Assembly (NCBI RefSeq): GCF_005144585.1
Contig: NZ_SSMQ01000022.1
Span: 62,001-126,000 of the forward strand
Length of the DNA: 64,000 nucleotides
Direction of reading: 5' to 3'
Origin: Polyangium fumosum
GTDB taxonomy: Bacteria > Myxococcota_A > Polyangia > Polyangiales > Polyangiaceae
The notes under the pieces were generated by a model. The model saw only the letters and a program-made list of their open reading frames with translations. It searched no databases and had not been told where the DNA came from. This document shows positions 1 through 64,000 of this stretch, in pieces (position 1 is the first letter of the stretch; the number at the start of each line of letters is the position of its first letter). The translations under genes were made by a program, and so were the position numbers.

Positions 1-1034
1 GTCGCCTCCCCGGGGCCCTGCGCGGGCAGGCTCGAAAGCATGGGCCGCAACGAGCGGCGCTCCTCGCTCTCGATCGCCAGGATCAACTGCGCGCGCTCGG
101 CGAGCGTATCCCCCGCCATTTCCTCGACCCACGCGGCGATCTCCGACGGCGTCGCCAGCGGCCCGCACGCTTCGAGCGCCATCGCCATTTCGAGCGCCGT
201 GGGAAAACGCGCGTCCGCGTCGCGCCGGAGCGCGCGCAACGTGACCTCGTCGAAACAAGCGGGCAGCGCGGCCACGCGTTTGCTCGGCGGCTCGACCTCG
301 GCTTCGAGCAGGCGCACGAGCGCGAGGTCCTCCGACGCGCCCGCATAAAGCCGCCGACACGTGAGCGTCTCCCAGAGCACGACGCCCGCCGCATACACGT
401 CCCCCCGCCGATCGAGCACCTCCCCGCGGAGCTGCTCGGGCGACATGTACGCGAGTTTTCCCTTGATCGTATGGTCGCTCGTCACGTGCGCCCGCCCGGC
501 CGCCCGCGCAATGCCGAAGTCGAGCACGCGCGCGACGCCGTCCGCGCCCACGAGCACGTTCTGCGGCGACACGTCGCGGTGCACCACGCCGAGCGGCTCG
601 CCCCGCGCGTCGCGCGCCTCGTGCGCCGCGTGCAGCCCTCGAAGCGCATTCGCCAGCACCGCGGCCACGATCGGCGGCGGGATCTTCTGCTTGCGCTTGC
701 TCGCCGCGCTGATGAGCCGCGCGAGCGGCTCGCCGTGCACGTACTCCATCACCAGGAAGACCTCGCCTTCCTGCGACACCACGTCGAGCGTGCCCACCAC
801 GTTCGGGTGCCGGATCCGCGCCGCGATCCGCGCCTCGTCCGTGAACATCGCGACGACCTCGGCGATCCTCGCGTGCCAGGGATGGAGGCGCTTGATCGCC
901 ACCGTCCGCATGAACCCCTCGTCCCCGAGGAGCCGCCCGAGGTGGACCGTGGCCATGCCGCCCGCCGCGATCTCGTCGTGCACGCGATAACGGCCCAGCA
1001 CGAGCACCCGGGGCGCGCCGCGTTCGCCTTCCAT
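1..1034 (-). CDS. Serine/threonine protein kinase, C-terminus off the left edge
   Basis: Hanks-type cytoplasmic kinase, incomplete because the window ends inside it. From the ATG at 1034 the translation begins MEGERGAPRVLVLGRYRVHD. It shows the Gly-rich loop AAGGMATVHLG (about residues 23-33), the VAIK lysine (about K48), the catalytic loop HRDVSPQN (about 150-157) and DFG (about 170-172), followed by the activation segment and GKLAYMSPEQ. All catalytic residues are present, so it should be active. The VSPQN form of the catalytic loop is common in myxobacterial kinases. It is divergent to nothing and lies directly downstream, on the same strand, of the FHA-sigma-54 activator (12-base gap), so the two may be co-transcribed. 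The kinase could phosphorylate a partner read by the FHA domain; that link is inference. Confidence 0.93.
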   Translation of the reverse strand, partial: MEGERGAPRVLVLGRYRVHDEIAAGGMATVHLGRLLGDEGFMRTVAIKRLHPWHARIAEVVAMFTDEARIAARIRHPNVVGTLDVVSQEGEVFLVMEYVHGEPLARLISAASKRKQKIPPPIVAAVLANALRGLHAAHEARDARGEPLGVVHRDVSPQNVLVGADGVARVLDFGIARAAGRAHVTSDHTIKGKLAYMSPEQLRGEVLDRRGDVYAAGVVLWETLTCRRLYAGASEDLALVRLLEAEVEPPSKRVAALPACFDEVTLRALRRDADARFPTALEMAMALEACGPLATPSEIAAWVEEMAGDTLAERAQLILAIESEERRSLRPMLSSLPAQGPGEA

Positions 1035-1046
1035 TCAGCCCTGAGA

Positions 1047-2438
1047 CTACCCCTTGTGGCGCGCCTTGATGAGCTGAAAGTAGCGCCGCGCAATCCCCGA
1101 CGCCGCGGCGGCCGCGCCCACGTTGCCGCCGTGCGCCGCGAGCACCCGCTGCACGTACCGCCGCTCGAACTCCTCGACCACGCGCTCGCGCGCCCGCGGC
1201 AAAGGCAAATCGAGCGCGAGGATCTCCTCGGCGAAATCTGCCGGCGCGGGCTTCGGCGGCGCGCTCGGCCGCGGCACGCCCGACGCGCGCGGCGTGTTCG
1301 GCCGGAGCGTCGCGATCGGCGCGAGCTCGCCGAGGGCCACGCGACGCGCCACGGCGTTGTAGAGCTCGCGCACGTTGCCCGGCCACGCGTAGTCCGCGAT
1401 CCGCCGCGCGAAATCGGGCGGGAACGGCGTGTCCTTGCCGGCCAGTTGACGCCAGAAGTGTTGCGCCAAGACAACCACGTCCCCCGATCGCCTCCGCAGC
1501 GGCGGCAGCTCGATCCGCGCCACCGCGAGCCGGTAGAACAGATCGTCACGGAACCTCCCCGCCTGGATCTCGTGATCGAGGTCGCGCCGCGTCGCCGCCA
1601 GGATCCGCACGTCCACGCGGACCCACCGGTTCGATCCGACGCGCTGCACCTCCGAGCGCTCGAGCGCGCGGAGCAGCTTCGCCTGCAGCGGCAGCTCCAG
1701 ATCGCCGATCTCGTCGAGCAAGAGCGTGCCGCCGTGCGCCTCCTCGAACACGCCCTTGCGGGACTCGGTCGCGCCCGTGAACGCCCCGCGCTCGTGCCCG
1801 AAGAGCGCGGACTCGACGAGGTTCGGCGGGACCGCCGTGCAATCGAACACGACAAACGGCCCCTGCTTGCGGGGCCCGAGCTCGTGCAGCGACTCGGCCA
1901 GCACCTCCTTGCCCGTGCCCGTCTCGCCCTCGATGAGCACGGGCACGGCCGCGCTCGCGAGCCGCTCGCAGAGCGGATAGAGCGCGCGCATCTCCGGGCT
2001 CGCGCCGAACATCGCGCCGAACCGCACGGCCGAGGGGATCGCCGCGGGCGCTTGATCGGCGAGCCTGTCGATGCGGATCTGCGTCTCGCCCATCGTGACG
2101 ACCTCGCCGCCCGTGAGCAGCGCGCCGAGGACGGCCACGCCTTGCACCGACGTGCCGTTCGTCGACTCGAGGTCTGTCACGCGGAGCTTGCCGCGCAGGA
2201 TCTCAAAGGCCGCGTGCCTGCGCGACACCAGCCGATCGTCGACGCGGAGATCACACATCGGGCTCTGCCCGACGAGCACGCGCGACGGGTGCCCGGGCGC
2301 GATCGTGAACGTCTGTCCGCGGCTCGCGCCGGCGACGACCACGAGCGAAAACCCGGGCGAGGCCGCGCGGTCGGGCCTGCGCACGAGCTCCGTCTCCACC
2401 TTGTCGTCGAACTCGTCCTCGTCCTCGCGCCCGCTCAT
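1047..2438 (-). CDS. Sigma-54-dependent transcriptional activator with N-terminal FHA domain
   Basis: Activates RNA polymerase-sigma54 at enhancer-dependent promoters; the signal enters through a phosphothreonine-binding FHA domain instead of a response-regulator receiver. Domains in order: FHA about residues 30-125 (SRRHAAFEI and ESTNGTSVQG core motifs), AAA+ with Walker A GETGTGKE (171-178), the sigma54-contact loop GAFTGA (218-223), Walker B GGTLLLDEIGDL (236-247) and WPGNVREL, then a Fis-type helix-turn-helix at the C-terminus. The start is taken at the ATG at 2438 (MSGREDEDEF); an in-frame GTG lies 18 bases upstream. It precedes the kinase by 12 bases on the same strand. FHA-AAA+-HTH activators of this kind, often beside Ser/Thr kinases, are a known myxobacterial expansion. 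No target promoter can be assigned from the sequence. Confidence 0.95.
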   Translation of the reverse strand: MSGREDEDEFDDKVETELVRRPDRAASPGFSLVVVAGASRGQTFTIAPGHPSRVLVGQSPMCDLRVDDRLVSRRHAAFEILRGKLRVTDLESTNGTSVQGVAVLGALLTGGEVVTMGETQIRIDRLADQAPAAIPSAVRFGAMFGASPEMRALYPLCERLASAAVPVLIEGETGTGKEVLAESLHELGPRKQGPFVVFDCTAVPPNLVESALFGHERGAFTGATESRKGVFEEAHGGTLLLDEIGDLELPLQAKLLRALERSEVQRVGSNRWVRVDVRILAATRRDLDHEIQAGRFRDDLFYRLAVARIELPPLRRRSGDVVVLAQHFWRQLAGKDTPFPPDFARRIADYAWPGNVRELYNAVARRVALGELAPIATLRPNTPRASGVPRPSAPPKPAPADFAEEILALDLPLPRARERVVEEFERRYVQRVLAAHGGNVGAAAAASGIARRYFQLIKARHKG

Positions 2439-2519
2439 GCCGCGCCATCTCAGCACGCACGCACGCCGACGTCACGGCCCCGGCGCGCGCCCCGCTTTTC
2501 GCCGGAGAGCTCGGGCTCC

Positions 2520-2714
2520 ATGCCTTCGCGCATGAACCTCGAGATCGCGGACGAAGAAGCAAGGGAGCTCAAGCTCGCGCTCGACATCCGGCTGCGGGAG
2601 ATGCGCAACGAGCTCGTCCACACGGACGATCACGCCTACCGGGATGACCTGCGCAGATCGCTCGAACGGCTGGAGAAGGTCGCGGAGAAGGTCAGCGGAA
2701 GCGGGACGCGCTGA
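2520..2714 (+). CDS. Small acidic helical protein, unknown function
   Basis: Encodes 64 residues, highly charged and almost certainly helical (runs such as ADEEARELKLALDIRLREMR). There is no signal peptide or membrane segment. The ATG at 2520 is preceded by GGAGAG in the right range; a second ATG at 2532 would drop four residues. It ends 6 bases before the convergent FadL gene. I do not recognise a named family. The clean strand-specific reading frame, ribosome-binding site and protein-like composition argue it is real. It could be a small regulatory or stress-related coiled-coil protein, but no function is assigned. Confidence 0.6.
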   Translation: MPSRMNLEIADEEARELKLALDIRLREMRNELVHTDDHAYRDDLRRSLERLEKVAEKVSGSGTR

Positions 2715-2720
2715 CGGCGC

Positions 2721-4223
2721 CTACGTCCCGCTCCCCTCCGGCTCCGGCTTCGGCTTCGCCGGCGCCGCCTTCCCGAACGTGTACATCGCGCCGAGGCCCA
2801 CGATCGTCGCGTTCGCCGCATACGTCCCGCCGTTGATGATGTTCGGCTGCGGCGCGGGGTTCGCCACGAGCGGGCTCACCTGCGGGATCTTCGCTTCGCG
2901 TGGATCGACGTCCTGCGAGAACATGATGGCGTGCGCCACCACGAGGTCGAACCGGAAGGGCCCGACGTGGAGCCCCGCGCCGACCGAAGGCGTCAGCTTG
3001 TTCGAATCGATCGTCAGCACCGAGACGTATTCGTTCGGCACCGCGCTCGTCTCGAAGCGGAGCCCCGCCCGCACGTCGAGCTGCATCTTCCCCACGGGAA
3101 TCGCGTATTCGCCGCCGACCTGCGCCGAGAACGCGCCCCGGAAATTGCGCGGCAGATTCACGGGCGGCAAGAGGTACGTCTCGGGAAACCCCACCACGTT
3201 CTTCAGCGCGACCCCGTTCGGATTCACGCGAATGCTATCGTGGACCCCCCAATCCTCGTAGGCCACCGCGAGCTCGGCCCGGAGCTTGTCGTTCGGCCGC
3301 GCCTCCACGCCGAGCCGCACGTTCCACGGCAGCTCGAAGGCCACGTCCGCGTCCTCGCCTTCCTGCCGCGCCGTCGCGAACGGCGCCGCCGACGGGAGCC
3401 GCGTCCGGATCGTCCCGCTCGACCGCACCCAGAACGGCAAATGCCCCGACAAACCCACCCGCACCTTCGGGTGCGGGATGTAAATCACGCCCGCATTCGC
3501 CGACGGCGCGATGATCGGCCCGACGGCGAGCTCCGCGAGCACGTCCCACGACGGCTGCTCCGGCGCGCAGAAGAACCGGTCCGGCACGCATCCCGAGAAG
3601 ACCACCGTGCTCCGGAACGTCCCCGCGAGCACCTCGATCCCCGCGCCGATCCGCAGGTTCGGCGTCGGCGCGTAGGCCGCGTACGCGCCGCCCACTGCGA
3701 GGACCGAGCCTTCGAGCGAGAGCAACGAATACCGCTGCGGCGCGGGTTGCCCGTTCGAGGTCTCGGGGTACGTCGCGATGCCCACGTATGGCGCCCATAA
3801 CCCGACGCCCACGACCCATTGATCGTGCGGGACGAACGAAAACCCGAGCGTCGGGATCGGCAGAAACGGCGCGCTCCCCCGGACCGGATCGAACGTCTGC
3901 ACGCGCTCGTTCACGGTCGCGCCCGTGTTCGGATCCGTCTGCCGGACGATCGTGCTGCGCGTGTATTCGCTCGAAAAATGAACGTAACTCGCGTCGAAGA
4001 GCACGCTCATCCCGGCGTCGTAGAGCCCCGCGGGGTTGTAGACGACGGACCCGAGATCGTCGGCGCCCGCGACGAACGCCCCGCCCCGGCCGAGCGGGCG
4101 CACGCCGCGCTCGGACAGATAGAGGCCCGCCGCGCCGGCGGATTCGGAGAAGAGCCCGAGAGAAACGGCGGCGAGCGCGCCCAAGGCGAGCGCGCGCTTC
4201 CGCGGGGAGGGATTTCTGGTCAT
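2721..4223 (-). CDS. FadL/OmpP1/TodX-family outer-membrane channel
   Basis: A 500-residue beta-barrel for uptake of long-chain fatty acids or other hydrophobic compounds across the outer membrane. It has an N-terminal signal peptide (MTRNPSPRKRALALGALAAV, cleavage near SAGA-AG). After it comes the family hallmark hatch region RPLGRGGAFVAGADDLGSVV followed by YNPAGL. The rest is alternating strands with a terminal aromatic-rich strand GLGAMYTFG. Its start codon overlaps the stop of the upstream 1314-residue lipoprotein gene (shared bases TCAT at 4220-4223, read ATGA on the minus strand), so the two are translationally coupled and probably act together. The substrate is unknown. Confidence 0.9.
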   Translation of the reverse strand: MTRNPSPRKRALALGALAAVSLGLFSESAGAAGLYLSERGVRPLGRGGAFVAGADDLGSVVYNPAGLYDAGMSVLFDASYVHFSSEYTRSTIVRQTDPNTGATVNERVQTFDPVRGSAPFLPIPTLGFSFVPHDQWVVGVGLWAPYVGIATYPETSNGQPAPQRYSLLSLEGSVLAVGGAYAAYAPTPNLRIGAGIEVLAGTFRSTVVFSGCVPDRFFCAPEQPSWDVLAELAVGPIIAPSANAGVIYIPHPKVRVGLSGHLPFWVRSSGTIRTRLPSAAPFATARQEGEDADVAFELPWNVRLGVEARPNDKLRAELAVAYEDWGVHDSIRVNPNGVALKNVVGFPETYLLPPVNLPRNFRGAFSAQVGGEYAIPVGKMQLDVRAGLRFETSAVPNEYVSVLTIDSNKLTPSVGAGLHVGPFRFDLVVAHAIMFSQDVDPREAKIPQVSPLVANPAPQPNIINGGTYAANATIVGLGAMYTFGKAAPAKPKPEPEGSGT

Positions 4224-7200
4224 TGACGCGGCCGCTTCTGAACGATGGTGTAGATCTGCTCGAGGCCGCGGGTCGGGCTCGTCAGGAAATCACGCGCGGA
4301 GCCGAAGATCGTCTCGTAATCGGTAGGCGCGAGCGGCCCCGGGTTCGCCGCCGCGTCGATGCGGCTCACCTCGGCCACCGTATCCATGATGATCTCCAGC
4401 GGCGAGAGCCTCGCCACGCCGTTCACCGGCTCCATCGGCGTCACGAGGTTCGGCAGGATGTGATCCATCACGTGGTACTTGTCGTACACGTCCGAATTGA
4501 GCGCCTTCAGGAGCTGGAGCGCCGCCGGCAATGCGCCCTTGTTCCCCGCCTCGTCCTCGGGCCGCGCGCCCGGGGCCGCCGCATTGAGGAGCGGCGCGAT
4601 CTCGGTATCGGCGAGCAGCGCTTGCAACGCGTCCGCGAGCGACGAGAGCGTCGCTTCGAGCGCCTGCCCGTCGCTCGCGGACGACAGGAGATGATCGAGC
4701 AGCCGTTCGAGCTCACGCCGCGCCGTCTCGTCCTGCCGGATCTTCTCCAGCAGGTCCACGAGCGCGGCCGCCATCGGGCTATCGAGCCCATCGGCGAGCG
4801 ACTTGCCGAGCTCCTTCGCCCAGGTACACGGCGTCCCCTTCTCGCGATCCGGGCAATGCGCGTTCACCTGCTCGCGGAACACGCGCAACGTCGTCGAAAG
4901 CGCCCGCGGGATCGCCGGGTTCGCGAACTTCGCCGCCGCGCCCTCGCCCTCCACGGCGAGGAACTGATCCACGAGCTGCGAGCGCGCCCGCTTCCATTGC
5001 CCCTTGCGCCTCTCCGCGTCTGCCTTGCACGTGTCGTACGCCGCCTGGCAATCGGCGAGCTCTTGCCCCGCCTTTCCGGAACAGCCACACGCGTTGTCGA
5101 AGCGCAGATCCATCGCGTGCAGCCCGTCGGCGAACAACGTGAACACCGTGTGCTGCGCCTGCGGCGTCCCGTCCACCCACGTCGTGCCCTTGTTCCCCTT
5201 CCGATCCGTCATCCCCGCGGCCGCGGCGTATGCCGGATCGAACAGGAGCTGCGCAGTCTTTTCGAGCACGTCGGCGCCCGTGAGCACCTTGCCCGCGTTC
5301 GGCCCGCGCGCGACCGTGACCTTCGAGACGTCGCGCATCGCTTTCGAGAACTCGTGCAGCGCGGGCACGATGTCGGTCATGAACGCGTCCGCCAGGATCG
5401 GCTCGTACGTGTTCACGCCCGCGCCCGAGCAATAGATCGGGTTCGTCTTGGCATCTCCGCTCGAATCACACTCCGCGCCGTGATCGGGCCCCGGCCAGTG
5501 GCGCTTCAGGATCTCGATCAGGTCGAGCAGCATGACCTCTCCGTCGGCCACGAACTCGCCGTTCTGCTGCGTGCATTGCGTCCCCGCCGCGTTGCACGTC
5601 GCGTTCGCGAACGTGGTCACGAGCGGCCGCAGGTAATCGTAAAACCCGAACCGTTCGAGGACGAACAGCGTGTTTTCCCCCCGCAAGCGCAGAATGTCCG
5701 CCGACGTCTGGCACTTGCGCGTTTCGATCTGCGTCTGCGGACAAACCACGGTGGGGACGGGCTCGATCAGGTTCGAGATGAAATCGTTCGTCTTCTTGTT
5801 CTTCGCGTTGCCGCCGAGGATGTAGAGGTCGATGTCCGGCAGCACGCTGAACTGATCCGACGTCGCACCGAAGAAGACGAGCCGGTTCAGCGCCTTTGGT
5901 TCCGGCTTCAGCGTCAGGCCCGTGATGCCCGACGATTGCTCGAAGAGCGCGCCCTTGTCCGTGAAGACGCCGAGGAAGTTCAGGATGCCTTCGAGCGTGC
6001 CCGATTTGATCTTGAACTCGGCGCGCTTCGGGTGATCGGCCGGCAGGACCGAGTCGAGGTAAAACACCCCGAGGTTCGGGAACGCGAGCAGCTCGCATTC
6101 GTCGTAGCTGCCGATGAGCGGCCACGACACCGTGAGGCTGCCGAGCGCCGCCTTCACCTTCGCGCCCTGCTTGTTGCACGCCTTCACGTTGTTCGCGTGA
6201 TGAATGATGTCGAGCGTCCGCTCCCAGCACGAGCGGTTTTCCCCCGCGACCGGCTTCGTCCGATCGACGGGCGTCGACGGATCGAGCGTGTTGTTCGTCG
6301 TGACGTTCCACGCCGGACCATTGAGGTCGTCGTCGTAATACGTCATCTCGTCGCGGTTCGTCATGAGCCGCATCAGCGACTCGCCCATGTGCGAGACGCC
6401 GCCGGTCGGCGTCACGAACGCCGGATCCCCGAACGATCCGATGAGCTTCGCCGTGAGCCCCGGCCGCTGCGTGACCCGCCCCATCACGGCCGCGATCTCG
6501 TCCCAGATCGGCGCCTCGTACGGGATCCCCGCGCGCTTCTCCGTGCCCTGCGCCGCGAGCGTATCGTGATCGAGCGCGATCTTCCGGATCTTCAGCGCCG
6601 CGCCGAGCAACCGCGAAAGCTCCTGCTCGTGGTTCTCCACGAGATCGATGAGCCCGAGCACGAGCGCATCCGACTCCGGATCCGCGAGGATCTGCCCGAG
6701 CGCATGCGCGAGATCCGGCAGCGGCGAGGTATCGGCCTTGAAACGCCGATACGGAACACAGCTCGCACACTCGGTCCCCGCGGGTTTGACCTCCTCGGTC
6801 TCCAGATCGTAGACCGCGTCCTCGCGATCTCCGAGCAGCATCGTCGCCCCCGCGACCGCGTACATCAACGTCTCGCGCTCGTCCTTCCACGCATCCTCGC
6901 CGCCGCTCGGCGCGTACTGCGTCGCATCCACGAGCGGCGCGAGGTCCTGCGCGACTGCGCCGATCAACGTGCGCGACGTGTCGACGTATTCGTAGATCTG
7001 CGGCTCGGCGCGGCCATACGGATCCGTGCCCGGCGTTCCTTCGGGACTGAACGGCGCGAGCGCCGCGACGGGCACGTTGATGTTCGTGACGAATTGCCCG
7101 AACTCGTCCGTGTCGGCGAACCCGTCTCCGTCCGTATCCGCGAACGGCGCGGGCACCGTGCCCGCCTGCCCCGGCACGTTGCCGAACGGCACGACGAACC

Positions 7201-8164
7201 CGCGTCGATCCCGCCGCGCGATCCACGTCGGCTCCGCGGATGCATCCTTCGCGTACCGCGCGTCCTGGTCGAGCAGGATCCGCGAGAGCATTTCGAGCGT
7301 CTCCATCGGCCGGTTCGGCTGCGCCGTCGCCGGGTCCACGACGAGCGGCGCGAGCGGCGCGAGCGTCGGCTTCGAAGTCGCGAGATCGCGCTCGACGACG
7401 CGGAGGATCTGCGTGAGCTCGGGCGCCATCACGCCCTCGGGCGCGAGCACGTCGAGCGCGCTGCCGAGCAGCGGGCGCAGCCGCGGATACGAGAGCAAAG
7501 GCCGCACCGCACCGAGCGCCGCGCCCGTCGGCCTGTATCCTTGCCGCCCCCATATCTTCGAGAACGCTTGCCGTGCGGGCTCGCTCTGCATGAACGAGGC
7601 GAAGACCTCGCCGAGCGCGCGCGTCGAAGCGGGCACCGTGGGCGTTCCTTGGGGCTCGAACGGATTCGACTCGTAGAGGCGCGAGAGGTTCTGGCTGAAC
7701 GACAGGAGCGCGTCGTGCAGCCGCACCTTGTCACCTTCGGCCTCGGTCGTGACGTCGTCGATCTCGATGTCGGGGAAGATCGCGTTGAAGGCCTGCACGA
7801 GGTCGCTGCGCCGCTTCGCCATGGCCTCGACCTTGGCGATGCCGAGCGCACGCGCCGTCTCCTGCTTGGCCCCGCGCGCGGGCGGCAGGAAGCTCGTATC
7901 GACCGTATCCGCGTAGATCCCCTGGTTCGAGTAGTGGCAGATCGCATGGTACGATCCGCCCGTGAGATCTTCGGTCAACGAACTCGCGCCGATACGATCG
8001 CAGAGCACGCCGTAAAGGTCGTCGCCGAGCGTAGCCTTCGGCGGCGCAATCCGGGTGGTATCGATGCCCTCGTGGCACGACGCGGCCGCAGCGACGGTGG
8101 CGACCAGGCCAAACGAACGAAGAACACGGCGCAAGACAGGCGAGCGAGTCAGACGAGCGCGCAT
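4220..8164 (-). CDS. Very large (1314 aa) putative lipoprotein, partner of the FadL-type channel
   Basis: Secreted protein with a signal peptide ending in a lipobox-like VAAAASC (Cys about residue 30), so probably a lipoprotein. No enzyme family is recognisable. Visible parts are mostly helical sequence, a calcium-loop-like DTDGDGFADTDEF near residue 340, and scattered paired cysteines. One Cys-rich patch, NACGCSGKAGQ with later Cys residues, lies near residue 1020. The ATG at 8164 is followed by a normal n-region (RARLTRSPVLRRVLRS). The gene runs unbroken for 3.9 kb and ends in an ATGA overlap with the FadL-family gene. A coupled giant lipoprotein plus FadL channel suggests a periplasmic or surface component of one transport system; this is inference from coupling only. 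Confidence 0.8.
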   Translation of the reverse strand: MRARLTRSPVLRRVLRSFGLVATVAAAASCHEGIDTTRIAPPKATLGDDLYGVLCDRIGASSLTEDLTGGSYHAICHYSNQGIYADTVDTSFLPPARGAKQETARALGIAKVEAMAKRRSDLVQAFNAIFPDIEIDDVTTEAEGDKVRLHDALLSFSQNLSRLYESNPFEPQGTPTVPASTRALGEVFASFMQSEPARQAFSKIWGRQGYRPTGAALGAVRPLLSYPRLRPLLGSALDVLAPEGVMAPELTQILRVVERDLATSKPTLAPLAPLVVDPATAQPNRPMETLEMLSRILLDQDARYAKDASAEPTWIARRDRRGFVVPFGNVPGQAGTVPAPFADTDGDGFADTDEFGQFVTNINVPVAALAPFSPEGTPGTDPYGRAEPQIYEYVDTSRTLIGAVAQDLAPLVDATQYAPSGGEDAWKDERETLMYAVAGATMLLGDREDAVYDLETEEVKPAGTECASCVPYRRFKADTSPLPDLAHALGQILADPESDALVLGLIDLVENHEQELSRLLGAALKIRKIALDHDTLAAQGTEKRAGIPYEAPIWDEIAAVMGRVTQRPGLTAKLIGSFGDPAFVTPTGGVSHMGESLMRLMTNRDEMTYYDDDLNGPAWNVTTNNTLDPSTPVDRTKPVAGENRSCWERTLDIIHHANNVKACNKQGAKVKAALGSLTVSWPLIGSYDECELLAFPNLGVFYLDSVLPADHPKRAEFKIKSGTLEGILNFLGVFTDKGALFEQSSGITGLTLKPEPKALNRLVFFGATSDQFSVLPDIDLYILGGNAKNKKTNDFISNLIEPVPTVVCPQTQIETRKCQTSADILRLRGENTLFVLERFGFYDYLRPLVTTFANATCNAAGTQCTQQNGEFVADGEVMLLDLIEILKRHWPGPDHGAECDSSGDAKTNPIYCSGAGVNTYEPILADAFMTDIVPALHEFSKAMRDVSKVTVARGPNAGKVLTGADVLEKTAQLLFDPAYAAAAGMTDRKGNKGTTWVDGTPQAQHTVFTLFADGLHAMDLRFDNACGCSGKAGQELADCQAAYDTCKADAERRKGQWKRARSQLVDQFLAVEGEGAAAKFANPAIPRALSTTLRVFREQVNAHCPDREKGTPCTWAKELGKSLADGLDSPMAAALVDLLEKIRQDETARRELERLLDHLLSSASDGQALEATLSSLADALQALLADTEIAPLLNAAAPGARPEDEAGNKGALPAALQLLKALNSDVYDKYHVMDHILPNLVTPMEPVNGVARLSPLEIIMDTVAEVSRIDAAANPGPLAPTDYETIFGSARDFLTSPTRGLEQIYTIVQKRPRQ

Positions 8165-8272
8165 GTGGACCCTCCCACGCGAAGGATTCTACACGAGCCC
8201 TGCCCCACCAGGAACGCCGACGTTCGACAATTGTCACGAGCGAGGCGCCCAAAGGTTGCTACATCGCCGCGC
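8165..8272. promoter_or_regulatory. Divergent promoter region
   Basis: This 108-base gap separates the start of the minus-strand lipoprotein-FadL operon from the plus-strand hotdog-like gene, so promoters for both must lie here or just inside the genes. No convincing -35/-10 or -24/-12 pair was found by eye. Confidence 0.4.
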
Positions 8273-9190
8273 ATGACGTTCATCCCCGCGGAACCCGAGG
8301 TCCCGGAAGCACAACGCGCGGCGGGGCCGCTGGTCCTGCGTTACGAGGACATTAGTCAGAACGGAAAACTCCTGCTCGACGCGATGCCGGTGGTGCTCGG
8401 GCCTTCAGTGTGGCGGGCGGTGTGGCAACGAGGCGCGGCGCCCGCGCTCGCGGCGGAGGGGATCGTCCCGATCCTGAGCCGTTTCGTGATCGAGGGCGGC
8501 GAGGGCCCGCTCTCGGTGATGTCCAAGGTCGAAGGGGACGGACGATTCCAGATCGCGCACACCGTGGGCGCAGACGGCGCGGTCGAGCGGCTGATGCTGA
8601 ACATGTGGTGCGACGTGTACGGCGAAGCAGGGCGCACGCACGGGCCTCCGCCGGCAAACGCGGGCGAGCGCCTGCTCGCCGGTCGTGTCTTCGCCGAGCA
8701 CGTGATCACGCGCCCGTTCGGCCCCCCGGAGGCGCGCAAGATCACGCGGGTCTCCGTGCCGGGTCTTCCCGAGGTGCCGCCCGACCGCCATGCGTGGCGA
8801 CCGCCCGAGGCCTCGATCGAGCTGCCGCCGGGGGCGCGCTGGCTCGACGACGCATTCACGCTCGACGCGACGCACGTGCTCTTTGGTCTCGACCACACGG
8901 ACTCGAACCAGCACGTCAATTCGCTGGTCTATCCGCGCCTCTTCGTGGACGCCGCGCTGCGCCGGTTGTGGGACCACGGCTGGAAAAACCCACAAATCGC
9001 GCGCGCCGCAGAGATCGCTTACCGAAAGCCGAGTTTCGCCGGCGAACGGGTGCGGGTCGCGCTGCGCGCGTTCGCGCGGGACGACGCGGCGGGCGTGGCA
9101 GCGATCCTGATGTCGGACGAGGAGGCCCAGGGGCCGATCGAGAAGGCGCGGCCGCGGGTGTTTGCGCGGATGTGGTTTGGCGAGTCTTGA
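8273..9190 (+). CDS. Hotdog-fold thioesterase-like protein
   Basis: A 305-residue cytoplasmic protein. Its best clue is the C-terminal half motif DHTDSNQHVNSLVYPRLF (about residues 207-224), which matches the D-x-N-x-H-V-N-x-x-x-Y signature of acyl-ACP/acyl-CoA thioesterases of the hotdog fold. It is followed by typical secondary elements (RKPSFAGERVRVALRAF). The length fits two hotdog domains in tandem, with the first degenerate. No signal peptide. The ATG at 8273 is the first in frame after the intergenic region. It ends 7 bases from the convergent znuB. Likely acts on an acyl thioester; the substrate is not inferable, and a non-enzymatic double-hotdog protein is the alternative. Confidence 0.65.
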   Translation: MTFIPAEPEVPEAQRAAGPLVLRYEDISQNGKLLLDAMPVVLGPSVWRAVWQRGAAPALAAEGIVPILSRFVIEGGEGPLSVMSKVEGDGRFQIAHTVGADGAVERLMLNMWCDVYGEAGRTHGPPPANAGERLLAGRVFAEHVITRPFGPPEARKITRVSVPGLPEVPPDRHAWRPPEASIELPPGARWLDDAFTLDATHVLFGLDHTDSNQHVNSLVYPRLFVDAALRRLWDHGWKNPQIARAAEIAYRKPSFAGERVRVALRAFARDDAAGVAAILMSDEEAQGPIEKARPRVFARMWFGES

Positions 9191-9197
9191 AGGGCGC

Positions 9198-10019
9198 TCA
9201 CTTCTTCTTGAACAAAAGGGCCAGCCCGAACATCCCCCCCAGCGTCAGGATGATCGTCGCCCCGCTGGCCACGTCCGCGTAGTACGAAAGCATCAATCCA
9301 ATCGACGACCCGACGACCCCGATGGCCACCGCGAGCAGCGCCACGCGCCCGATGCTCCGCCCCACCATTTTCGCCGTCGCAGCCGGGATCACCACGAACG
9401 AGCTCACCAGCGCGATCCCCACCGTCTTCACGGCCACCACGATCACCACGGCCGTCAGCGCCAGCAACATGTAATCGAGCGCGGCCACCTTCACGCCCGA
9501 CAGCGCCGCGAGCTCCGGGTCGAACGTCGCATACGCGAGCTTCGTCCACGTGAATGCCATGAGCAGCGTCGTCACCACGCCGACCACGCTCACCGTGATC
9601 AGGTCGTCCGGGGATATCGCCAGAATGCTCCCGAAGAGCACCGTCTCGACGTTCACCTGCGGACCGTCCGTCGATCGGAGCCCCAAGAGGAGCACGCCGA
9701 GCGCGAACGACACGGCCGAAAACACGCCCGTCGCCACGTCCCCGCGCAGGCTCCCGCGCCGCAGGACATAACCGATGCCGAGCGCGATCAGCACCGTGAA
9801 CGGCAGCGCCACCCACGTCATTCGCTCCAGCGACACGCCGAGCAAAAGGCCGAGGGCGATGCCACCGAACGCCGCGTGCGCCAGGCCGTCGCCGATGAAC
9901 GACAGGCCCCGCTGCACCACGAAGACGCCGATCATCGCGCAAAGACCGCCCACCACCGCGCCAGCGATCATCGCCCGCATCATGAAGGGCACCAGCAAGG
10001 GCTCGAGCCATCCGTCCAC
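9198..10019 (-). CDS. znuB: Zinc ABC transporter, membrane permease ZnuB
   Basis: Inner-membrane permease of a metal-type (ABC-3 family) importer, 273 residues with about eight hydrophobic helices. The family pattern GLAHAAFGGIALGLLLG lies near residues 44-60. The N-terminus MDGWLEPLLVPFMMRAMIAG matches ZnuB/MntB permeases. Third gene of a minus-strand znuA-znuC-znuB order, starting 6 bases after the znuC stop. The zinc assignment rests on the His-rich binding protein encoded upstream; manganese or iron cannot be strictly excluded. Confidence 0.92.
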   Translation of the reverse strand: MDGWLEPLLVPFMMRAMIAGAVVGGLCAMIGVFVVQRGLSFIGDGLAHAAFGGIALGLLLGVSLERMTWVALPFTVLIALGIGYVLRRGSLRGDVATGVFSAVSFALGVLLLGLRSTDGPQVNVETVLFGSILAISPDDLITVSVVGVVTTLLMAFTWTKLAYATFDPELAALSGVKVAALDYMLLALTAVVIVVAVKTVGIALVSSFVVIPAATAKMVGRSIGRVALLAVAIGVVGSSIGLMLSYYADVASGATIILTLGGMFGLALLFKKK

Positions 10020-10025
10020 GAACGT

Positions 10026-10853
10026 TCACTCCTCGTCCGGCAATTTGTGGTGATGCGAATGCGCCGCGTGGTCGCCGCCCGCCACGGCCGATATCGCCGA
10101 GAGCGACGCCTGGCCGAGCAGCTCGCCCGGCAATCCCCACGCGGAGACGCGCCCCGCGTCGAGGTACACCACCCGCTCGGCGCAGCGCGCGACCGCCGCC
10201 AGGTTGTGCGTCACGAGGATCGCCGCGAGCTCGTCGCTCGCCGAGATCTCCGCCAGCAAATCGAGGAACTCCGCCCGGCCCTTCACGTCGACGCCCGCCG
10301 TCGGCTCGTCCAGGATCACGAGCGACGGCTTGTTCACGAGCGCCCGCGCCAAAAAGACCCGCTGCGTCTCGCCGCCCGAGAGCCGCGCGATCTCCTTTTC
10401 GAGCAGCTTCTCCCCGCCCACGTGCCGCAGGATCTCGATCGCGCGGGCGCGCTCCTCCTCGCGGATGCGCAAAGGCCAGCTCCCGCGCATGCTCGCCACG
10501 ATGAGATCGATCGAGCGGGCCGGGAACGTCATGTCGCTCGTCTTGCGTTGCGGCACGTAGCCCACGTCCCGCAACGCTTTTTGCGCGGGTTTGCCCAGGA
10601 TGCGGATCGAGCCGCTCGTCGGCGGCATCAGGCCGAGCACCGTCTTCAGGAACGTGCTCTTGCCCGCGCCGTTCGGGCCGCAGAGGCATACGAACTCGCC
10701 CTTCGGCACCCAGAACGAGATCCCGTCGAGCAGCCTCCGCCCGGGCACGTCGACGATGAGGTTCTCCACCTCGAGGACCCGCGTCAGCGATGGATCGGGC
10801 AGCGTGAAATGCCCTTGCGGTATCCCGTCCGCTTCGGCGTGTACGGCGCTCAT
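10026..10853 (-). CDS. znuC: Zinc ABC transporter, ATP-binding protein ZnuC
   Basis: ATPase that energises the zinc importer, 275 residues from the ATG at 10853 (MSAVHAEADG). Walker A GPNGAGKST (about 59-67), signature LSGGETQRV (about 158-166) and Walker B LVILDEPTAG (about 178-187) are all intact, as is the switch His in LVTHNL. The C-terminus is His-rich (HAAHSHHHKLPDEE), which is common in zinc transporter ATPases. Its start codon overlaps the znuA stop (ATGA at 10850-10853), giving translational coupling. A longer upstream open frame runs into znuA in another frame and is not used. Confidence 0.94.
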   Translation of the reverse strand: MSAVHAEADGIPQGHFTLPDPSLTRVLEVENLIVDVPGRRLLDGISFWVPKGEFVCLCGPNGAGKSTFLKTVLGLMPPTSGSIRILGKPAQKALRDVGYVPQRKTSDMTFPARSIDLIVASMRGSWPLRIREEERARAIEILRHVGGEKLLEKEIARLSGGETQRVFLARALVNKPSLVILDEPTAGVDVKGRAEFLDLLAEISASDELAAILVTHNLAAVARCAERVVYLDAGRVSAWGLPGELLGQASLSAISAVAGGDHAAHSHHHKLPDEE

Positions 10854-11956
10854 TTCAAGGCCTTGTCGAGGACATCCGCGTTCTTCAGGAAGAGCTTCTC
10901 GTACGTCTCGGCGCCGGCGCTGCCGCCGATCGGATCGAGCTCGAAGAGCGGAAGCTTCCCCTGATCGGCGATCACCTGCGCGGGCCTGCGATCGAGCTGC
11001 GGCTCGGAGAAGAGCGCCGCGGGCTTCGTCTTCTCGACCGCGGCGAGCACGTCCTTCACGTATCGCGCCGTCGGCTCCTTGCCGGGGAACGGCTCGATCA
11101 CGGCCGCGATCGAGAGGCCGTAGCGCTCGGCGAAATAGCCCATCGAGCCGTGGAACGTGACGATCGTCTTTTTCGTCCAGCCCTTCGCGCGCGCTTCGAG
11201 GTCCGCGTGCAGCTTGTCGAGCTCCGCCTCCACGGCCTTGCCGCGCGCCCGGTAGCCCTCGGCGCCCTTCGGATCGAGCTTCGCGAAGGCCTCGACGAGC
11301 TCGGGCACGACCGACTTCATGCGCACCGGATCCAGCCAGAAATGCGGGTCCTCGGCGCCGTGCGCGTGGTGATGGCCGTGGTGGTCGTGCTCGCCCTTCG
11401 CCGCGCCTTTGGGCTCGGGCTTCGGCGCGTGGTCGCCGTCGTCGTGCTCGCGGCCGTCTTCGTGTTTCTCGTGCTCGTGCTCGTGCTTCGCCTTGTCGTC
11501 GTGATGATCGTCGTGGCCCTTCGCGTGGTCCTCGCCCTCCTCGGCGGCGTCGGCGCCGACCTCCTCGGCCGTCATGCGCCGCGGGTTCGCCTTGGGGCCG
11601 AGCTGCACGATCGGCACGTCCGTGCCCGCGGCGCCCCGCACGATCTTCTCCAGCCAGCCATCCATGCCGAGGCCGACCGAGATGCCGAGCTTGCTCTTCG
11701 CGACCTGCGCCATCTCCTTCGGCGTCGGGTCGTAGCTGTGCTCGGAGCGGCCCGGCGGAAGCACGAGCACGACGTCGAGGCCGTCGCCCGCGACGCGTCG
11801 CGCGATGTCCCATAACGGGAAGATCGAGACCGCGACGCGGGGTTTGTCCGAGGAGGTAGCGGGCCCGTCCTTGCTGCGGCTACTGCAAGCCGCGGCGACG
11901 AGCACGACGAGGACGAGGACGATGGAACGCAGAACCGTGGCGAGTCTCGACGACAT
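10850..11956 (-). CDS. znuA: Zinc ABC transporter, substrate-binding lipoprotein ZnuA
   Basis: Periplasmic metal-binding component, cluster 9 (A-1) family, 368 residues from the ATG at 11956. The signal peptide ends in a lipobox AAAC (Cys24), so it is membrane-anchored. Features: VSIFPLWDIARRVAG, the first His ligand in SEHSYDPTPK (H73), a long acidic His-rich loop (about residues 143-200) and the second half starting DPHFWLDP with FHGSMGYFAERYGL. The His-rich loop is the usual mark of zinc-specific binding proteins and may act as a metal trap. Regulation by a Zur-type repressor would be expected, but I see no AT-rich Zur palindrome upstream (11957-12082). Confidence 0.94.
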   Translation of the reverse strand: MSSRLATVLRSIVLVLVVLVAAACSSRSKDGPATSSDKPRVAVSIFPLWDIARRVAGDGLDVVLVLPPGRSEHSYDPTPKEMAQVAKSKLGISVGLGMDGWLEKIVRGAAGTDVPIVQLGPKANPRRMTAEEVGADAAEEGEDHAKGHDDHHDDKAKHEHEHEKHEDGREHDDGDHAPKPEPKGAAKGEHDHHGHHHAHGAEDPHFWLDPVRMKSVVPELVEAFAKLDPKGAEGYRARGKAVEAELDKLHADLEARAKGWTKKTIVTFHGSMGYFAERYGLSIAAVIEPFPGKEPTARYVKDVLAAVEKTKPAALFSEPQLDRRPAQVIADQGKLPLFELDPIGGSAGAETYEKLFLKNADVLDKALK

Positions 11957-12082
11957 GAACAAGGCTTCCCCCCGGGCGAGGACCGGGGCGGCAGGATCGA
12001 AGCGAGGGGGGATGCGTGTCAAGCAAGCTCGGATGCGACTCGGGCGATGCCACGACGTAACGCCGTAGTACGATGCGCCGCG
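11957..12082. promoter_or_regulatory. Divergent promoter region upstream of znuA
   Basis: A 126-base gap between divergent starts of znuA (-) and the membrane protein gene (+). It must hold the znu operon promoter. A Zur operator was looked for by eye and not recognised. Confidence 0.4.
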
Positions 12083-13054
12083 ATGTCGTCCACGTCCCTC
12101 ACGGCGCCCAAGGGCAGCCCATCGACGGCGCTCGCCCCGCGCGCCGCCTTTCCTCGCGTCCGCGTTTGCATCGACTGCCGCACGCTCCTCGGCCCGAAAG
12201 AGGCGTGTGACGGCGGCCCCAAGCACCGCGTGACCTCGATCGAGACCCCCACCGGGCGCAACGTGCTGCGCACCGAGGTGTGGGGCCCGCCGTCCGTGCG
12301 AAGGCGCGCCAAACAGCTCGCGAAGGCCGGCGGCACCTCGCTCGGCGCAGGCACGATCTTCGAGGGGTGCAGCGGCTGCGGCGACTGCGGCGGCGTCGCG
12401 CTCGAGGGCGAATTCATCGTTGTCGTCGCCGTGATCGCGCTCATCGCGGCGGCCGGCGCCTTGCTCTACTGGATCATCGCCAAGATCGTCGAGGCCATCC
12501 GCGCCTACCAGAACCGGCCTCGGCCGAACGGCGGGCTCACGAAGCCTCCCTCGCTCGGGCGCAGGGCCGGGCCGAGCGGCGTCGTGCTCGGACAAACCAA
12601 CATGCTCGCGCCCGCGACGGGCAAGGAGTGCGTCGCCTGGGCCCTCGATCTCCGCAACGAGCGTTTCCTCGGCACCGACCTCATGCTGCACGACGCCGAG
12701 ACCTCGGGCTTCGAGGTGAAGCTCGACGACGGCACCCTCCTGCGCGTGCCCGGGGGCCGCATCCGCCTCGAAGGCCCGAAGAAGCGGGTCGATCGCTCGG
12801 ACGCGCGGCCCCTCGAAGAGTTCGTCCAGACGATCTCGCCCGAGGACGACCCCGAGGACGAGGGCCTCGATGCATTCCCGTACGACACGGTGGACGAGGT
12901 CGTGGTTCGTCCGGGCGATCGGGTGCGTGTCTTCGGCGCGCTCGAACGCGAGGTGGATCCGGATGCGCCCGGCGGGTATCGCGCGTCGAACGCGATCCTC
13001 GTGCCGAAGGGCGTGCCTGCCTTCCGCGTGGAGCGCGACAAGGGGCCTTCGTGA
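12083..13054 (+). CDS. Membrane protein with N-terminal Cys motifs and GIDE-like C-terminal domain
   Basis: A 323-residue protein. The N-terminal part has a possible metal site (CIDCRTLLGPKEACDGG) and a second Cys cluster CSGCGDCGG just before a single hydrophobic helix (VVVAVIALIAAAGALLYWII). The C-terminal part, ending VVVRPGDRVRVFGALEREVDPD, resembles the GIDE-type domain found in bacterial relatives of MULAN/GIDE membrane ligases. That match is from memory of the pattern and tentative. The start is the ATG at 12083 after a weak ribosome-binding site; an upstream in-frame codon at 12047 is less likely. It overlaps the next gene by four bases (GTGA), so translation is coupled. First gene of a five-gene plus-strand run. 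Confidence 0.6.
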   Translation: MSSTSLTAPKGSPSTALAPRAAFPRVRVCIDCRTLLGPKEACDGGPKHRVTSIETPTGRNVLRTEVWGPPSVRRRAKQLAKAGGTSLGAGTIFEGCSGCGDCGGVALEGEFIVVVAVIALIAAAGALLYWIIAKIVEAIRAYQNRPRPNGGLTKPPSLGRRAGPSGVVLGQTNMLAPATGKECVAWALDLRNERFLGTDLMLHDAETSGFEVKLDDGTLLRVPGGRIRLEGPKKRVDRSDARPLEEFVQTISPEDDPEDEGLDAFPYDTVDEVVVRPGDRVRVFGALEREVDPDAPGGYRASNAILVPKGVPAFRVERDKGPS

Positions 13055-14097
13055 AGGCCGAGCTCGCGGCTTGCCAGGTCCACGTCACGCCCGAGGAATA
13101 CGCGTCCGCCGAGGCCTTCGACGCGATGCTGGATCGCATCGGCGAAAAACTCGCGAACGCGCGGGCGCGACGCGCGAACGGCGCTTACGAGCACCCTTGC
13201 CTCGCCGTCTTCCCCGAAATGATCGGCGCCTTCTTGCCGCTCGCCGGCCGGCTCGACACCGTCCGCGACGCGCGCACCGTCGACGAGGCGCTCACGAAGG
13301 TCGCGATCCGCTCGCCCTTTCGCATGGCGTCCGCGATGCTCCGCGGCAAGACGGCCCGCACGAGTATCGGCTTTCTCCTCGCGGTCGCCCCCGACGTGCA
13401 GCGCCTCTATCGCGAGGCTTTCGCGCGATTCGCGCGGCGCTACGAGGCGTGGACCGTGGCCGGCAGCGCGCTCTTGCCTCGCAATGCGCACGGCGACCTC
13501 GCCGATTCGTTTTCGCCCGCAGGCGGGCGTGTCTACAACACCTCGTACACCTTCAATCCCGCAGGCCGGCACGTCTCCGTCGCCCGCAAGGTGAACCTCG
13601 TCCCCACGGTCGAGGACACGCTCGGCCTCTCGCCGGGCCGGCGCGGCGAGCTCATGCCGTTCTCCACGCCGTTCGGCCAGGTCGGCACGCTCATCTGTTA
13701 CGACGGATTCGCCGTCCCGCACACGGCCCGCGAGCCCGACTTCTGCCCCCTGCTCCCCCATTACGATGCACACGGATGCAGCGTGATCGCCCACCCCGCC
13801 GCGAATTTCTGGCCGTGGGAGACGCCGTGGACCTTCGGCGGGATGGACGGACATTTGATCCGCAAACAGCAATGGCTCGACGAGGGCCTCTTCGCGCAGA
13901 TGGAAAGCGCCCCGCTCCGTGCCGTCCGCTACGGCGTGACCGCGCAGCTCCTCGGCCGGGTCTTCGACAGCCACTTCGACGGACGCTCGCACATCCTCGC
14001 GCACGACGGCTCCTCCGTGCGCATCCTCGCCGAGGCGGCGCGCGGCGAAACGTCGCCCGACGCCGAAGAGGTGCTCCTCTGCGTGGTCGAGGTGTAG
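13051..14097 (+). CDS. Carbon-nitrogen hydrolase (nitrilase superfamily)
   Basis: Cytoplasmic hydrolase of about 348 residues with the superfamily Glu-Lys-Cys triad visible: E56 in CLAVFPEM, K180 in VARKVNLVP and C216 in GTLICYDGF. The spacing is a little longer than in compact nitrilases because of an inserted helical segment after the Glu. It would cleave a C-N bond (amide or nitrile); the substrate is unknown. The GTG start at 13051 overlaps the TGA of the preceding membrane protein. The pairing with a GIDE-like membrane protein and downstream methyltransferase is the only context clue. Confidence 0.85.
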   Translation: MKAELAACQVHVTPEEYASAEAFDAMLDRIGEKLANARARRANGAYEHPCLAVFPEMIGAFLPLAGRLDTVRDARTVDEALTKVAIRSPFRMASAMLRGKTARTSIGFLLAVAPDVQRLYREAFARFARRYEAWTVAGSALLPRNAHGDLADSFSPAGGRVYNTSYTFNPAGRHVSVARKVNLVPTVEDTLGLSPGRRGELMPFSTPFGQVGTLICYDGFAVPHTAREPDFCPLLPHYDAHGCSVIAHPAANFWPWETPWTFGGMDGHLIRKQQWLDEGLFAQMESAPLRAVRYGVTAQLLGRVFDSHFDGRSHILAHDGSSVRILAEAARGETSPDAEEVLLCVVEV

Positions 14098-14162
14098 ACA
14101 ACCCCGCGCCGTGGTCTTACCTTCGGGCGCCGGCGACGAGCCACCGAGGAAGCACCACGATC

Positions 14163-14438
14163 ATGAATCAACCGAACCCGTGGATCCTGCTCATGGGAGG
14201 CTTCGCGCTCTTCAACGTCGCCGGCATGGCGTACGGGATCAAAGCGCCGGAGTGGGCGAAGATCGCGGCCGCGCTCGCCTGCGGGCTGCTCGGCGTCGTC
14301 TGCATCGTCCTCGCGTTCCAGCGTCAGTTCGGCAAGAAACCGGTCCCGCCGCCGAAGGTCGAAAAACGCGCGACGCGCGCGGCACGGGCTTCGTCTCCGC
14401 GCCCCACGCAGGCAGGCGACGCGGGCGACGTCTCGTAG
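14163..14438 (+). CDS. Small two-helix membrane protein
   Basis: Encodes 91 residues: two hydrophobic helices (about 6-24 and 33-52), then a basic, Pro/Arg-rich cytoplasmic tail (KKPVPPPKVEKRATRAARAS). No family recognised. GAGGAAGCACC upstream of the ATG at 14163 provides a ribosome-binding site. It sits 65 bases after the hydrolase and 13 bases before the methyltransferase, consistent with membership of the same transcription unit. Confidence 0.7.
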   Translation: MNQPNPWILLMGGFALFNVAGMAYGIKAPEWAKIAAALACGLLGVVCIVLAFQRQFGKKPVPPPKVEKRATRAARASSPRPTQAGDAGDVS

Positions 14439-14451
14439 AAAGGGCGCTCGG

Positions 14452-15102
14452 GTGACGTCGCGCGCGTCCGGCTCGACCTCCCGCGACGAAGCGCGCAGGG
14501 CCTTGCTCGCGGATCTCTCCGCGGGCCGCATCGTCTCCGACCTCGCCTTCGACCGCCTCTACCCCGAGCGCATCCGCAAACTCTCGAATCGATACTGGAC
14601 GCCGGTCCACGTGGCCCGCCACGCCGCGGCCCTGTTCGCGAAGCACGGCGCGCGCCGCGTGCTCGACATCGGCGCCGGCATGGGTAAATTCTGCGTCGTC
14701 GCGGCGATCACGACGAACCTCGAGCTTTCGGGCATCGAGCAGCGCGAGGGCCTCGTCACGGCCGGCCGGGAGATCCTCGCGACGTATTCCATTCCGCGCG
14801 TCACCTTGATCCACGGCACGCTCGACGATGTCGATTTCGACGCGTACGACGGGTTTTACCTGTTCAACCCCTTCGAGGAGGGCACCTTCGCGCCCTCGCA
14901 ATGGGTCGACCGAACGATCCCGCTCTCCGAGCAGCGCGCCTCCGAGGACGCTGTCCGGGTCGAGGCCGCGCTCGCGCGGGTCCGGCGCGGCACGTGTGTC
15001 GTGACGTTCCATGGATTCGGCGGCGCGATCCCCCCGGGATTCGTGTACCTGCCGGAGGAGACGCGCGCCATTCCGTTCCTGCGGCTGTGGGTGAAGGGTT
15101 GA
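14452..15102 (+). CDS. Class I SAM-dependent methyltransferase
   Basis: A 216-residue protein with the SAM-binding motif VLDIGAGMGKF (about residues 70-80). It is followed by an acidic ribose-binding position in LSGIEQREGLV and a post-strand-4 YDGFYLFNPFEEG. The N-terminal region LAFDRLYPERIRKLSNRYWTPVHVARHAA is a family-specific cap. The start is a GTG at 14452. The substrate is unknown; it is a general Rossmann methyltransferase without motifs that point to RNA, protein or small-molecule targets. Confidence 0.8.
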   Translation: MTSRASGSTSRDEARRALLADLSAGRIVSDLAFDRLYPERIRKLSNRYWTPVHVARHAAALFAKHGARRVLDIGAGMGKFCVVAAITTNLELSGIEQREGLVTAGREILATYSIPRVTLIHGTLDDVDFDAYDGFYLFNPFEEGTFAPSQWVDRTIPLSEQRASEDAVRVEAALARVRRGTCVVTFHGFGGAIPPGFVYLPEETRAIPFLRLWVKG

Positions 15103-15152
15103 GCCTGCGACGAGGGTGGCGCGGCCGTGCCTTTCGCTGGTAAGCTCACCTC

Positions 15153-16385
15153 GTGCAGGATGACTTCGATTTCGGCACGCGCTCCCGATATCTCGCCGCG
15201 ATCCTCTGGTTTGCGCTCGCCCTCTTTTGCCTTGCGCTCGCGTTCGGCATGCTCTCGGCGCCTATCCAAGGGCATCCGGTTCTCGCCGTCCTCATCAAAG
15301 GATCCATCGTGTTGCTCCTCGGCGCCATCGGCATGGGGACGCTGGTGAGCGGCATGAACGCCCTCTCCGGCGCGAGCGGCAAGGCGCGGGGCGTGCCCGA
15401 CGAGGCGCTCGCCCATTGCCTCACGTGCGGCGAGCGCACCCCGAACGACGTCGTTTGCCCTGTCTGCGGCGAGCCGCCTTGCGACCGGACGCGCTCGTTC
15501 CACGTCGACAAGCAGGGCTGGGGAGGCGCGGCGTTCGGCGTCGCGCTCTTCGGGGCCCTCTTCTGCCTCGGGCTCTTCATCCTCATCGGGCCTTATTACG
15601 ACGGCGAGCGCCGCGTCTGGGTGCTGCTCGCTTGCGGCGGGCTCGCTTTGCTGCTGCTCGCCGTCGGCGGCGCGGGGCTCGTCGGCTCGCTCGGGACCTT
15701 GCGCAAAGGGCTCGGGGGCGGGTCGACCCTCTCGTATTCGGTGGGTGGCAAGGAGCGGCATGCGGGCGGCTCGGGGGCGGCGCTGTGGGGCAAGCTCGTC
15801 TGGCTCTCGGGGCAGGCGCGCGTGGTCGCGCCGCTCTCGCCCTACCCGGCGAACGAGGGCGGGTATCGGGTATCGGCGGGCGACATCGAATTCGCGGAAA
15901 TGATCGCGACCCTCAATGCCGCGGGGATCGTGAACCTGGAGGACGTGACGACCTACCAGTTTCGCCTCGGCGAAGAACCTGCCAAGGAGGACGCTCCCCC
16001 GCGCGCCCGAGGCGACGGCCCGCTCCCGTTCACACGCACGAAAAGCCGATGCCTTCGTATCCGGCTCGCGCCCCTCTTGCGCACGGTGAGGCCGACAGGC
16101 GAGCCCGACGATGGCCTCTCGGACGTGTACTGCGTGGAGGAGCACCTCGCCTCCGAACCTCGAAACTCCGTGTACCGTTTCTTCGCGCAATACGTGGGCG
16201 ACGACGTGATCAACGAGGTGGACGTCCGACAACTCCGCCACAGGCTCGACGAAACCCCCGTGCACCGCGCCCAGGCGATCACGCATGCGCGCGCCCTGCG
16301 CGAGGGCGGAATCGTCGTCGCGCAAGAACTCGTCGACGCCGTCCTCGGCGGCCTGCGCGAGGCCTCGAAGCAGCCGTCCGTCTAG
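15153..16385 (+). CDS. Polytopic membrane protein with zinc-ribbon-like CxxC pairs
   Basis: A 410-residue protein with hydrophobic segments near residues 13-33, 46-68, 125-147 and 153-175. Between the second and third lies a zinc-ribbon-like CLTCGERTPNDVVCPVCGE. The C-terminal half (after residue 190) is soluble and ends in a helical segment (HARALREGGIVVAQELVDAV). No named family recognised. The start is a GTG at 15153. The last four bases CTAG (16382-16385) hold the stop codons of both this gene and the convergent glyoxalase II gene. Confidence 0.7.
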   Translation: MQDDFDFGTRSRYLAAILWFALALFCLALAFGMLSAPIQGHPVLAVLIKGSIVLLLGAIGMGTLVSGMNALSGASGKARGVPDEALAHCLTCGERTPNDVVCPVCGEPPCDRTRSFHVDKQGWGGAAFGVALFGALFCLGLFILIGPYYDGERRVWVLLACGGLALLLLAVGGAGLVGSLGTLRKGLGGGSTLSYSVGGKERHAGGSGAALWGKLVWLSGQARVVAPLSPYPANEGGYRVSAGDIEFAEMIATLNAAGIVNLEDVTTYQFRLGEEPAKEDAPPRARGDGPLPFTRTKSRCLRIRLAPLLRTVRPTGEPDDGLSDVYCVEEHLASEPRNSVYRFFAQYVGDDVINEVDVRQLRHRLDETPVHRAQAITHARALREGGIVVAQELVDAVLGGLREASKQPSV

Positions 16386-17146
16386 CGGAACCCGTCCTTC
16401 GCCGCCCGCACCTTTCCGAGCGTCTCGGCCCCCTTCGTCCCGCCAAACTTCGCCCGCAAGCTCGGCTCGTCGACCCGCAAGAACGGATTCGTCCGGTGCT
16501 CCTCCGCCATCGTGGAGGGAACCGTGGGCTCGCCGCGGCTGCGTTTGTCCTGGGCCGCGACGAGCGCGCGCTTCACGTCCTCGTTTTCGGGCTCGGCGAA
16601 CACCGCGAATCGCAGGTTGCTCACGGTGTACTCGTGCCCGCAATAGAGCTTCGTCTCGTCCGGGAGCCGACCGAGCTTCTGGCACAAAGAGGCATACATC
16701 ATCGCCGGTGTGCCTTCGAAGAGCCGCCCGCACCCCGCGACGAACATCGTGTCTCCGGTGAACACGGCGTCGTTCACGACGTACGCGACCGCGCCCAACG
16801 TGTGTCCGGGCACGTAAAGCGGCCGAAACGTGAGACCTGCCGCATCGAACGGCGTCCCCTCCTCGACCCCGACCGTCTGCCCCGGAACCCGCCCCTGCGC
16901 CAGATCACTCGCGTGGCCGTAGACGGGCAGGTCGCCGAAGCGACCACGGAGCGCCTCGTTCGCGCCCACGTGGTCCCAGTGGTGATGCGTGTTCAGGATG
17001 GCCACGAGTTCCAGCCCCTCGCGCGCGAGGGCCGCGAGCACGGGCTCCGCCTCCGAGGGATCCACGACCACCGCCTCGCGCCGCCCCTCGTCGGCCACGA
17101 GATACGCATAGTTGTCGCTCAAACAAGGGACGGTGACGACTCGCAT
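16382..17146 (-). CDS. gloB: Hydroxyacylglutathione hydrolase (glyoxalase II)
   Basis: Metallo-beta-lactamase-fold thioesterase that hydrolyses S-lactoylglutathione to lactate and glutathione, completing methylglyoxal detoxification. It has 254 residues from the ATG at 17146. Metal ligands visible: THHHWDH (about 53-59), His in VPGHTLGA, Asp in FTGDTMFVAGCGR, and CGHEYT near residue 165. The C-terminal KxR-type substrate-binding part (QDKRSRGEPTVPS, NPFLR) that marks true glyoxalase II is also present. The C-terminal TNPFLRVDEPS matches the usual ending. A much longer upstream frame extension is non-coding by composition. Confidence 0.93.
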   Translation of the reverse strand: MRVVTVPCLSDNYAYLVADEGRREAVVVDPSEAEPVLAALAREGLELVAILNTHHHWDHVGANEALRGRFGDLPVYGHASDLAQGRVPGQTVGVEEGTPFDAAGLTFRPLYVPGHTLGAVAYVVNDAVFTGDTMFVAGCGRLFEGTPAMMYASLCQKLGRLPDETKLYCGHEYTVSNLRFAVFAEPENEDVKRALVAAQDKRSRGEPTVPSTMAEEHRTNPFLRVDEPSLRAKFGGTKGAETLGKVRAAKDGFR

Positions 17147-17335
17147 GCGGCACACCCTACTGCGCTCGCCGCCCCTCCTCAACAGATGCCGCCTGTGCCA
17201 CGCCGTCCCCGCTCCCTCCTGGCAGGGGCGCCTCGATGGCACACTTCGGCACCACGGCACAGCCCCATTTCGTGAGGAAATTCGAGGGGCGGAGGCCGAG
17301 CGCTCGATGGCCCGCCGCTTGCTCAAAGGACCGGC

Positions 17336-19549
17336 ATGATCAAACACGCTCGCTCCGCCTGGTGGCTCTTCGCTTCGCTGCTCCCCCTCACCGCGGCCGG
17401 TTATGGCTGCAGCGGCACGACCGACGTGCGCACGCCGACGACGGCCGAGGCGCGCGGCACGCTGCAACAAGCCCAGAGCTGCGCTGATCTCGAGCAGATG
17501 CTCAAGCAAGACGCCATCGCGAAGATGAACGCGCAGATCGACGCGATCATCGCCGAGATCGAGGCCAACGGCGGCTACTGGGGCTACCCCGATTACGGCT
17601 GGGAGGACAGCGGCTCGGTCTCGGTGGGCTCGGGCGGCGAAGTCCCCCCCTCCCCGGCCCCTGGCACCGGCGGATCGGGCGGCAGCTCGGGCAGCGGCTC
17701 GGGCAGCGGCGGCGCGTCGAACGGCGGCGACGGGTCGGGCACGCCCCCCGAGCATTCGGAGACGAACACGCAGGTCGCGGGCGTCGACGAGGCCGACATC
17801 CTCAAGACGGACGGCAATTACCTCTACCTCCTCCACGGGCAGAGCCTCCAGGTCCTGAAGTCCTTCCCCGCTTCGGATCTCGCGATCAACACGACCACGG
17901 CGATCGAGGGCAACCCGATCGAAATGTTCGTGACCGACGACCAGCTCGTCATCTACTCGCAGGTCGACGGCACACAGCTCTACACGGACGCGGGCGTGGA
18001 GCCGCGCTCGCCGTATTATGATTATTACGGCGGCGGCGTGGCGTACGACGGGTATTACAACCCGTACTACGCGCCGCTCACGAAGATCACGGTCCTCGGC
18101 CTCGACGCCGGGCAGACGACGGGCGTGCAAAAGGAGGTCTATTTCGAGGGCAACTACGCCTCCTCGCGCCGCGTGGACAAGCACGTGCGCACGGTGCTCT
18201 CCGGCGGCCAGCACGGCCCCGCGCTGAGCTACTACCCCGACCTCGGCAATAGCAACCCGCAGACGGTCGAGGAGTGGACGGCGGCGTTCGAGGACCTCCG
18301 CTTCAAGAACGCGCTCGCGATTTACGGCTCGACGATCAACGACTGGCTGCCCTACCGCTTCGAGAAGAGCAACGGCACCGTGTCGGCCATCGCGCCGAGC
18401 TGCAGCTCCTATTACGTGCCCACCCAGGGCTCCACGGCGTACGGCCTCGTGCAGGTCGAGTCGTTCGCCCTCGACAACCTCCAGGCGCCCCTCGCCGAGA
18501 CGAGCATCGTCGGCGCCGTGCACACCGTGTATTCGAATGCGGACTCCCTTTACCTGGCGGCGCAGGCCTGGAAGGACCCAGGGCTCAACTGGAGCCTGCC
18601 CGTCGAGGCGGTCGACACCAGCGAGACGTTCGTGCACAAGTTCGACCTCGCGACGAACCCGGCGCAGCCCGCCTACGTCGCGACGGGCGCGGTGCCCGGC
18701 TACGTGAAGAACCAGTTCTCGCTCGACGAGAAGGACGGCCTGCTCCGCATTGCGACGACGCGGCAGCTCGCCTCGCAGACGGACTGGACGACCTCGAACA
18801 GCGTCTACGTCCTCGGCGAGAGCGAGGGCGCGCTCGTGCAGGTCGGCGCCGTCACGGACCTCGCCCCGGGCGAGCAGATCTATTCGACGCGGTTCATCGG
18901 CAATCGCGGGTATGTCGTGACGTTCCGCCAGGTCGACCCGCTCTTCGTGATCGACCTCTCGACGCCCGCGGCTCCGGCCGTCCTCTCCGAGCTCAAGATC
19001 CCGGGCTTCAGCGAGTACATGCACCCGATCGACGAGAACCACCTTCTCACGATCGGCCAGGACGCCACGAATGAAGGCCAGATCCTCGGCCTCGCGCTCC
19101 AGGTCTTCGACGTGACGAATGCGACGGCGCCGGCGCTGATGCACAAGTACGCGTTCTCGGGCTCGGAGTCGGGTTACTCCGAGGCGGCGTACAACCACAA
19201 GGCGTTCAACTGGTATGCCCCGAAGAACCTGCTCGCGTTCCCCTTCAGCGGCTGGAACCCGAACACGGGTGAGATGAAGAGCTCGCTCGAGCTCTTCAAC
19301 GTGACGCTCGACGCCGGCATCCAGAAGCGCGGCTCGATCGACCACACGACCTTCTTCCAGGCCGATCCGTACGGCTACTGCAATGGCTACTACGGCGTCG
19401 ACGTTCGCCGCGGCGTGTTCATCGACGATTACGTGTACGCCATCTCGTACGGCGGCGTGACCGCGAGCGACGTGAACAGCCCCGAGACCCTCGTCTCCTC
19501 CGTCGCCCTGCCCCAGCCGGCCCAGCCCTACGGCTACTGCGGGTTCTGA
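17336..19549 (+). CDS. Secreted beta-propeller domain lipoprotein
   Basis: A 737-residue exported protein. The signal peptide ends in AAGYGC (Cys25), a probable lipobox. A helical stalk and a Gly/Ser linker (about residues 95-145) precede the family signature NTQVAGVDEADILKTDGNYLYLL. That signature is typical of the C-terminal beta-propeller domain family (Pfam Beta_propel). The remainder is a repeated beta-rich pattern with FIGNRGYVVTFRQVDPLFVIDLSTP and SEYMHPIDENHLLTIGQ. It probably sits on the cell surface or in the periplasm; no catalytic residues are apparent. It stands alone, followed by a strong bidirectional hairpin. Confidence 0.88.
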   Translation: MIKHARSAWWLFASLLPLTAAGYGCSGTTDVRTPTTAEARGTLQQAQSCADLEQMLKQDAIAKMNAQIDAIIAEIEANGGYWGYPDYGWEDSGSVSVGSGGEVPPSPAPGTGGSGGSSGSGSGSGGASNGGDGSGTPPEHSETNTQVAGVDEADILKTDGNYLYLLHGQSLQVLKSFPASDLAINTTTAIEGNPIEMFVTDDQLVIYSQVDGTQLYTDAGVEPRSPYYDYYGGGVAYDGYYNPYYAPLTKITVLGLDAGQTTGVQKEVYFEGNYASSRRVDKHVRTVLSGGQHGPALSYYPDLGNSNPQTVEEWTAAFEDLRFKNALAIYGSTINDWLPYRFEKSNGTVSAIAPSCSSYYVPTQGSTAYGLVQVESFALDNLQAPLAETSIVGAVHTVYSNADSLYLAAQAWKDPGLNWSLPVEAVDTSETFVHKFDLATNPAQPAYVATGAVPGYVKNQFSLDEKDGLLRIATTRQLASQTDWTTSNSVYVLGESEGALVQVGAVTDLAPGEQIYSTRFIGNRGYVVTFRQVDPLFVIDLSTPAAPAVLSELKIPGFSEYMHPIDENHLLTIGQDATNEGQILGLALQVFDVTNATAPALMHKYAFSGSESGYSEAAYNHKAFNWYAPKNLLAFPFSGWNPNTGEMKSSLELFNVTLDAGIQKRGSIDHTTFFQADPYGYCNGYYGVDVRRGVFIDDYVYAISYGGVTASDVNSPETLVSSVALPQPAQPYGYCGF

Positions 19550-19557
19550 GAGCCTTA

Positions 19558-19601
19558 CGCCGCGCCCCGGGGCTCGCTCCTCCCGGCCTCGGGGCGCGGC
19601 G
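19558..19601. terminator. Bidirectional hairpin between convergent genes
   Basis: Perfect 12-bp inverted repeat: left arm CGCCGCGCCCCG at 19558-19569, right arm CGGGGCGCGGCG at 19590-19601, 20-base loop. It fills the gap between the convergent beta-propeller and acetyltransferase genes and has no T tract, so it would act as a structure-only or Rho-assisted terminator. Confidence 0.7.
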
Positions 19602-19603
19602 GT

Positions 19604-20110
19604 TCATTCCGACGATCGCTCGCGCGTCATCTCGATCATCGTCGCGCGAAACCCGAGCGACGCAAAAAGCTTCTGCGCCGCCTCGTTCTTCGTAGCCGTC
19701 GCGAGCACGACGCGCGGCGCGCCGAGCTCCGATAACCTCTGAATCATCCCCACGCAGAGCGCGCGCCCCGCGCCGAGCCGCCGCGCCTCCGGCTCCACGT
19801 AAATGTCGTGCAGGGCGCCGCAAGCGTCGAGCAGCATCGTCCAGTCGCGCTTTTCGAGGCGCCCCCAGGTATACCCGATCACCTGCGCCGCGCCGTCCTC
19901 GCCCCGGGCCTCGGCCACGAGCACGACCGAGCCCTGCCGGCCGAGCTCGCTCGCGAGAAAGGCCCCGTATCCTCGCTCGTCGCCCATGGCGAAAAACCGG
20001 AGCGAATCGAGCGAATGATGAAACCGGACGAGCGCCGCGCCCATGCGGCCGAGGGCCGAAACATCCTCGGGCTTCGCCGGGCGAACGAGAACGGGAGCGG
20101 AGAGGGTCAT
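19604..20110 (-). CDS. GNAT-family N-acetyltransferase
   Basis: A 168-residue acetyl-CoA-dependent acetyltransferase with the acceptor unknown. The acetyl-CoA pyrophosphate loop is visible as VEPEARRLGAGRALC (motif A), preceded by the beta-strand LHDIY. It is followed by ATATKNEAAQKLFASLGF (motif B), a classic GNAT ending. A clear AGGAGG lies five bases before the ATG at 20110. It is the last gene of a minus-strand run beginning near 27.5 kb. Confidence 0.9.
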   Translation of the reverse strand: MTLSAPVLVRPAKPEDVSALGRMGAALVRFHHSLDSLRFFAMGDERGYGAFLASELGRQGSVVLVAEARGEDGAAQVIGYTWGRLEKRDWTMLLDACGALHDIYVEPEARRLGAGRALCVGMIQRLSELGAPRVVLATATKNEAAQKLFASLGFRATMIEMTRERSSE

Positions 20111-20165
20111 GGGACCTCCTTAGCAACGGGTATACGAACGAGAAAGCGGACGGCTTCGAGCGTCT

Positions 20166-21500
20166 TCAATCGCGGAACCGGTGCCGGAGCTTCTCCACGC
20201 GCGCCTGGATGATCTCGCCGTGCGCCGCCTCCTCCAACGCCGCGCGCAGCTCCAGGTCGGCACACGCCTCCACGGCGATGCGGATGCGCCGCTTCGTGCC
20301 CTCGTCATTCGACTGCGAGAGCGCGATCGCCGCGCCGATGCGTCGCTCGGGCGCGGCGCCGGGGTCCTCCACGACCACCGCGAGATCCTCGGGCACGATG
20401 CGGCTTTCGCGATACCCGCCGCGCTCCGCGAGCAGGCGGCGCATCTCGTCGAGCCACACGGAAAAAGGTTTGTCCCGCTGATCGAGCTTTTCCAGGTCGA
20501 GCCGCACGACGCTGCTCTGCCCACGCGCGGCGCGGGCCTCCTCGATGCGCCGGAAGAGGATCTCGCGCCGCACGAGGTTCTCGTCGAGCACGGCGGCCGC
20601 CGTCCGGGCCACGCGGGGCGGCGGCGTGAGCGGCATGCTGCTCAGGACCGCGGCGCGCACGGGCAGGAGGAACTTCTCGTTGCGGCGCAGCCCGAGCAAG
20701 ACGCCGTGAGAATGGCGGCGCACGTTCTCGATTTCCGTGTACGGGATGAAGCGCGGGCCGAAGTAGCCGTGAAACACCACGCCGTCGGTGCCGACCACGA
20801 CCTCCCGGCTGCGCATGAATCGAAAGAGGGCCGCGACGAGCCCGAAGAGCCCCATGGATGGGAGGAGCACGAACGCGAAGAGGACGATCGGGTTCATCGG
20901 GCCTCCTTCGAAGGAGCTCGCCAGGAGGACCGCCACGAAAAGCACGGTGAGCGGCGTGGTGAAAAGCATGCCGGTCACGCCCAGGATCTCCCCCCACGGC
21001 ACGCGCGACGCGGCGCTGGCGAGCGCGACGCGCATCACGCGCGCGGACGCCGCCACGCCCGCGGCCTCCAGCATTCGATGGCCCGTCTCGTCGTCGGGCA
21101 CGTCGACCGTGACGTCGAACCCATCTTGCAGGCGCAACACCACGCGGCCCGGCGCCTCCAGCCAGCCTTCGGCGACCTCGCTGAGCTGGAACGAGCGCTC
21201 CCCCTCGCGCTCGGCGCGCACCACGATCGTCTCGCCCTCGATCGACAGCGATCCCGGCGAGGAATCGCCGCGCCGGCGTGATGGATTGCCGGCGACGATC
21301 GCCGCGCCGCCCGCGACGACCAGGCCGACGAGCATGCCCCACGAGAAGGCGCTCGTCAGGGCAAACCCCAGCACGGCGCAGAGCAGCGAGCCGACGAGGC
21401 TGCCGATCATGACGACGCGCGCGCGCCTCCGCCACCGCTCGGACGCGGAGAAGCCGACGCGCGTCTCCAACAATCGAAAGCCGTCCTCGGACAAACGCAC
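20166..21500 (-). CDS. Polytopic membrane protein of unknown function
   Basis: A 444-residue protein. Two hydrophobic helices lie near residues 30-70, a soluble beta-rich segment spans about 80-150 (SLSIEGETIVVRAEREGERSFQLSEVAEGWLE), two further helices lie near 168-230, and a PH-like segment follows (EVVVGTDGVVFHGYFGPRFIPYTEIENVRR). That last segment recalls bacterial PH/photosystem-assembly-like domains. A charged helical tail ends the protein. The GTG start is 3 bases from the stop of the upstream acyl-CoA dehydrogenase gene, with its AGGAGG inside the stop region, so it is tightly coupled to the fatty-acyl genes. Function unknown. Confidence 0.7.
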   Translation of the reverse strand: MRLSEDGFRLLETRVGFSASERWRRRARVVMIGSLVGSLLCAVLGFALTSAFSWGMLVGLVVAGGAAIVAGNPSRRRGDSSPGSLSIEGETIVVRAEREGERSFQLSEVAEGWLEAPGRVVLRLQDGFDVTVDVPDDETGHRMLEAAGVAASARVMRVALASAASRVPWGEILGVTGMLFTTPLTVLFVAVLLASSFEGGPMNPIVLFAFVLLPSMGLFGLVAALFRFMRSREVVVGTDGVVFHGYFGPRFIPYTEIENVRRHSHGVLLGLRRNEKFLLPVRAAVLSSMPLTPPPRVARTAAAVLDENLVRREILFRRIEEARAARGQSSVVRLDLEKLDQRDKPFSVWLDEMRRLLAERGGYRESRIVPEDLAVVVEDPGAAPERRIGAAIALSQSNDEGTKRRIRIAVEACADLELRAALEEAAHGEIIQARVEKLRHRFRD

Positions 21501-21503
21501 CTC

Positions 21504-22649
<1,146 letters not shown>

Positions 22650-22660
22650 GGTCCCTCTCC

Positions 22661-23875
22661 TCAGGTGCTCTTCGGAAGGCCGAGGATCCGCTCGCCCACC
22701 AGGTTCCGTTGAATCTCGCTCGTCCCGCCGCCGATGGTGAAGCCGAAGCTGTTCATGTACGCCCGCTGAAAATGGCCGCCGTCTGCCGCGCGCTCCGCGC
22801 CGAATGCATATTGCGCGAGCGGCCCCTCGAGCTCCTGGCCGACCGCCGCCGCCCGCTGCCCGAACTCGGTCGCCACGAGCTTGCTCAGGAACGGGAGCGC
22901 GAGCGGGCGCTCCTCGACGAGCCCGGGCACACGCGCCCGGAGCGCCGACGCGAGCAGCGCCTCCTCTTCGATCGCAAGCTCTGCAATACGATCTCGCATC
23001 ACGGGATCCTCGCTCGCGGGGCGACCATCCCGAGACACTTCTTTGGCCAGCGCGACGAGACGCGCGACGTCCCCGCCCGCCGCGAGCGCCCCGCCCGTCG
23101 CGCTTCCTTCCGACGCGCCGCGCTCGAACGCGAGCGTCATGACCGCGAGGCGCCACCCGTCCCCTTCCCCGGCGAGCAAACACGAGGCCGGGACAAGGAC
23201 GTCCTCGAAGAGCACCTGGTTGAAGCCGCCCTCGCCCGTCATCTTCACGAGCGGCCGCACCGACACGCCCTTTGATTTCATGGGGAACAGGAAATAGCTG
23301 ATCCCCGCGTGCTTCGGCGCGCTCGTGTCCGTGCGCGCGAGCAGGATCATGAAATCGGCCCAGAGCGCCTGCGTCGTCCACACCTTGTGGCCATTGACGA
23401 TGTAATGGTCGCCGTTCCGGACGGCGCTCGTGCGCAGGCTCGCGAGATCACTGCCGGCGCCCGGCTCGCTGAAGCCCTGGCACCACACCTCGTCGCAAGA
23501 GAGGATGTTCCGCAGGTAGCGTTGCTTCTGCTCCTCCGTACCCACCGCGAGGATCGTCGGCCCCGCCCAGTCGAGGCCGATGCGATTCACGATGAACGGC
23601 ACGCCGGCGCGCCCCATCTCCTCGGCCACGACACGCTGCGACCCGGACGGCATCCCCTTTCCGCCATACGCCGCCGGCCACTCGACGCCGAGCAGCCCCG
23701 CGCCATACACCTGCTTTTGCCAGGCCTTGAGCCACAGGAATTGCTCTTCGGACTCGACCTCCAGAAACGTCTGCGGGAGCTTGAAGCCCGGGTCGGACGG
23801 ACGGTTGTCCTGGAAAAACGCTCGCGCCCGCTCGCGCAGGTCACGCGTCTCGGCGGTGTCTCGGGTCGGGTCCAT
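22661..23875 (-). CDS. Acyl-CoA dehydrogenase (catalytic-type subunit, pair 1)
   Basis: A 404-residue ACAD catalysing alpha,beta-desaturation of an acyl-CoA. Visible: the GLLGVEWPAAYGGKG N-terminal helix motif, flavin/substrate segment WCQGFSEPGAGSDLASLRT, KVWTTQA, and the terminal GGGTSEIQRNLVGERILGLP. The position that holds the catalytic Glu in medium-chain enzymes (YEGT) is Gly here, while a candidate base, E251, is present in LAFERGAS on the helix used by isovaleryl-CoA dehydrogenase. It is upstream of the smaller-subunit-type ACAD with an 11-base gap, so the two are presumably partners. Confidence 0.92.
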   Translation of the reverse strand: MDPTRDTAETRDLRERARAFFQDNRPSDPGFKLPQTFLEVESEEQFLWLKAWQKQVYGAGLLGVEWPAAYGGKGMPSGSQRVVAEEMGRAGVPFIVNRIGLDWAGPTILAVGTEEQKQRYLRNILSCDEVWCQGFSEPGAGSDLASLRTSAVRNGDHYIVNGHKVWTTQALWADFMILLARTDTSAPKHAGISYFLFPMKSKGVSVRPLVKMTGEGGFNQVLFEDVLVPASCLLAGEGDGWRLAVMTLAFERGASEGSATGGALAAGGDVARLVALAKEVSRDGRPASEDPVMRDRIAELAIEEEALLASALRARVPGLVEERPLALPFLSKLVATEFGQRAAAVGQELEGPLAQYAFGAERAADGGHFQRAYMNSFGFTIGGGTSEIQRNLVGERILGLPKST

Positions 23876-23900
23876 ACGAGACGTACGCTACCATGAGGTT

Positions 23901-25055
23901 TTACCGCTGCGAAGAGGCCTGGATCGGGCTCGGCGCGCGCACGCCCATCGAACGGAGCGCCGTCTTCAGGCCCTCTTCGAGGTCGGCGACCGTCGTCAGC
24001 CCCGAAAGATCAACCCCGAGCTCCACGATGGTCTGCGCGACGCGCGGCCGGATGCCGCTGACGATCGCGCGCGCCCCGAGCAGCTCCGCGGCGCGCACGA
24101 TACGCAGGAGGTGGTCGGCCGTCTCGGCGTCGAGCGTGTCGACGCCCGTCAAATCGAGGATCGCGAAATGCGCGCTGCGCTGGACGATCTCGTGCAGGAG
24201 CGCCTGCATGATCGTCGTCGCGCGCGCCCCGCTCACCTGCCCGACGATCGGCAACGTCAAGATGCCCTCCCATACCTGGATGATCGGGGTCGAGAGCGCC
24301 GCGATCGTCCGCGCCTGCTGCTCGATCAGGAAGGCATTCTCTTTTTCGGTCCGGCGCAGCGCGTCCTCCGTCACGCGGCGCTCCTCGACCTCCTGGCGGA
24401 GCCGCTCCAGCGCGACCGCGAGATCCGCCCGCGTGGCCGCGTCCGCCGCGAGGAGGCGCTCCAGATCGCCCTCCACGGTGCGATCCGAAGGGCGCACGAT
24501 GAACTCGTCCGCCTCGTCGCCGCGGGACTGGAACGATATCTGCTGCGCCCAGCAATTCGAACCAAAGAGACGCGCGCAGAGGCCGGAGAACTTGCCGCCC
24601 ATCATGCCCGAGCCCCAGCACACGGAGAGCGCGCGCTGGTACATGGCCTCCCAGCCGTTCGTGCAGCGGAATCGCCCGATCTCGCGCTCGCGATCCAGCG
24701 AGACGATCTCCCACAACCCCCAGCCCGCCGCCGCCGCGATGACCGCGAGCGAGGCAAACCCCTCCTCGAACGTGGGGAACGTGGTGATGTGCGCCCAGTC
24801 CCCGTCGACGCTGTCGCGCCCGCCGCTCTGGAGCGCGAGGTTGAATCGCTCGACGCCCACCATCCGCGAGAGGCCGAGCATGAGGCCGGAAATGGTGGTC
24901 TCTGTCCACATGAGCACGGACGCATGGCCGGCACAAGACAACATGCCCTTCGGCAAGTCGAACGACATGGGCACGCCGCCGACGCCGAACTCGACACGAG
25001 AATCAATCTTCGGTTGATCAGGGCCTCGGCCCCCCGAGACAAAGACGTCCGTCAT
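23901..25055 (-). CDS. V4R-STAS sensor protein (RsbR-like)
   Basis: About 384 residues. The N-terminal half ends in a 4-vinyl-reductase-like (V4R) small-molecule-binding pattern (AGWGLWEIVSLDRER through SGMMGGKFSGLCARLFG). A short coiled coil (about 205-245) leads to a C-terminal STAS domain beginning STPIIQVWEGILTLPIVG. This STAS domain has the RsbR-type phosphoacceptor region DLTGVDTLD and LLGARAIVSGIRPRVAQTI. Such proteins form stressosome-like complexes and are phosphorylated on Thr/Ser by RsbT-type kinases; none is encoded nearby. The ATG at 25055 is chosen because GGGGGG precedes it; a GTG sits six bases upstream. Its position between two acyl-CoA dehydrogenase pairs suggests it senses a hydrophobic ligand (inference). 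Confidence 0.85.
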   Translation of the reverse strand: MTDVFVSGGRGPDQPKIDSRVEFGVGGVPMSFDLPKGMLSCAGHASVLMWTETTISGLMLGLSRMVGVERFNLALQSGGRDSVDGDWAHITTFPTFEEGFASLAVIAAAAGWGLWEIVSLDREREIGRFRCTNGWEAMYQRALSVCWGSGMMGGKFSGLCARLFGSNCWAQQISFQSRGDEADEFIVRPSDRTVEGDLERLLAADAATRADLAVALERLRQEVEERRVTEDALRRTEKENAFLIEQQARTIAALSTPIIQVWEGILTLPIVGQVSGARATTIMQALLHEIVQRSAHFAILDLTGVDTLDAETADHLLRIVRAAELLGARAIVSGIRPRVAQTIVELGVDLSGLTTVADLEEGLKTALRSMGVRAPSPIQASSQR

Positions 25056-25172
25056 GATCACCCCCCGGTGAATGCATCACGATACGCGTCCGGAACACGT
25101 TCGGACCCTCGGGCCAATCCTGAATTCAGCACCCGGGGGGTGCGCAAAACGCGCCGAGGCGCGACGGAGGGT

Positions 25173-26312
25173 TCAGAACGCGGGTTGCGCGCCGAATCGG
25201 GCGAGGTGGTGCTCCTCGTCGCCGAAGAGGGCGTTCAGGACGTGCATGCGCTTGAAATAGAGACCGATATCGTGCTCGTCCGTGATGCCGATTCCGCCGT
25301 GGAGCTGGATGGCTTGTTGCGTGACGTAGCGACCGCAAATGGCGAGCTCCACCTTGGCCGCGCTGACGGCGAAGCGGCGCTCCGCCGGATCGGGGTCCGA
25401 GACCTTGACGCTCGCGAGGATCGAGGTGCTCTTCGCGAGCTCGGTGCGGATGAACATGTCGACGGCGCGGTGCTGCAAGGCCTGGAACGTGCCGATCTTC
25501 ACGCCGAATTGCTCGCGCGTCTTCAAGTAGTCGACGGTCATCGCGAGGGACGCGCGCATGACGCCGAGCCCCTCCGCGCACGCCGCCGCCGCGCCGAGAT
25601 CCATGATTTCATCGAGCACGGGCGCCGCCGCGCCCTCGGGCCCGAGCCGGCTCGCCGCCGGAACGACCACGCCGGCGAGCGTGATCGTCGCGGCTTTTTG
25701 CCCGTCCATCGTGTTCACCGGCGTGACGCGCAGGCCCTCGGTCTCCCGCGGGAGCACGAAGAGGGAGATGCCGTCGGTATCGCCCGGAGTGCCCGCGGTG
25801 CGGGCCGAGACGACGAGGACATCCGCCGCGTGGCCATTCTGGACGAAAATCTTCTCGCCCTGGAGCACGTAGGCGTCGCCCTGTTTCGTGGCCGTCGTCT
25901 CGACCCAGGTCGGGTCATACCGGCCGCCGCGCTCGGCCCAGGCGAGGGCGAGGGTCGTGTCCCCGGCGATGAGCGGCGCGAGGTACGCCTCGTGTTGCTC
26001 GGCGCTGCCCGCGCGCAGGATCGCCGTGCCCGCGGCGAGCACGGACGCGACAAAGGGCTCGGGGACGAGGCCCGCGCCGAATTGTTCGAGCAAAATCGCG
26101 ACGTCCACGAACGAGCCGCCGAGTCCGCCCGCGGATTCGGGGAACGCGAGCCCGATCCAGCCGAGCTCGGCCATCGTCTTCCAGAGTGATTTGCTATAGC
26201 CGACGGGGTCTTCCCGCAGGGCACGGAATCGGCTCACCGGGGACTCCTTCTTGAGGAAGGAGGCCATGGTGCTTTCGAGGAGCTTCTGGTCCGGCGTGAG
26301 GTCGAAATTCAT
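25173..26312 (-). CDS. Acyl-CoA dehydrogenase family protein (small/non-catalytic-type subunit, pair 2)
   Basis: A 379-residue ACAD-fold protein (MNFDLTPDQKLLESTMASFL). It shows the middle domain and the C-terminal FGVKIGTFQALQHRAVDMF and LHGGIGITDEHDIGLYFKRM typical of the smaller partner in heteromeric FadE pairs. The candidate catalytic helix lacks Glu-Arg (IMDLGAAAACAEGLGVMRA). It lies 12 bases downstream of the other ACAD on the same strand. It differs clearly from the pair-1 small subunit, so the two pairs likely serve different substrates. Confidence 0.88.
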   Translation of the reverse strand: MNFDLTPDQKLLESTMASFLKKESPVSRFRALREDPVGYSKSLWKTMAELGWIGLAFPESAGGLGGSFVDVAILLEQFGAGLVPEPFVASVLAAGTAILRAGSAEQHEAYLAPLIAGDTTLALAWAERGGRYDPTWVETTATKQGDAYVLQGEKIFVQNGHAADVLVVSARTAGTPGDTDGISLFVLPRETEGLRVTPVNTMDGQKAATITLAGVVVPAASRLGPEGAAAPVLDEIMDLGAAAACAEGLGVMRASLAMTVDYLKTREQFGVKIGTFQALQHRAVDMFIRTELAKSTSILASVKVSDPDPAERRFAVSAAKVELAICGRYVTQQAIQLHGGIGITDEHDIGLYFKRMHVLNALFGDEEHHLARFGAQPAF

Positions 26313-26324
26313 GGCGAATCCCCG

Positions 26325-27506
26325 TCAGCTCGGCAGGCCGAGGATGGCTTTGGCGATGACGTTCTTCTGGATCTCGTTGCTGCCGCCATAGATGCTGGCC
26401 GCGCGCGCGTAATTGAACTGCGGGGGGACCGAGGCCTCGGCCTCGGGGATCGTGCCCGGCGTGTTGTGCCAGGAGAGCGCATCGTGCCCCATCACGTCCA
26501 TCGCGAGCTCGTACATCTGCTGCATGATCTCGCTGCCGCGGATCTTCAAGATGCTCGACTCGGGCCCCGGCGCGTGGCCGAGCTCGGCCGACGCAATCGC
26601 CCGGTAATTCGCCATCTTGAGCGCCCAGAGCTCGATCTCCATCCGGGCGATCCGCGCGCGCCACGCCGGCACGTCGATCAGCGGCACGCCCCGCTCCTTC
26701 GTCGCCGCCGCGATCTGCTTCACGCGCCGCAAGGTCCGCGTCGAGAGCCCCACCGCCGCGATGTACGTCCGCTCGTGGCCGAGCAGCGCCTTCGCCAGCG
26801 TCCAGCCGCCGTGCAGCGGGCCGACGAGGTTCTCCGCGGGGACGACGACGTTCTCGAAGAACGTGTCGCAAAACGCCGGCGTCCCCGCGATCGTGAGCGT
26901 GGGCCGCGCCGTGACGCCGGGCGTCTTCATGTCGACGAGGAAAAAGCTGATGCCCGATTGTTTCTTCGCGGTCTTGTCGGTCCGCGTGAGCACGAAGATC
27001 CAGTCGGCGTACTGCGCGTACGTCGTCCAGGTCTTTTGCCCATTGAGCACGTAGTTGCCCTTGCCGTCGGGCTCGGCCGAGAGCTTGAGCGAGGCGAGGT
27101 CGCTGCCGGCGTTCGGCTCCGAATAGCCCTGGCACCAGACCTCCTCGCCCGCGAGGATCTTCGGCAAGAAGCGCTTCCGCTGCGCGTCGCTGCCGAACTG
27201 GAGAATGAGCGGGCCGACCATCATGAGGCCGAACGGGGAGAGCGCCGGGGCGCCGGCGAGCTCGAGCTCCTCCGTCAAGATGAACCGGCGCGTGACGTCG
27301 AGCTTGGCGCCGCCCCATTCCGCGGGCCAATGGGGCGCGACCCATCCCTTCCCGTGGAGGATGCGGTGCCACTCCATGATCTCATCGTGCTCGAAATGCC
27401 CGTCGACGGCCGCTTTCTCGCGGATGCGCGGAGGCATGGCCTCCCGGATCCACGCGCGGACCTCGTCGCGGAAGGCGCTCTGCTCGGGGGTGAAGGACAG
27501 GTCCAT
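26325..27506 (-). CDS. Acyl-CoA dehydrogenase (catalytic-type subunit, pair 2)
   Basis: A 393-residue ACAD from the ATG at 27506 (MDLSFTPEQSAFRDEVRAWI). Motifs: KGWVAPHWPAEWGGAKLD, WCQGYSEPNAGSDLASLK, NGQKTWTTYAQYADW and the terminal ASIYGGSNEIQKNVIAKAIL. The medium-chain-type Glu site is Gly (YGGSNEIQ). E245 in LLGHERTYIAA is the likely base by analogy with isovaleryl-CoA-type enzymes. First gene of the minus-strand run; the frame upstream of the ATG is non-coding. Confidence 0.92.
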   Translation of the reverse strand: MDLSFTPEQSAFRDEVRAWIREAMPPRIREKAAVDGHFEHDEIMEWHRILHGKGWVAPHWPAEWGGAKLDVTRRFILTEELELAGAPALSPFGLMMVGPLILQFGSDAQRKRFLPKILAGEEVWCQGYSEPNAGSDLASLKLSAEPDGKGNYVLNGQKTWTTYAQYADWIFVLTRTDKTAKKQSGISFFLVDMKTPGVTARPTLTIAGTPAFCDTFFENVVVPAENLVGPLHGGWTLAKALLGHERTYIAAVGLSTRTLRRVKQIAAATKERGVPLIDVPAWRARIARMEIELWALKMANYRAIASAELGHAPGPESSILKIRGSEIMQQMYELAMDVMGHDALSWHNTPGTIPEAEASVPPQFNYARAASIYGGSNEIQKNVIAKAILGLPS

Positions 27507-27737
27507 CAGGCTCTCCGGCTTCCGTCCATAGTGCGAACGGGCGCCGAAGGGAAGAGGCTCGTCGTCGGACGTATCTAGAACGCCGTCCCGTCGCGTCGGA
27601 GTATCGCGAGGGCGGCGCCGTCGAGCCCGAGGCCTCGAAACGTATAGAAGCAGGCTCACAAACTTGCCCTTTGGTGATTCCGAGCCTGTACCCTCCTCGG
27701 TCGAGCGGCGGCCGAGCGAGCCGGGGACGGAGAGGGA

Positions 27738-28475
27738 ATGCCGAGGGTCATCGTCTGGATCGAGGGGATCGTTGTCGCGTGCGTGACGATGTCGGTCGTC
27801 CCGTTTGGCTGTGCGAGCCATATCGAATCTCCTCCGCTGAAACAAACGCCGACCGGCGAAGGGCCACACGCGCCGAACAAGACCATCGCGCGCCTGCGAG
27901 CGTGCGTCGAGGAGTACGGCGGGGACCTCGGCGGAGACGCCTTCGAGTTTCACTACGACGTGAAGGTCGACGAAGAGGGGCAGGTGGCCTCTGTGAAGTC
28001 GGACGTCTTGCATGCCGATTTCAGCGGGTGCACGCGGGCGGCGCTCCGGGCGATGGAGGTGCCGCCGGAGCTCTTCCGGACATGGATGTTCCAGCCGCTC
28101 GCTCGGGCAGACAGGCAGAACAACGCGGCGCGTGGGCTCGCCGGCAATCTCGTCATCGTGGGCGTGACCATCGCCCTGGCCCCCATCATCATCAAAGCGA
28201 CCGGGGTGACGATCGTGTTTATGATCGGGATCGCGATCGCCGAGGAGGTCGTGGAGGCGGTTCGGAGGAGGAAATCAGAGAAGGACAAGTGCACGGACGG
28301 TTATGTGGAGTGCATGGATAGCAAGGTGGGTGACGAGCTTGGGAACAACTGGAATACATCCAGATGCGAAAACTGCTTCCGAATATGTCAAGACGAGAAG
28401 TCCTGGCCGCCGAGGGTGAGGATGTGGGAGGACTGGGTACCCTGCGGCCGCTTGGAACCCACCTGGCGAAAGTAG
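27738..28475 (+). CDS. Module lipoprotein A: Cys-rich-tailed lipoprotein, possible SitA-like toxin
   Basis: A 245-residue exported protein with GGAGAGGGA just before the ATG at 27738. Signal peptide with lipobox VVPFGC. Three regions follow. Region 1 is a beta/alpha domain (about 52-115) with RLRACVEEYGGDLGG and VKVDEEGQVASVKSD, which recalls the TonB/AgmX C-terminal fold. Region 2 is a long hydrophobic stretch (about 137-175). Region 3 is a Cys-rich tail with WNTSRCENCFRICQDEKSWP. It is homologous along its whole length to the lipoprotein at 47600-48331. Both are followed at once by homologous helical genes (gap here 7 bases). Lipoprotein plus signal-less partner resembles SitA/SitI pairs of Myxococcus; toxicity is not shown by the sequence. 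Noticeably lower GC than flanking genes. Confidence 0.75.
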   Translation: MPRVIVWIEGIVVACVTMSVVPFGCASHIESPPLKQTPTGEGPHAPNKTIARLRACVEEYGGDLGGDAFEFHYDVKVDEEGQVASVKSDVLHADFSGCTRAALRAMEVPPELFRTWMFQPLARADRQNNAARGLAGNLVIVGVTIALAPIIIKATGVTIVFMIGIAIAEEVVEAVRRRKSEKDKCTDGYVECMDSKVGDELGNNWNTSRCENCFRICQDEKSWPPRVRMWEDWVPCGRLEPTWRK

Positions 28476-28482
28476 GACAGAT

Positions 28483-28974
28483 ATGTTGCGAAAATTGGAG
28501 CCGGAAGAGATCGCCTTTATCGAGCGAATCAACGCGGTCTTTTTGTCCGAAGAGCTGGACTTCGAGGAAGCGGTCCGCGAATATCGCCGAATCGAAGAGG
28601 AGTTCGTCGAGCGGGCAGGCGACAACGAGCACCATGTCGTGGAGACCAGGCGGCGCATCACGGAGTGGCTCCTGAGTGAGGCGCTCAGAGACGAGCAACC
28701 CCACGAGGTTTGCCGGGAGATCTGGCACGAGCTTTTGGAGCGTGGGTTCTCCGGCATCGAGAACCGCCACTGGATGAGCGGCATCTATGCACGGTGCTGC
28801 CAGATGAATGGCGAGTTCGAAGCCGGCCTTGCGGTGATCGAGCCGCTCATCGCCGAGGCCGAGCAGGGGCTCGCGGATCCGACGCTTCCACCGAACCCAC
28901 GTGCCTTTTACGAACAAGAACTCACGAGGGACTGCAAGATACGAGACGAGCTCAAAGCCGGCATCCGAGGGTGA
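28483..28974 (+). CDS. Module partner A1: helical protein, single domain (possible immunity protein)
   Basis: A 163-residue cytoplasmic protein with no signal, entirely helical. The conserved core runs FEEAVREYRRIEEEFVERAG, VVETRRRITEWLLSEAL, PHEVCREIWHELLERGFS, MSGIYARCCQMNGEFEAGLA. The last part looks TPR-like. AGGACAG precedes the ATG at 28483. The same domain appears twice more in the next gene and twice in the protein at 46450-47574. Immediately downstream of the module lipoprotein, which is the position of an immunity gene in toxin/immunity pairs; no direct evidence of binding. Confidence 0.75.
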   Translation: MLRKLEPEEIAFIERINAVFLSEELDFEEAVREYRRIEEEFVERAGDNEHHVVETRRRITEWLLSEALRDEQPHEVCREIWHELLERGFSGIENRHWMSGIYARCCQMNGEFEAGLAVIEPLIAEAEQGLADPTLPPNPRAFYEQELTRDCKIRDELKAGIRG

Positions 28975-29045
28975 GCGAGGCACGTGGGTGGTCTCGACGG
29001 AGGACGAACGCGCCCTGCGGCCCACCTGGCGAAAGTAGGACAGAT

Positions 29046-29990
29046 ATGTTGCGAAAACTAGAGCCGGAAGAGATCGCCTTCATCGAGCGAGTCAACGCGG
29101 TCTACTTGTCCGACGAGCTGGACTTCGAGGAAGCGGTCCGCGAATATCGCCGAATCGAAGAGGAGTTCGTCGAGCGGGCAGGCGACAACGAGTACCATGT
29201 CGTGGAGACCAGGCGGCGCATCACGGAGTGGATCCTGAGCGAGGCGGTCAGAGACGTGCAGCCCCACGAGGTGTGCCGGGAGATCTGGCACGAGCTTTTG
29301 CAGCGCGGATTCTCCGACGTCCAGAAGCGCTACAACATGAGCGGCATCTATGCGCGGTGCTGCCAACTGAATGGTGAGTTCGACGCTGGCCTCGCGGTGA
29401 TCGAACCGCTCATCGCCGAGGCCGAGCAGGCGCTCGCGGATCCGGCGCTCCCGCCGAACCCGCGTATTTTTTACGAATACGCGCTCCCGATCGACCGCAA
29501 GATACGAGACGAGCTCAAAGCCGGCATCCGATCGCTCATGCAACGAATCGAAGCGGTCTACTTCTCCGACGAGATGAGCTTCGAGGAAGCGGTTCGCGAA
29601 TATCGCCGAATCGAAGAGGAATTTGTCGAGCGGGCAGGCGACAACGAAGCCGATGTCGTGGAAACCAGGCGGAGCATCACCGAGTGGCTCCTGCGCCATG
29701 CGCTCGAAAAAGAGCAACCCCACGAGGTTTGCCGGGAGATCTGGCACGAGCTTTTGCAGCGGGGGTTCTCCCGCATCGAGGAACGACACAGGTCAAGCCG
29801 CATCTATGCGCGGTGCTGCCAAATGAATGGTGAGTTCGACGCCGGCCTCGCGGTGATCGAACCGCTCATCGCCGAGTCCGAGCAGGAGCCCGAGGATGCG
29901 GCGCTCCCGGACCCGCATGCATTTTATGAACACGCGCTTGAGAAGCACCGCGAGATACGAGACGAACTCAAAGCCGGTATCCGACGGTGA
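29046..29990 (+). CDS. Module partner A2-A3: two fused copies of the helical partner domain
   Basis: A 314-residue protein with domain A2 (about 1-158) nearly identical to the protein encoded at 28483-28974, and domain A3 (about 159-314) a further, more diverged copy joined in frame at GIRSLMQRIEAVYFSDEM. Both keep EAVREYRRIEEEFVERAG and PHEVCREIWHELLQRGFS; A3 lost the Met-Ser-Gly of the YARCC motif (RSSRIYARCC). The ATG at 29046 and its upstream region are a copy of the first gene's leader. No signal peptide. Arose by tandem duplication; the differences concentrate outside the core, as expected if specificity is diversifying. Confidence 0.75.
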   Translation: MLRKLEPEEIAFIERVNAVYLSDELDFEEAVREYRRIEEEFVERAGDNEYHVVETRRRITEWILSEAVRDVQPHEVCREIWHELLQRGFSDVQKRYNMSGIYARCCQLNGEFDAGLAVIEPLIAEAEQALADPALPPNPRIFYEYALPIDRKIRDELKAGIRSLMQRIEAVYFSDEMSFEEAVREYRRIEEEFVERAGDNEADVVETRRSITEWLLRHALEKEQPHEVCREIWHELLQRGFSRIEERHRSSRIYARCCQMNGEFDAGLAVIEPLIAESEQEPEDAALPDPHAFYEHALEKHREIRDELKAGIRR

Positions 29991-30004
29991 GCGGCGCACG
30001 TGGG

Positions 30005-30374
30005 GAAGGTCGCTCCACCTCCGCCCGGAGGTCGCTCCACCTCCGAACGGAGGTCGCTCCACCTCCTCCAAGAGGTCACCCCCCTCCACTCGGCGGCCGG
30101 CCTGGCTCCCCGAGGAGGTCCACCTCCTCCGCCTCGAAGTCGGCTGACTCCGCCCGGAAATCAGCTTCCCCCCCCAGGAAACCGTCCACCTCCGCCAGGA
30201 GATGCAGCACCTCCGATGTGCGGTTGTTCACCTCCGGGAGAAGCCCCCGCATCCCCTTCCGGACGTCCGGAGCCTCCGGGAAGAGGTCGTCGAACGCCAA
30301 GGAGGGGTCCTCCACCGCCGAGGAGACATCCTCGATCTCCGGAAAGAGGTTGTCTACCTCCGCTGGGGAGAGCC
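30005..30374. repeat. Degenerate 21/22-bp minisatellite array, about 17 units
   Basis: This otherwise gene-free stretch (29991-30374) is filled by a repeat anchored on CTCCG-like pentamers. These lie at 30019, 30041, 30063, 30085 (22-base steps) and then every 21 bases through 30106, 30127, 30148, 30190, 30211, 30232, 30274, 30337 and 30358, with degenerate matches at the intervening positions. The first units are nearly identical (GGAGGTCGCTCCACCTCC) and each can fold as GGAGGT/ACCTCC. On the minus strand the 21-base units read as a heptad (x-E-V-x-x-L-x) without a stop to 30076, but no start signal supports a gene. It also lies between convergent genes and may end transcription. Confidence 0.8.
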
Positions 30375-31415
30375 CTACGGCGTCGTCGCGGTGAACTGCA
30401 CGCCGCCGCCATCCTTGGCGATCTGTGGCGTGATGATGACGTTGGGGGGAGGCTCCGGGGGACGGCTCGCAATCCCGATGATCAGGCCCGTCAGGGAGAG
30501 CCCTCCCACGATGCCGCCCACCGTGGCAACCCCTGTCCACGTGGCAGCAGCCGATTTCGATTCCGCATTGTTCACCTGGACAAGGCCAACCGCCAGGGCC
30601 CCCAATCCGAGCCCCATTCCGACGCCGCTGGCAATCATGAGGCTCTGAGGCCACGTGGATTGATCCGCCTTCGCTCCATTCGACAAGTTCGCATTGATAT
30701 TAAAATGAATCGGCGGGGTGGGAAACTGGACATATTGCGCATGGATGCGCTGCTGCATCGCGATCCGTAGCTCCTTTCGTTCCCCGGCTTTGATGTCCAC
30801 GTGCGTCTCGTTCATCCAGTACCCGGAAGCGTTCGCTTTGATCTCGTGGCTCCCGGGCTCGACATAGATCTCGTCGTGGTAGGGCCAGTCCATCACGAGT
30901 TCCCCGTCCACCGTGATGCGCACGCCGGCGATGTTGATCCGGAGCGCGATCGTCCCGAGGCGCTTCGCGCAGTAGGCCAATACCGTCCGGACCTCCGTGA
31001 CCGGGTGCAACTTGTAGTCGCGCAGGGCCCAGAACGCGATGACGTCCTGGATGTTGCGTGCGCAAGGGAGGAACAAACCTGCACGCGCCTGGGCCAAACC
31101 AAGCTCCAATTGTGTATCCGGCAGGCTGTTGTGCGCGTAGGCATCCTGGTACTTTTCGAGCGCCGCCGCGACCTTGCCTGCTTTCTCCAACGCCTGCGCC
31201 TCCAGGAGGAGCTTCCTCGTCGATTCGTGGAAGGTCGTCATGAGGGCGCGATCGGTCGTGTACACGGTGTACGGGATCTCCAATTTCTCGGGCACCTGGA
31301 TAGGTTCCGTGGGGGCCGGAGCGCCGGCCCCTTCCTCGGCCAGCGACACCGACGAGGAGACCGAGACCGCGAGGAGGAGCGTGCTTGCGAGGAGAAGGTG
31401 CTTCATGAGAGGCAC
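30375..31415 (-). CDS. Exported PEGA-domain protein with TPR-like region
   Basis: A 346-residue periplasmic protein. Signal peptide (cleavage near SLA-EEG). A helical segment with TPR character (LEAQALEKAGKVAAALEKYQDAYAHNSLPDTQLELGLA) covers about residues 70-115. It is followed by a PEGA domain (GVRITVDGELVMDWPYHDEIYVEPGSHEIKANASGY) near 165-200 and a C-terminal hydrophobic hairpin (about 258-318). GGAGGG is well spaced for the GTG at 31415; an ATG nine bases further in is the alternative. PEGA proteins of this layout are abundant in myxobacterial cell envelopes. A long inverted repeat lies just upstream. Confidence 0.8.
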   Translation of the reverse strand: MPLMKHLLLASTLLLAVSVSSSVSLAEEGAGAPAPTEPIQVPEKLEIPYTVYTTDRALMTTFHESTRKLLLEAQALEKAGKVAAALEKYQDAYAHNSLPDTQLELGLAQARAGLFLPCARNIQDVIAFWALRDYKLHPVTEVRTVLAYCAKRLGTIALRINIAGVRITVDGELVMDWPYHDEIYVEPGSHEIKANASGYWMNETHVDIKAGERKELRIAMQQRIHAQYVQFPTPPIHFNINANLSNGAKADQSTWPQSLMIASGVGMGLGLGALAVGLVQVNNAESKSAAATWTGVATVGGIVGGLSLTGLIIGIASRPPEPPPNVIITPQIAKDGGGVQFTATTP

Positions 31416-31444
31416 GCTACACCCGCCCTCCTAGGCTGGTCAAG

Positions 31445-31508
31445 ACGAACCGTTTGCCCGCGGCACGTCGTCAAACCCTACGTGTTCGCGGGCAAACCTA
31501 CGGTTCGT
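31445..31508. promoter_or_regulatory. Long inverted repeat upstream of the PEGA gene
   Basis: Left arm ACGAACCGTTTGCCCGCG at 31445-31462; right arm at 31487-31508 is its complement with a four-base bulge (CCTA at 31497-31500). Inside, GCACGT (31463-31468) pairs imperfectly with ACGTGT (31480-31485), so almost the whole 64 bases can fold. It follows the AraC-type gene (stop at 31526) and precedes the PEGA gene start, so it may be a terminator, an operator or both. Confidence 0.65.
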
Positions 31509-31525
31509 CCAGGACCGACGGTCCT

Positions 31526-32644
31526 TCAGGGGTCCCGCCCGACCTCGTCTCCGTCGCTTTTGCGCAGCTCCTGCGGGGTGCGGCCCGTCCAGCGACGGAA
31601 GGCGCGATAGAAGCTGCTCCGCTCCGTGTAGCCGAGGAGGAAGGCGATCTCCTGAATCGAGAGGGATCGATCCTGCAGATAACGGTCGCAGAGGGCGCGG
31701 CGTTGCTCGTCGAGCAGATCGTTGAAGACGACGCCCTCGTCCTTGAGGCGGCGTTGCAAGGTGCGCGGGCTCAAGGCGAGGCGCCGGGCGATGTGATCCT
31801 GGGACGGGGCGCCGCCGCGCAGCTCCTCGACGAGGAGGCGGCGCACGCGAGCGGCGAGTCCATGGTCGTGCGGGAGGCTCTCGATCTGGCTCCGGGCTTG
31901 CTCCTCCAGATAGGCGCGGAGGCGTGGGTTGGCGAGGCGAAGCGGCCGTTCGAGCTCCTCGCGATCGACGATCATCCGTGTCTCGGGCATCTCGAAGCGC
32001 ACCGGACAGCGGAACGCCTCGTCGTAAGGGCGAAGATCCCGCGGGGCGGCGTGCTGAAACCAGACCTCGCGCGGCCGATAATCCTCGCCGATGTAGATGC
32101 TGAAGCTCTTCACCCAGGTCGCCGCGATCGACTCCGCCATCGCGCCGATCCGGCCGATGGATGGATGCAGCACGCGGCGGAGGCGAGCATCGCCGCCCTC
32201 CAGGTCGAGGGTGGGAAGCAGCATCTCGTGGATGAGGTGCCGGTAGCGGTCGGCTTGCAGCACGGCGTCGCCGAGCGTGGCGGCGTGCGCCGTCATGTAC
32301 GTGAGGAGGTTTCCGTGATCGAGCTCGAAGACAGCGCCGAAGGCCAGCCCGAGCGAGCCTCTCGGAAAGCGTGGGGCCGCGATGCGCCACAAGGCCACGT
32401 AACGCGCCATGGCGACGCGCTGATCGGGATCCACGAGCTCGATCTCCCCGACGCCCGCCTCGACGAGGAGCGGCCGTGGATCGAGGCCGGCGCCTTCGAG
32501 GACGCTCGCCATGTGCCGGAGGGCGCCCGCGTGAACGGTGCTCGTCACCTCCGGCGCGCGGAGCGAACGGACGCCCTCGCGCGGCTCTCGTTGGCTCGGG
32601 GCCGCCCCTGCGAGCCCCTCCTCCGCGATCGTGTGCCTGCCCAT
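31526..32644 (-). CDS. AraC-family transcriptional regulator
   Basis: A 372-residue DNA-binding regulator. The N-terminal ligand domain (about 40-245) resembles the arabinose-binding-like domain of the OruR/GbuR-type AraC proteins (VAMARYVALWRIAAPRFPRGSLGLAF). The C-terminal double helix-turn-helix is clear: GAPSQDHIARRLALSPRTLQ and SIQEIAFLLGYTERSSFYRAFRRWTG, then TPQELRK. The ATG at 32644 is used. It reads toward the PEGA gene but a strong hairpin separates them. The target genes are unknown; regulators of this class often control catabolic genes, and the nearest such genes are the ACAD pairs 5 kb away. Confidence 0.9.
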   Translation of the reverse strand: MGRHTIAEEGLAGAAPSQREPREGVRSLRAPEVTSTVHAGALRHMASVLEGAGLDPRPLLVEAGVGEIELVDPDQRVAMARYVALWRIAAPRFPRGSLGLAFGAVFELDHGNLLTYMTAHAATLGDAVLQADRYRHLIHEMLLPTLDLEGGDARLRRVLHPSIGRIGAMAESIAATWVKSFSIYIGEDYRPREVWFQHAAPRDLRPYDEAFRCPVRFEMPETRMIVDREELERPLRLANPRLRAYLEEQARSQIESLPHDHGLAARVRRLLVEELRGGAPSQDHIARRLALSPRTLQRRLKDEGVVFNDLLDEQRRALCDRYLQDRSLSIQEIAFLLGYTERSSFYRAFRRWTGRTPQELRKSDGDEVGRDP

Positions 32645-32884
32645 CGCCTCTGTTCATGACATCGGCGCGACGTGTGGGAGGCGTTGGTTTCTTGCCTTCG
32701 TGTCGGCGAACGCAACAACGTTGTCGCGAGCAGACACTGGCGAGAACGCGAAAGGGCGGGCATTCTCGATTTCATCGGTGAGCGCAAAAAGCGCGGGGGC
32801 AGCGCCGGATCGGCGGCCCGCGCGGCTGCGTTCGCGATTCATGTCCCACGCGACCGCGTGTCGTGTGACGGAAGGAGAATGGTC

Positions 32885-33235
32885 ATGCTCAAGAAGATCC
32901 TCGCTGGTTTTGGTCTCGCGTTGTCGCTCGTCGCGTGCCTGGGCGCGCCGGAGGAGGCGGCAACCCCGGAGGAAGGCGAGACCGGCGTCGCGGAGCAGGC
33001 GCTGCGGCCATCCGGCAGCTATCGCACCTACTACAGCGACGCCTCGCATACAGTGGCGATCGGCTGGTACAACATGGAGTGCGATTGGCGCTACGACTCG
33101 TCCGACGGTGACTTCAGCAATTACTACAAGGAATACCGCTACGATTGCGCCCCGCCCGCCGATCCCTTCCTGCCGTCGACGAAGTGCTGGAGCTGCACGA
33201 CGCCGACGTCGTGCTCCCTCCGGGCGTGCCCGTAG
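32885..33235 (+). CDS. Small secreted lipoprotein, DUF6289-like
   Basis: A 116-residue protein. AAGGAG at 32872-32877 is spaced seven bases from the ATG at 32885, which is preferred over the ATG at 32879. Signal peptide MLKKILAGFGLALSLVAC with the lipobox at the Cys. The mature part is short and Tyr/Cys-rich: SGSYRTYYSDASHTVAIGWY, MECDW and a Cys-rich end (CWSCTTPTSC). The Y-x-D-x-x-x-x-x-G-W pattern resembles the DUF6289 family of small exported proteins (tentative). Function unknown. Confidence 0.75.
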   Translation: MLKKILAGFGLALSLVACLGAPEEAATPEEGETGVAEQALRPSGSYRTYYSDASHTVAIGWYNMECDWRYDSSDGDFSNYYKEYRYDCAPPADPFLPSTKCWSCTTPTSCSLRACP

Positions 33236-33246
33236 AGGCCTGCTTT

Positions 33247-33281
33247 CGCGCTGCGAGGTCACGAAGCGATCTCGCAGCGCG
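33247..33281. terminator. Bidirectional hairpin between convergent genes
   Basis: Perfect 11-bp inverted repeat CGCGCTGCGAG (33247-33257) and CTCGCAGCGCG (33271-33281), loop of 13 bases, between the small lipoprotein stop (33235) and the barrel-protein stop (33295). Confidence 0.7.
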
Positions 33282-33294
33282 CCTCCCGCGACGG

Positions 33295-33960
33295 TCAAAA
33301 GCGTTTGCGGAAGCCCAGCTCGGTGGGGGCGTGGATGTAGAGGAGATAGGGGTCGGGACGTTGCCACACCCCCTCCGGGGCCGGGGGCACGTCGTCGGTG
33401 TAATAGGCAATGCCCGCGCCGCTGCGCACGAGGAAGTCCGTATCCCGGGCGACCGGAATGGCGACCGAGATGAGCAGCTCGGCGCCCCCACCCCAGCTCG
33501 GGGCGTACAGATCGAACGGCGGCACCCAGCAGTGGCCGAGGCCGAGGCCGAGCGTCGCGGCGATGTCCACCCCGCTGCGCGTCGTGATGCCGAGCCCCAG
33601 GAGCCCGTAGATCCCGAGCGTGTGTGCCAGGGAGTTCCCGCCTCTGGAAATCCCTTCTTGGGTATTCATGTACCGCAGTCCGACACCCGCGCGAAAGAGG
33701 CCGAAGCTGCGCATGTAATCACCCGAGAGCCCAATGAGCAGCGGTTCATGGACGGCGTCGTCATAATCGTACCTTTTGTTAGAACCCCTCACCGCGCCTA
33801 TGTAAAAGGGCGTCAGGCCAGCGCTCGCCGAGATGACGTGCTTGCGCGGCTCCGCGTCGCGGGCCGGAGCAGGCGGCTCCGCGGCGGACGCATGGAGAGC
33901 CATCGAAGTCACGAGGAGCGCGGAAGCGAGGGACGTCGAGAAGCGAAGGGCGATCATCAT
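33295..33960 (-). CDS. Putative outer-membrane beta-barrel protein
   Basis: A 221-residue exported protein. Signal peptide from the ATG at 33960 (MMIALRFSTSLASALLVTSM, cleavage near ASA-AEP). The rest is amphipathic strands with aromatic girdles: GLFRAGVGLRYMNT, LGIYGLLGLGITTRSG, GAGIAYYTDD, and a terminal Phe (GFRKRF) as expected for BAM recognition. No specific family. The frame extends further upstream but without signal-peptide sense. Confidence 0.72.
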   Translation of the reverse strand: MMIALRFSTSLASALLVTSMALHASAAEPPAPARDAEPRKHVISASAGLTPFYIGAVRGSNKRYDYDDAVHEPLLIGLSGDYMRSFGLFRAGVGLRYMNTQEGISRGGNSLAHTLGIYGLLGLGITTRSGVDIAATLGLGLGHCWVPPFDLYAPSWGGGAELLISVAIPVARDTDFLVRSGAGIAYYTDDVPPAPEGVWQRPDPYLLYIHAPTELGFRKRF

Positions 33961-34117
33961 GCGGACGGGAGCAGCAATGTCGATGCCACACGCTTTTTCG
34001 CGGCTATCGCGAAAGGCGCGTGCCTTCGGCGCGGCGCGGCTGCCGGCGGCGCGGGACACATGGATCAGGGATGTTGCCGGCCCGCGACATGTTGCCCGCC
34101 GCCACACCTTCGCAGGG

Positions 34118-35035
34118 CTAAGGGCACGCTGGCGGGACGAACGCAGGGTCGACGAGATCCCCCGCCACGTTGCCCGCGCCGCCGAAGTCCTTCTCGAACT
34201 CCCACGGGTTCACGTCGAAGAGCTCCTGCTCGGTCCAGCCGTTCGCGGCATGGATGAATCCCTGCGTCGTGAGGTTCGTGGCGAGCGGCGCGTCTGGCTC
34301 GCCGGCATTGACCATCGGCGGCTTCGCGCTCGTCGGCGCGAGGGTGCACGTGTCGAGGCAAGCGAGGAACGGATTGCAGGTGTCTTTCTCGACGTACCCG
34401 GCGTGCTTGTCCTTGCTGGAGAACACGACGGGGAACGGCGCGCCGTCCTTCATGGCCGTGGCGCAGGCGGGCAGGTCCCCACAAGCGCCACATTCGGTCG
34501 TCTTTTCGCAGAGCGTGGCCTGGTGGCCGACGGCGCGCATCGCGAGGATGCCCGCGGGCGGCGGGACGGACGGGTCGATCGTCACGCCAAAGGCTTCGTT
34601 GTCGCCCGCGTGCGCCGTGAGGCCACAATCGCGCTCGTAAAGGTGGTCGTAGACGATGTGGATACGCGTGGCGTCGTCGGGGTGCGGGCGGACGCGGTAC
34701 ACGATGCCGCCCCGGGGGCATCCGTCCTCGGGATCGAGGGAGAGGAACGGGAGGTAACTCTCGGCGAGGGACGCCTCGTACGTGTCGTCGAGGCCGTCGC
34801 CGTCCTGATCAACGACGATCATGCCGCCGCCGCTGCCGCTGCCGGCGCCTCCGCCGCCGCCACTCCCGCCGCTCCCGCCCCCGCCCCCGATTCCGCTGCC
34901 GCTCCCCGCGCCTGCGCCCGTGAGGATCGGACCCGCGCCGGCGCCGCTGCCGCCGGTGAAGGTATCGACCGGGGGCGAGCTACAGGCAAATGTCCACAGG
35001 GCATACGGGATGAGGAAGGAAACGGCAGCATGCAT
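34118..35035 (-). CDS. Gly-linker lipoprotein with calcium-loop motif
   Basis: A 305-residue lipoprotein (lipobox WTFAC, Cys18). A Gly/Ser/Ala-rich linker (about 28-70) is followed by a calcium-type loop VDQDGDGLDDTYEASLAESY. A globular domain then contains SLDPEDGCPRGGIVYRVRPH, HIVYDHLYERDCG and HAGDNEAFGVTID. That arrangement recalls Vps62-like extracellular domains, a weak similarity. Several Cys pairs suggest disulfides (CGACGDLPAC; CNPFLACLDTC). Starts 44 bases after the serine hydrolase on the same strand. Confidence 0.75.
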   Translation of the reverse strand: MHAAVSFLIPYALWTFACSSPPVDTFTGGSGAGAGPILTGAGAGSGSGIGGGGGSGGSGGGGGAGSGSGGGMIVVDQDGDGLDDTYEASLAESYLPFLSLDPEDGCPRGGIVYRVRPHPDDATRIHIVYDHLYERDCGLTAHAGDNEAFGVTIDPSVPPPAGILAMRAVGHQATLCEKTTECGACGDLPACATAMKDGAPFPVVFSSKDKHAGYVEKDTCNPFLACLDTCTLAPTSAKPPMVNAGEPDAPLATNLTTQGFIHAANGWTEQELFDVNPWEFEKDFGGAGNVAGDLVDPAFVPPACP

Positions 35036-35079
35036 CCCGCCATGATCACGGGGTCATGCGAGCGTGCGGAAGGTGTTCG

Positions 35080-36387
35080 TCACGCGCCGTCGGTCACGGC
35101 TCCGACCACGCCGTCGAAGAATTCCCCGCAGCCCGTCTCGTCGAGGAGCCGATTCCATCCACGCTCGTCGAAAGGCTGGGGCAAGCCGTGGTTCGTGAGC
35201 AGGACGGCGATGAGCTGCCGCGAAGGATCGACCCACATGTACGTGCCCGCGCCGCCCGCCTTGCCATACGAGCCCGGGGAGAGGCGCAAGCCCCCGTTCG
35301 AGAATCGCGGCGCGAAGAGCTCCCAGCCAAAGCCCTTCGGCGTCGACATCAGGTTCATGAGCGGCGACATGTCCGTCTTCCCGGCGTCGACGAAGGGCGT
35401 CTGGTTCGCGACCATTTCGGCGGCGAGCTCCGGCGCGAGGATACGCTTTCCGGCATACGTGCCGCCGCCGAGCACCATCTGGCAAAACGCGGCCACGTCC
35501 TTCACCGTGGAGAACGCGCCGTCGCAGCCGCACACGCCGCCGAGCAAAAAGTCGAGGTCGTCCTGCACCGCGCCCCGCACGAGCGTGCTGCGCCGCTCCG
35601 TGGGGCCCGTCGCCGCGATGCGCGGCTTTAGCGCAGGCGGCGGATTGTACGTCGTGTCGACCATCCCGAGCGGCCTCCACACGTGATCACGGGCGACCAC
35701 GTCGAGCGTCGTGCCGGAAGCCACCTCCACGAGCTTGCCGAGCAAGCGATACGTGAGGTCGCTGTATTCGACCTTCGTCCCCGGTGGATATTCGAGCGGT
35801 GTCGCCGCCATTTTCCGCCATATCTCGTCCGGCTTGCCGTCGTAGATACGGTTGTCGAGCGGAAGCCCCGACGAATACCGGAGCATGTCCCGCACCGTCA
35901 CCCGCTCCTTCCCCTCGCCCTTGAACGCCGATAGGTACTTGACAACCGGATCGTCGAGGCGGAGCTTGCCCTGGTCGACGAGCACGAGCGCCGAAATGGC
36001 CGTCGACACGACCTTCGTCATTGATTCGAGGTCAAAGAGAGTGTCGAGCGTGACGGGCTCGCCGCCCCCGCGGACTTTCCTGCCGTACGCGTGCTCCGCG
36101 ACGATCTTGCCATGCCGCGCCACGAGGGCCGCGAATCCCGGGAAGGCCTCGTCGTTCACGCGGCGCTCGAGGCGCGCAAACGCGTCCTGCAGCCGCGCGA
36201 AGGACATGCCCACGTTCTCGGGGGCATCCGGCACGAGCGGCCCCGTCGAGGGCGCGGGCGGCCTCGGCGCGACCCTCGCCTCCGCGCCGCCCGACACAGG
36301 CGTCGGGCAGCAGGCCGAGGCGAGGAACAAGGCCCCAAACCCCTGGAGGAGTCGGCGGCGATCGATGGGGGACGTGAACTGGCCCAT
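35080..36387 (-). CDS. Beta-lactamase-family serine hydrolase, Tat lipoprotein
   Basis: A 435-residue exported serine hydrolase of the class C beta-lactamase/esterase (S12) family. N-terminus DRRRLLQGFGALFLASACC carries a twin-arginine motif and a lipobox. Active-site motifs: SMTK (S122, K125), YSD (Y208) and a degenerate KTG-like GKAGGAGTYMWVDP near the C-terminus. Acts in the periplasm or on the surface, as an esterase or D-Ala peptidase-like enzyme. True beta-lactamase activity is not implied, since most of this family are esterases. Confidence 0.9.
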   Translation of the reverse strand: MGQFTSPIDRRRLLQGFGALFLASACCPTPVSGGAEARVAPRPPAPSTGPLVPDAPENVGMSFARLQDAFARLERRVNDEAFPGFAALVARHGKIVAEHAYGRKVRGGGEPVTLDTLFDLESMTKVVSTAISALVLVDQGKLRLDDPVVKYLSAFKGEGKERVTVRDMLRYSSGLPLDNRIYDGKPDEIWRKMAATPLEYPPGTKVEYSDLTYRLLGKLVEVASGTTLDVVARDHVWRPLGMVDTTYNPPPALKPRIAATGPTERRSTLVRGAVQDDLDFLLGGVCGCDGAFSTVKDVAAFCQMVLGGGTYAGKRILAPELAAEMVANQTPFVDAGKTDMSPLMNLMSTPKGFGWELFAPRFSNGGLRLSPGSYGKAGGAGTYMWVDPSRQLIAVLLTNHGLPQPFDERGWNRLLDETGCGEFFDGVVGAVTDGA

Positions 36388-36546
36388 AAGAAGGGAGATT
36401 CTTCGTTGGCGGGGGATGGAAGCTTCCTTGCGGGTACACGCGTGGCGTGGGCGCGCAAGCGCAACATTTTGCCGACATTCACACGGGCAGCAAGTTCCTC
36501 GTCGGGGGGGTGGGCCATTTTGGGTCCGAGGTTTGGAAGCGGGGCC

Positions 36547-36576
36547 GGGCGCGCCCGCGCAGGCGCCCGCGCGCCC
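36547..36576. terminator. GC-rich inverted repeat downstream of the small DPPAW protein gene
   Basis: GGGCGCGC (36547-36554) and GCGCGCCC (36569-36576) form an 8-bp stem just past the stop at 36592 on the minus strand. The remaining gap back to the serine hydrolase start (36388) shows nothing else recognisable. Confidence 0.4.
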
Positions 36577-36591
36577 CTGGGGCAGGGCCCG

Positions 36592-36834
36592 TCACTTGGT
36601 GCCAACGGATTTCGATGGCGTCCAGGCAGGCGGATCACTGGCAGGGAAGGACTCCTCGGACGCCTCGTCCACGAGCTCATCCGCGGCCGTTTTCGGCTCG
36701 AGCACCCGGCTCTCCCCTTCCCAGGCGATCGGCGGCCTTCCGTGCTCGGGCTCGTCCGCCGGCGTGCATCCGCTCGGCTTCTCGGGCGGGGCCGTTCGCT
36801 CGTTTTGATCCCCAGGGTTCCACGTCTGCGCCAT
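36592..36834 (-). CDS. Small SFPASDPPAW-motif protein
   Basis: An 80-residue soluble protein, acidic, from the ATG at 36834 with AGGAA upstream. The C-terminal part ELVDEASEESFPASDPPAWT is a short motif seen in many small uncharacterised proteobacterial proteins. Its function is unknown. It stands alone between the serine hydrolase and the divergent stress-type protein gene. Confidence 0.75.
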   Translation of the reverse strand: MAQTWNPGDQNERTAPPEKPSGCTPADEPEHGRPPIAWEGESRVLEPKTAADELVDEASEESFPASDPPAWTPSKSVGTK

Positions 36835-37047
36835 GAGGTTTCCTCCCACAGGTCTCATGCCCGCCTCGCCGCAGACCGCAAGAGGGGCGAAGAACGGGCC
36901 GGGTCGACCGCGATGCGGCGCGCCGAGCGCAACCTCAATGGATCACTCGGCCAAACCCTGGACGCAGGTCCCGCCGCGCCCAACGAATGCGGCGAGGCCG
37001 AGCCGCGGGGCATCCGGCTGGCCGCACGCCACACGAGGAGGCAGACC

Positions 37048-37455
37048 ATGGCCGAAAAAAACAAGGACGAGAGCAAGGGCACGATGACCGTCCAGGAGGC
37101 AGGGCACCTCGGCGGCAAGGAGGTGCAACACCAGCGAGACCTCCGCGATCGGAAGGAGGTCCGCGGACAGGCCTACGACAAGCCGGGGCCGCCCGAGGGG
37201 ACGGCGTTCGGCATCGGCGCGGTCACGCAGGCGCTGTCCGGCCTGGAGTTCCCCGTGACGAAGCAGGACCTGCTCGCGCGGGCGGGCAACCAGGAGATCG
37301 AGTATCGCAAGGGGCAGCCCGTCTCGCTTCGCCAGATCGTCGAGGACCTCGAAGACGAGGAGTTCCCCTCGATGGCGAACATCGTGCAGGCGGTGAGCGC
37401 CGCCCTCAAGGAAGAGGGGCTCAGCGGCGGTGAGAAAGACGAGAAGGCGGCTTGA
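37048..37455 (+). CDS. DUF2795-like protein with KGG/LEA-type N-terminus
   Basis: A 135-residue hydrophilic protein; GAGGAGG precedes the ATG at 37048. The N-terminus MTVQEAGHLGGKEV resembles the repeated EAGxxGGxxx motif of KGG/Em-type stress proteins. The C-terminal part (FPVTKQDLLARAGNQEIEYR ... FPSMANIVQAVSAAL) fits the DUF2795 domain pattern. It is probably a cytoplasmic stress- or desiccation-related protein; this is inference from composition. Confidence 0.75.
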   Translation: MAEKNKDESKGTMTVQEAGHLGGKEVQHQRDLRDRKEVRGQAYDKPGPPEGTAFGIGAVTQALSGLEFPVTKQDLLARAGNQEIEYRKGQPVSLRQIVEDLEDEEFPSMANIVQAVSAALKEEGLSGGEKDEKAA

Positions 37456-37463
37456 GGCCGTGC

Positions 37464-37491
37464 GGGGGCACCTCACGACGGAGGTGCCCCC
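37464..37491. terminator. Bidirectional hairpin between convergent genes
   Basis: GGGGGCACCTC (37464-37474) and GAGGTGCCCCC (37481-37491) form a perfect 11-bp stem with a 6-base loop between the DUF2795-like gene and glmS, whose stops flank it by a few bases. Confidence 0.8.
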
Positions 37492-37497
37492 TCGTGT

Positions 37498-39330
<1,833 letters not shown>

Positions 39331-39434
39331 CGGATGCCTCGCTTCGGAGAGCGGCACGCGCGCCGCTGCCGAGGTGTAACCCGAGCCGCGGCGCTGAGCG
39401 AAAAAAGTTTGGCGTCGGGAGGCGCCCTGGCAGG

Positions 39435-40601
39435 TCAGGCGACGGCCTCGTTCTGCCCTGCACGCGTGCGGCGCGCGAAGGCGATCGCGATCCCGCAGGC
39501 GATCGCGGACACGAGCGCGGCGCCCCCGAACGCGAGGGCCCCGCCCCCGCGACGATAGACGTGGATCCAGCCGAGCATGCCGGTGACGGAGCCCGCCGAG
39601 ACCGTGGCTACGAACACGCCCTGCGCCGTCCCGAGCAGGTGCCTCGGCGCACGATCTTTCACGTAAGCGAGGGCTGAGATCCACGCGAGCCCGAAGGCGA
39701 TCCCGTGGAGCGGCTGGAGCGCGACGAGCGGCAGAAAGCCCGGGACGAACCCGATGAGGGTCCAGCGGAGCGCCGCGACGCCGTACGCGACGGCGAGCAG
39801 CACGGGCGCGCGGACGCGGGACGCGAGGGCGCCGGCGTTGGCCATGAGCAGGACCTCGGCGAAGACGCCGACGGCCCAGGTCGCGCCGAGGACACGCGGC
39901 GAGGCGCCCCGCGCGAGCAGGTGGAGCGAGAAGCACTGGTCGTAACAGGCGAAGGCGGCCTGGGCGAAGAACGCGGAGGCGAGGAAGAGGCGCACGTCGG
40001 CGCTCGCGAGCAGCGCGCGGATCTGCGCGGCCGAGGGCCTCGCGGGGACGGGCACGCGGGAAGGGAGCGCGAAGGTGACGCCGAGCGTGACGAGGAGGAG
40101 CGCAGCGATGGCGAGCGGGATTTGCACGGCGGAGGTCGGCTCGAGCCCGCCGGCGAGGACGGCGGCGACGAGAAACCCCATCGAGCCGAAGAGGCGCGTC
40201 GCGCCGTAGGGCACGTGCCCCTCGCGGGCCGCTTCGAGGGCCACGACGTCGGCGAGCATGGACATGGGGGAGCGGAAAAACCCGAAGACGACGACCGGCA
40301 AGAGCAGCGCGGCGAAGCTCGCGCCCCCGCCGCCCGCGAGCGCCGCGACCCCGGCAAACCCGACGAACGCCCCGGCGCACGCGACGCGCAGGAGGTGACC
40401 ACGCAGGCCGAGCGCGTCGGCCACGAGCCCGAACACCGGCGGGCCGATCACGCTCATCGCCGGGAACGTGGCCGTGAGCAGGCCAAAGGACAGGCCCTCG
40501 ATGCCACGCGCCGCGAGCCACGGCGGGAAAAACGGCAAATACACGCCGATCACCGCGAAGCTCGCGAGGTAGTAGAGGCGGAGCGCGACGACGCCGGGCA
40601 C
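39435..40601 (-). CDS. Major facilitator superfamily transporter
   Basis: About 388 residues with twelve hydrophobic helices. The N-terminus LRLYYLASFAVIGVYLPFFP matches the LacY/nucleoside-symporter-like MFS family (MFS_1-like). The central loop and ATRLFGSMGFLVAAVLAG fit the same group. The GTG at 40601 is preferred because it gives the usual short N-terminus; a TTG at 40658 would add 19 basic residues. Substrate unknown. It follows glmS in the upstream direction by 104 bases, without obvious coupling. Confidence 0.85.
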   Translation of the reverse strand: MPGVVALRLYYLASFAVIGVYLPFFPPWLAARGIEGLSFGLLTATFPAMSVIGPPVFGLVADALGLRGHLLRVACAGAFVGFAGVAALAGGGGASFAALLLPVVVFGFFRSPMSMLADVVALEAAREGHVPYGATRLFGSMGFLVAAVLAGGLEPTSAVQIPLAIAALLLVTLGVTFALPSRVPVPARPSAAQIRALLASADVRLFLASAFFAQAAFACYDQCFSLHLLARGASPRVLGATWAVGVFAEVLLMANAGALASRVRAPVLLAVAYGVAALRWTLIGFVPGFLPLVALQPLHGIAFGLAWISALAYVKDRAPRHLLGTAQGVFVATVSAGSVTGMLGWIHVYRRGGGALAFGGAALVSAIACGIAIAFARRTRAGQNEAVA

Positions 40602-40763
40602 GAGGGGCCGAACTGTGCGCGACCGATCGGGCCACCGCAACGTGGCGCCGCGCGGCAATGGCCGAGGACGGCCGAGCGCCGGTGTTTCCCGCGATGGGGC
40701 CCCGGCGGACCCGGGGTACCGTCATCCGCTCGCCAGCGCCAAGCAGTGGGGAGGAGGAAAGCG

Positions 40764-41111
40764 ATGCACGACCACCCCACGCACGGCAGCCACGACCACC
40801 AGCACGGCGAAGGCTGCGGGCATACGGCGATCCGGCACCAGGGGCACACCGATTACCTGCACGACGGGCACCTGCACCACGCGCACGGCGATCACACGGA
40901 CGAGCACGTCATTTCGGTGGGTCAGGCGAACCGCGACGAATGCACGCCCTCGCACGCCTGCGGTGGGCACGCGCAGGGCCACGCGCACGGCCCTGCGTGC
41001 GGCCACGATGGCGTCCCGCACGGGGATCACGTCGATTACCTCGTCGGCGGGCACCTGCATCACCCGCACGGCGGGCATTGCGACGATCACGGCAAGCTCG
41101 AGCTCGCCTGA
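40764..41111 (+). CDS. His-rich metal-binding protein with internal duplication
   Basis: A 115-residue protein with a strong GAGGAGG before the ATG at 40764. About a quarter is His, with Asp, Cys and Gly. It has two related halves: DYLHDGHLHHAHGDHTDEH near residue 30 and DYLVGGHLHHPHGGHCDDH near residue 90, each preceded by Cys-x-His/His-x-x-Cys groups (CGHTAIRHQGHT; CGHDGVPHGDHV). There is no signal peptide. It probably binds zinc or nickel as a store or chaperone. The zinc importer lies 30 kb away, so there is no operon link. Confidence 0.8.
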   Translation: MHDHPTHGSHDHQHGEGCGHTAIRHQGHTDYLHDGHLHHAHGDHTDEHVISVGQANRDECTPSHACGGHAQGHAHGPACGHDGVPHGDHVDYLVGGHLHHPHGGHCDDHGKLELA

Positions 41112-41184
41112 TCCGCTCGCGCGACAGTCGGCTTGCGGCCCGACCAGGCCGGCTGGTAGCCTCCCTCGGTTGGAGGTTCTTTTC

Positions 41185-42321
41185 ATGAAATCGAAGGACG
41201 ATCGGCAATCGATCGAGCGCCCGTTCGGGCGCGTGCTTCTCTCGTGCCTCGGCGTCGCGCTCGCCTCGCTCGCCGTGGCTTGCTCGGACGGCTCGAACAA
41301 CAACCCGAGCGGCGCGGGCGGTGACGGCGGCGACGGCGGCTCCGGCGCGGCGGGCGGCGCGGGCGGCCAGGGTGGTGAAGGCGGCGACGGCGGCGACGCC
41401 CCGATCGTCTACCCCGCGGAGCCCGAAGAGGTCGCGAAGTTCAACCCCGCGCTCGGCGAGCTGCCGGAGGGCCTCGCGATCGACGGGACCACGGCGTACG
41501 TGGTTTACTCCGTGGCCCCCAAGGTCGTGAAGGTCGACCTCGAGACCGGCGCCGTGACCGATTACGGCGAGATTCCGGGGCCGATCGGGATCGCGTTCCC
41601 GCAGGGCGCCGCCCTCGACGCGCAGAAGAACCTGTACGTCGCGGTGAAGAGCGAAAACCCGGGGATGTTCATGCCGGGCATCTACAAGTTCCCCCCGGGC
41701 GGCGGCACGGCCACGCTCTGGAGCTCGCACCCTTCGATGAGCTTTCCGCGGCATATCGCGTTCCATTCCTCGGGATACGGCCTCGTCTCCGTCCCGAACG
41801 CGGCGCGGATCTACGTCGTCTCGCCGAGCGGGATCACGGATGATCCGGGCGTCTCGCAGCTCCTCTCGGGCGACCAGACGTCGGCCTGCGCGTATGGCGA
41901 GTTCCTTTCGTACGGCGTCACGAGCACGTTTATCTCCGGCAACACGTTCTTCGCGACGAACGCCGACCGCGCGTACATCTTCCAGGGCACGTTCGACGGC
42001 CAGACCAGCGAAATTGCGCCGGACATGGTCGCGGGCCCGGACTGCGGGACGCTCGGCGGCGCCGAGAGCATCCTCGAGGATCCGGTGAGCCTCAGCTTGA
42101 TGCTCGCGGTCCGGCGCACCGACAAGATCATGCGCGTCGAGTTCACCGGCGGGATGCAGGTCCTCGCCGAGACCGCGCTTTACGAGCCCTCGGCCATGGC
42201 GATTGGCGAGACGAAGAAGGGCCGCCACCTCTACGTCACGAACTCGGCCCACAACACGTACAACAAGGGCGGCATCCCCGGCCTCGTGCGTATCCCCCTC
42301 GACAAGGCCAAGGCCAAGTAA
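41185..42321 (+). CDS. Beta-propeller (SMP-30/NHL-like) lipoprotein
   Basis: A 378-residue lipoprotein: signal peptide with lipobox LAVAC, then a Gly/Asp-rich linker (about 36-74). Next comes a propeller-like repeat pattern (ELPEGLAIDGTTAYVVYSVA, GIAFPQGAALDAQKNLYVAV, SAMAIGETKKGRHLYVTNSA). This resembles gluconolactonase/SMP-30-type six-bladed propellers, though no metal or lactonase residues can be assigned. TTGGAGG lies upstream of the ATG at 41185. Two hairpins follow the stop. Confidence 0.82.
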   Translation: MKSKDDRQSIERPFGRVLLSCLGVALASLAVACSDGSNNNPSGAGGDGGDGGSGAAGGAGGQGGEGGDGGDAPIVYPAEPEEVAKFNPALGELPEGLAIDGTTAYVVYSVAPKVVKVDLETGAVTDYGEIPGPIGIAFPQGAALDAQKNLYVAVKSENPGMFMPGIYKFPPGGGTATLWSSHPSMSFPRHIAFHSSGYGLVSVPNAARIYVVSPSGITDDPGVSQLLSGDQTSACAYGEFLSYGVTSTFISGNTFFATNADRAYIFQGTFDGQTSEIAPDMVAGPDCGTLGGAESILEDPVSLSLMLAVRRTDKIMRVEFTGGMQVLAETALYEPSAMAIGETKKGRHLYVTNSAHNTYNKGGIPGLVRIPLDKAKAK

Positions 42322-42347
42322 AGCCGCTGCGCACCTCGCCCGGCCCC

Positions 42348-42364
42348 TTGCTGCGCCGCAGCAA
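42348..42364. terminator. Short hairpin after the propeller lipoprotein gene
   Basis: TTGCTGC (42348-42354) and GCAGCAA (42358-42364) pair perfectly around a 3-base loop, 27 bases past the stop at 42321. Confidence 0.6.
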
Positions 42365-42400
42365 TCTCCTCCCTTCTTCCCCATCGTAACCTTGATCTCT

Positions 42401-42432
42401 CGTCTGCGGCGCTTGTTGCACCGCCGCAGACG
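42401..42432. terminator. Strong 11-bp hairpin between two lipoprotein genes
   Basis: CGTCTGCGGCG (42401-42411) and CGCCGCAGACG (42422-42432) form a perfect stem with a 10-base loop. It is 60 bases before the next gene start (42492), so it could terminate the first gene or act in the leader of the second. Confidence 0.6.
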
Positions 42433-42491
42433 ACGCTTGCCTTCCTGCCCCCACGCGCCTAGGCTCGATACGATTTCCGTGGAGGTTTGCC

Positions 42492-44591
42492 ATGGCTTTG
42501 CGTGAGGTTTCCGTGGGCGTGCTTTTTTTGCTTCTGGCGGCGGCCTGCGGGTCGACCCCGGATCCCGAGGCGACGGGCGGCCAGGGGGGCCAGGGAGCCT
42601 CGGGCGGAAATGGGCCGGGCGGCGCGGGCGGGCAAGGCGGCGCGGGCGGGCAAGGCGGCAGCGTGCCTTATCCGCCCGCGGACGCGTTCGATCCGGCGTA
42701 CGACGCCTATTTCGATCCGCCCGCGGCCGGCGAATACGTCGACGATTACCGCGTCGTCGGCGAGATCAAGCCGCCGTCCTGGTCCTGGGGCAAGATCGAG
42801 CTCGTCGAGGGCCTCCAGCGCTACCGCACGGAGGGCTACAACGTCCGCACGCAGAAGCTCCGCTGGGAGGACACGTTCGAGGACGACACGTACAAGCTGA
42901 AGACGTATTTCGGCGCGCTCAACCAGCAGCTCGTCGACGGCTTCAACATCCATTACAAGGACGCGTGTGCCGGCGAAGCGGGCAAATCGGGCGCGCCGGC
43001 CTGCGGCAAGAAGGGGCCGATGCGCCCCGAGGCGCGGTTCGTCCTCTTGCACCACGGCCCGAAGACGGCGTCGCTCTCGTGTGACAAGACGAAGACGCCC
43101 GTCTTGCTCGTGCACGGCGCGATGCAAAACGGCAACGTCTGGCTGCTGCCCGGCGGCGACGACGGCGCGGGCAACGCGTACCCGGGCACGGCGCAGAAGA
43201 CGGGCTTCGTGCAATGGCTGGAGGAGCGCGGGCATTGCACGTACGCGCTCACGTTCGGCACGTTCCACGGCGACAACTTCAACCAGGCGACGAACCTGGC
43301 GAACGTGATCCGCCGCGTCTCCGCGCTCGTGGGCCAGCCCAAGGTCGACGTCGTGGCCTGGAGCAAGGGCGTCCTCGCGGCGGACGTCTACCTCTCGAAC
43401 GTTTCGAGCTGGAAGGATTGGGGATCCAAGCATTTCGAGCGCGTCGCCGCGGACTCCGCGAAGAACGTGCCCGCCTTCCGCAAGGACGTGCGCACGTACG
43501 TGGCGCTCTCGGGTCCGCACCTCGGCATCGACCTGAACTTCCGGCACCCGTACAACAACCTCATCATCTACAGCACGCCCGACGCGGCGCCGATCGGGCA
43601 GGGCCCGGTGACCTGGGGCTGGATGAGCGCGGTGCAATGCGTGACGTTCGGGTATGCCTCCGGGCCGAACTCGATCTTCCCGAACCCGTACGCCTACTCG
43701 GCCTGCGAGAACCGCGGCGCGACGTGGCCCGATTTCTTCAACCGTATCTACACCTCGAACATCACGGGCCTCGACGCGGAGGGCAAGCCCGTCTCCCAGG
43801 CGAGCCTGGAGGCGCTCAACGTGGGGGACGGCGCGAACGCGGCAACGTTCGATTTCGATCAGTACAACCACGCGATGTGGGGCTCGATCGACGAGTCCGG
43901 GACGCACGTCTCCGCCTACCTCGGGCAGCTCCAGACGGCCTACGACCTGCGCTCGTTTTATCCCCTGCCAAACCGGCAGGACGATCCGGCCTCGTACGAT
44001 TGGTCCGAGCTCGACACGGACGAAACGAAGTGGCGCGACTGGGTGAGCATCTACAAGCTCGGCTACAACCCGGCCGGGCTTCCTGGAACCGGCGGATGGG
44101 TCGACGACGACGACGCGCACATCACCTGCCGCGCCGCCTCCTACGATCCGCAAACCTCGCCCTGCAAGGCGAAGCACGTCTCGTACGACACGGAGCATGC
44201 CGAGGACTACTCGTTCGGATACGCGACGTACACGCTCATGGACGGCATCGGCATCGCGGCCGTCATGGAAATGGGCGGCAACTTCATCGAGCGATTGAAG
44301 GGCCACGGGCTGAGCCCCGACCTCGAATCCCTCTACGTGGTGCACGGCCAGAAGCCCGGCGCGCCCGGCACGATCTTCGAGATCGACGGGATGGAGTGCC
44401 CGACCTGTGATCCGAAGGGCGACGGCGTGCTCTTCGACGTCAGCATCGCCGCGCGGGATCAGCTCACGCAGGGCTGGCCGGCGGACGCGAAGGCGTCACG
44501 ATCGAAGCAAGAAGGGGTCGCGTTCGGCCACCTCGAGGTCGGCGTCGCGCCGGCCGTTTGGGAGAAGATCGGCGCGGCGTTCGGGCCGTGA
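42492..44591 (+). CDS. Lipase-like alpha/beta-hydrolase lipoprotein
   Basis: A 699-residue lipoprotein (lipobox LLAAAC, Cys19) with a Gly-rich linker (about 28-58). The oxyanion-type motif TPVLLVHGAMQNG (near residue 207) and nucleophile elbow VDVVAWSKG (S291) identify an alpha/beta hydrolase close to class 2 (triacylglycerol) lipases. The elbow is A-x-S-x-G instead of G-x-S-x-G, as in some true lipases. The C-terminal region is Cys-containing (CRAASYDPQTSPC; MECPTCDPKGD). A secreted or surface lipase/esterase is likely. Confidence 0.85.
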   Translation: MALREVSVGVLFLLLAAACGSTPDPEATGGQGGQGASGGNGPGGAGGQGGAGGQGGSVPYPPADAFDPAYDAYFDPPAAGEYVDDYRVVGEIKPPSWSWGKIELVEGLQRYRTEGYNVRTQKLRWEDTFEDDTYKLKTYFGALNQQLVDGFNIHYKDACAGEAGKSGAPACGKKGPMRPEARFVLLHHGPKTASLSCDKTKTPVLLVHGAMQNGNVWLLPGGDDGAGNAYPGTAQKTGFVQWLEERGHCTYALTFGTFHGDNFNQATNLANVIRRVSALVGQPKVDVVAWSKGVLAADVYLSNVSSWKDWGSKHFERVAADSAKNVPAFRKDVRTYVALSGPHLGIDLNFRHPYNNLIIYSTPDAAPIGQGPVTWGWMSAVQCVTFGYASGPNSIFPNPYAYSACENRGATWPDFFNRIYTSNITGLDAEGKPVSQASLEALNVGDGANAATFDFDQYNHAMWGSIDESGTHVSAYLGQLQTAYDLRSFYPLPNRQDDPASYDWSELDTDETKWRDWVSIYKLGYNPAGLPGTGGWVDDDDAHITCRAASYDPQTSPCKAKHVSYDTEHAEDYSFGYATYTLMDGIGIAAVMEMGGNFIERLKGHGLSPDLESLYVVHGQKPGAPGTIFEIDGMECPTCDPKGDGVLFDVSIAARDQLTQGWPADAKASRSKQEGVAFGHLEVGVAPAVWEKIGAAFGP

Positions 44592-44606
44592 GAGGGCGCC
44601 CTGCGG

Positions 44607-45674
44607 TCACTCGGCCGCTGGGGTGTTGCAACAGAACACCGCCGGCTCGATCGCCTTGATCTCTCCAGTCACAGCGCCGCCCGAGGCGACACACGTCCCC
44701 GGCTCGTTCTGGAGCCAGAACGCGCTGACACCTTGGATGTTGGTCGGCATGCTCGGATCTCCGCAGTAACCCAGCCCGTCCACGGGCCACGCGAGCATCG
44801 TCGCATCCGAACAATCCGCCTGCTGATGCAGGTTCATGACCGACACGCACACCGCATCCCCTGCCGGCGCGCATTCACACGGCGTGCACCCTCGCCCCTC
44901 GTCGACATCCGCGTAAAACACGAACGACTCCGGGAAATCCGCGGGGCATGCCGCCCCCTCCGGAGATGTTCCCTCGAGCCGTAGGCACGAGCGAAACCCG
45001 GACGGCAGTTCTTCGTCGCGAAGGCCGCAGGGCTGACCCGGCGGACACGTCGCGTCGTCCTCATGGCGGCACGCCCGCGCCGTCGTCTCCCACATCGACG
45101 ACGAGCCGAAATGCGGCGGTGGGGGCAGCGGATCCTCCGCGACGGCGCATCCGCCCACCTCGGTCGGCTCGAACGAGTAGGAACCAAGCGCGGGGATCGG
45201 AAGCGATGGAGCCGCTTGACAGGCGCCGTCCCATGCCGGGGGAGGAATCGCCGCGCCGACGACGGCTCCACCACAAGCGTCGTTGTCGAACGCAAGGACG
45301 GGACCGAACGCGCAGGCCGGCTCCGTGCACCGGCACTCCGGGCACGCGTGTGGTGCCAGGATGCCCGCGCCGCCGTTGAAGTCCGCCTTGGGCATGCTCT
45401 TCGGACACGCAGGCAACGCGCGCTCCTCGCCGATCCAGAGCGCCACCGGGACCGCTTTGACACCCAGGACCACATCGGCGCACGCCGCGCCGCAGGCCAT
45501 GGGCTTCTTCTCGTCGTTCTCGTGACAGGGGTCGGGATTACCGTCCTTGTCCTTGTGGTCATAATCCGGGTCCTTGCACGTATAGATGACCACGGGCTCA
45601 TGGGGACCTTCACAACCGGACCCTGCGAGCGCCAAAAACAAACAAAAGAGCGTCTGATACGAGTGGTTCATCAT
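44607..45674 (-). CDS. Cys-rich lipoprotein
   Basis: A 355-residue lipoprotein (lipobox LAGSGC). The mature part holds over twenty Cys, mostly in close pairs (CGAACADVV, CPECRCTEPAC, CTPCECAPAGDAVC, FCCNTPAAE at the end), so it is probably a disulfide-rich extracellular protein. No enzyme motif. It starts 6 bases after the stop of the barrel protein gene upstream on the same strand, so the two form an operon and may form an outer-membrane pair. Confidence 0.8.
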   Translation of the reverse strand: MMNHSYQTLFCLFLALAGSGCEGPHEPVVIYTCKDPDYDHKDKDGNPDPCHENDEKKPMACGAACADVVLGVKAVPVALWIGEERALPACPKSMPKADFNGGAGILAPHACPECRCTEPACAFGPVLAFDNDACGGAVVGAAIPPPAWDGACQAAPSLPIPALGSYSFEPTEVGGCAVAEDPLPPPPHFGSSSMWETTARACRHEDDATCPPGQPCGLRDEELPSGFRSCLRLEGTSPEGAACPADFPESFVFYADVDEGRGCTPCECAPAGDAVCVSVMNLHQQADCSDATMLAWPVDGLGYCGDPSMPTNIQGVSAFWLQNEPGTCVASGGAVTGEIKAIEPAVFCCNTPAAE

Positions 45675-45680
45675 CGATTC

Positions 45681-46343
45681 TCACTTCGACTGCGGCGTCG
45701 GTTTGTCTCGTTTCCAAAAATCCAACGTCAGCTCCACGGACAGGGTGGCGAAGAGCGGGAACGACCGCCATTCCGGGTCTCTGCGCTTGTTCACGATGAG
45801 CCGCGTCGGCCAATCATAAACGTCCAAGGTGAGGATGGGTCGGAGCGAGAGACGGTCGGCCAGCGTGATCAGCATGTCGACACCGGCGTTCAATGACCCG
45901 CTGGTTCTCCACCCATGTTCCCACGTCGCACCGGGTGTTCGAGGAAAGTAGGCGCCTCCAGGCATCCGCCACCCACCACAAAACCCGAATGGCTCGATGC
46001 GCCGGATACAGACGCCGACGGTACCGTTGGCGTAGGCGCCCTCGACCTCGGCACCGTAGAGCGTCGCAGGCGTGACGGTCCGGAGGTAGGTAAAGGTCAA
46101 TGTGAGACCGCCGCCCCACCCATCGTCCCCGAAGGTGCGCAGCATGAGCGTCGCGGTCCCCCCGACACTGAGCACGTTGGGCAGGTACCCGCCGAGTTGA
46201 AGGGCTGGTCCGGCTCCGATGGACCACGCAGCATCGAGACGCGACCGGCGCTCTCCAGGAGAGGCAGAAACCCCAGGTGCTGCCCGCGCCAAACCGGGAA
46301 CCACCAGGAGCGATGCGCCCACGAGCACGCCGACGCGCAGCAT
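45681..46343 (-). CDS. Putative outer-membrane beta-barrel protein
   Basis: A 220-residue protein with a signal peptide (MLRVGVLVGASLLVVPGLARA). The mature sequence alternates hydrophobic and polar residues in strand-like runs (LSVGGTATLMLRTFGDDG, GGGLTLTFTYLRTV, ATLSVELTLDFWKRD). Short for a porin; comparable to eight-stranded OmpA/OmpW-type barrels. First gene of the two-gene unit with the Cys-rich lipoprotein. Confidence 0.7.
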   Translation of the reverse strand: MLRVGVLVGASLLVVPGLARAAPGVSASPGERRSRLDAAWSIGAGPALQLGGYLPNVLSVGGTATLMLRTFGDDGWGGGLTLTFTYLRTVTPATLYGAEVEGAYANGTVGVCIRRIEPFGFCGGWRMPGGAYFPRTPGATWEHGWRTSGSLNAGVDMLITLADRLSLRPILTLDVYDWPTRLIVNKRRDPEWRSFPLFATLSVELTLDFWKRDKPTPQSK

Positions 46344-46449
46344 GATCTCCGGCTACACCAAGTTTGTCCGCGGGTCAAGGCGGCGTCGAGACGGTTCCCG
46401 GCCTGTCGCGGGAAACCGGCCCGACCCAACCTCGTGTCCCGAGCGGTCC

Positions 46450-47574
46450 TCAGCTCGACGGCTCGCCGCCCTTTCGCTGCGCTGCCAGCTTGTCCCGGAG
46501 CTCGACAAAGGACTCGATCATATCTCGGTAATACTTCGGGGTCAGGCCCGCCTGCATGGGAACCTCGCCTCGCGCCTGCGCCTCGCTCCGGCGCTGGAGC
46601 TCTGCTTCGAGCCCCCGTTCAAGCTCCCCGATGAGGGGTTCGAGCACGGAGAGGCCCTCGTCGGGCTTGTGGGTGCGCAAGCACGCGTCCGCGTATGTCT
46701 CTGCCTCCTGGCATTGTTCCCAGAGATCCGAGAAGCCCAGGCGGACCACCTCGTTCCAGGCCTCGCGGCAGACCTCGAAGGGTTGTTCGAGCATCGTTGC
46801 TGCCCTGAGCACATCGCGGGCGATGCGTCCCTTCACGCTGAGCACGAGGTCCGGGGTGGCTTCGTCCTCGCCGGCGCGCGCCGTGAAGTCCGCCTCGACC
46901 CGCCTGTAATCGGCGGCGACGTCGGCGAAGCTCCGCTCCCGCGTCCTCGCAAAGGTCTTGTAGACGGCGAGGCACGCTTTGGAGAACTCGTCCCAGAGCG
47001 CAGCACTCTTCTCCTCTTCCGGGGTGGGAGGGTGCGCCTCGTCGAGCCGCCGGGTGCTTCGCTCTGGGCCGAGCTGTCCCCTCTGCTGCGCCAGGAGCGC
47101 GCCCTGGAGGTCGTGCAGTCTTCCCAGCTCCTGTTCGTAAAAGCCCGTGGATTTCTGCGCCGCCTTGGCCTCCTCGAGCCCACGCTCGAGCTCGGCGATG
47201 AGGGGTTCGAGCACGGCGAGGCCCTCCTCGGGCTTCTCGTCGTACGCGCAGCAATCCGCGTAAAATCCGCTCATCAGGCATTCTCGGAAGGTGTTCGAGA
47301 AGCCGAGGCGAACAAGCTCGTTCCAGACCTCCCGGCAGACCTCGAAGGGTGGATGCTTGGAGTGTGCCGTCGAGAGAATGTCTTCGGCGATGCGGCGCTT
47401 CGTCTCGAGCACGCCGAATTCATGGTCGCCCATTCGTGCCACATATTCAGCCTCCAGCCTGCGGTAGTCTTCGGCGACATCGACGAAGTCACGCTCGAAC
47501 GATTTGGCCAAAATGGCCTCGCTCGCATTCGCAAACTCTTGGCCGAGTTGCTCGAGTTCTTCTTCCGTGATCAT
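46450..47574 (-). CDS. Module partner B: two-domain helical protein (possible immunity protein)
   Basis: A 374-residue cytoplasmic protein with two copies of the same helical domain found at 28483-29990. Domain B1 (about 1-165) has VAEDYRRLEAEYVARMGDHE, FEVCREVWNELVRLGFS and MSGFYADCC. Domain B2 (about 190-374) has VAADYRRVEADFTARAGEDE and FEVCREAWNEVVRLGFS. Both end in a LAVLEPLI/LSVLEPLI helix. A charged linker joins them. It follows the module lipoprotein B by 25 bases on the same strand, the same order as in locus A. B1 and B2 are far more diverged from each other than A1 from A2, so this duplication is older. Confidence 0.75.
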   Translation of the reverse strand: MITEEELEQLGQEFANASEAILAKSFERDFVDVAEDYRRLEAEYVARMGDHEFGVLETKRRIAEDILSTAHSKHPPFEVCREVWNELVRLGFSNTFRECLMSGFYADCCAYDEKPEEGLAVLEPLIAELERGLEEAKAAQKSTGFYEQELGRLHDLQGALLAQQRGQLGPERSTRRLDEAHPPTPEEEKSAALWDEFSKACLAVYKTFARTRERSFADVAADYRRVEADFTARAGEDEATPDLVLSVKGRIARDVLRAATMLEQPFEVCREAWNEVVRLGFSDLWEQCQEAETYADACLRTHKPDEGLSVLEPLIGELERGLEAELQRRSEAQARGEVPMQAGLTPKYYRDMIESFVELRDKLAAQRKGGEPSS

Positions 47575-47599
47575 GCCACCTACTCCAGATGGTCTCCTG

Positions 47600-48331
47600 T
47601 TATTTGCAGGATGCCCACGTACCGTCCGTGAATTCGACGCCGTCCTGCCATTCCTTGTGCGCCTTGCACAGCTCCCAGCACATCTTGCATCTCTTCGAGT
47701 TCCATGTGCTGCCCCGTTTGCTCTGCAGAGGCGACATGAGGCAATTGTTTAAACCACTTTGACATTCCTCCTCCCATTTTTCCCGCTCTCGAAACGTCTT
47801 CACAATATCCGCCTTGCTGAGCTCCAGCGAAGCGGCGCACACGATGAGGACGCCGGGGCCCACTTCGATGACGAGGTCGGCGAGGGCGACCGCCACGACC
47901 ACGAGCAACCCGGGGTTCCCGACGAGCCCACGCTCGGCCGTTGTCTGCCCGTTCGCAGGAGCGGGCGACGCGGACAGGCGCAGCTTGCGCAGCCCGAGCA
48001 GCTCCTCCGGGACGGTCATGCCTCGCAGCGCGATCCGCATACATACCGCGAGTTCCGTATGGGGTACGCCTTTGCTCTCCACATCCACGACGTGGCCGTC
48101 CTCGTCGACCTTCACCCTGGCATCAAACGTGTAATATCCGCTCCCGAGCTCACCGCCGAGCTCATCGACGCACGCGCGCAGGCGCTCCGCGGTGGCGTCG
48201 GGGACGCGCGGGCGGTCGTCCTGCTGCGCCAGTTGTCGGACCGTGGCCCCGCAGCCGAGCGGCACGAGCGCCATCGTCGCGCAGCCGAGGAGCCCGAGGG
48301 AGAGGAGGGATCGCATGCGCTGGAACGGCAT
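47600..48331 (-). CDS. Module lipoprotein B: Cys-rich-tailed lipoprotein, possible SitA-like toxin
   Basis: About 243 residues from the ATG at 48331; a second ATG at 48316 would also leave a full signal peptide. Lipobox LVPLGC. Same three regions as the lipoprotein at 27738-28475: RLRACVDELGGELGSGYYTF with VKVDEDGHVVDVES, a hydrophobic stretch after RGLVGNP, and a Cys-rich tail with WNSKRCKMCWELCKAHKEWQ and a final Cys. The helical and Cys spacing of the tail is conserved although sequence identity is modest. Followed by its two-domain partner gene. Envelope lipoprotein; effector role inferred from paralogy and gene order only. Confidence 0.75.
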   Translation of the reverse strand: MPFQRMRSLLSLGLLGCATMALVPLGCGATVRQLAQQDDRPRVPDATAERLRACVDELGGELGSGYYTFDARVKVDEDGHVVDVESKGVPHTELAVCMRIALRGMTVPEELLGLRKLRLSASPAPANGQTTAERGLVGNPGLLVVVAVALADLVIEVGPGVLIVCAASLELSKADIVKTFREREKWEEECQSGLNNCLMSPLQSKRGSTWNSKRCKMCWELCKAHKEWQDGVEFTDGTWASCK

Positions 48332-48428
48332 GACCGAGATGCGACCAGAGTTCTCGAGTTCCGTCAATTCGGCACGTAAGCGCCGTCACCATGCACCACG
48401 TGGTCGACGCTCGAACCCCTCGCCATCG

Positions 48429-48643
48429 TCCTCGCCCATGACCCCAAGGCCCCCCAAACCCCCCGTACGTCTCCTCCCCGATGACCCGCATGCCCCCCAA
48501 ACCCCTCGCGCCCCTCATGCCGGAGGACCCGCGTGGCCCCTTCACCTGCCGTTGCCCTCCTCTCCGATGACCCCCACGCGGTCCCAATCCCCCGAGCGCG
48601 TCCTCGCCTTCGAACCTCGTCCCCCCTCCCGATGTCGTCTCAC
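48429..48643. repeat. 43-bp degenerate tandem repeat with G-quadruplex potential
   Basis: The 300-base gap 48332-48631 is mostly a tandem repeat. The box TCCTCnCCnATGACCC starts at 48429, 48472 and 48558, a weaker copy at 48515 (12 of 16 bases match) and a decayed one at 48601, all in steps of 43 bases. A period not divisible by three argues against coding. Units 1 and 2 hold C-runs at 48435-48464 and 48476-48505 with 3-5-base spacers, so the minus strand can form canonical G-quadruplexes. These would sit about 105-175 bases upstream of the module lipoprotein B start. Confidence 0.7.
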
Positions 48644-49426
48644 TCGTCTCCCTTGACGGCCGTGACCTCCCAACCCTATCCTGACCACCTCGTGCGAAAC
48701 CTGACCCTCGGCGACCTCGATCTCGGCATGCGTGATCTCCTCACCGACCGCAAGCCCAACCTCGTGCTGCTCGTTTGCAGCCAGGTCTACCTCCCCCAGC
48801 TCCAGGCGCAGTATGCGACCATCGAGGCCCTCGCGCCGGCCCTCGTGGGCCGCGCGTTCGCCGACGAGCTCGCCGAGGCCGATTTCCTTCACGACAGCTT
48901 CGGCGGCGGCCTCTGGGATTATACGGAGGCCCTCCTTCATGCGCCCGATGTCTCCGAGGTGACCCGCTCCATCGTAAGACGTGTCCGCGAGGCATTGCTG
49001 CCGAAGCGCAGCCTCCTCGCCGATTCGTATGCCGAAGAGGCCGCCGCGGCGAAAAAAAACCGATTCAAGCTCGCCGAGCTCGAGGCCGATCTGAAGTCGC
49101 TGCCGCTGCCGGATGGCAAGACGCTCCATCATTGGGCCATGGGCTTCGTCGACGCGGGCGATACGCTCGGAAAACTCCTCTCCGCGCGTGCCTCTGTCGA
49201 GGCGGACGCCCAGAACGACGGAAAGAACAACCAGATTCGCAAATCGACGATCAAGCTCCTCCACCGATTCCGCGAGGCTACGCGTGACGAAATCGAGCTC
49301 CACGCGAGCCTGCCACGCGATCTCGAGAGCCGGGTGTTCGGGCTCTTCGATGAGCTCTCCGCGCGGCGCAGCAAAAGGAAGACGGGCGGGGAGGAGCCCC
49401 CGAAGGGACAAGGCGGGACGGGCTGA
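48632..49426 (+). CDS. Helical protein of unknown function
   Basis: About 264 residues. A low-complexity N-terminus overlaps the last repeat unit, so the true start may be the GTG at 48662 or 48692. The body is helical and polar (LTLGDLDLGMRDLLTDRKPN, HLHDSF-like and WDYTEALLHAPDVSEVTRSI segments, then a Lys/Arg-rich coiled region). The tail is basic and disordered. No signal peptide or known motif. The lack of membrane segments and a regular charge pattern suggest a soluble cytoplasmic protein. Confidence 0.6.
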   Translation: MSSHSSPLTAVTSQPYPDHLVRNLTLGDLDLGMRDLLTDRKPNLVLLVCSQVYLPQLQAQYATIEALAPALVGRAFADELAEADFLHDSFGGGLWDYTEALLHAPDVSEVTRSIVRRVREALLPKRSLLADSYAEEAAAAKKNRFKLAELEADLKSLPLPDGKTLHHWAMGFVDAGDTLGKLLSARASVEADAQNDGKNNQIRKSTIKLLHRFREATRDEIELHASLPRDLESRVFGLFDELSARRSKRKTGGEEPPKGQGGTG

Positions 49427-49529
49427 CGCGACGAGGCGAACGCGCGGGCCGCGTGGGGCTTCCCCCGGGGTCCGCGCCGCGGTAGAACGGGCCTCCGGCC
49501 GAACGAGCGCCGGGGAGCCTGTACGTCTC

Positions 49530-49925
49530 ATGTCCAAAGATCTCGCCCTGCCCGCATTGACGACGATCGCCGCGCTCGTGGCGTATTTCGTGTTCATGCT
49601 CAACGTCGGCCGCGCCCGCAAGAAATTCAACGTTCCGGCGCCCCAGACCTCCGGGAGCCCCGATTTCGAGCGCGTCCTGCGGGTGCAGCAGAACACGGTC
49701 GAACAGATCACTCCGTTCTTCGCGGCCCTGTGGATCTGCGCCTTGTTCACGAGCGCGAAGCTCGCCGCGGGGCTCGGCGCCGTCTGGGTCCTCGGCCGGA
49801 TCCTCTACGCGTGGGGCTACTACCAAGCCGCGGAGAAACGTGGGCCTGGTTTCGGGATCGCGATGCTCGGTTACATGGGCCTGCTCATCGGATCGATCTA
49901 CGGCGTGATCACCCACCTGCTGTGA
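49530..49925 (+). CDS. MAPEG-family membrane protein
   Basis: A 131-residue integral membrane protein with four helices and the MAPEG signature ERVLRVQQNTVEQITPFF between helices 1 and 2, followed by LGRILYAWGYYQAAEKRGPGF. The family includes microsomal glutathione S-transferases and leukotriene C4 synthase; bacterial members are mostly uncharacterised. A role in glutathione-linked detoxification is possible. Starts at the ATG at 49530; ends 42 bases before the kinase gene. Confidence 0.88.
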   Translation: MSKDLALPALTTIAALVAYFVFMLNVGRARKKFNVPAPQTSGSPDFERVLRVQQNTVEQITPFFAALWICALFTSAKLAAGLGAVWVLGRILYAWGYYQAAEKRGPGFGIAMLGYMGLLIGSIYGVITHLL

Positions 49926-49967
49926 TAGGCTCCGGGGCCACCGCGTCGAGGAGGGCCGGAACGTTCG

Positions 49968-51809
49968 ATGTTGCTTGCGCCGGGGACCGTGATCGCGGGT
50001 CGATACCGCATGGAGCGGCCGCTCGCGTCCGGGGGCATGGGCTCGGTGTGGGTCGGGCGGCACGTCACGCTCCAGACCGACGTCGCGATCAAGTTCATCT
50101 CGAACGAGTCGGCCGCGTCCCAGGCCGCGCGCGCACGCTTCGAGCGTGAGGCCCGCTCGGCGGCGCACCTCCGCCACCCGAACGTCGTCGCGGTCCAGGA
50201 CTACGGCATCGAGGACGAGACGCCCTACCTCGTGATGGAGCTCCTGCGCGGCGAGAGCCTGGAGGAGCGCATCCTCGCGCGGGGCCGGCTCTCGCTCGAA
50301 GCGCTCGCGCCGATCGTGCAGCAGATGAGCCGGGGCCTGCGCAAGGCGCACGAGGCCGGCGTCGTCCACCGCGATCTCAAGCCCGGCAACGTCTTCCTCG
50401 CACGGGACGACGACGACGAGGTCGAGGTCGTGAAGATCCTCGACTTCGGTATCGCCAAGGAGACGGACATGTCCCTCGGCGAAGCCACGAAGACGAGCGA
50501 GCTCATGGGCTCGCCGCATTACATGAGCCCCGAGCAGCTCCGCAGCTCGAAGAAGACCGACGTGCGCAGCGATCTCTGGTCCGTCGGCGTCGTGCTCTAC
50601 CGCGCGCTCACGGGCAAGATCCCCTTCCCCGGCGACACGCTCGCCGAGGTGATGGTGCAGGTCTTCTCCGCGCGCGTGCCGCCAGCGACGACGCTCGTGC
50701 CGGAGCTGCCGCCCGCGATCGACGCGTTCTTCCAGCGGGCGCTCGCGCGGAACCCGGACGATCGGTTCCAGTCGATGCGCGAGCTCGCGGAGGCGTTCCA
50801 GTCGGTCGCGAGCGGCCGCGGCATGCCGGCAGCGCCCGCGGCCCCGAGCCCGGCGGACGCCCCGCGTGGCTCGCTCCCGAGCCTCAGCGCGGTCGCGACG
50901 CCGCTGCCCGTCGCGCCGCCGATGGGCGGTGTGCCTGCGGCGCCGTCGTCCTCGCCGGGCATGTTGGCGCCGCCGTTCGTGCCTCCCGCGCCGCCTTCCT
51001 CGCGAGGTTTGTCGGCGCCGCAAGCCTTCGGCCCCACGACGACGCCGCCCGCGGTCGCGCCGCCCCTCACGCCGCCCGTGTCCACGGTGGGTCCGGATGC
51101 ACCTCCGCCGCTCGTGCCGGGGGGCCCCACCGCGCCGCCCGTCTCCGTCCCGACGTTTCCGCCCGCGGACGCCTCGGCCGCGCCGCTCGGCGCCCCGTCC
51201 CCGCAGCCGCCCGCGGCCACGCCCTTCCCGGCGCCGCCGGGTGTCGCCGCGCCGGAGCACGAGGCCCCGGACCCGCTCGACCCGCGTGCGTCCCGACGAA
51301 CCCGGCAGGTGCAGGCGGCGGTGATCGGCGTGATCGGCGTGGGACTCCTGCTCGCGATCGTCCTCATCGCGTCGCGCCGATCGCCCGATCCCGACGTCGC
51401 GACGACTCCGCCCGAGACGACATCGTCCGATTCGATGGGCGTGGCCACGGCGGCGGGGACGGCGCTCACGCCGGACGAGATGGCAGCGGCAGTCCCGGAC
51501 GAAACACCGATCGAAATCCTCGCGGACGAGGCGATCCCTGCGCCGAGCGCCACCCAAACGTCGCGCCCCGCGGGCTGGACCTGGAAGCCGATCCCGAAGG
51601 GCCACGGGCGACTCCTGATCCGCGCCAAGGGAGGCGCCTGCAAGGTCACCGTCAATGGCGTGTACTACGGTGTGACGCCGATCGACGTGGTGGTGGAGGC
51701 AGGAAAGCAACGCGTTTTTTGCCGCATGCCGACGGGCTCCACGCGATCCAAGGAGCTACGCGCGCCCGAGTTCAAGGTGACCAAGGTCGAGTTCGAAGTG
51801 AAGCAATGA
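49968..51809 (+). CDS. Transmembrane serine/threonine kinase with C-terminal PEGA domain
   Basis: A 613-residue kinase. Catalytic domain: ASGGMGSVWVG loop (about 20-30), VAIK Lys (K42), HRDLKPGN (about 134-141), DFG (about 159-161) and MGSPHYMSPEQ. A long Pro-rich linker (about 285-440) leads to one transmembrane helix (about 448-468). An external part follows, ending in a PEGA domain (RLLIRAKGGACKVTVNGVYY, GVTPIDVVVEAGKQRVFCRM). The PEGA domain would face the periplasm and could sense cell-wall or surface ligands. All catalytic residues are present. Confidence 0.95.
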   Translation: MLLAPGTVIAGRYRMERPLASGGMGSVWVGRHVTLQTDVAIKFISNESAASQAARARFEREARSAAHLRHPNVVAVQDYGIEDETPYLVMELLRGESLEERILARGRLSLEALAPIVQQMSRGLRKAHEAGVVHRDLKPGNVFLARDDDDEVEVVKILDFGIAKETDMSLGEATKTSELMGSPHYMSPEQLRSSKKTDVRSDLWSVGVVLYRALTGKIPFPGDTLAEVMVQVFSARVPPATTLVPELPPAIDAFFQRALARNPDDRFQSMRELAEAFQSVASGRGMPAAPAAPSPADAPRGSLPSLSAVATPLPVAPPMGGVPAAPSSSPGMLAPPFVPPAPPSSRGLSAPQAFGPTTTPPAVAPPLTPPVSTVGPDAPPPLVPGGPTAPPVSVPTFPPADASAAPLGAPSPQPPAATPFPAPPGVAAPEHEAPDPLDPRASRRTRQVQAAVIGVIGVGLLLAIVLIASRRSPDPDVATTPPETTSSDSMGVATAAGTALTPDEMAAAVPDETPIEILADEAIPAPSATQTSRPAGWTWKPIPKGHGRLLIRAKGGACKVTVNGVYYGVTPIDVVVEAGKQRVFCRMPTGSTRSKELRAPEFKVTKVEFEVKQ

Positions 51810-51882
51810 CGTCGGCCCCGGGCGGCCGGCCACGCTCGGAATTTGCGGGCGACGAGACGCTAGGCTTTCGCTATAGGTAGTA

Positions 51883-53718
51883 TTGGCCAACGTGACGAGC
51901 TCAGATACGAAAAACGATCTGCCCGAGGAGATCGAGGCAGACCTCGAAGAGGACGACGAGGAGGAGCGCCGCGACACGCGCGAGTGGCGCACCCGCTCGT
52001 GGCTGCCGAAGGCGCCGCTCTTCGGGCTCGACGCGAGCCTGTCGGAGCTCGGCGTGGCGATCCTGGAAGCCGACGCCGAAGGCCGCATCGTGCGCATGAA
52101 CGCGACCGCGGAGCGGCTGACGGGCGAGAGCTTCGAAGACAAGCGCGGCGCGCCGCTCGACGAGGTCTTCCGCGTGAGGCCCGTCTCGCCCCCCACGCCG
52201 TTCCCCTCCGAGGGCCCGACGAGCGGCCAGCTCCCTGCGGGCCTGCACGGGCACACGGCCCTCCTGGAGCGGAAAGACGGGCAGATCGTGGCGATTCGCC
52301 ACGCCACGGGCATCGCTGGCACGGCCGAGAGCACGCCCGAGCGCGCGGGCAAACTCGTGGTGTTCCGCGACGCGAACGTCGAGCAGCTCCTCTCGCTCCA
52401 GATCGCGCGGCAAGCGCGCTACGACGCGCTGACGGGCCTCTTGAACCGGCACGCCTTCGCGGAGCGCATCGAGCACGCGCTCGCGCAGAGCCGGGAGCGC
52501 GGGGTGCGGCACGCGATCGTGTACTTCGACCTCGACCGGTTCCGGCTGGTCAACACGACGTGCGGCCACGACGCGGGCGACGACCTGCTCCAGTGGGTGG
52601 CGACGCGCCTGCACGAGATCATGGGGCCGCAGGACGCGGCGGGCCGGATCGGCGGCGACGAGTTCGTCGTGCTGCTCCACGGCCGCGACACGCTCGAAGC
52701 CGAGCAGGTCGTGCGCAAGCTCCAGCGGACGCTGCACGAGTTCCGCTTCGGCTGGCAGAAGAAGACGTTCCCGGTCGAGGCGAGCATGGGCCTCGTGCCG
52801 TTCGGCGCCGAGTTCCACCGCGCGGCGGAGGTGCTCGGCGCAGCGGATCAGGCTTGCCGGCTGGCGAAGGACAGCGGTCGCGGGCGCCTGCAGATCTACA
52901 TGAACGACGACCAGGACATGGCGCGGAGCCGGCGCGCCATGCAGTGGGTCGCGAGCATCCAGCGGCACCTCGCGGACGGCCGCCTGCGCCTCTTCGCGCA
53001 GGAGATCCACGCGCTGCCGCCGACGAAGCGGCGGGGCCTGCATTTCGAGGTCCTCGTGCGCGTGGTCGGCGACGAGGGCCAGCTCGAGTCGCCGGTCGGG
53101 ATCATCCAGGCGGCCGAGGACAGCCGCATGATGGACGAGATCGACCGGTACGTCGTGCAGAGGACGCTGGCGACGCTCGGGGCGCTGCCGAAGGAGCACC
53201 TGAAGAACCTGCACACGTGCGCGATCAACCTCTCGGCGCTCTCGCTCCTGCGCGAGGGGCTGCTCGATTTCCTCGTCGAGCAGCTCGGCAAGTACAAGGT
53301 GCCGGCGACGAAGATTTGCTTCGAGATCACGGAGACGGCGGCGTTCGCGAACCTGCAGGAAGTGCTCTGGATGATGCAGGAGCTCGGGGCGATGGGCTGC
53401 CGCTTCGCGATCGACGATTTCGGCAGCGGGCACGCATCCTACGGGTACCTGGAGAGCCTGCCGGTCGATTACGTGAAGATCGACGGCATGTTCGTGCGGA
53501 GCATGCTGGACAGCCCGCTCCACCGGGCGATCGTGGAGAGCGTGCAGCGCATCGGCGGGATGCTGGGGATCGAGACGGTGGCCGAATCGGTCGAGACGCA
53601 GCCGATGGCGGACATGCTCTCGAACATGGGCATTCATTATGCCCAGGGCTGGCTCTACGGAAAACCGAAGCCCATCAGCGACGTGCTGGCCACGCTGGTG
53701 CTGCCGGGCGGGAAGTGA
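51883..53718 (+). CDS. PAS-GGDEF-EAL c-di-GMP turnover protein
   Basis: About 611 residues from a TTG at 51883 (AGGTAG just upstream); a GTG at 51892 is the alternative. A PAS domain (GVAILEADAEGRIVRMNATAERLTG) is followed by a GGDEF domain with an intact RIGGDEF (about 255-261) and an EAL domain. The inhibitory RxxD I-site is absent (GPQD at that place). The EAL motif is EVL (E389-L391), but the downstream catalytic motifs EITE, DDFGSGHASYGYLESLPVDY (D511-D512), VKIDG and ETVAESVE remain. It can plausibly make and break c-di-GMP. Follows the kinase gene by 73 bases. Confidence 0.94.
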   Translation: MANVTSSDTKNDLPEEIEADLEEDDEEERRDTREWRTRSWLPKAPLFGLDASLSELGVAILEADAEGRIVRMNATAERLTGESFEDKRGAPLDEVFRVRPVSPPTPFPSEGPTSGQLPAGLHGHTALLERKDGQIVAIRHATGIAGTAESTPERAGKLVVFRDANVEQLLSLQIARQARYDALTGLLNRHAFAERIEHALAQSRERGVRHAIVYFDLDRFRLVNTTCGHDAGDDLLQWVATRLHEIMGPQDAAGRIGGDEFVVLLHGRDTLEAEQVVRKLQRTLHEFRFGWQKKTFPVEASMGLVPFGAEFHRAAEVLGAADQACRLAKDSGRGRLQIYMNDDQDMARSRRAMQWVASIQRHLADGRLRLFAQEIHALPPTKRRGLHFEVLVRVVGDEGQLESPVGIIQAAEDSRMMDEIDRYVVQRTLATLGALPKEHLKNLHTCAINLSALSLLREGLLDFLVEQLGKYKVPATKICFEITETAAFANLQEVLWMMQELGAMGCRFAIDDFGSGHASYGYLESLPVDYVKIDGMFVRSMLDSPLHRAIVESVQRIGGMLGIETVAESVETQPMADMLSNMGIHYAQGWLYGKPKPISDVLATLVLPGGK

Positions 53719-53719
53719 T

Positions 53720-54157
53720 CTACGGGCACTCGCCCGTGACTGAATCGGTCATTCCCGTCCCCAGGTTGCACATGACCTCGTAGTTGCACGTGGCGCTCGC
53801 GAAGGAGCACGACAAGGCAAGGTTGTTGTCCTGGCAATACGACTCGATGCATTCGATCCCGGGATCGGTGGGCGGCGCGGCGGGCGGGCCGGCGGCGCTG
53901 GCCCAGGAATCACAGACGAGCTTGCCGTTCTCGCAGGCGCACTCGTAGCCCCATTCGATGAAGTTGAGCTTGCACGTCTCGCCGACCTGACACCCCACGT
54001 CCTGCCCGCAGCGCTTGGTCGCGCCTGCGAGCGAGCCGCCCGTGCCTCCGGAGCCGTCCGAGGAGCTCCCTCCCTCGTCGCCGCACGCCACGAACAGGAG
54101 CAGGCCGGCCGTCATGGCCAGGAGGGCCCGCAAAGGAATCTTCGTAAGAAAAGCCAT
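53720..54157 (-). CDS. Cys-rich lipoprotein
   Basis: A 145-residue lipoprotein: signal peptide MAFLTKIPLRALLAMTAGLL with lipobox LFVAC, a Ser/Gly linker, then a compact Cys-rich domain (CGQDVGCQVGETC, ECACENGKLVC, CNYEVMCNLG). Convergent with the GGDEF-EAL gene, two bases from its stop. Function unknown. Confidence 0.8.
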   Translation of the reverse strand: MAFLTKIPLRALLAMTAGLLLFVACGDEGGSSSDGSGGTGGSLAGATKRCGQDVGCQVGETCKLNFIEWGYECACENGKLVCDSWASAAGPPAAPPTDPGIECIESYCQDNNLALSCSFASATCNYEVMCNLGTGMTDSVTGECP

Positions 54158-54171
54158 GGTTCGTCTCCCTC

Positions 54172-54822
54172 TCATTTCTTGGTTTCGTGAAGCCTCCAGA
54201 GGTACCAGCAAGCAATCGAGCGATAAGGCCTCCAGGGGCGCGCGAGCTTGACCATTCGTTCGGGCGTCGGATCCTTCCGGAGGCCGTGGAGCTTCATCAT
54301 GCCCTTCTGGATGCCGAGATCCGCGACGGGGAGCACGTCGGGCCGGCCGAGGCGAAAGATCAAGAACATCTCCGCGGTCCAGCGCCCGATGCCTTTGACG
54401 CGCCGCAGGCGCTCGATCACGGCCTCGTCGTCGAGCGCGGGCAGCTCATCGAGCACGAGCGTGCCGTCGAGGAGCTTTTCGCAAAGGTCCCGGATGAACT
54501 TGACCTTGGACCCCGACAAACCGCAGGCCCGGAGCGCCTGTTCCTCGACGCGGAGGAGCTCGGCGGGCGGGAGCAGCTTTCCTCCGCCGATCGCGAGGAC
54601 GCGCGCGAAGATGGTATCGGAGGCCTTCACGGAGAGCTGCTGGCTGACGATCGACTCGACGATGGCCTCGAAAAACCCGGGCGTATGAAACGGCCCGCTC
54701 GTCTGGGCGGCGGCGCCGAGACGGCAAGGGCCGACGGTCTGGATGAGGTCGGCGAGGCGGGGATCGGCGGTGGAGAGGAAGCGGAGGGCCTCGGCGTGGG
54801 GATCGGGGGCGGTCGTGGTCAT
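54172..54822 (-). CDS. DNA-3-methyladenine glycosylase II (AlkA-type)
   Basis: A 216-residue base-excision repair enzyme of the HhH-GPD superfamily, from the ATG at 54822. The helix-hairpin-helix RRVKGIGRWTAEMFLIFRLG (about 141-160) precedes the catalytic Asp in VLPVADLGIQKG (D168). No iron-sulfur cluster Cys motif is present, unlike Nth/MutY. The N-terminal AlkA beta domain is missing, as in compact yeast Mag1-like forms. It should excise alkylated purines. An upstream basic extension of the frame is not coding. Confidence 0.92.
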   Translation of the reverse strand: MTTTAPDPHAEALRFLSTADPRLADLIQTVGPCRLGAAAQTSGPFHTPGFFEAIVESIVSQQLSVKASDTIFARVLAIGGGKLLPPAELLRVEEQALRACGLSGSKVKFIRDLCEKLLDGTLVLDELPALDDEAVIERLRRVKGIGRWTAEMFLIFRLGRPDVLPVADLGIQKGMMKLHGLRKDPTPERMVKLARPWRPYRSIACWYLWRLHETKK

Positions 54823-54994
54823 GGGGCGGTCATCATACCCAAAAAGATATCGTTTGTCGTGACGGCGGTGTACGACAAACCGCCGAGGTCGGCGGGCGCG
54901 TTCAAACCTCCAGCGTGTCCGCATTCTTCCTTCACGAGAAACGCGCGCGTGCCAGGGAGCGGCACGATCCCGTCCTGGAAAAACTCCGAGGGCT

Positions 54995-56365
54995 TTACTT
55001 TCCCCGCCTCCGAAAACTCGCTCCCAGATCCCACCCCTCCCCGCCCCGCGCGAGCACGAGCTCAGGCATCAATCCTCCCACCACCCGCAGCTCCCCGAGC
55101 ACGCCGACCCGCAAGCTATGCGTCAACGCCCGCGCCGATGCATTCGGCGCGAGCTTCGGCGGCTTCATCGCGAGGTCCTTCGCCCGCGCCGGGTCGTCCG
55201 CCGTCGCCAGCGATAACAAGGCCCCGAGGGGGCCCGGCTGCGAGGGGCGCACGATGTCGATCGAAAGCGTCACCTGCCCCCGCGCCCGGCGCCGGCCGAG
55301 CTCCACGCGCGGGATCGTCGAGACCGTCACCTCGTGCCCCGGCCGCGACAAGATTGGCGCGAGCGTCCGCGCCACCTCGACGAGGTGCGCCGAGGCTTCG
55401 TCCACCAAAAGCTCCGCCGGCGGCCCGCCCCAGCCCGGATCTCCATTGGCAGGCGGGAGGGGTCCGAGCCCGAGGTGCGACAAACGCTCCGGCGGAACCG
55501 CGTCCACGAGCCGCTGCGCGACCGATGGCGCGCCAAAGCTGCCGGCCTGCGGGCCCATCTGCAAGACGATCCACGCGGCGCGGCCGAGGTCGAAACGGAT
55601 AGCGCCTTTGCGTTCGCCGTGCAGGCCGAGCCCGAGCCAGCCCACGTCGTCCCGCTCCGCTTCGAATCGTCGCAACGACGTCGCCAGGTCGTCCGCGCGC
55701 GCGACCTCGATCCCATCGAGAAACGCCGCGCCCCGCGCCGCGAAAGGATTTTTCGAAAGGACGAGCCCGCGCTCGCCGCATTCCGCGCGGAATGCGCCCG
55801 TCCCGTCCGGCGCGCTCGGATCGAATTTCTGCGGCACCACCGCGGCGAGCGGCGAGGCGAGCGCGCGGGCGAGCTTGTGCGGGTCGGTCGTGCCAAACAC
55901 CATCGCCAGCGGGTCCTTCGGGTAAGGCGTGGGCTTCGGGACCTCCGCGAGGAGCCCCGCCGCGCCTCGGCTGCGGGCGCGTTCGATCGAGAAGATCACG
56001 TCCGCCGCGCCGAGCGTCTCCTTGCGCGCCGTGCGCAGGCCCTCGCGCAGCCGCACGACCGTGCCGAGCGCCTCCCTCGAAGGGAGCGATTGCGCGAGCG
56101 CCGGGGCCGGGTGGCCCGCGGCGTCCAGCGTGTAGAGCGGATCGGCGATCGCCGCGCCGAAAAGCGCCGCGGTCGGGTCGCGCAGGTCATGGGGATCGAT
56201 CGAGCGCGTGGGCCAGGGCAGGTGCAGCGAGAACCGGCCGCCATGCGGGGTGCGGCCGAGCGCCGCGGCGGAAGGCGTCGCGGCCACGAGCGCGCTCGCC
56301 ACGGAGGCGCCGAGGAATGCGCGCCTGGACAAACGATTGTCCCCGCCGAACATTTCGCCGCTCAT
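54995..56365 (-). CDS. Tat-exported family 5 solute-binding-like protein
   Basis: A 456-residue exported protein. The start is the ATG at 56365, whose bases overlap the stop of the FG-GAP gene (ATGA). The signal RLSRRAFLGASVASALVAAT is a twin-arginine type. The mature part resembles peptide/nickel ABC solute-binding proteins (SBP_bac_5): RSIDPHDLRDPTAALFGAAIADPLY and LREGLRTARKETLGAADVIF with GTGAFRAECGER. It is somewhat short and has no ABC permease or ATPase nearby. It may be an orphan binding protein or co-opted receptor. Confidence 0.8.
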   Translation of the reverse strand: MSGEMFGGDNRLSRRAFLGASVASALVAATPSAAALGRTPHGGRFSLHLPWPTRSIDPHDLRDPTAALFGAAIADPLYTLDAAGHPAPALAQSLPSREALGTVVRLREGLRTARKETLGAADVIFSIERARSRGAAGLLAEVPKPTPYPKDPLAMVFGTTDPHKLARALASPLAAVVPQKFDPSAPDGTGAFRAECGERGLVLSKNPFAARGAAFLDGIEVARADDLATSLRRFEAERDDVGWLGLGLHGERKGAIRFDLGRAAWIVLQMGPQAGSFGAPSVAQRLVDAVPPERLSHLGLGPLPPANGDPGWGGPPAELLVDEASAHLVEVARTLAPILSRPGHEVTVSTIPRVELGRRRARGQVTLSIDIVRPSQPGPLGALLSLATADDPARAKDLAMKPPKLAPNASARALTHSLRVGVLGELRVVGGLMPELVLARGGEGWDLGASFRRRGK

Positions 56366-57804
56366 CGGACCACCCATATCTCGTCCGCGGTGGCGACCAC
56401 GAACGGCGCGCGCCCCGGGCCATCGGGAGGACACACCGCGAGCGCACGCACGCCCGCCGCGGCCGGAAGGCGCAGGAACTCGCGTGGCCTCCCCGCCTCC
56501 CCCGCCGCCGCGCGCGCCCACGTGCGCACGACGACCGCGTCGTCCAGCGCATCCGCCACGTCGAGCCCGCTCAGGATCTCCGGATCGCCGTCCTGATCGA
56601 GGTCGCCCACCGCGAGCTGCGCGCCCGCGCCGGTGATCGTCTCGACGTGCCCCGCGTCATCGCGCACCTCGACCGTGCCGCGATCGTTCCGCGCCGCGAG
56701 CACAGTGAAGCGCTGCCCTCGCGGCGTCACGAGCGAGGCCGCGGCGAGCACGTCGAAGTTGCCGGCGATCGCCGGCGCGATCACCGTTTCTCCCGACCAA
56801 CAAGGCACGAGCGGGCCCGTGAGCCACCCCGACGCGACGCGCGCACAGCCGCTCGCCTCGCCCGAGGAGACGGGCAAACCCGCGACCGGCGCGACGACGA
56901 CGAGCTCGGCGTCGAGGCGCAACGCCTTCGCGCGATCCGACACGCCGACGTCGACGAACCACGCGACAGCGTCCCCTTCGTCCCTTCGCTCGACGAGCCC
57001 CGCGAGGCCGATCGGCTCGCGCAGCGGGGACAAGTGCAGCGGCGAGAGGTCCGACCACGAGCGCGAGCGCAGCGGGAGCACCTTGCCCTCGCGGAGCCGC
57101 AACGTCGTCACGCGGCGGCGGCTCGTGCTCAGGATCTCCAGGGCGCCGTCGCCGTCGATGTCGCCACACGCGAGGGCCACGACGTCGGACTCGAAGTTCT
57201 GGCCCCGCGTGACGTTCGCCTTCGCGAGCGGCACCGCTTCGAGGAAGCTGCGGATCTCGGCGTCGAGCGGCGCCTCGGCAAACGCGTGCGCGAAGGGGCC
57301 CGGCTCGGGATCACGAATGCGCGCCCATACGGTGCGCGGGACCGGAAAGACGTCGGCCGTGACGCGGAGCTTTCCGCCGCGGATCTCGACGAGGAGGTGC
57401 ACGAACGAGCGCTCGCCGCGCGCCGCCACGCGCGCGTCCGCGAGCGGGAGCGGGGTCGGGTGCGCGGAGCTGCCCGCGCCGAGGCGACCCGCGAGGAGCG
57501 AGGCGATCCGGGTCGTGAGCTCGGCCCCGCGCGGCGCCGGCGTGTCCGAGGCGAGCGGCGCGGCGATGACGCGCGCGGGAAGAAGCAAAACGGGCGCCAG
57601 ATCCGCAGCAAGAGACTCGACCACGCGGGCGACCGAGGCGCGCGGCAGGCGCGGCGCGGCGGGCGGAGGCGAAGGGTTCGTCGGGGTGGGGTTTGCCGGC
57701 GGAGGGTTCGTCTTGGCCGGCGCGGGGGGCGCGGCGGGCTTGTTCGGCTGGGCGCCGCTGTTTCGCGGGACGAACAGGGCGAGGACGATCGCCGAGACAA
57801 ACAT
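56362..57804 (-). CDS. Exported FG-GAP/VCBS-repeat protein
   Basis: About 480 residues from the ATG at 57804. Signal peptide (MFVSAIVLALFVPRNSGAQ) and a Pro/Asn-rich linker. Two clear FG-GAP-like calcium loops follow, ACGDIDGDGALEILSTSR and AVGDLDQDGDPEILSGL, in a probable beta-propeller. The C-terminus FVVATADEIWVVR ends a propeller strand. Coupled to the solute-binding-like gene by a four-base overlap, so both exported proteins are made together. The start is the least certain part; an upstream GTG at 57861 is possible. Confidence 0.75.
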   Translation of the reverse strand: MFVSAIVLALFVPRNSGAQPNKPAAPPAPAKTNPPPANPTPTNPSPPPAAPRLPRASVARVVESLAADLAPVLLLPARVIAAPLASDTPAPRGAELTTRIASLLAGRLGAGSSAHPTPLPLADARVAARGERSFVHLLVEIRGGKLRVTADVFPVPRTVWARIRDPEPGPFAHAFAEAPLDAEIRSFLEAVPLAKANVTRGQNFESDVVALACGDIDGDGALEILSTSRRRVTTLRLREGKVLPLRSRSWSDLSPLHLSPLREPIGLAGLVERRDEGDAVAWFVDVGVSDRAKALRLDAELVVVAPVAGLPVSSGEASGCARVASGWLTGPLVPCWSGETVIAPAIAGNFDVLAAASLVTPRGQRFTVLAARNDRGTVEVRDDAGHVETITGAGAQLAVGDLDQDGDPEILSGLDVADALDDAVVVRTWARAAAGEAGRPREFLRLPAAAGVRALAVCPPDGPGRAPFVVATADEIWVVR

Positions 57805-57901
57805 GCCATGCGCGCGCTCACGCGGGCGCGTCCCCTCGGTGCGTAGCGGCAGGCCGGCCACGCGATCAGAATAGGCGACGGGGAGGCGCGTGGCTATGGG
57901 A

Positions 57902-58660
57902 TCAACGCGACCGCTCGGTCGACGGCGCGGCGTCCTCTTCCTCGGGCAAACCCGCGAGCCTGCGCGCCGTCGGGCGGATCCCCTCGGCGAGCGCGGCGTG
58001 CCCCGCGAGCGCATAAAGGCCGCAGGCCGCCTCGGTGACGCCCTGGTACGTGGAGAGCCACCGGGCCATCGCGAGGTTCTTCGTGCTTTGCGAGAGGACG
58101 GCCTCGCGTTTCTCGCGGTCGACGTCCGCGAGCGCGCGCCGAAAGTCCGCGATGGCGAACCCGAGGTCCTCGGCGACGGCGAGCGGCGCGATGGCGAGGC
58201 TCCTGATCTTCGGCGGCTCGACGAGCGGTCGATCCCGGAGGAGGCGCTCGACGGCGCTCGCCACGCGGAGGAGGACCTCGGGGTCGTCGGGGATCTGCGA
58301 GGGAATGCCGTACGCGGCGGCGACGGGCACGCCGTAGGTGCTCGCGAGCGTGGTGCGGAGCGAGAGGAGCAGGGCCTTCAAGACCTCATGGCGCTCCTCG
58401 GCAAGCGCGCGCGGGGCGTCGTCGTCCGCGAGCTCGCGCGTGTGCGCGAGATCGGCCGCGAACATCGCCTCGGTCGAGCGCGCGAGCAGGTCGCGCAGCG
58501 CGTGGAGGAATCCGGCCACGGTGACGTCGCGGGGCGGGCCCTCCGGGAAGAGCGCGGCTTCGAGCTCCCTGGCGATATCGGGGGTGTGCTCGTTCAAGGA
58601 GGCGAGCACGGTGCGGCTGATGGCGACGCGATCCGCGATGATCTTGGAGGGTTGCGACAT
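57902..58660 (-). CDS. Helical cytoplasmic protein of unknown function
   Basis: A 252-residue all-helical protein (MSQPSKIIADRVAISRTVLA). Several segments have an amphipathic pattern (RVASAVERLLRDRPLVEPPK; VAEDLGFAIADFRRALADVD). No signal peptide, no catalytic motif. Lies 45 bases downstream of the MMPL exporter on the same strand and 97 bases before the FG-GAP gene, so it may be part of the exporter's operon. Confidence 0.7.
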   Translation of the reverse strand: MSQPSKIIADRVAISRTVLASLNEHTPDIARELEAALFPEGPPRDVTVAGFLHALRDLLARSTEAMFAADLAHTRELADDDAPRALAEERHEVLKALLLSLRTTLASTYGVPVAAAYGIPSQIPDDPEVLLRVASAVERLLRDRPLVEPPKIRSLAIAPLAVAEDLGFAIADFRRALADVDREKREAVLSQSTKNLAMARWLSTYQGVTEAACGLYALAGHAALAEGIRPTARRLAGLPEEEDAAPSTERSR

Positions 58661-58705
58661 GGGAAGAAGCTATGGATACCGCCCCGCGGGCAGCCTGAGA
58701 AGACC

Positions 58706-61162
58706 TCACGCCTTCCAGAGCCGAAGCCCCGCGGGCACGACGACGAGCGCGACCACGAGCCCCGCCACGCTGCCCAGCGCGCCCACGAGGCCAAGATCCC
58801 GAAGGCCCTCGAAGCGGCAAAGCGTGAGCGCCGCGAAGCCCGTGGCCGTCGTGAGCGCCGTGGCCGCGACGGGAGGGCCCTCGTCACGCAAGGTCTCGCG
58901 AATCACATCGTGTTCAAGGCCGGGCGCTCCGGCCTGCCCCCCATCGACCTCGCGGGCCCGATAAAGCAAGAACATGCCCTCGTCGACGGTGATGCCGAGC
59001 AGCACGGGCAAGACGAGCGCGTCGTAGGCATGCAGCGGGATGCCGAGGATCCGCACGAGCAAGAGCACCGCCGCGATCTCGCAGAGGACGACGACCGCCG
59101 CGATCACCACGTCCCGCACCCGCCGGAGCGACATCGCGAGCGCGGCCACCACGAGCACCGCGGCGACGCCTGCGATCTTCGGCAGGTCTTGCGAAAGGCT
59201 CTGCCGGAGCACGACTTCGAGCCGCGCATACCCCGTCAGCATCGCGTGCGGATCGGTCCGCCGGAGCGCCTCCTCGACCCGCGCCGTCGCGCCGGGCACC
59301 TCGCGGGGCCGCACGTAAAGCGCCACGAGAGGCTCGCCCTCGTCCATGCCGAGGTACCTCGACAGGAGGATCGACGCCGTGCCTTTGCGGAGATCCTCGA
59401 TCTGCACGAGGTCACGCGTGGGCGCGCGCATCGCGTCGAGCGCGCCGGCGAAACGTGCCGGTGCAAACCCCGTCTCCACGAGCGCCTTTTCGAGCTCGTT
59501 CGCCTTTGCCGGGAGGTCTTGCGCGTCTCGCGCCGCAAAACGCGCCTCCTGCGTCTCCTTCGCCGGCGCGAGCGCCGTGAGCGCGTCGACCGCCTCGACG
59601 TCGTCCTTCATGGCCGAGAGCGTCTCCGCGATCCGATCCCCTCGCGCCCGCGCGCGCTCGAGGTCCCGATCGGCGACGAGCACGACCCATTGCCCGCGTT
59701 TGCCGCCGAACGCGTCGAACACCGCCTGCTGCACCTTCAGCGGCTCGAGCTCCTTCGGCCGCACGGCCACGATCGAGTCCGACAACCCCGGCGCCGCGCC
59801 GAGGAACACCGCGACGACAGGCAGGAGCGCGACGAAGGCGAGGAGCGCCGCGCGCCTGCGCGTGCCCGAGAGCCAAGCAAACGCGTCGGTCCAGCGCACG
59901 GGCGCAGGCGGAGGCGGTGGCTTTCGTTCGAGCAACGCGCCGACCTCCGGCGTGACGAGGACGATCGCCACCGCCGTGAGCAGCTCGCCCGCGGCGCAAA
60001 GGAGGCCGAGCTGCTGCATGGCCTCGATGCTCGAAAACGCGAGCGCGCCGAACGCCGCGGCCGCCGTCCCTGCCGCGAAGAGCACGCCGCGCGCCGTCTT
60101 CGCCCGCGCCGCGCGCGCGGCCTCGCGTGGAGGAAGCCCCGCCCGCCGCGCTTCGAGAAGCGCCGCATAGACGTGCACGCCCGTGTCGACGCCCACGCCC
60201 ACGACGACCGACATGAACGCGACCGCGATCCCCGACAAACCACGCGGGAGCGCCGCGGCCACAGCCGCGGTCCACACCGTGCCGAGCAGGAGCGGCGGCA
60301 TCACGGCGACGAGCGCCCGCACGCGCCGGAAGATCAAGGCGAAGACGAGCGACGCGAGCACCATGGCGATGGTGCTGGAGATCGAGAGGTCCCGCGTCAG
60401 CATGGACTCGGTCGCCGCCGCGATGGCGTGGCCGCCCGTGAGGCCGAGCCGCATCTCGGGGTGCGCCTGGCGAAGGGGCGCGAGGACGGCCTCGGTGTCC
60501 TCGACGAAGCGGCGCGCGTCCACGCCGCGCAACGCCTGTCCACGCGGCTCGGCGAGCACGAGGTGCGCCTTGCCGTCGTCGGTGGCGAACGCCCCGTCCG
60601 GCTGCGTGCGCACGCCGGCGCCGATGTCCGCGCCCTCGTAGACGAGCTGCCCGAGCCGGAGCGGGTCGGCCGCGAGCATCTCGGCCGCGGCGCCGCTGCC
60701 CGGCGCGAGGAGCATGGCCCGGCTCTCCGCGAGCCGCGCGCGCATGCCCTCGGGCGTGAGTGCGCCGCGGAGGCGCTCCATCGCCCGGGGATCCGCGTGG
60801 CGGAATGCGAGCATCGGATCGAGGGCGCGTGAGGTGTCGACGCGATCGGCGGCGCGGGCCACGCTCGGGCGCTTTCCGAGCTCGGTCGCGACGCCTTCCG
60901 CGACCTTCGCGACCGTCTCGGGATCCGGCCCTTCGATGAGCACGACGGCGAGGTCGCCGCCGCCGAAGCCTCGCACGTACCGCCGCAGCGCCGCAGCCTC
61001 CCCCTGGTCCGGCAGGAGCGACGCGACGTTCGGGTCGAGCCGGAGCCGGAACGTGACCGCGAGGAGCGCGAGCAACGTCATCCCGACGAGGGCGAGGGTG
61101 ACGGCGCGCCTCGGCCCTTTCCTCTCGGGTGCCGCGCGGCCCGTCGACTCGGGAGCAGACAT
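58706..61162 (-). CDS. MMPL/RND-type exporter
   Basis: An 818-residue inner-membrane protein from the ATG at 61162. Two repeats of a large periplasmic loop followed by about five helices each are visible, the MMPL/HpnN layout. The first helix bundle has MVLASLVFALIFRRVRALVA and GVGVDTGVHVYAALLEARR; the second has VLPVLLGITVDEGMFLLYRA. The acidic residues in these GxxVDxG segments are the usual proton-relay sites. Likely substrates are lipids or hopanoids. A long frame upstream of the ATG is not coding. Confidence 0.93.
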   Translation of the reverse strand: MSAPESTGRAAPERKGPRRAVTLALVGMTLLALLAVTFRLRLDPNVASLLPDQGEAAALRRYVRGFGGGDLAVVLIEGPDPETVAKVAEGVATELGKRPSVARAADRVDTSRALDPMLAFRHADPRAMERLRGALTPEGMRARLAESRAMLLAPGSGAAAEMLAADPLRLGQLVYEGADIGAGVRTQPDGAFATDDGKAHLVLAEPRGQALRGVDARRFVEDTEAVLAPLRQAHPEMRLGLTGGHAIAAATESMLTRDLSISSTIAMVLASLVFALIFRRVRALVAVMPPLLLGTVWTAAVAAALPRGLSGIAVAFMSVVVGVGVDTGVHVYAALLEARRAGLPPREAARAARAKTARGVLFAAGTAAAAFGALAFSSIEAMQQLGLLCAAGELLTAVAIVLVTPEVGALLERKPPPPPAPVRWTDAFAWLSGTRRRAALLAFVALLPVVAVFLGAAPGLSDSIVAVRPKELEPLKVQQAVFDAFGGKRGQWVVLVADRDLERARARGDRIAETLSAMKDDVEAVDALTALAPAKETQEARFAARDAQDLPAKANELEKALVETGFAPARFAGALDAMRAPTRDLVQIEDLRKGTASILLSRYLGMDEGEPLVALYVRPREVPGATARVEEALRRTDPHAMLTGYARLEVVLRQSLSQDLPKIAGVAAVLVVAALAMSLRRVRDVVIAAVVVLCEIAAVLLLVRILGIPLHAYDALVLPVLLGITVDEGMFLLYRAREVDGGQAGAPGLEHDVIRETLRDEGPPVAATALTTATGFAALTLCRFEGLRDLGLVGALGSVAGLVVALVVVPAGLRLWKA

Positions 61163-61293
61163 CGGCGCTTCGATACGCCGGGCGCCCTCGCCCGGCAAGC
61201 CGTACGTACGCCGGGGCAAGAACGATCCGCTTGGTGAAGAATTCAAAAAAATCGGGAACGACGCGGCCCCGTGGATGTCGAGGATCCATCGCC
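61163..61293. promoter_or_regulatory. Divergent promoter region
   Basis: Gap between the starts of the MMPL exporter (-) and VIT-VWA protein (+). It holds an AT-richer patch near 61238-61255 (GAATTCAAAAAAATC), rare in this GC-rich DNA and a plausible promoter element. Confidence 0.4.
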
Positions 61294-63294
61294 ATGCGGA
61301 CCTCTTTCGTTTCGTACACGTGCGCCGCCGCCCTCGCTTCGATCCTCCTCTCCGCGACCGCCGCGTCGGCCGACGACGTGCGGGCCCTGCGATCGGACAA
61401 ACTCGTCGAAAAAGCCCACGTGATCGATCTCCGCATCGGCCACGGTCACGCCGATCTCGTCGTGCGGCGCACGGTGCACAATGGCGGTCCGCGCCACGAT
61501 CAGGCGACGTTTTACATCGACCTGCCGGCCGGCGCCGTGGCCGTCGGGCTGCGCACGCTGGCGACGCTGGACGGCAAGCCCCACTGGTACGACGGCGAGT
61601 TGCTGGAAGCAGAGAAAGCGGCGGCGCGGTACCGCGAGCTGACGGGCGTCGGCGGGTATTATCCGAAAGACCCGGCCCTGCTCTCGTGGCGGAGCCAGAG
61701 CCTGCTCGCATTGCAGGTCTTCCCCTGCCCGCCCGGCGAGGACAAGACGATCGAATACACGCTGCGACTGCCGACGCAATACCGCGACGGCCGTCATCAC
61801 CTCGATCTCTCGGCCATGGGCACGGAGAAGTTGCCCGCCGCGGCCACGGTGTCGCCGATGATCGCAGGCGAGGCGCTCTTCATCGGCGATACACGGCAAA
61901 AAGCGCCGGCCCAGATCAGCTTGAAAGACGCGGTGGACCTGTCGGTCGCGCCCGCGAGCGAAAAACCCCTCGAAGGCGCGCTCGCTTCGGTTTCGTTCGG
62001 CAAGCAGAAGAACGTCGTCCGGTTCCACATCGACGCGGCGCCCGCGCTCTCCCGCGTGCCCCGCGGCGCCCACGTCGTGGTGCTCCTCGACGCGTCCCGG
62101 TCGCTCGAACAAGAGCAGGTCGAGGCGGAGGTCGCCATGGCGCGAGCGTATCTCTCCCATTTCACGGACGCTCGCGCGGCCGTGCTCCTGTTCGACCGCG
62201 CGGTGCACGCCCCGAAAAACGGGTTCGTCTCGGTACGCCATGCGCTCGCCGGGCTCGACGGTGCGCAAATCGTCCGGCGCAACGGGAGCCACATCGACGA
62301 GGCGCTCGCCCGCGCGGACGCGCTGCTGGCGGCGCTGCCGGAGGGCACGCCGAAGCGAATCCTGGCCTTGACGGACACGCGCACGCGGCAGGAGCTCACG
62401 CCGGAGCGGCTGCGAGGGCAGCTCTCGAAGAGCGGCGCGCTGCTGCACGTCGGCGTGGTGGGGAGCGCATTTTCGACCACGCTCGAGCGCGACGACACGC
62501 ATACCTGGGCGACGCTGACGCGGCCCACGGGCGGGCTCGTCTGGCAGGCTTCGATCGACAAGGACGACCCGGGCGAGGAGCCGCGCCACGTGTACGAGGA
62601 GCTCGCGCGGCCCACGCGGATCGACCATTTCGAGGTGCACGCGCAGGGCCTCGCCCGGGAGGATATCGAGGCCCCCGAGGAGATGATGGAGGGCGCGTCG
62701 TTCGAGGATCTGCGTTTGTCGGAGAAGCAGGTTCCGTTCGTGGAGGTGACGGGCGAATTGTGGGCGACGCCCGTGCGCCGGGTGCTCGTCGCGGACGAGG
62801 CCGAGAATCGAAGGTGGGCGGCGCTCGTGTTCGGCTCGCACCTGCTCCATTCGATCGACGAGGCAGATATGATGACGCTCGCGATGATGGGGCGGGCCGT
62901 GTCGCCGGTGACGAGTTATCTCGCAATCGAGCCGGGCGTGCGTCCTTCGACCGAGGGGATCGAGGAGTTCACGGGCAGCGGCCAGGGTTTCGGATCCGGT
63001 TATGGCCGGCTCGCCGGCGCGCATCGCGCGAAGCCGGTCCGGCTCGCGACATTCGACAAGCAGGCGTTCCTGAAGAGCGAGCTCGAGCGCGGGCTGTCCG
63101 CGTGCGGCGGGGCGGGAAAAAAGGCGACGGTCAAGCTCGAATCGACGATCCAGGAGCTCGTCTCGGTGCGGACGACGATCGACGGCGAAAAGGCGGGGGC
63201 GAAGCTCGTCTCGTGCTTGGAAGAGGCGGCGTGGGAGATCGTGCTGCCGACGGCGTTCGATTCGGCCTGGCAGGTTTTTACGATCGCCCTCTGA
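61294..63294 (+). CDS. Secreted VIT and von Willebrand A domain protein
   Basis: A 666-residue exported protein from the ATG at 61294. Signal peptide (SYTCAAALASILLSATAASA). An N-terminal VIT domain (about 40-190; RTVHNGGPRHDQATFYIDLP, AEKAAARYRELTG) is followed by a VWA domain with MIDAS motif DASRS (D266, S268, S270). The C-terminal region resembles inter-alpha-trypsin inhibitor heavy chain-like bacterial proteins. It may bind ligands in a metal-dependent manner at the surface. Ends 13 bases from the convergent phosphoesterase gene. Confidence 0.9.
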   Translation: MRTSFVSYTCAAALASILLSATAASADDVRALRSDKLVEKAHVIDLRIGHGHADLVVRRTVHNGGPRHDQATFYIDLPAGAVAVGLRTLATLDGKPHWYDGELLEAEKAAARYRELTGVGGYYPKDPALLSWRSQSLLALQVFPCPPGEDKTIEYTLRLPTQYRDGRHHLDLSAMGTEKLPAAATVSPMIAGEALFIGDTRQKAPAQISLKDAVDLSVAPASEKPLEGALASVSFGKQKNVVRFHIDAAPALSRVPRGAHVVVLLDASRSLEQEQVEAEVAMARAYLSHFTDARAAVLLFDRAVHAPKNGFVSVRHALAGLDGAQIVRRNGSHIDEALARADALLAALPEGTPKRILALTDTRTRQELTPERLRGQLSKSGALLHVGVVGSAFSTTLERDDTHTWATLTRPTGGLVWQASIDKDDPGEEPRHVYEELARPTRIDHFEVHAQGLAREDIEAPEEMMEGASFEDLRLSEKQVPFVEVTGELWATPVRRVLVADEAENRRWAALVFGSHLLHSIDEADMMTLAMMGRAVSPVTSYLAIEPGVRPSTEGIEEFTGSGQGFGSGYGRLAGAHRAKPVRLATFDKQAFLKSELERGLSACGGAGKKATVKLESTIQELVSVRTTIDGEKAGAKLVSCLEEAAWEIVLPTAFDSAWQVFTIAL

Positions 63295-63307
63295 TCGACC
63301 TACCGTT

Positions 63308-64000
63308 TCATTGCAGCTCGGCGTTCCACATCGCCTGCCAGAGCTCGGGGTAGGCGCTCGCGACGCGCGCCGGTGCGTGGTCGCAGAGCGCGCGCGCCGC
63401 GAGGTCGAAGGCGAGCGCGCCTTCGGTGCGGGGCGTGAGGGAGCGCTTGCATTTGCGGCCCGGTCGCTCGGGCGGGCTCGGCGGGACGGGGAGCGACGCC
63501 CGCGCGGCGCAGCGATTCAAGACCGTGGAGACGCTGCCGATCCCCTGCACGGCCCTGCGCGTGACGGGCTCGGAATACACGCCGTCGCCGAATTTCTCGG
63601 CGAGGAGCTGCAGGATCGAGGTGTGATCGAGCAGGCCGCTGTGGACCGTGCCCGGCTCGACGAGCGGCGAGACGACGATCGCGGGGACACGCACGCCCGT
63701 CGTCGAGAATTTCCCATCGTGAATGGGCAGGGGCGAGACGTGATCGTACAAGCCGCCGTGGGAGGCGTACGTGACGATGAAGAGCGTGCGGCCGAAGCGC
63801 TCGGGGTTCGACGTGAGCGCCTGGTAGACCTGGAGCAGGAATCGCTCGCCGGGCGCCATGGGCAAGGGCGGGCGGTTGTCGTTCGGTGGACGACCGAGAT
63901 GGAAAGGCGCGTCGAAATAAGAGGGCTCGATGTAAATGACCTGGGGGAACGTGGCGTCGGGCTCGTTGCGAACGTCGTCCGCGAGCCGCGCGGCAGGACG
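63308..64000 (-). CDS. Phosphoesterase/phospholipase C family protein, N-terminus off the right edge
   Basis: C-terminal 230 residues of a phosphoesterase (acid phosphatase/phospholipase C superfamily). The frame is open to the right edge. The visible sequence has VIYIEPSYFD, PNDNRPPLPMAPGERFLLQV and the metal-site region RTLFIVTYASHGGLYDHVSP, then VPAIVVSPLVEPGTVHSGLL and DHTSILQLLAEKFG. The S-H-G-G-L-Y-D-H segment corresponds to the usual D/E-x-G-G-x-Y-D-H motif with Ser in place of the acidic residue. The true start lies beyond the window. Confidence 0.88.
   Translation of the reverse strand, partial: RPAARLADDVRNEPDATFPQVIYIEPSYFDAPFHLGRPPNDNRPPLPMAPGERFLLQVYQALTSNPERFGRTLFIVTYASHGGLYDHVSPLPIHDGKFSTTGVRVPAIVVSPLVEPGTVHSGLLDHTSILQLLAEKFGDGVYSEPVTRRAVQGIGSVSTVLNRCAARASLPVPPSPPERPGRKCKRSLTPRTEGALAFDLAARALCDHAPARVASAYPELWQAMWNAELQ

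Follow-up and report, generated by a model that had tools for sequence, protein, structure and literature searches.

Between the called ends of two convergent genes in Polyangium fumosum lies a worn tandem repeat which can be read as protein-coding, as an RNA element, or as neither, and the question that it raises is what kind of DNA it is and what sets the length of its units. Here the term ‘window’ describes the whole stretch of DNA analysed, 64,000 nucleotides in length, from a genome designated G000 (12.98 Mb, 201 contigs). Genomes G001 to G005 are of the same genus, with G004 the sister genome (main contig, 13.24 Mb). Genes were called with a home-made program that uses the GC content at each codon position, the output of which was inspected on 20 kb of the window. 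The array and its immediate neighbours are listed below, where the strand given for array features is that of the unit GGAGGT-N5/6-ACCTCC-TGGC:

28483–29990, plus strand: tandem copies of a small gene, family unassigned (gene call; without Pfam match above cut-off)
30005–30374, minus strand: entire non-coding array of 17 units, each of 21 or 22 bp (autocorrelation and unit chain)
30005–30092, minus strand: the more regular, palindromic 22-bp units (lag-22 match of 0.74; the end with an extra unit in G004)
30093–30374, minus strand: worn 21-bp units (lag-21 match of 0.52)
30375–31406, minus strand: PEGA-like gene, the stop of which adjoins the array (gene call; Pfam PEGA at 16.6 bits, below the cut-off of 20.8)

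A preliminary description of this DNA had proposed about 17 degenerate units that keep a 21-base phase along with four 22-base units, and this stands. That is, the lag-21 self-match over 30005–30374 is 0.467 versus 0.288 in shuffled sequence (z 7.7), with further signals at lag 42 (z 8.1), lag 63 (z 6.0), and lag 22 (z 5.0), and of all 370-bp windows in the 64 kb, the 12 that score best at lag 21/22 start within 29991–30101. A chain in which only units of 21 or 22 bp are allowed runs from 30001 to 30361 and consists of 17 units, i.e., thirteen of 21 bp and four of 22 bp, its ends lying 10 and 13 bp from the called ends of the flanking genes. Because the units are worn, Tandem Repeats Finder (TRF) by itself picks up the array only in part, at 30007–30077 and 30285–30325. 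With its 17 units the array falls within the definition of a satellite used in PMC6749651, i.e., at least four repeats of 10–200 nt with internal regularity. The consensus unit reads GGAGGT-N5/6-ACCTCC, an inverted repeat. This palindrome is near perfect in the 22-bp units and is gone from many of the 21-bp units.

The array is not alone in its genome. Searching G000 with the window sequence, as had been suggested at the outset, yields further arrays, including those designated C141 and C138, which are 78% alike over ~395 bp, with flanks that are unlike in the pieces compared. In total, 40 loci were gathered by one-array searches and a unit model, and thus were picked by likeness, orthologues included. 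The chain model finds arrays at 39 of these, i.e., at all except L123. Essentially intergenic locations (overlaps of no more than 17 bp with called genes) are seen with 36 of the 39, and L121, L125, and L136 lie largely inside a called open reading frame. If copies may take any length and as much as 60 bp of flank is added, then 703 of the 783 copies measure 21 or 22 bp. Array size is narrow as well, with 15–19 units found in 31 of the 39 by the chain model. As a side observation, the 22-bp units gather at one and the same end, as judged by the direction of the unit, in the window array, in C141, and in two C138 arrays, a clustering which not all of the other arrays follow.

Across the order, the unit model at an E of 1e-7 matches 7 of 183 genomes, namely six Polyangium genomes and G043, a genome of another genus. 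At an E of 1e-3 it matches 89 of 108 genomes of the family, Polyangium included, the matches in other genera being weak: among 13 other-genus loci (L106–L118), a unit chain is found in six, of only 2–6 units, and three of the six are in called genes. A phage or plasmid origin was considered as well and set aside, the window array having no match in either collection at an E of 1e-3.

Might the array instead be the remains of a coiled-coil coding array? The preliminary description had noted a heptad reading on the minus strand. That frame (EVDNLFPEIEDV...) is indeed open across most of the 21-bp part, for more than 80 codons, and belongs to the following open reading frame:

30076–30654, minus strand: open reading frame with the heptad reading, 192 codons, which starts within the PEGA-like gene and is judged not to be a gene

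Also in keeping with coding are the three of 39 arrays just mentioned as lying largely within a called open reading frame, along with true heptad-coding stretches of related genomes, which match the unit model weakly. What a coiled-coil coding array should display, however, i.e., a frame that is kept, a start of its own, and changes at third positions, is not what is seen in the window. The open reading frame begins inside the PEGA-like gene, in a different frame and without its own start, and no conserved homolog emerges from Pfam, which gives no match. Of the 91 sites at each codon position of the heptad frame, 6 first, 13 second, and 8 third positions differ from G004, whereas in five nearby genes it is the third positions which change most. 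G004 furthermore possesses an extra 22-bp unit, which would shift any reading frame, just as frame is broken by 22-bp units generally and by the 43- and 64-bp periods described below. Coding origin thus has very little indeed to recommend it. A seeming codon signal does appear in pooled array pairs, in which unit positions 3, 6, 9, and so on change most (0.175 versus 0.137 and 0.121), and was rejected. These positions are second rather than third in the heptad frame, and on them fall the A and T within GGAGGT, which stand out in so GC-rich a unit.

A second possibility is a structured RNA or a terminator between convergent genes, the latter having been one of the initial suggestions. The array does lie, non-coding, between convergent gene ends, and to this extent that suggestion survives. 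Its minus-strand folding energy is also below that of shuffled sequences (z of −2.3 and −5.8 for the two strands, −5.8 being the minus strand). Over 12 arrays, both strands considered, however, z ranges from +2.2 to −13.3, so strong structure occurs without being common to all. Paired changes in the palindrome arms, as expected of a hairpin RNA, are absent over 352 units from 21 related arrays (z of 0.1–1.7 for six arm pairs, in a test with little power for homogeneous arrays). The stem-loop with T run of an intrinsic terminator likewise is not found: there is no T-tract within the window array, and the one weak terminator site beside it (29985–29973) compares with 0.5 expected by chance. Rfam provides no match to the window array. 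Gene orientation counts against termination as the role of the wider class introduced below, since class arrays occur between divergent genes as well, with 3 convergent, 3 divergent, and 7 tandem contexts, which is near chance, among 13 arrays from an even sample with genes called on both sides. Termination or RNA structure is, consequently, a very improbable explanation. Three related ideas were discarded too. A CRISPR array is ruled out as the units adjoin without spacers. CsrB-like RNAs are of similar length and carry repeated GGA motifs, and GGAGGT and ACCTCC can be read as Shine-Dalgarno and anti-Shine-Dalgarno words, but both of these roles were dropped because several class arrays lack those words.

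The locus is a changeable one, and here the expectation of repeat-driven change next to a gene amplification is borne out. The block of small genes has 3 copies in the window, the last two read as one open reading frame of 314 codons, and is ~3.9 kb long in G004 versus 1.6 kb in the window. The G004 array at this locus has exactly one more 22-bp unit, seen as a 22-bp alignment gap at the 30005–30092 end, so that copy number differs between these relatives by a whole unit. In sequence, the window array and its G004 counterpart differ at 27 of 273 sites, as compared with 131 of 1047 four-fold sites in five nearby genes. Array drift thus is at about the four-fold-site rate, which implies little constraint on the sequence; divergence is greater in other array pairs than in this one.

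In G004 there is also a second copy of the window array at another locus, L079. Plain transposition was considered for this copy and fits less well than does a larger duplication followed by loss, given what adjoins L079, namely an AraC gene-end remnant and a 165-bp sequence that are both found near the window locus of G004 as well. That sequence of ~165 bp is dispersed, has no evident reading frame, and occurs, near several arrays, at L155:5225–5391, L079:9811–9973, L086:9783–9953, and L034:14612–14773. Several other things were noted. One is a gene beside arrays that is coiled-coil-like and phasin-like, a name that is a guess as there is no Pfam match, at L086:10403–10921 and L009:4890–5918, with a remnant of its end adjoining the C138 array. 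Another is at L038:8125–8358 in G001, where a 43-bp array of other sequence starts where a PEGA-like paralogue stops, as the array does in the window; the PEGA-like protein of the window, searched against a named collection, is found at two loci, both of Polyangium sp. 6x1. A third, L079:10542–10639, is a (GCTGCC)n hexamer repeat, which accounts for many of the matches when the query containing it is searched against four Polyangium genomes.

Dispersal extends beyond the window array. One unit at several unlinked loci with unlike flanks, which is what is meant by a dispersed satellite family, describes both the C141/C138 arrays and the family of L155, a 43-bp array of which whole or partial copies are present in all five of the other Polyangium genomes searched. 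When 13 array loci of G004 are compared with G000, collinearity to within 100 bp on each side is seen for the window pair alone, some of the partner pieces ending nearby. This is no more than suggestive of a link between arrays and synteny breaks, the count being of array sites alone. At L079/L091 the same outer flanks enclose a GGAGGT-type array in G004, where they are 3.6 kb apart, and a 43-bp array in G000, where they are 0.45 kb apart. The array of locus L181 in G004 is interrupted at 11813–14750 by an insertion of 2.94 kb, of which 13 of 15 terminal inverted bases match and which carries an IS1-like transposase (Pfam score barely over the cut-off, NCBIfam below it). The G000 counterpart is one unbroken array.

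What, then, do arrays that are not related by sequence have in common with the window array? Here an even sample of the G004 chromosome was used, which avoids choice by likeness: 60 nearly evenly spaced pieces of 20 kb each, or 1.2 Mb. TRF finds 81 clusters in this sample, 54 of which are at least 80% outside of called genes. The count was limited to intergenic periods of 15–180 bp that are not divisible by 3, thereby setting aside coding repeats which had gone uncalled. Of 19 such periods, 14 are within 1 bp of a multiple of 21.33 (P of 2e-10, with rows taken as independent, the step having been suggested beforehand by the window array, the ladder first noticed in the very sample later counted, and the value 21.33 fitted there). 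The ladder values seen are 22, 43, 64, 85, 86, 127, 128, and 170 bp. In 785 kb from other Polyangium loci, with GGAGGT-type arrays removed, 4 of 5 periods fit, i.e., four of 43 bp and one, not fitting, of 109. One of those four is the window's own second array:

48414–48540, no strand assigned: second array of the class, period 43 bp, 2.2 copies (TRF), with divergent genes at 63 and 52 bp

Combined, 18 of 24 periods are on the ladder, where 2.6 would be expected as 12 of the 110 possible values fit (P of 3e-13), and the best quantum is 21.3. If L171, L143/L150, and L163/L187 are counted once each then the result is 15 of 21 (P of 1e-10). Two of the ladder rows, 128 and 22, come from adjoining parts of one array at L191. 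The six off-ladder periods are 40, 41, 55, 58, 79, and 109, with 40, 41, and 58 arising from one complex locus, L169, that also gives 127 and 43. Periods near an odd number of turns (33 and 54) make up four rows, all of them multiples of three. Genic arrays were not used for this count, as a 42-bp period is explicable by two heptads or chance; 11 of 38 are within 1 bp of the ladder, with seven of the 11 being 42 bp. Ladder arrays occur beyond the genus too: 200 kb of G043 contains three that exceed 140 bp, with periods of 21, 22, and 21/64 bp. An equal length of G114 contains none, which is a weak negative with 2–3 expected at G004 density.

The most regular arrays display nearly constant copy length, e.g., 7, 8, or 9 copies of exactly 43 bp. 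Some have nested periods, i.e., 21, 43, 85, and 128 in L221, 21, 43, and 86 in L218, and 21, 64, and 106 in L224, their longer units thus being multiples of a 21/22-bp monomer. Within the 43-bp units of L163, L177, and L170 there is no self-likeness at a lag of 21 or 22. Among the 741 pairs that can be formed from 39 consensus units, some of which probably are coding, four pairs agree at 18–20 of 20 letters and four more at 17 of 20, versus a maximum of 16 of 20 in 400 shuffled pairs. One of the four best pairs is two halves of a single split array. The window array is therefore one of a wide class whose members share a period and, for the most part, not a sequence, and the unexpected aspect of this class is its step of ~21.3 bp, which is close to two helical turns.

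The explanation that we favour, with somewhat better than even confidence, is that the array is bacterial satellite DNA, belonging to a class that is found in Polyangium chromosomes and for which two-turn DNA geometry would set the step. Slippage or unequal recombination, within as well as between arrays, would result in the gain, loss, and homogenisation of copies, with recombination also keeping units in register. The step would be that of two helical turns of negatively supercoiled DNA, at ~10.65 bp each. Either the process which first duplicates a segment might work in two-turn steps, or other spacings might be disfavoured by protein packing. The mean step of ~21.2–21.5 bp would fit two turns of 10.6–10.75 bp, if such is the helical repeat of the host. 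The neighbours of an array probably do not depend on its being intact.

In eukaryotes, nucleosomes have been credited with setting satellite length. By analogy, unit length in Polyangium might be fixed at two turns, independently of sequence, by a packaging protein or instead by a duplication process which measures out two turns, a proposal that we hold tentatively and consider to be rather doubtful. To our knowledge, there is no packaging protein known for these arrays. Counting against the favoured, satellite explanation are the narrow size of the GGAGGT-type arrays, which is not expected of free slippage, and the 6 of 24 periods that are off the ladder. In addition, all of the families may share common descent.

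That last is the main rival. One ancient 21/22-bp satellite could have spread and diverged, with in-register recombination preserving its length and no geometric rule being involved. Such descent would account for the dispersal of the families, some of which have units in common, and orthologous arrays may differ in unit sequence between species (L078 versus L121), which homogenisation would give. Most units, however, display no likeness above that of shuffled sequences even as their length is held to within one base, where descent by itself should have produced other lengths as well, and an array of the class is present in another genus (G043). We therefore view common descent without a geometric rule as unlikely, if still to be taken seriously.

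Protein binding is another means by which two turns could matter. That is, each two-turn unit might bind a dimer, with ~17 sites on one face of the helix giving rise to a nucleoprotein patch, which is quite improbable, and which equally improbably would serve, for example, in nucleoid organisation or in control of neighbouring genes. A step close to two turns, the palindromic consensus of the GGAGGT-type family, the narrow array size, and the occurrence of arrays at orthologous places in sister species all would fit a phased binding array. By contrast, the sequence is not constrained, the palindrome is not maintained by paired changes, many families lack a common site, and one array has been split by an insertion sequence.

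The lengths of bacterial tandem repeats are usually explained in terms of reading frame or local history. A ladder that is shared by unrelated intergenic arrays would point instead to a physical rule for the birth or upkeep of repeats, and arrays found at synteny junctions may bear on how genomes of 10–13 Mb become rearranged. Mycobacterial interspersed repetitive units (MIRUs) are also tandem, intergenic, present at many loci, and variable in copy number. MIRUs, however, are of one related sequence, with units of more than 40 bp, and are not known to show a ladder such as that which in Polyangium spans unrelated sequences.

In Leptospira interrogans, some intergenic satellites form families that occupy several loci and are read as transposed, and coding satellites are reported to come in multiples of three (Subirana and Messeguer 2019, PMC6749651). 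The Polyangium arrays resemble these in being short, intergenic, tandem, and in some cases multi-locus families, and differ in that their frame-free periods fall on a 21.3-bp ladder across unrelated families; the available portions of that paper make no mention of helical turns, myxobacteria, Sorangium, Deltaproteobacteria, or 43 nt. Archaeal Borg elements, too, possess many intergenic repeat arrays, of independent origin and quick evolution, and one 20-nt example includes a 21-nt unit (PMC9879509). Borg repeats, however, are described as perfect and A-rich, whereas those of Polyangium are worn and GC-rich, and no length ladder is mentioned in the Borg passages at hand. Nor is such a ladder described in the available portions of open-licence papers on myxobacterial, helical-length, or higher-order bacterial repeats. 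Eukaryotic satellites also come in nucleosomal unit lengths (PMC8122249). With these, length is kept while sequence is not, higher-order multiples are formed, and homogenisation occurs, though the Polyangium step is ~21.3 bp and its arrays are mostly 0.2–0.5 kb.
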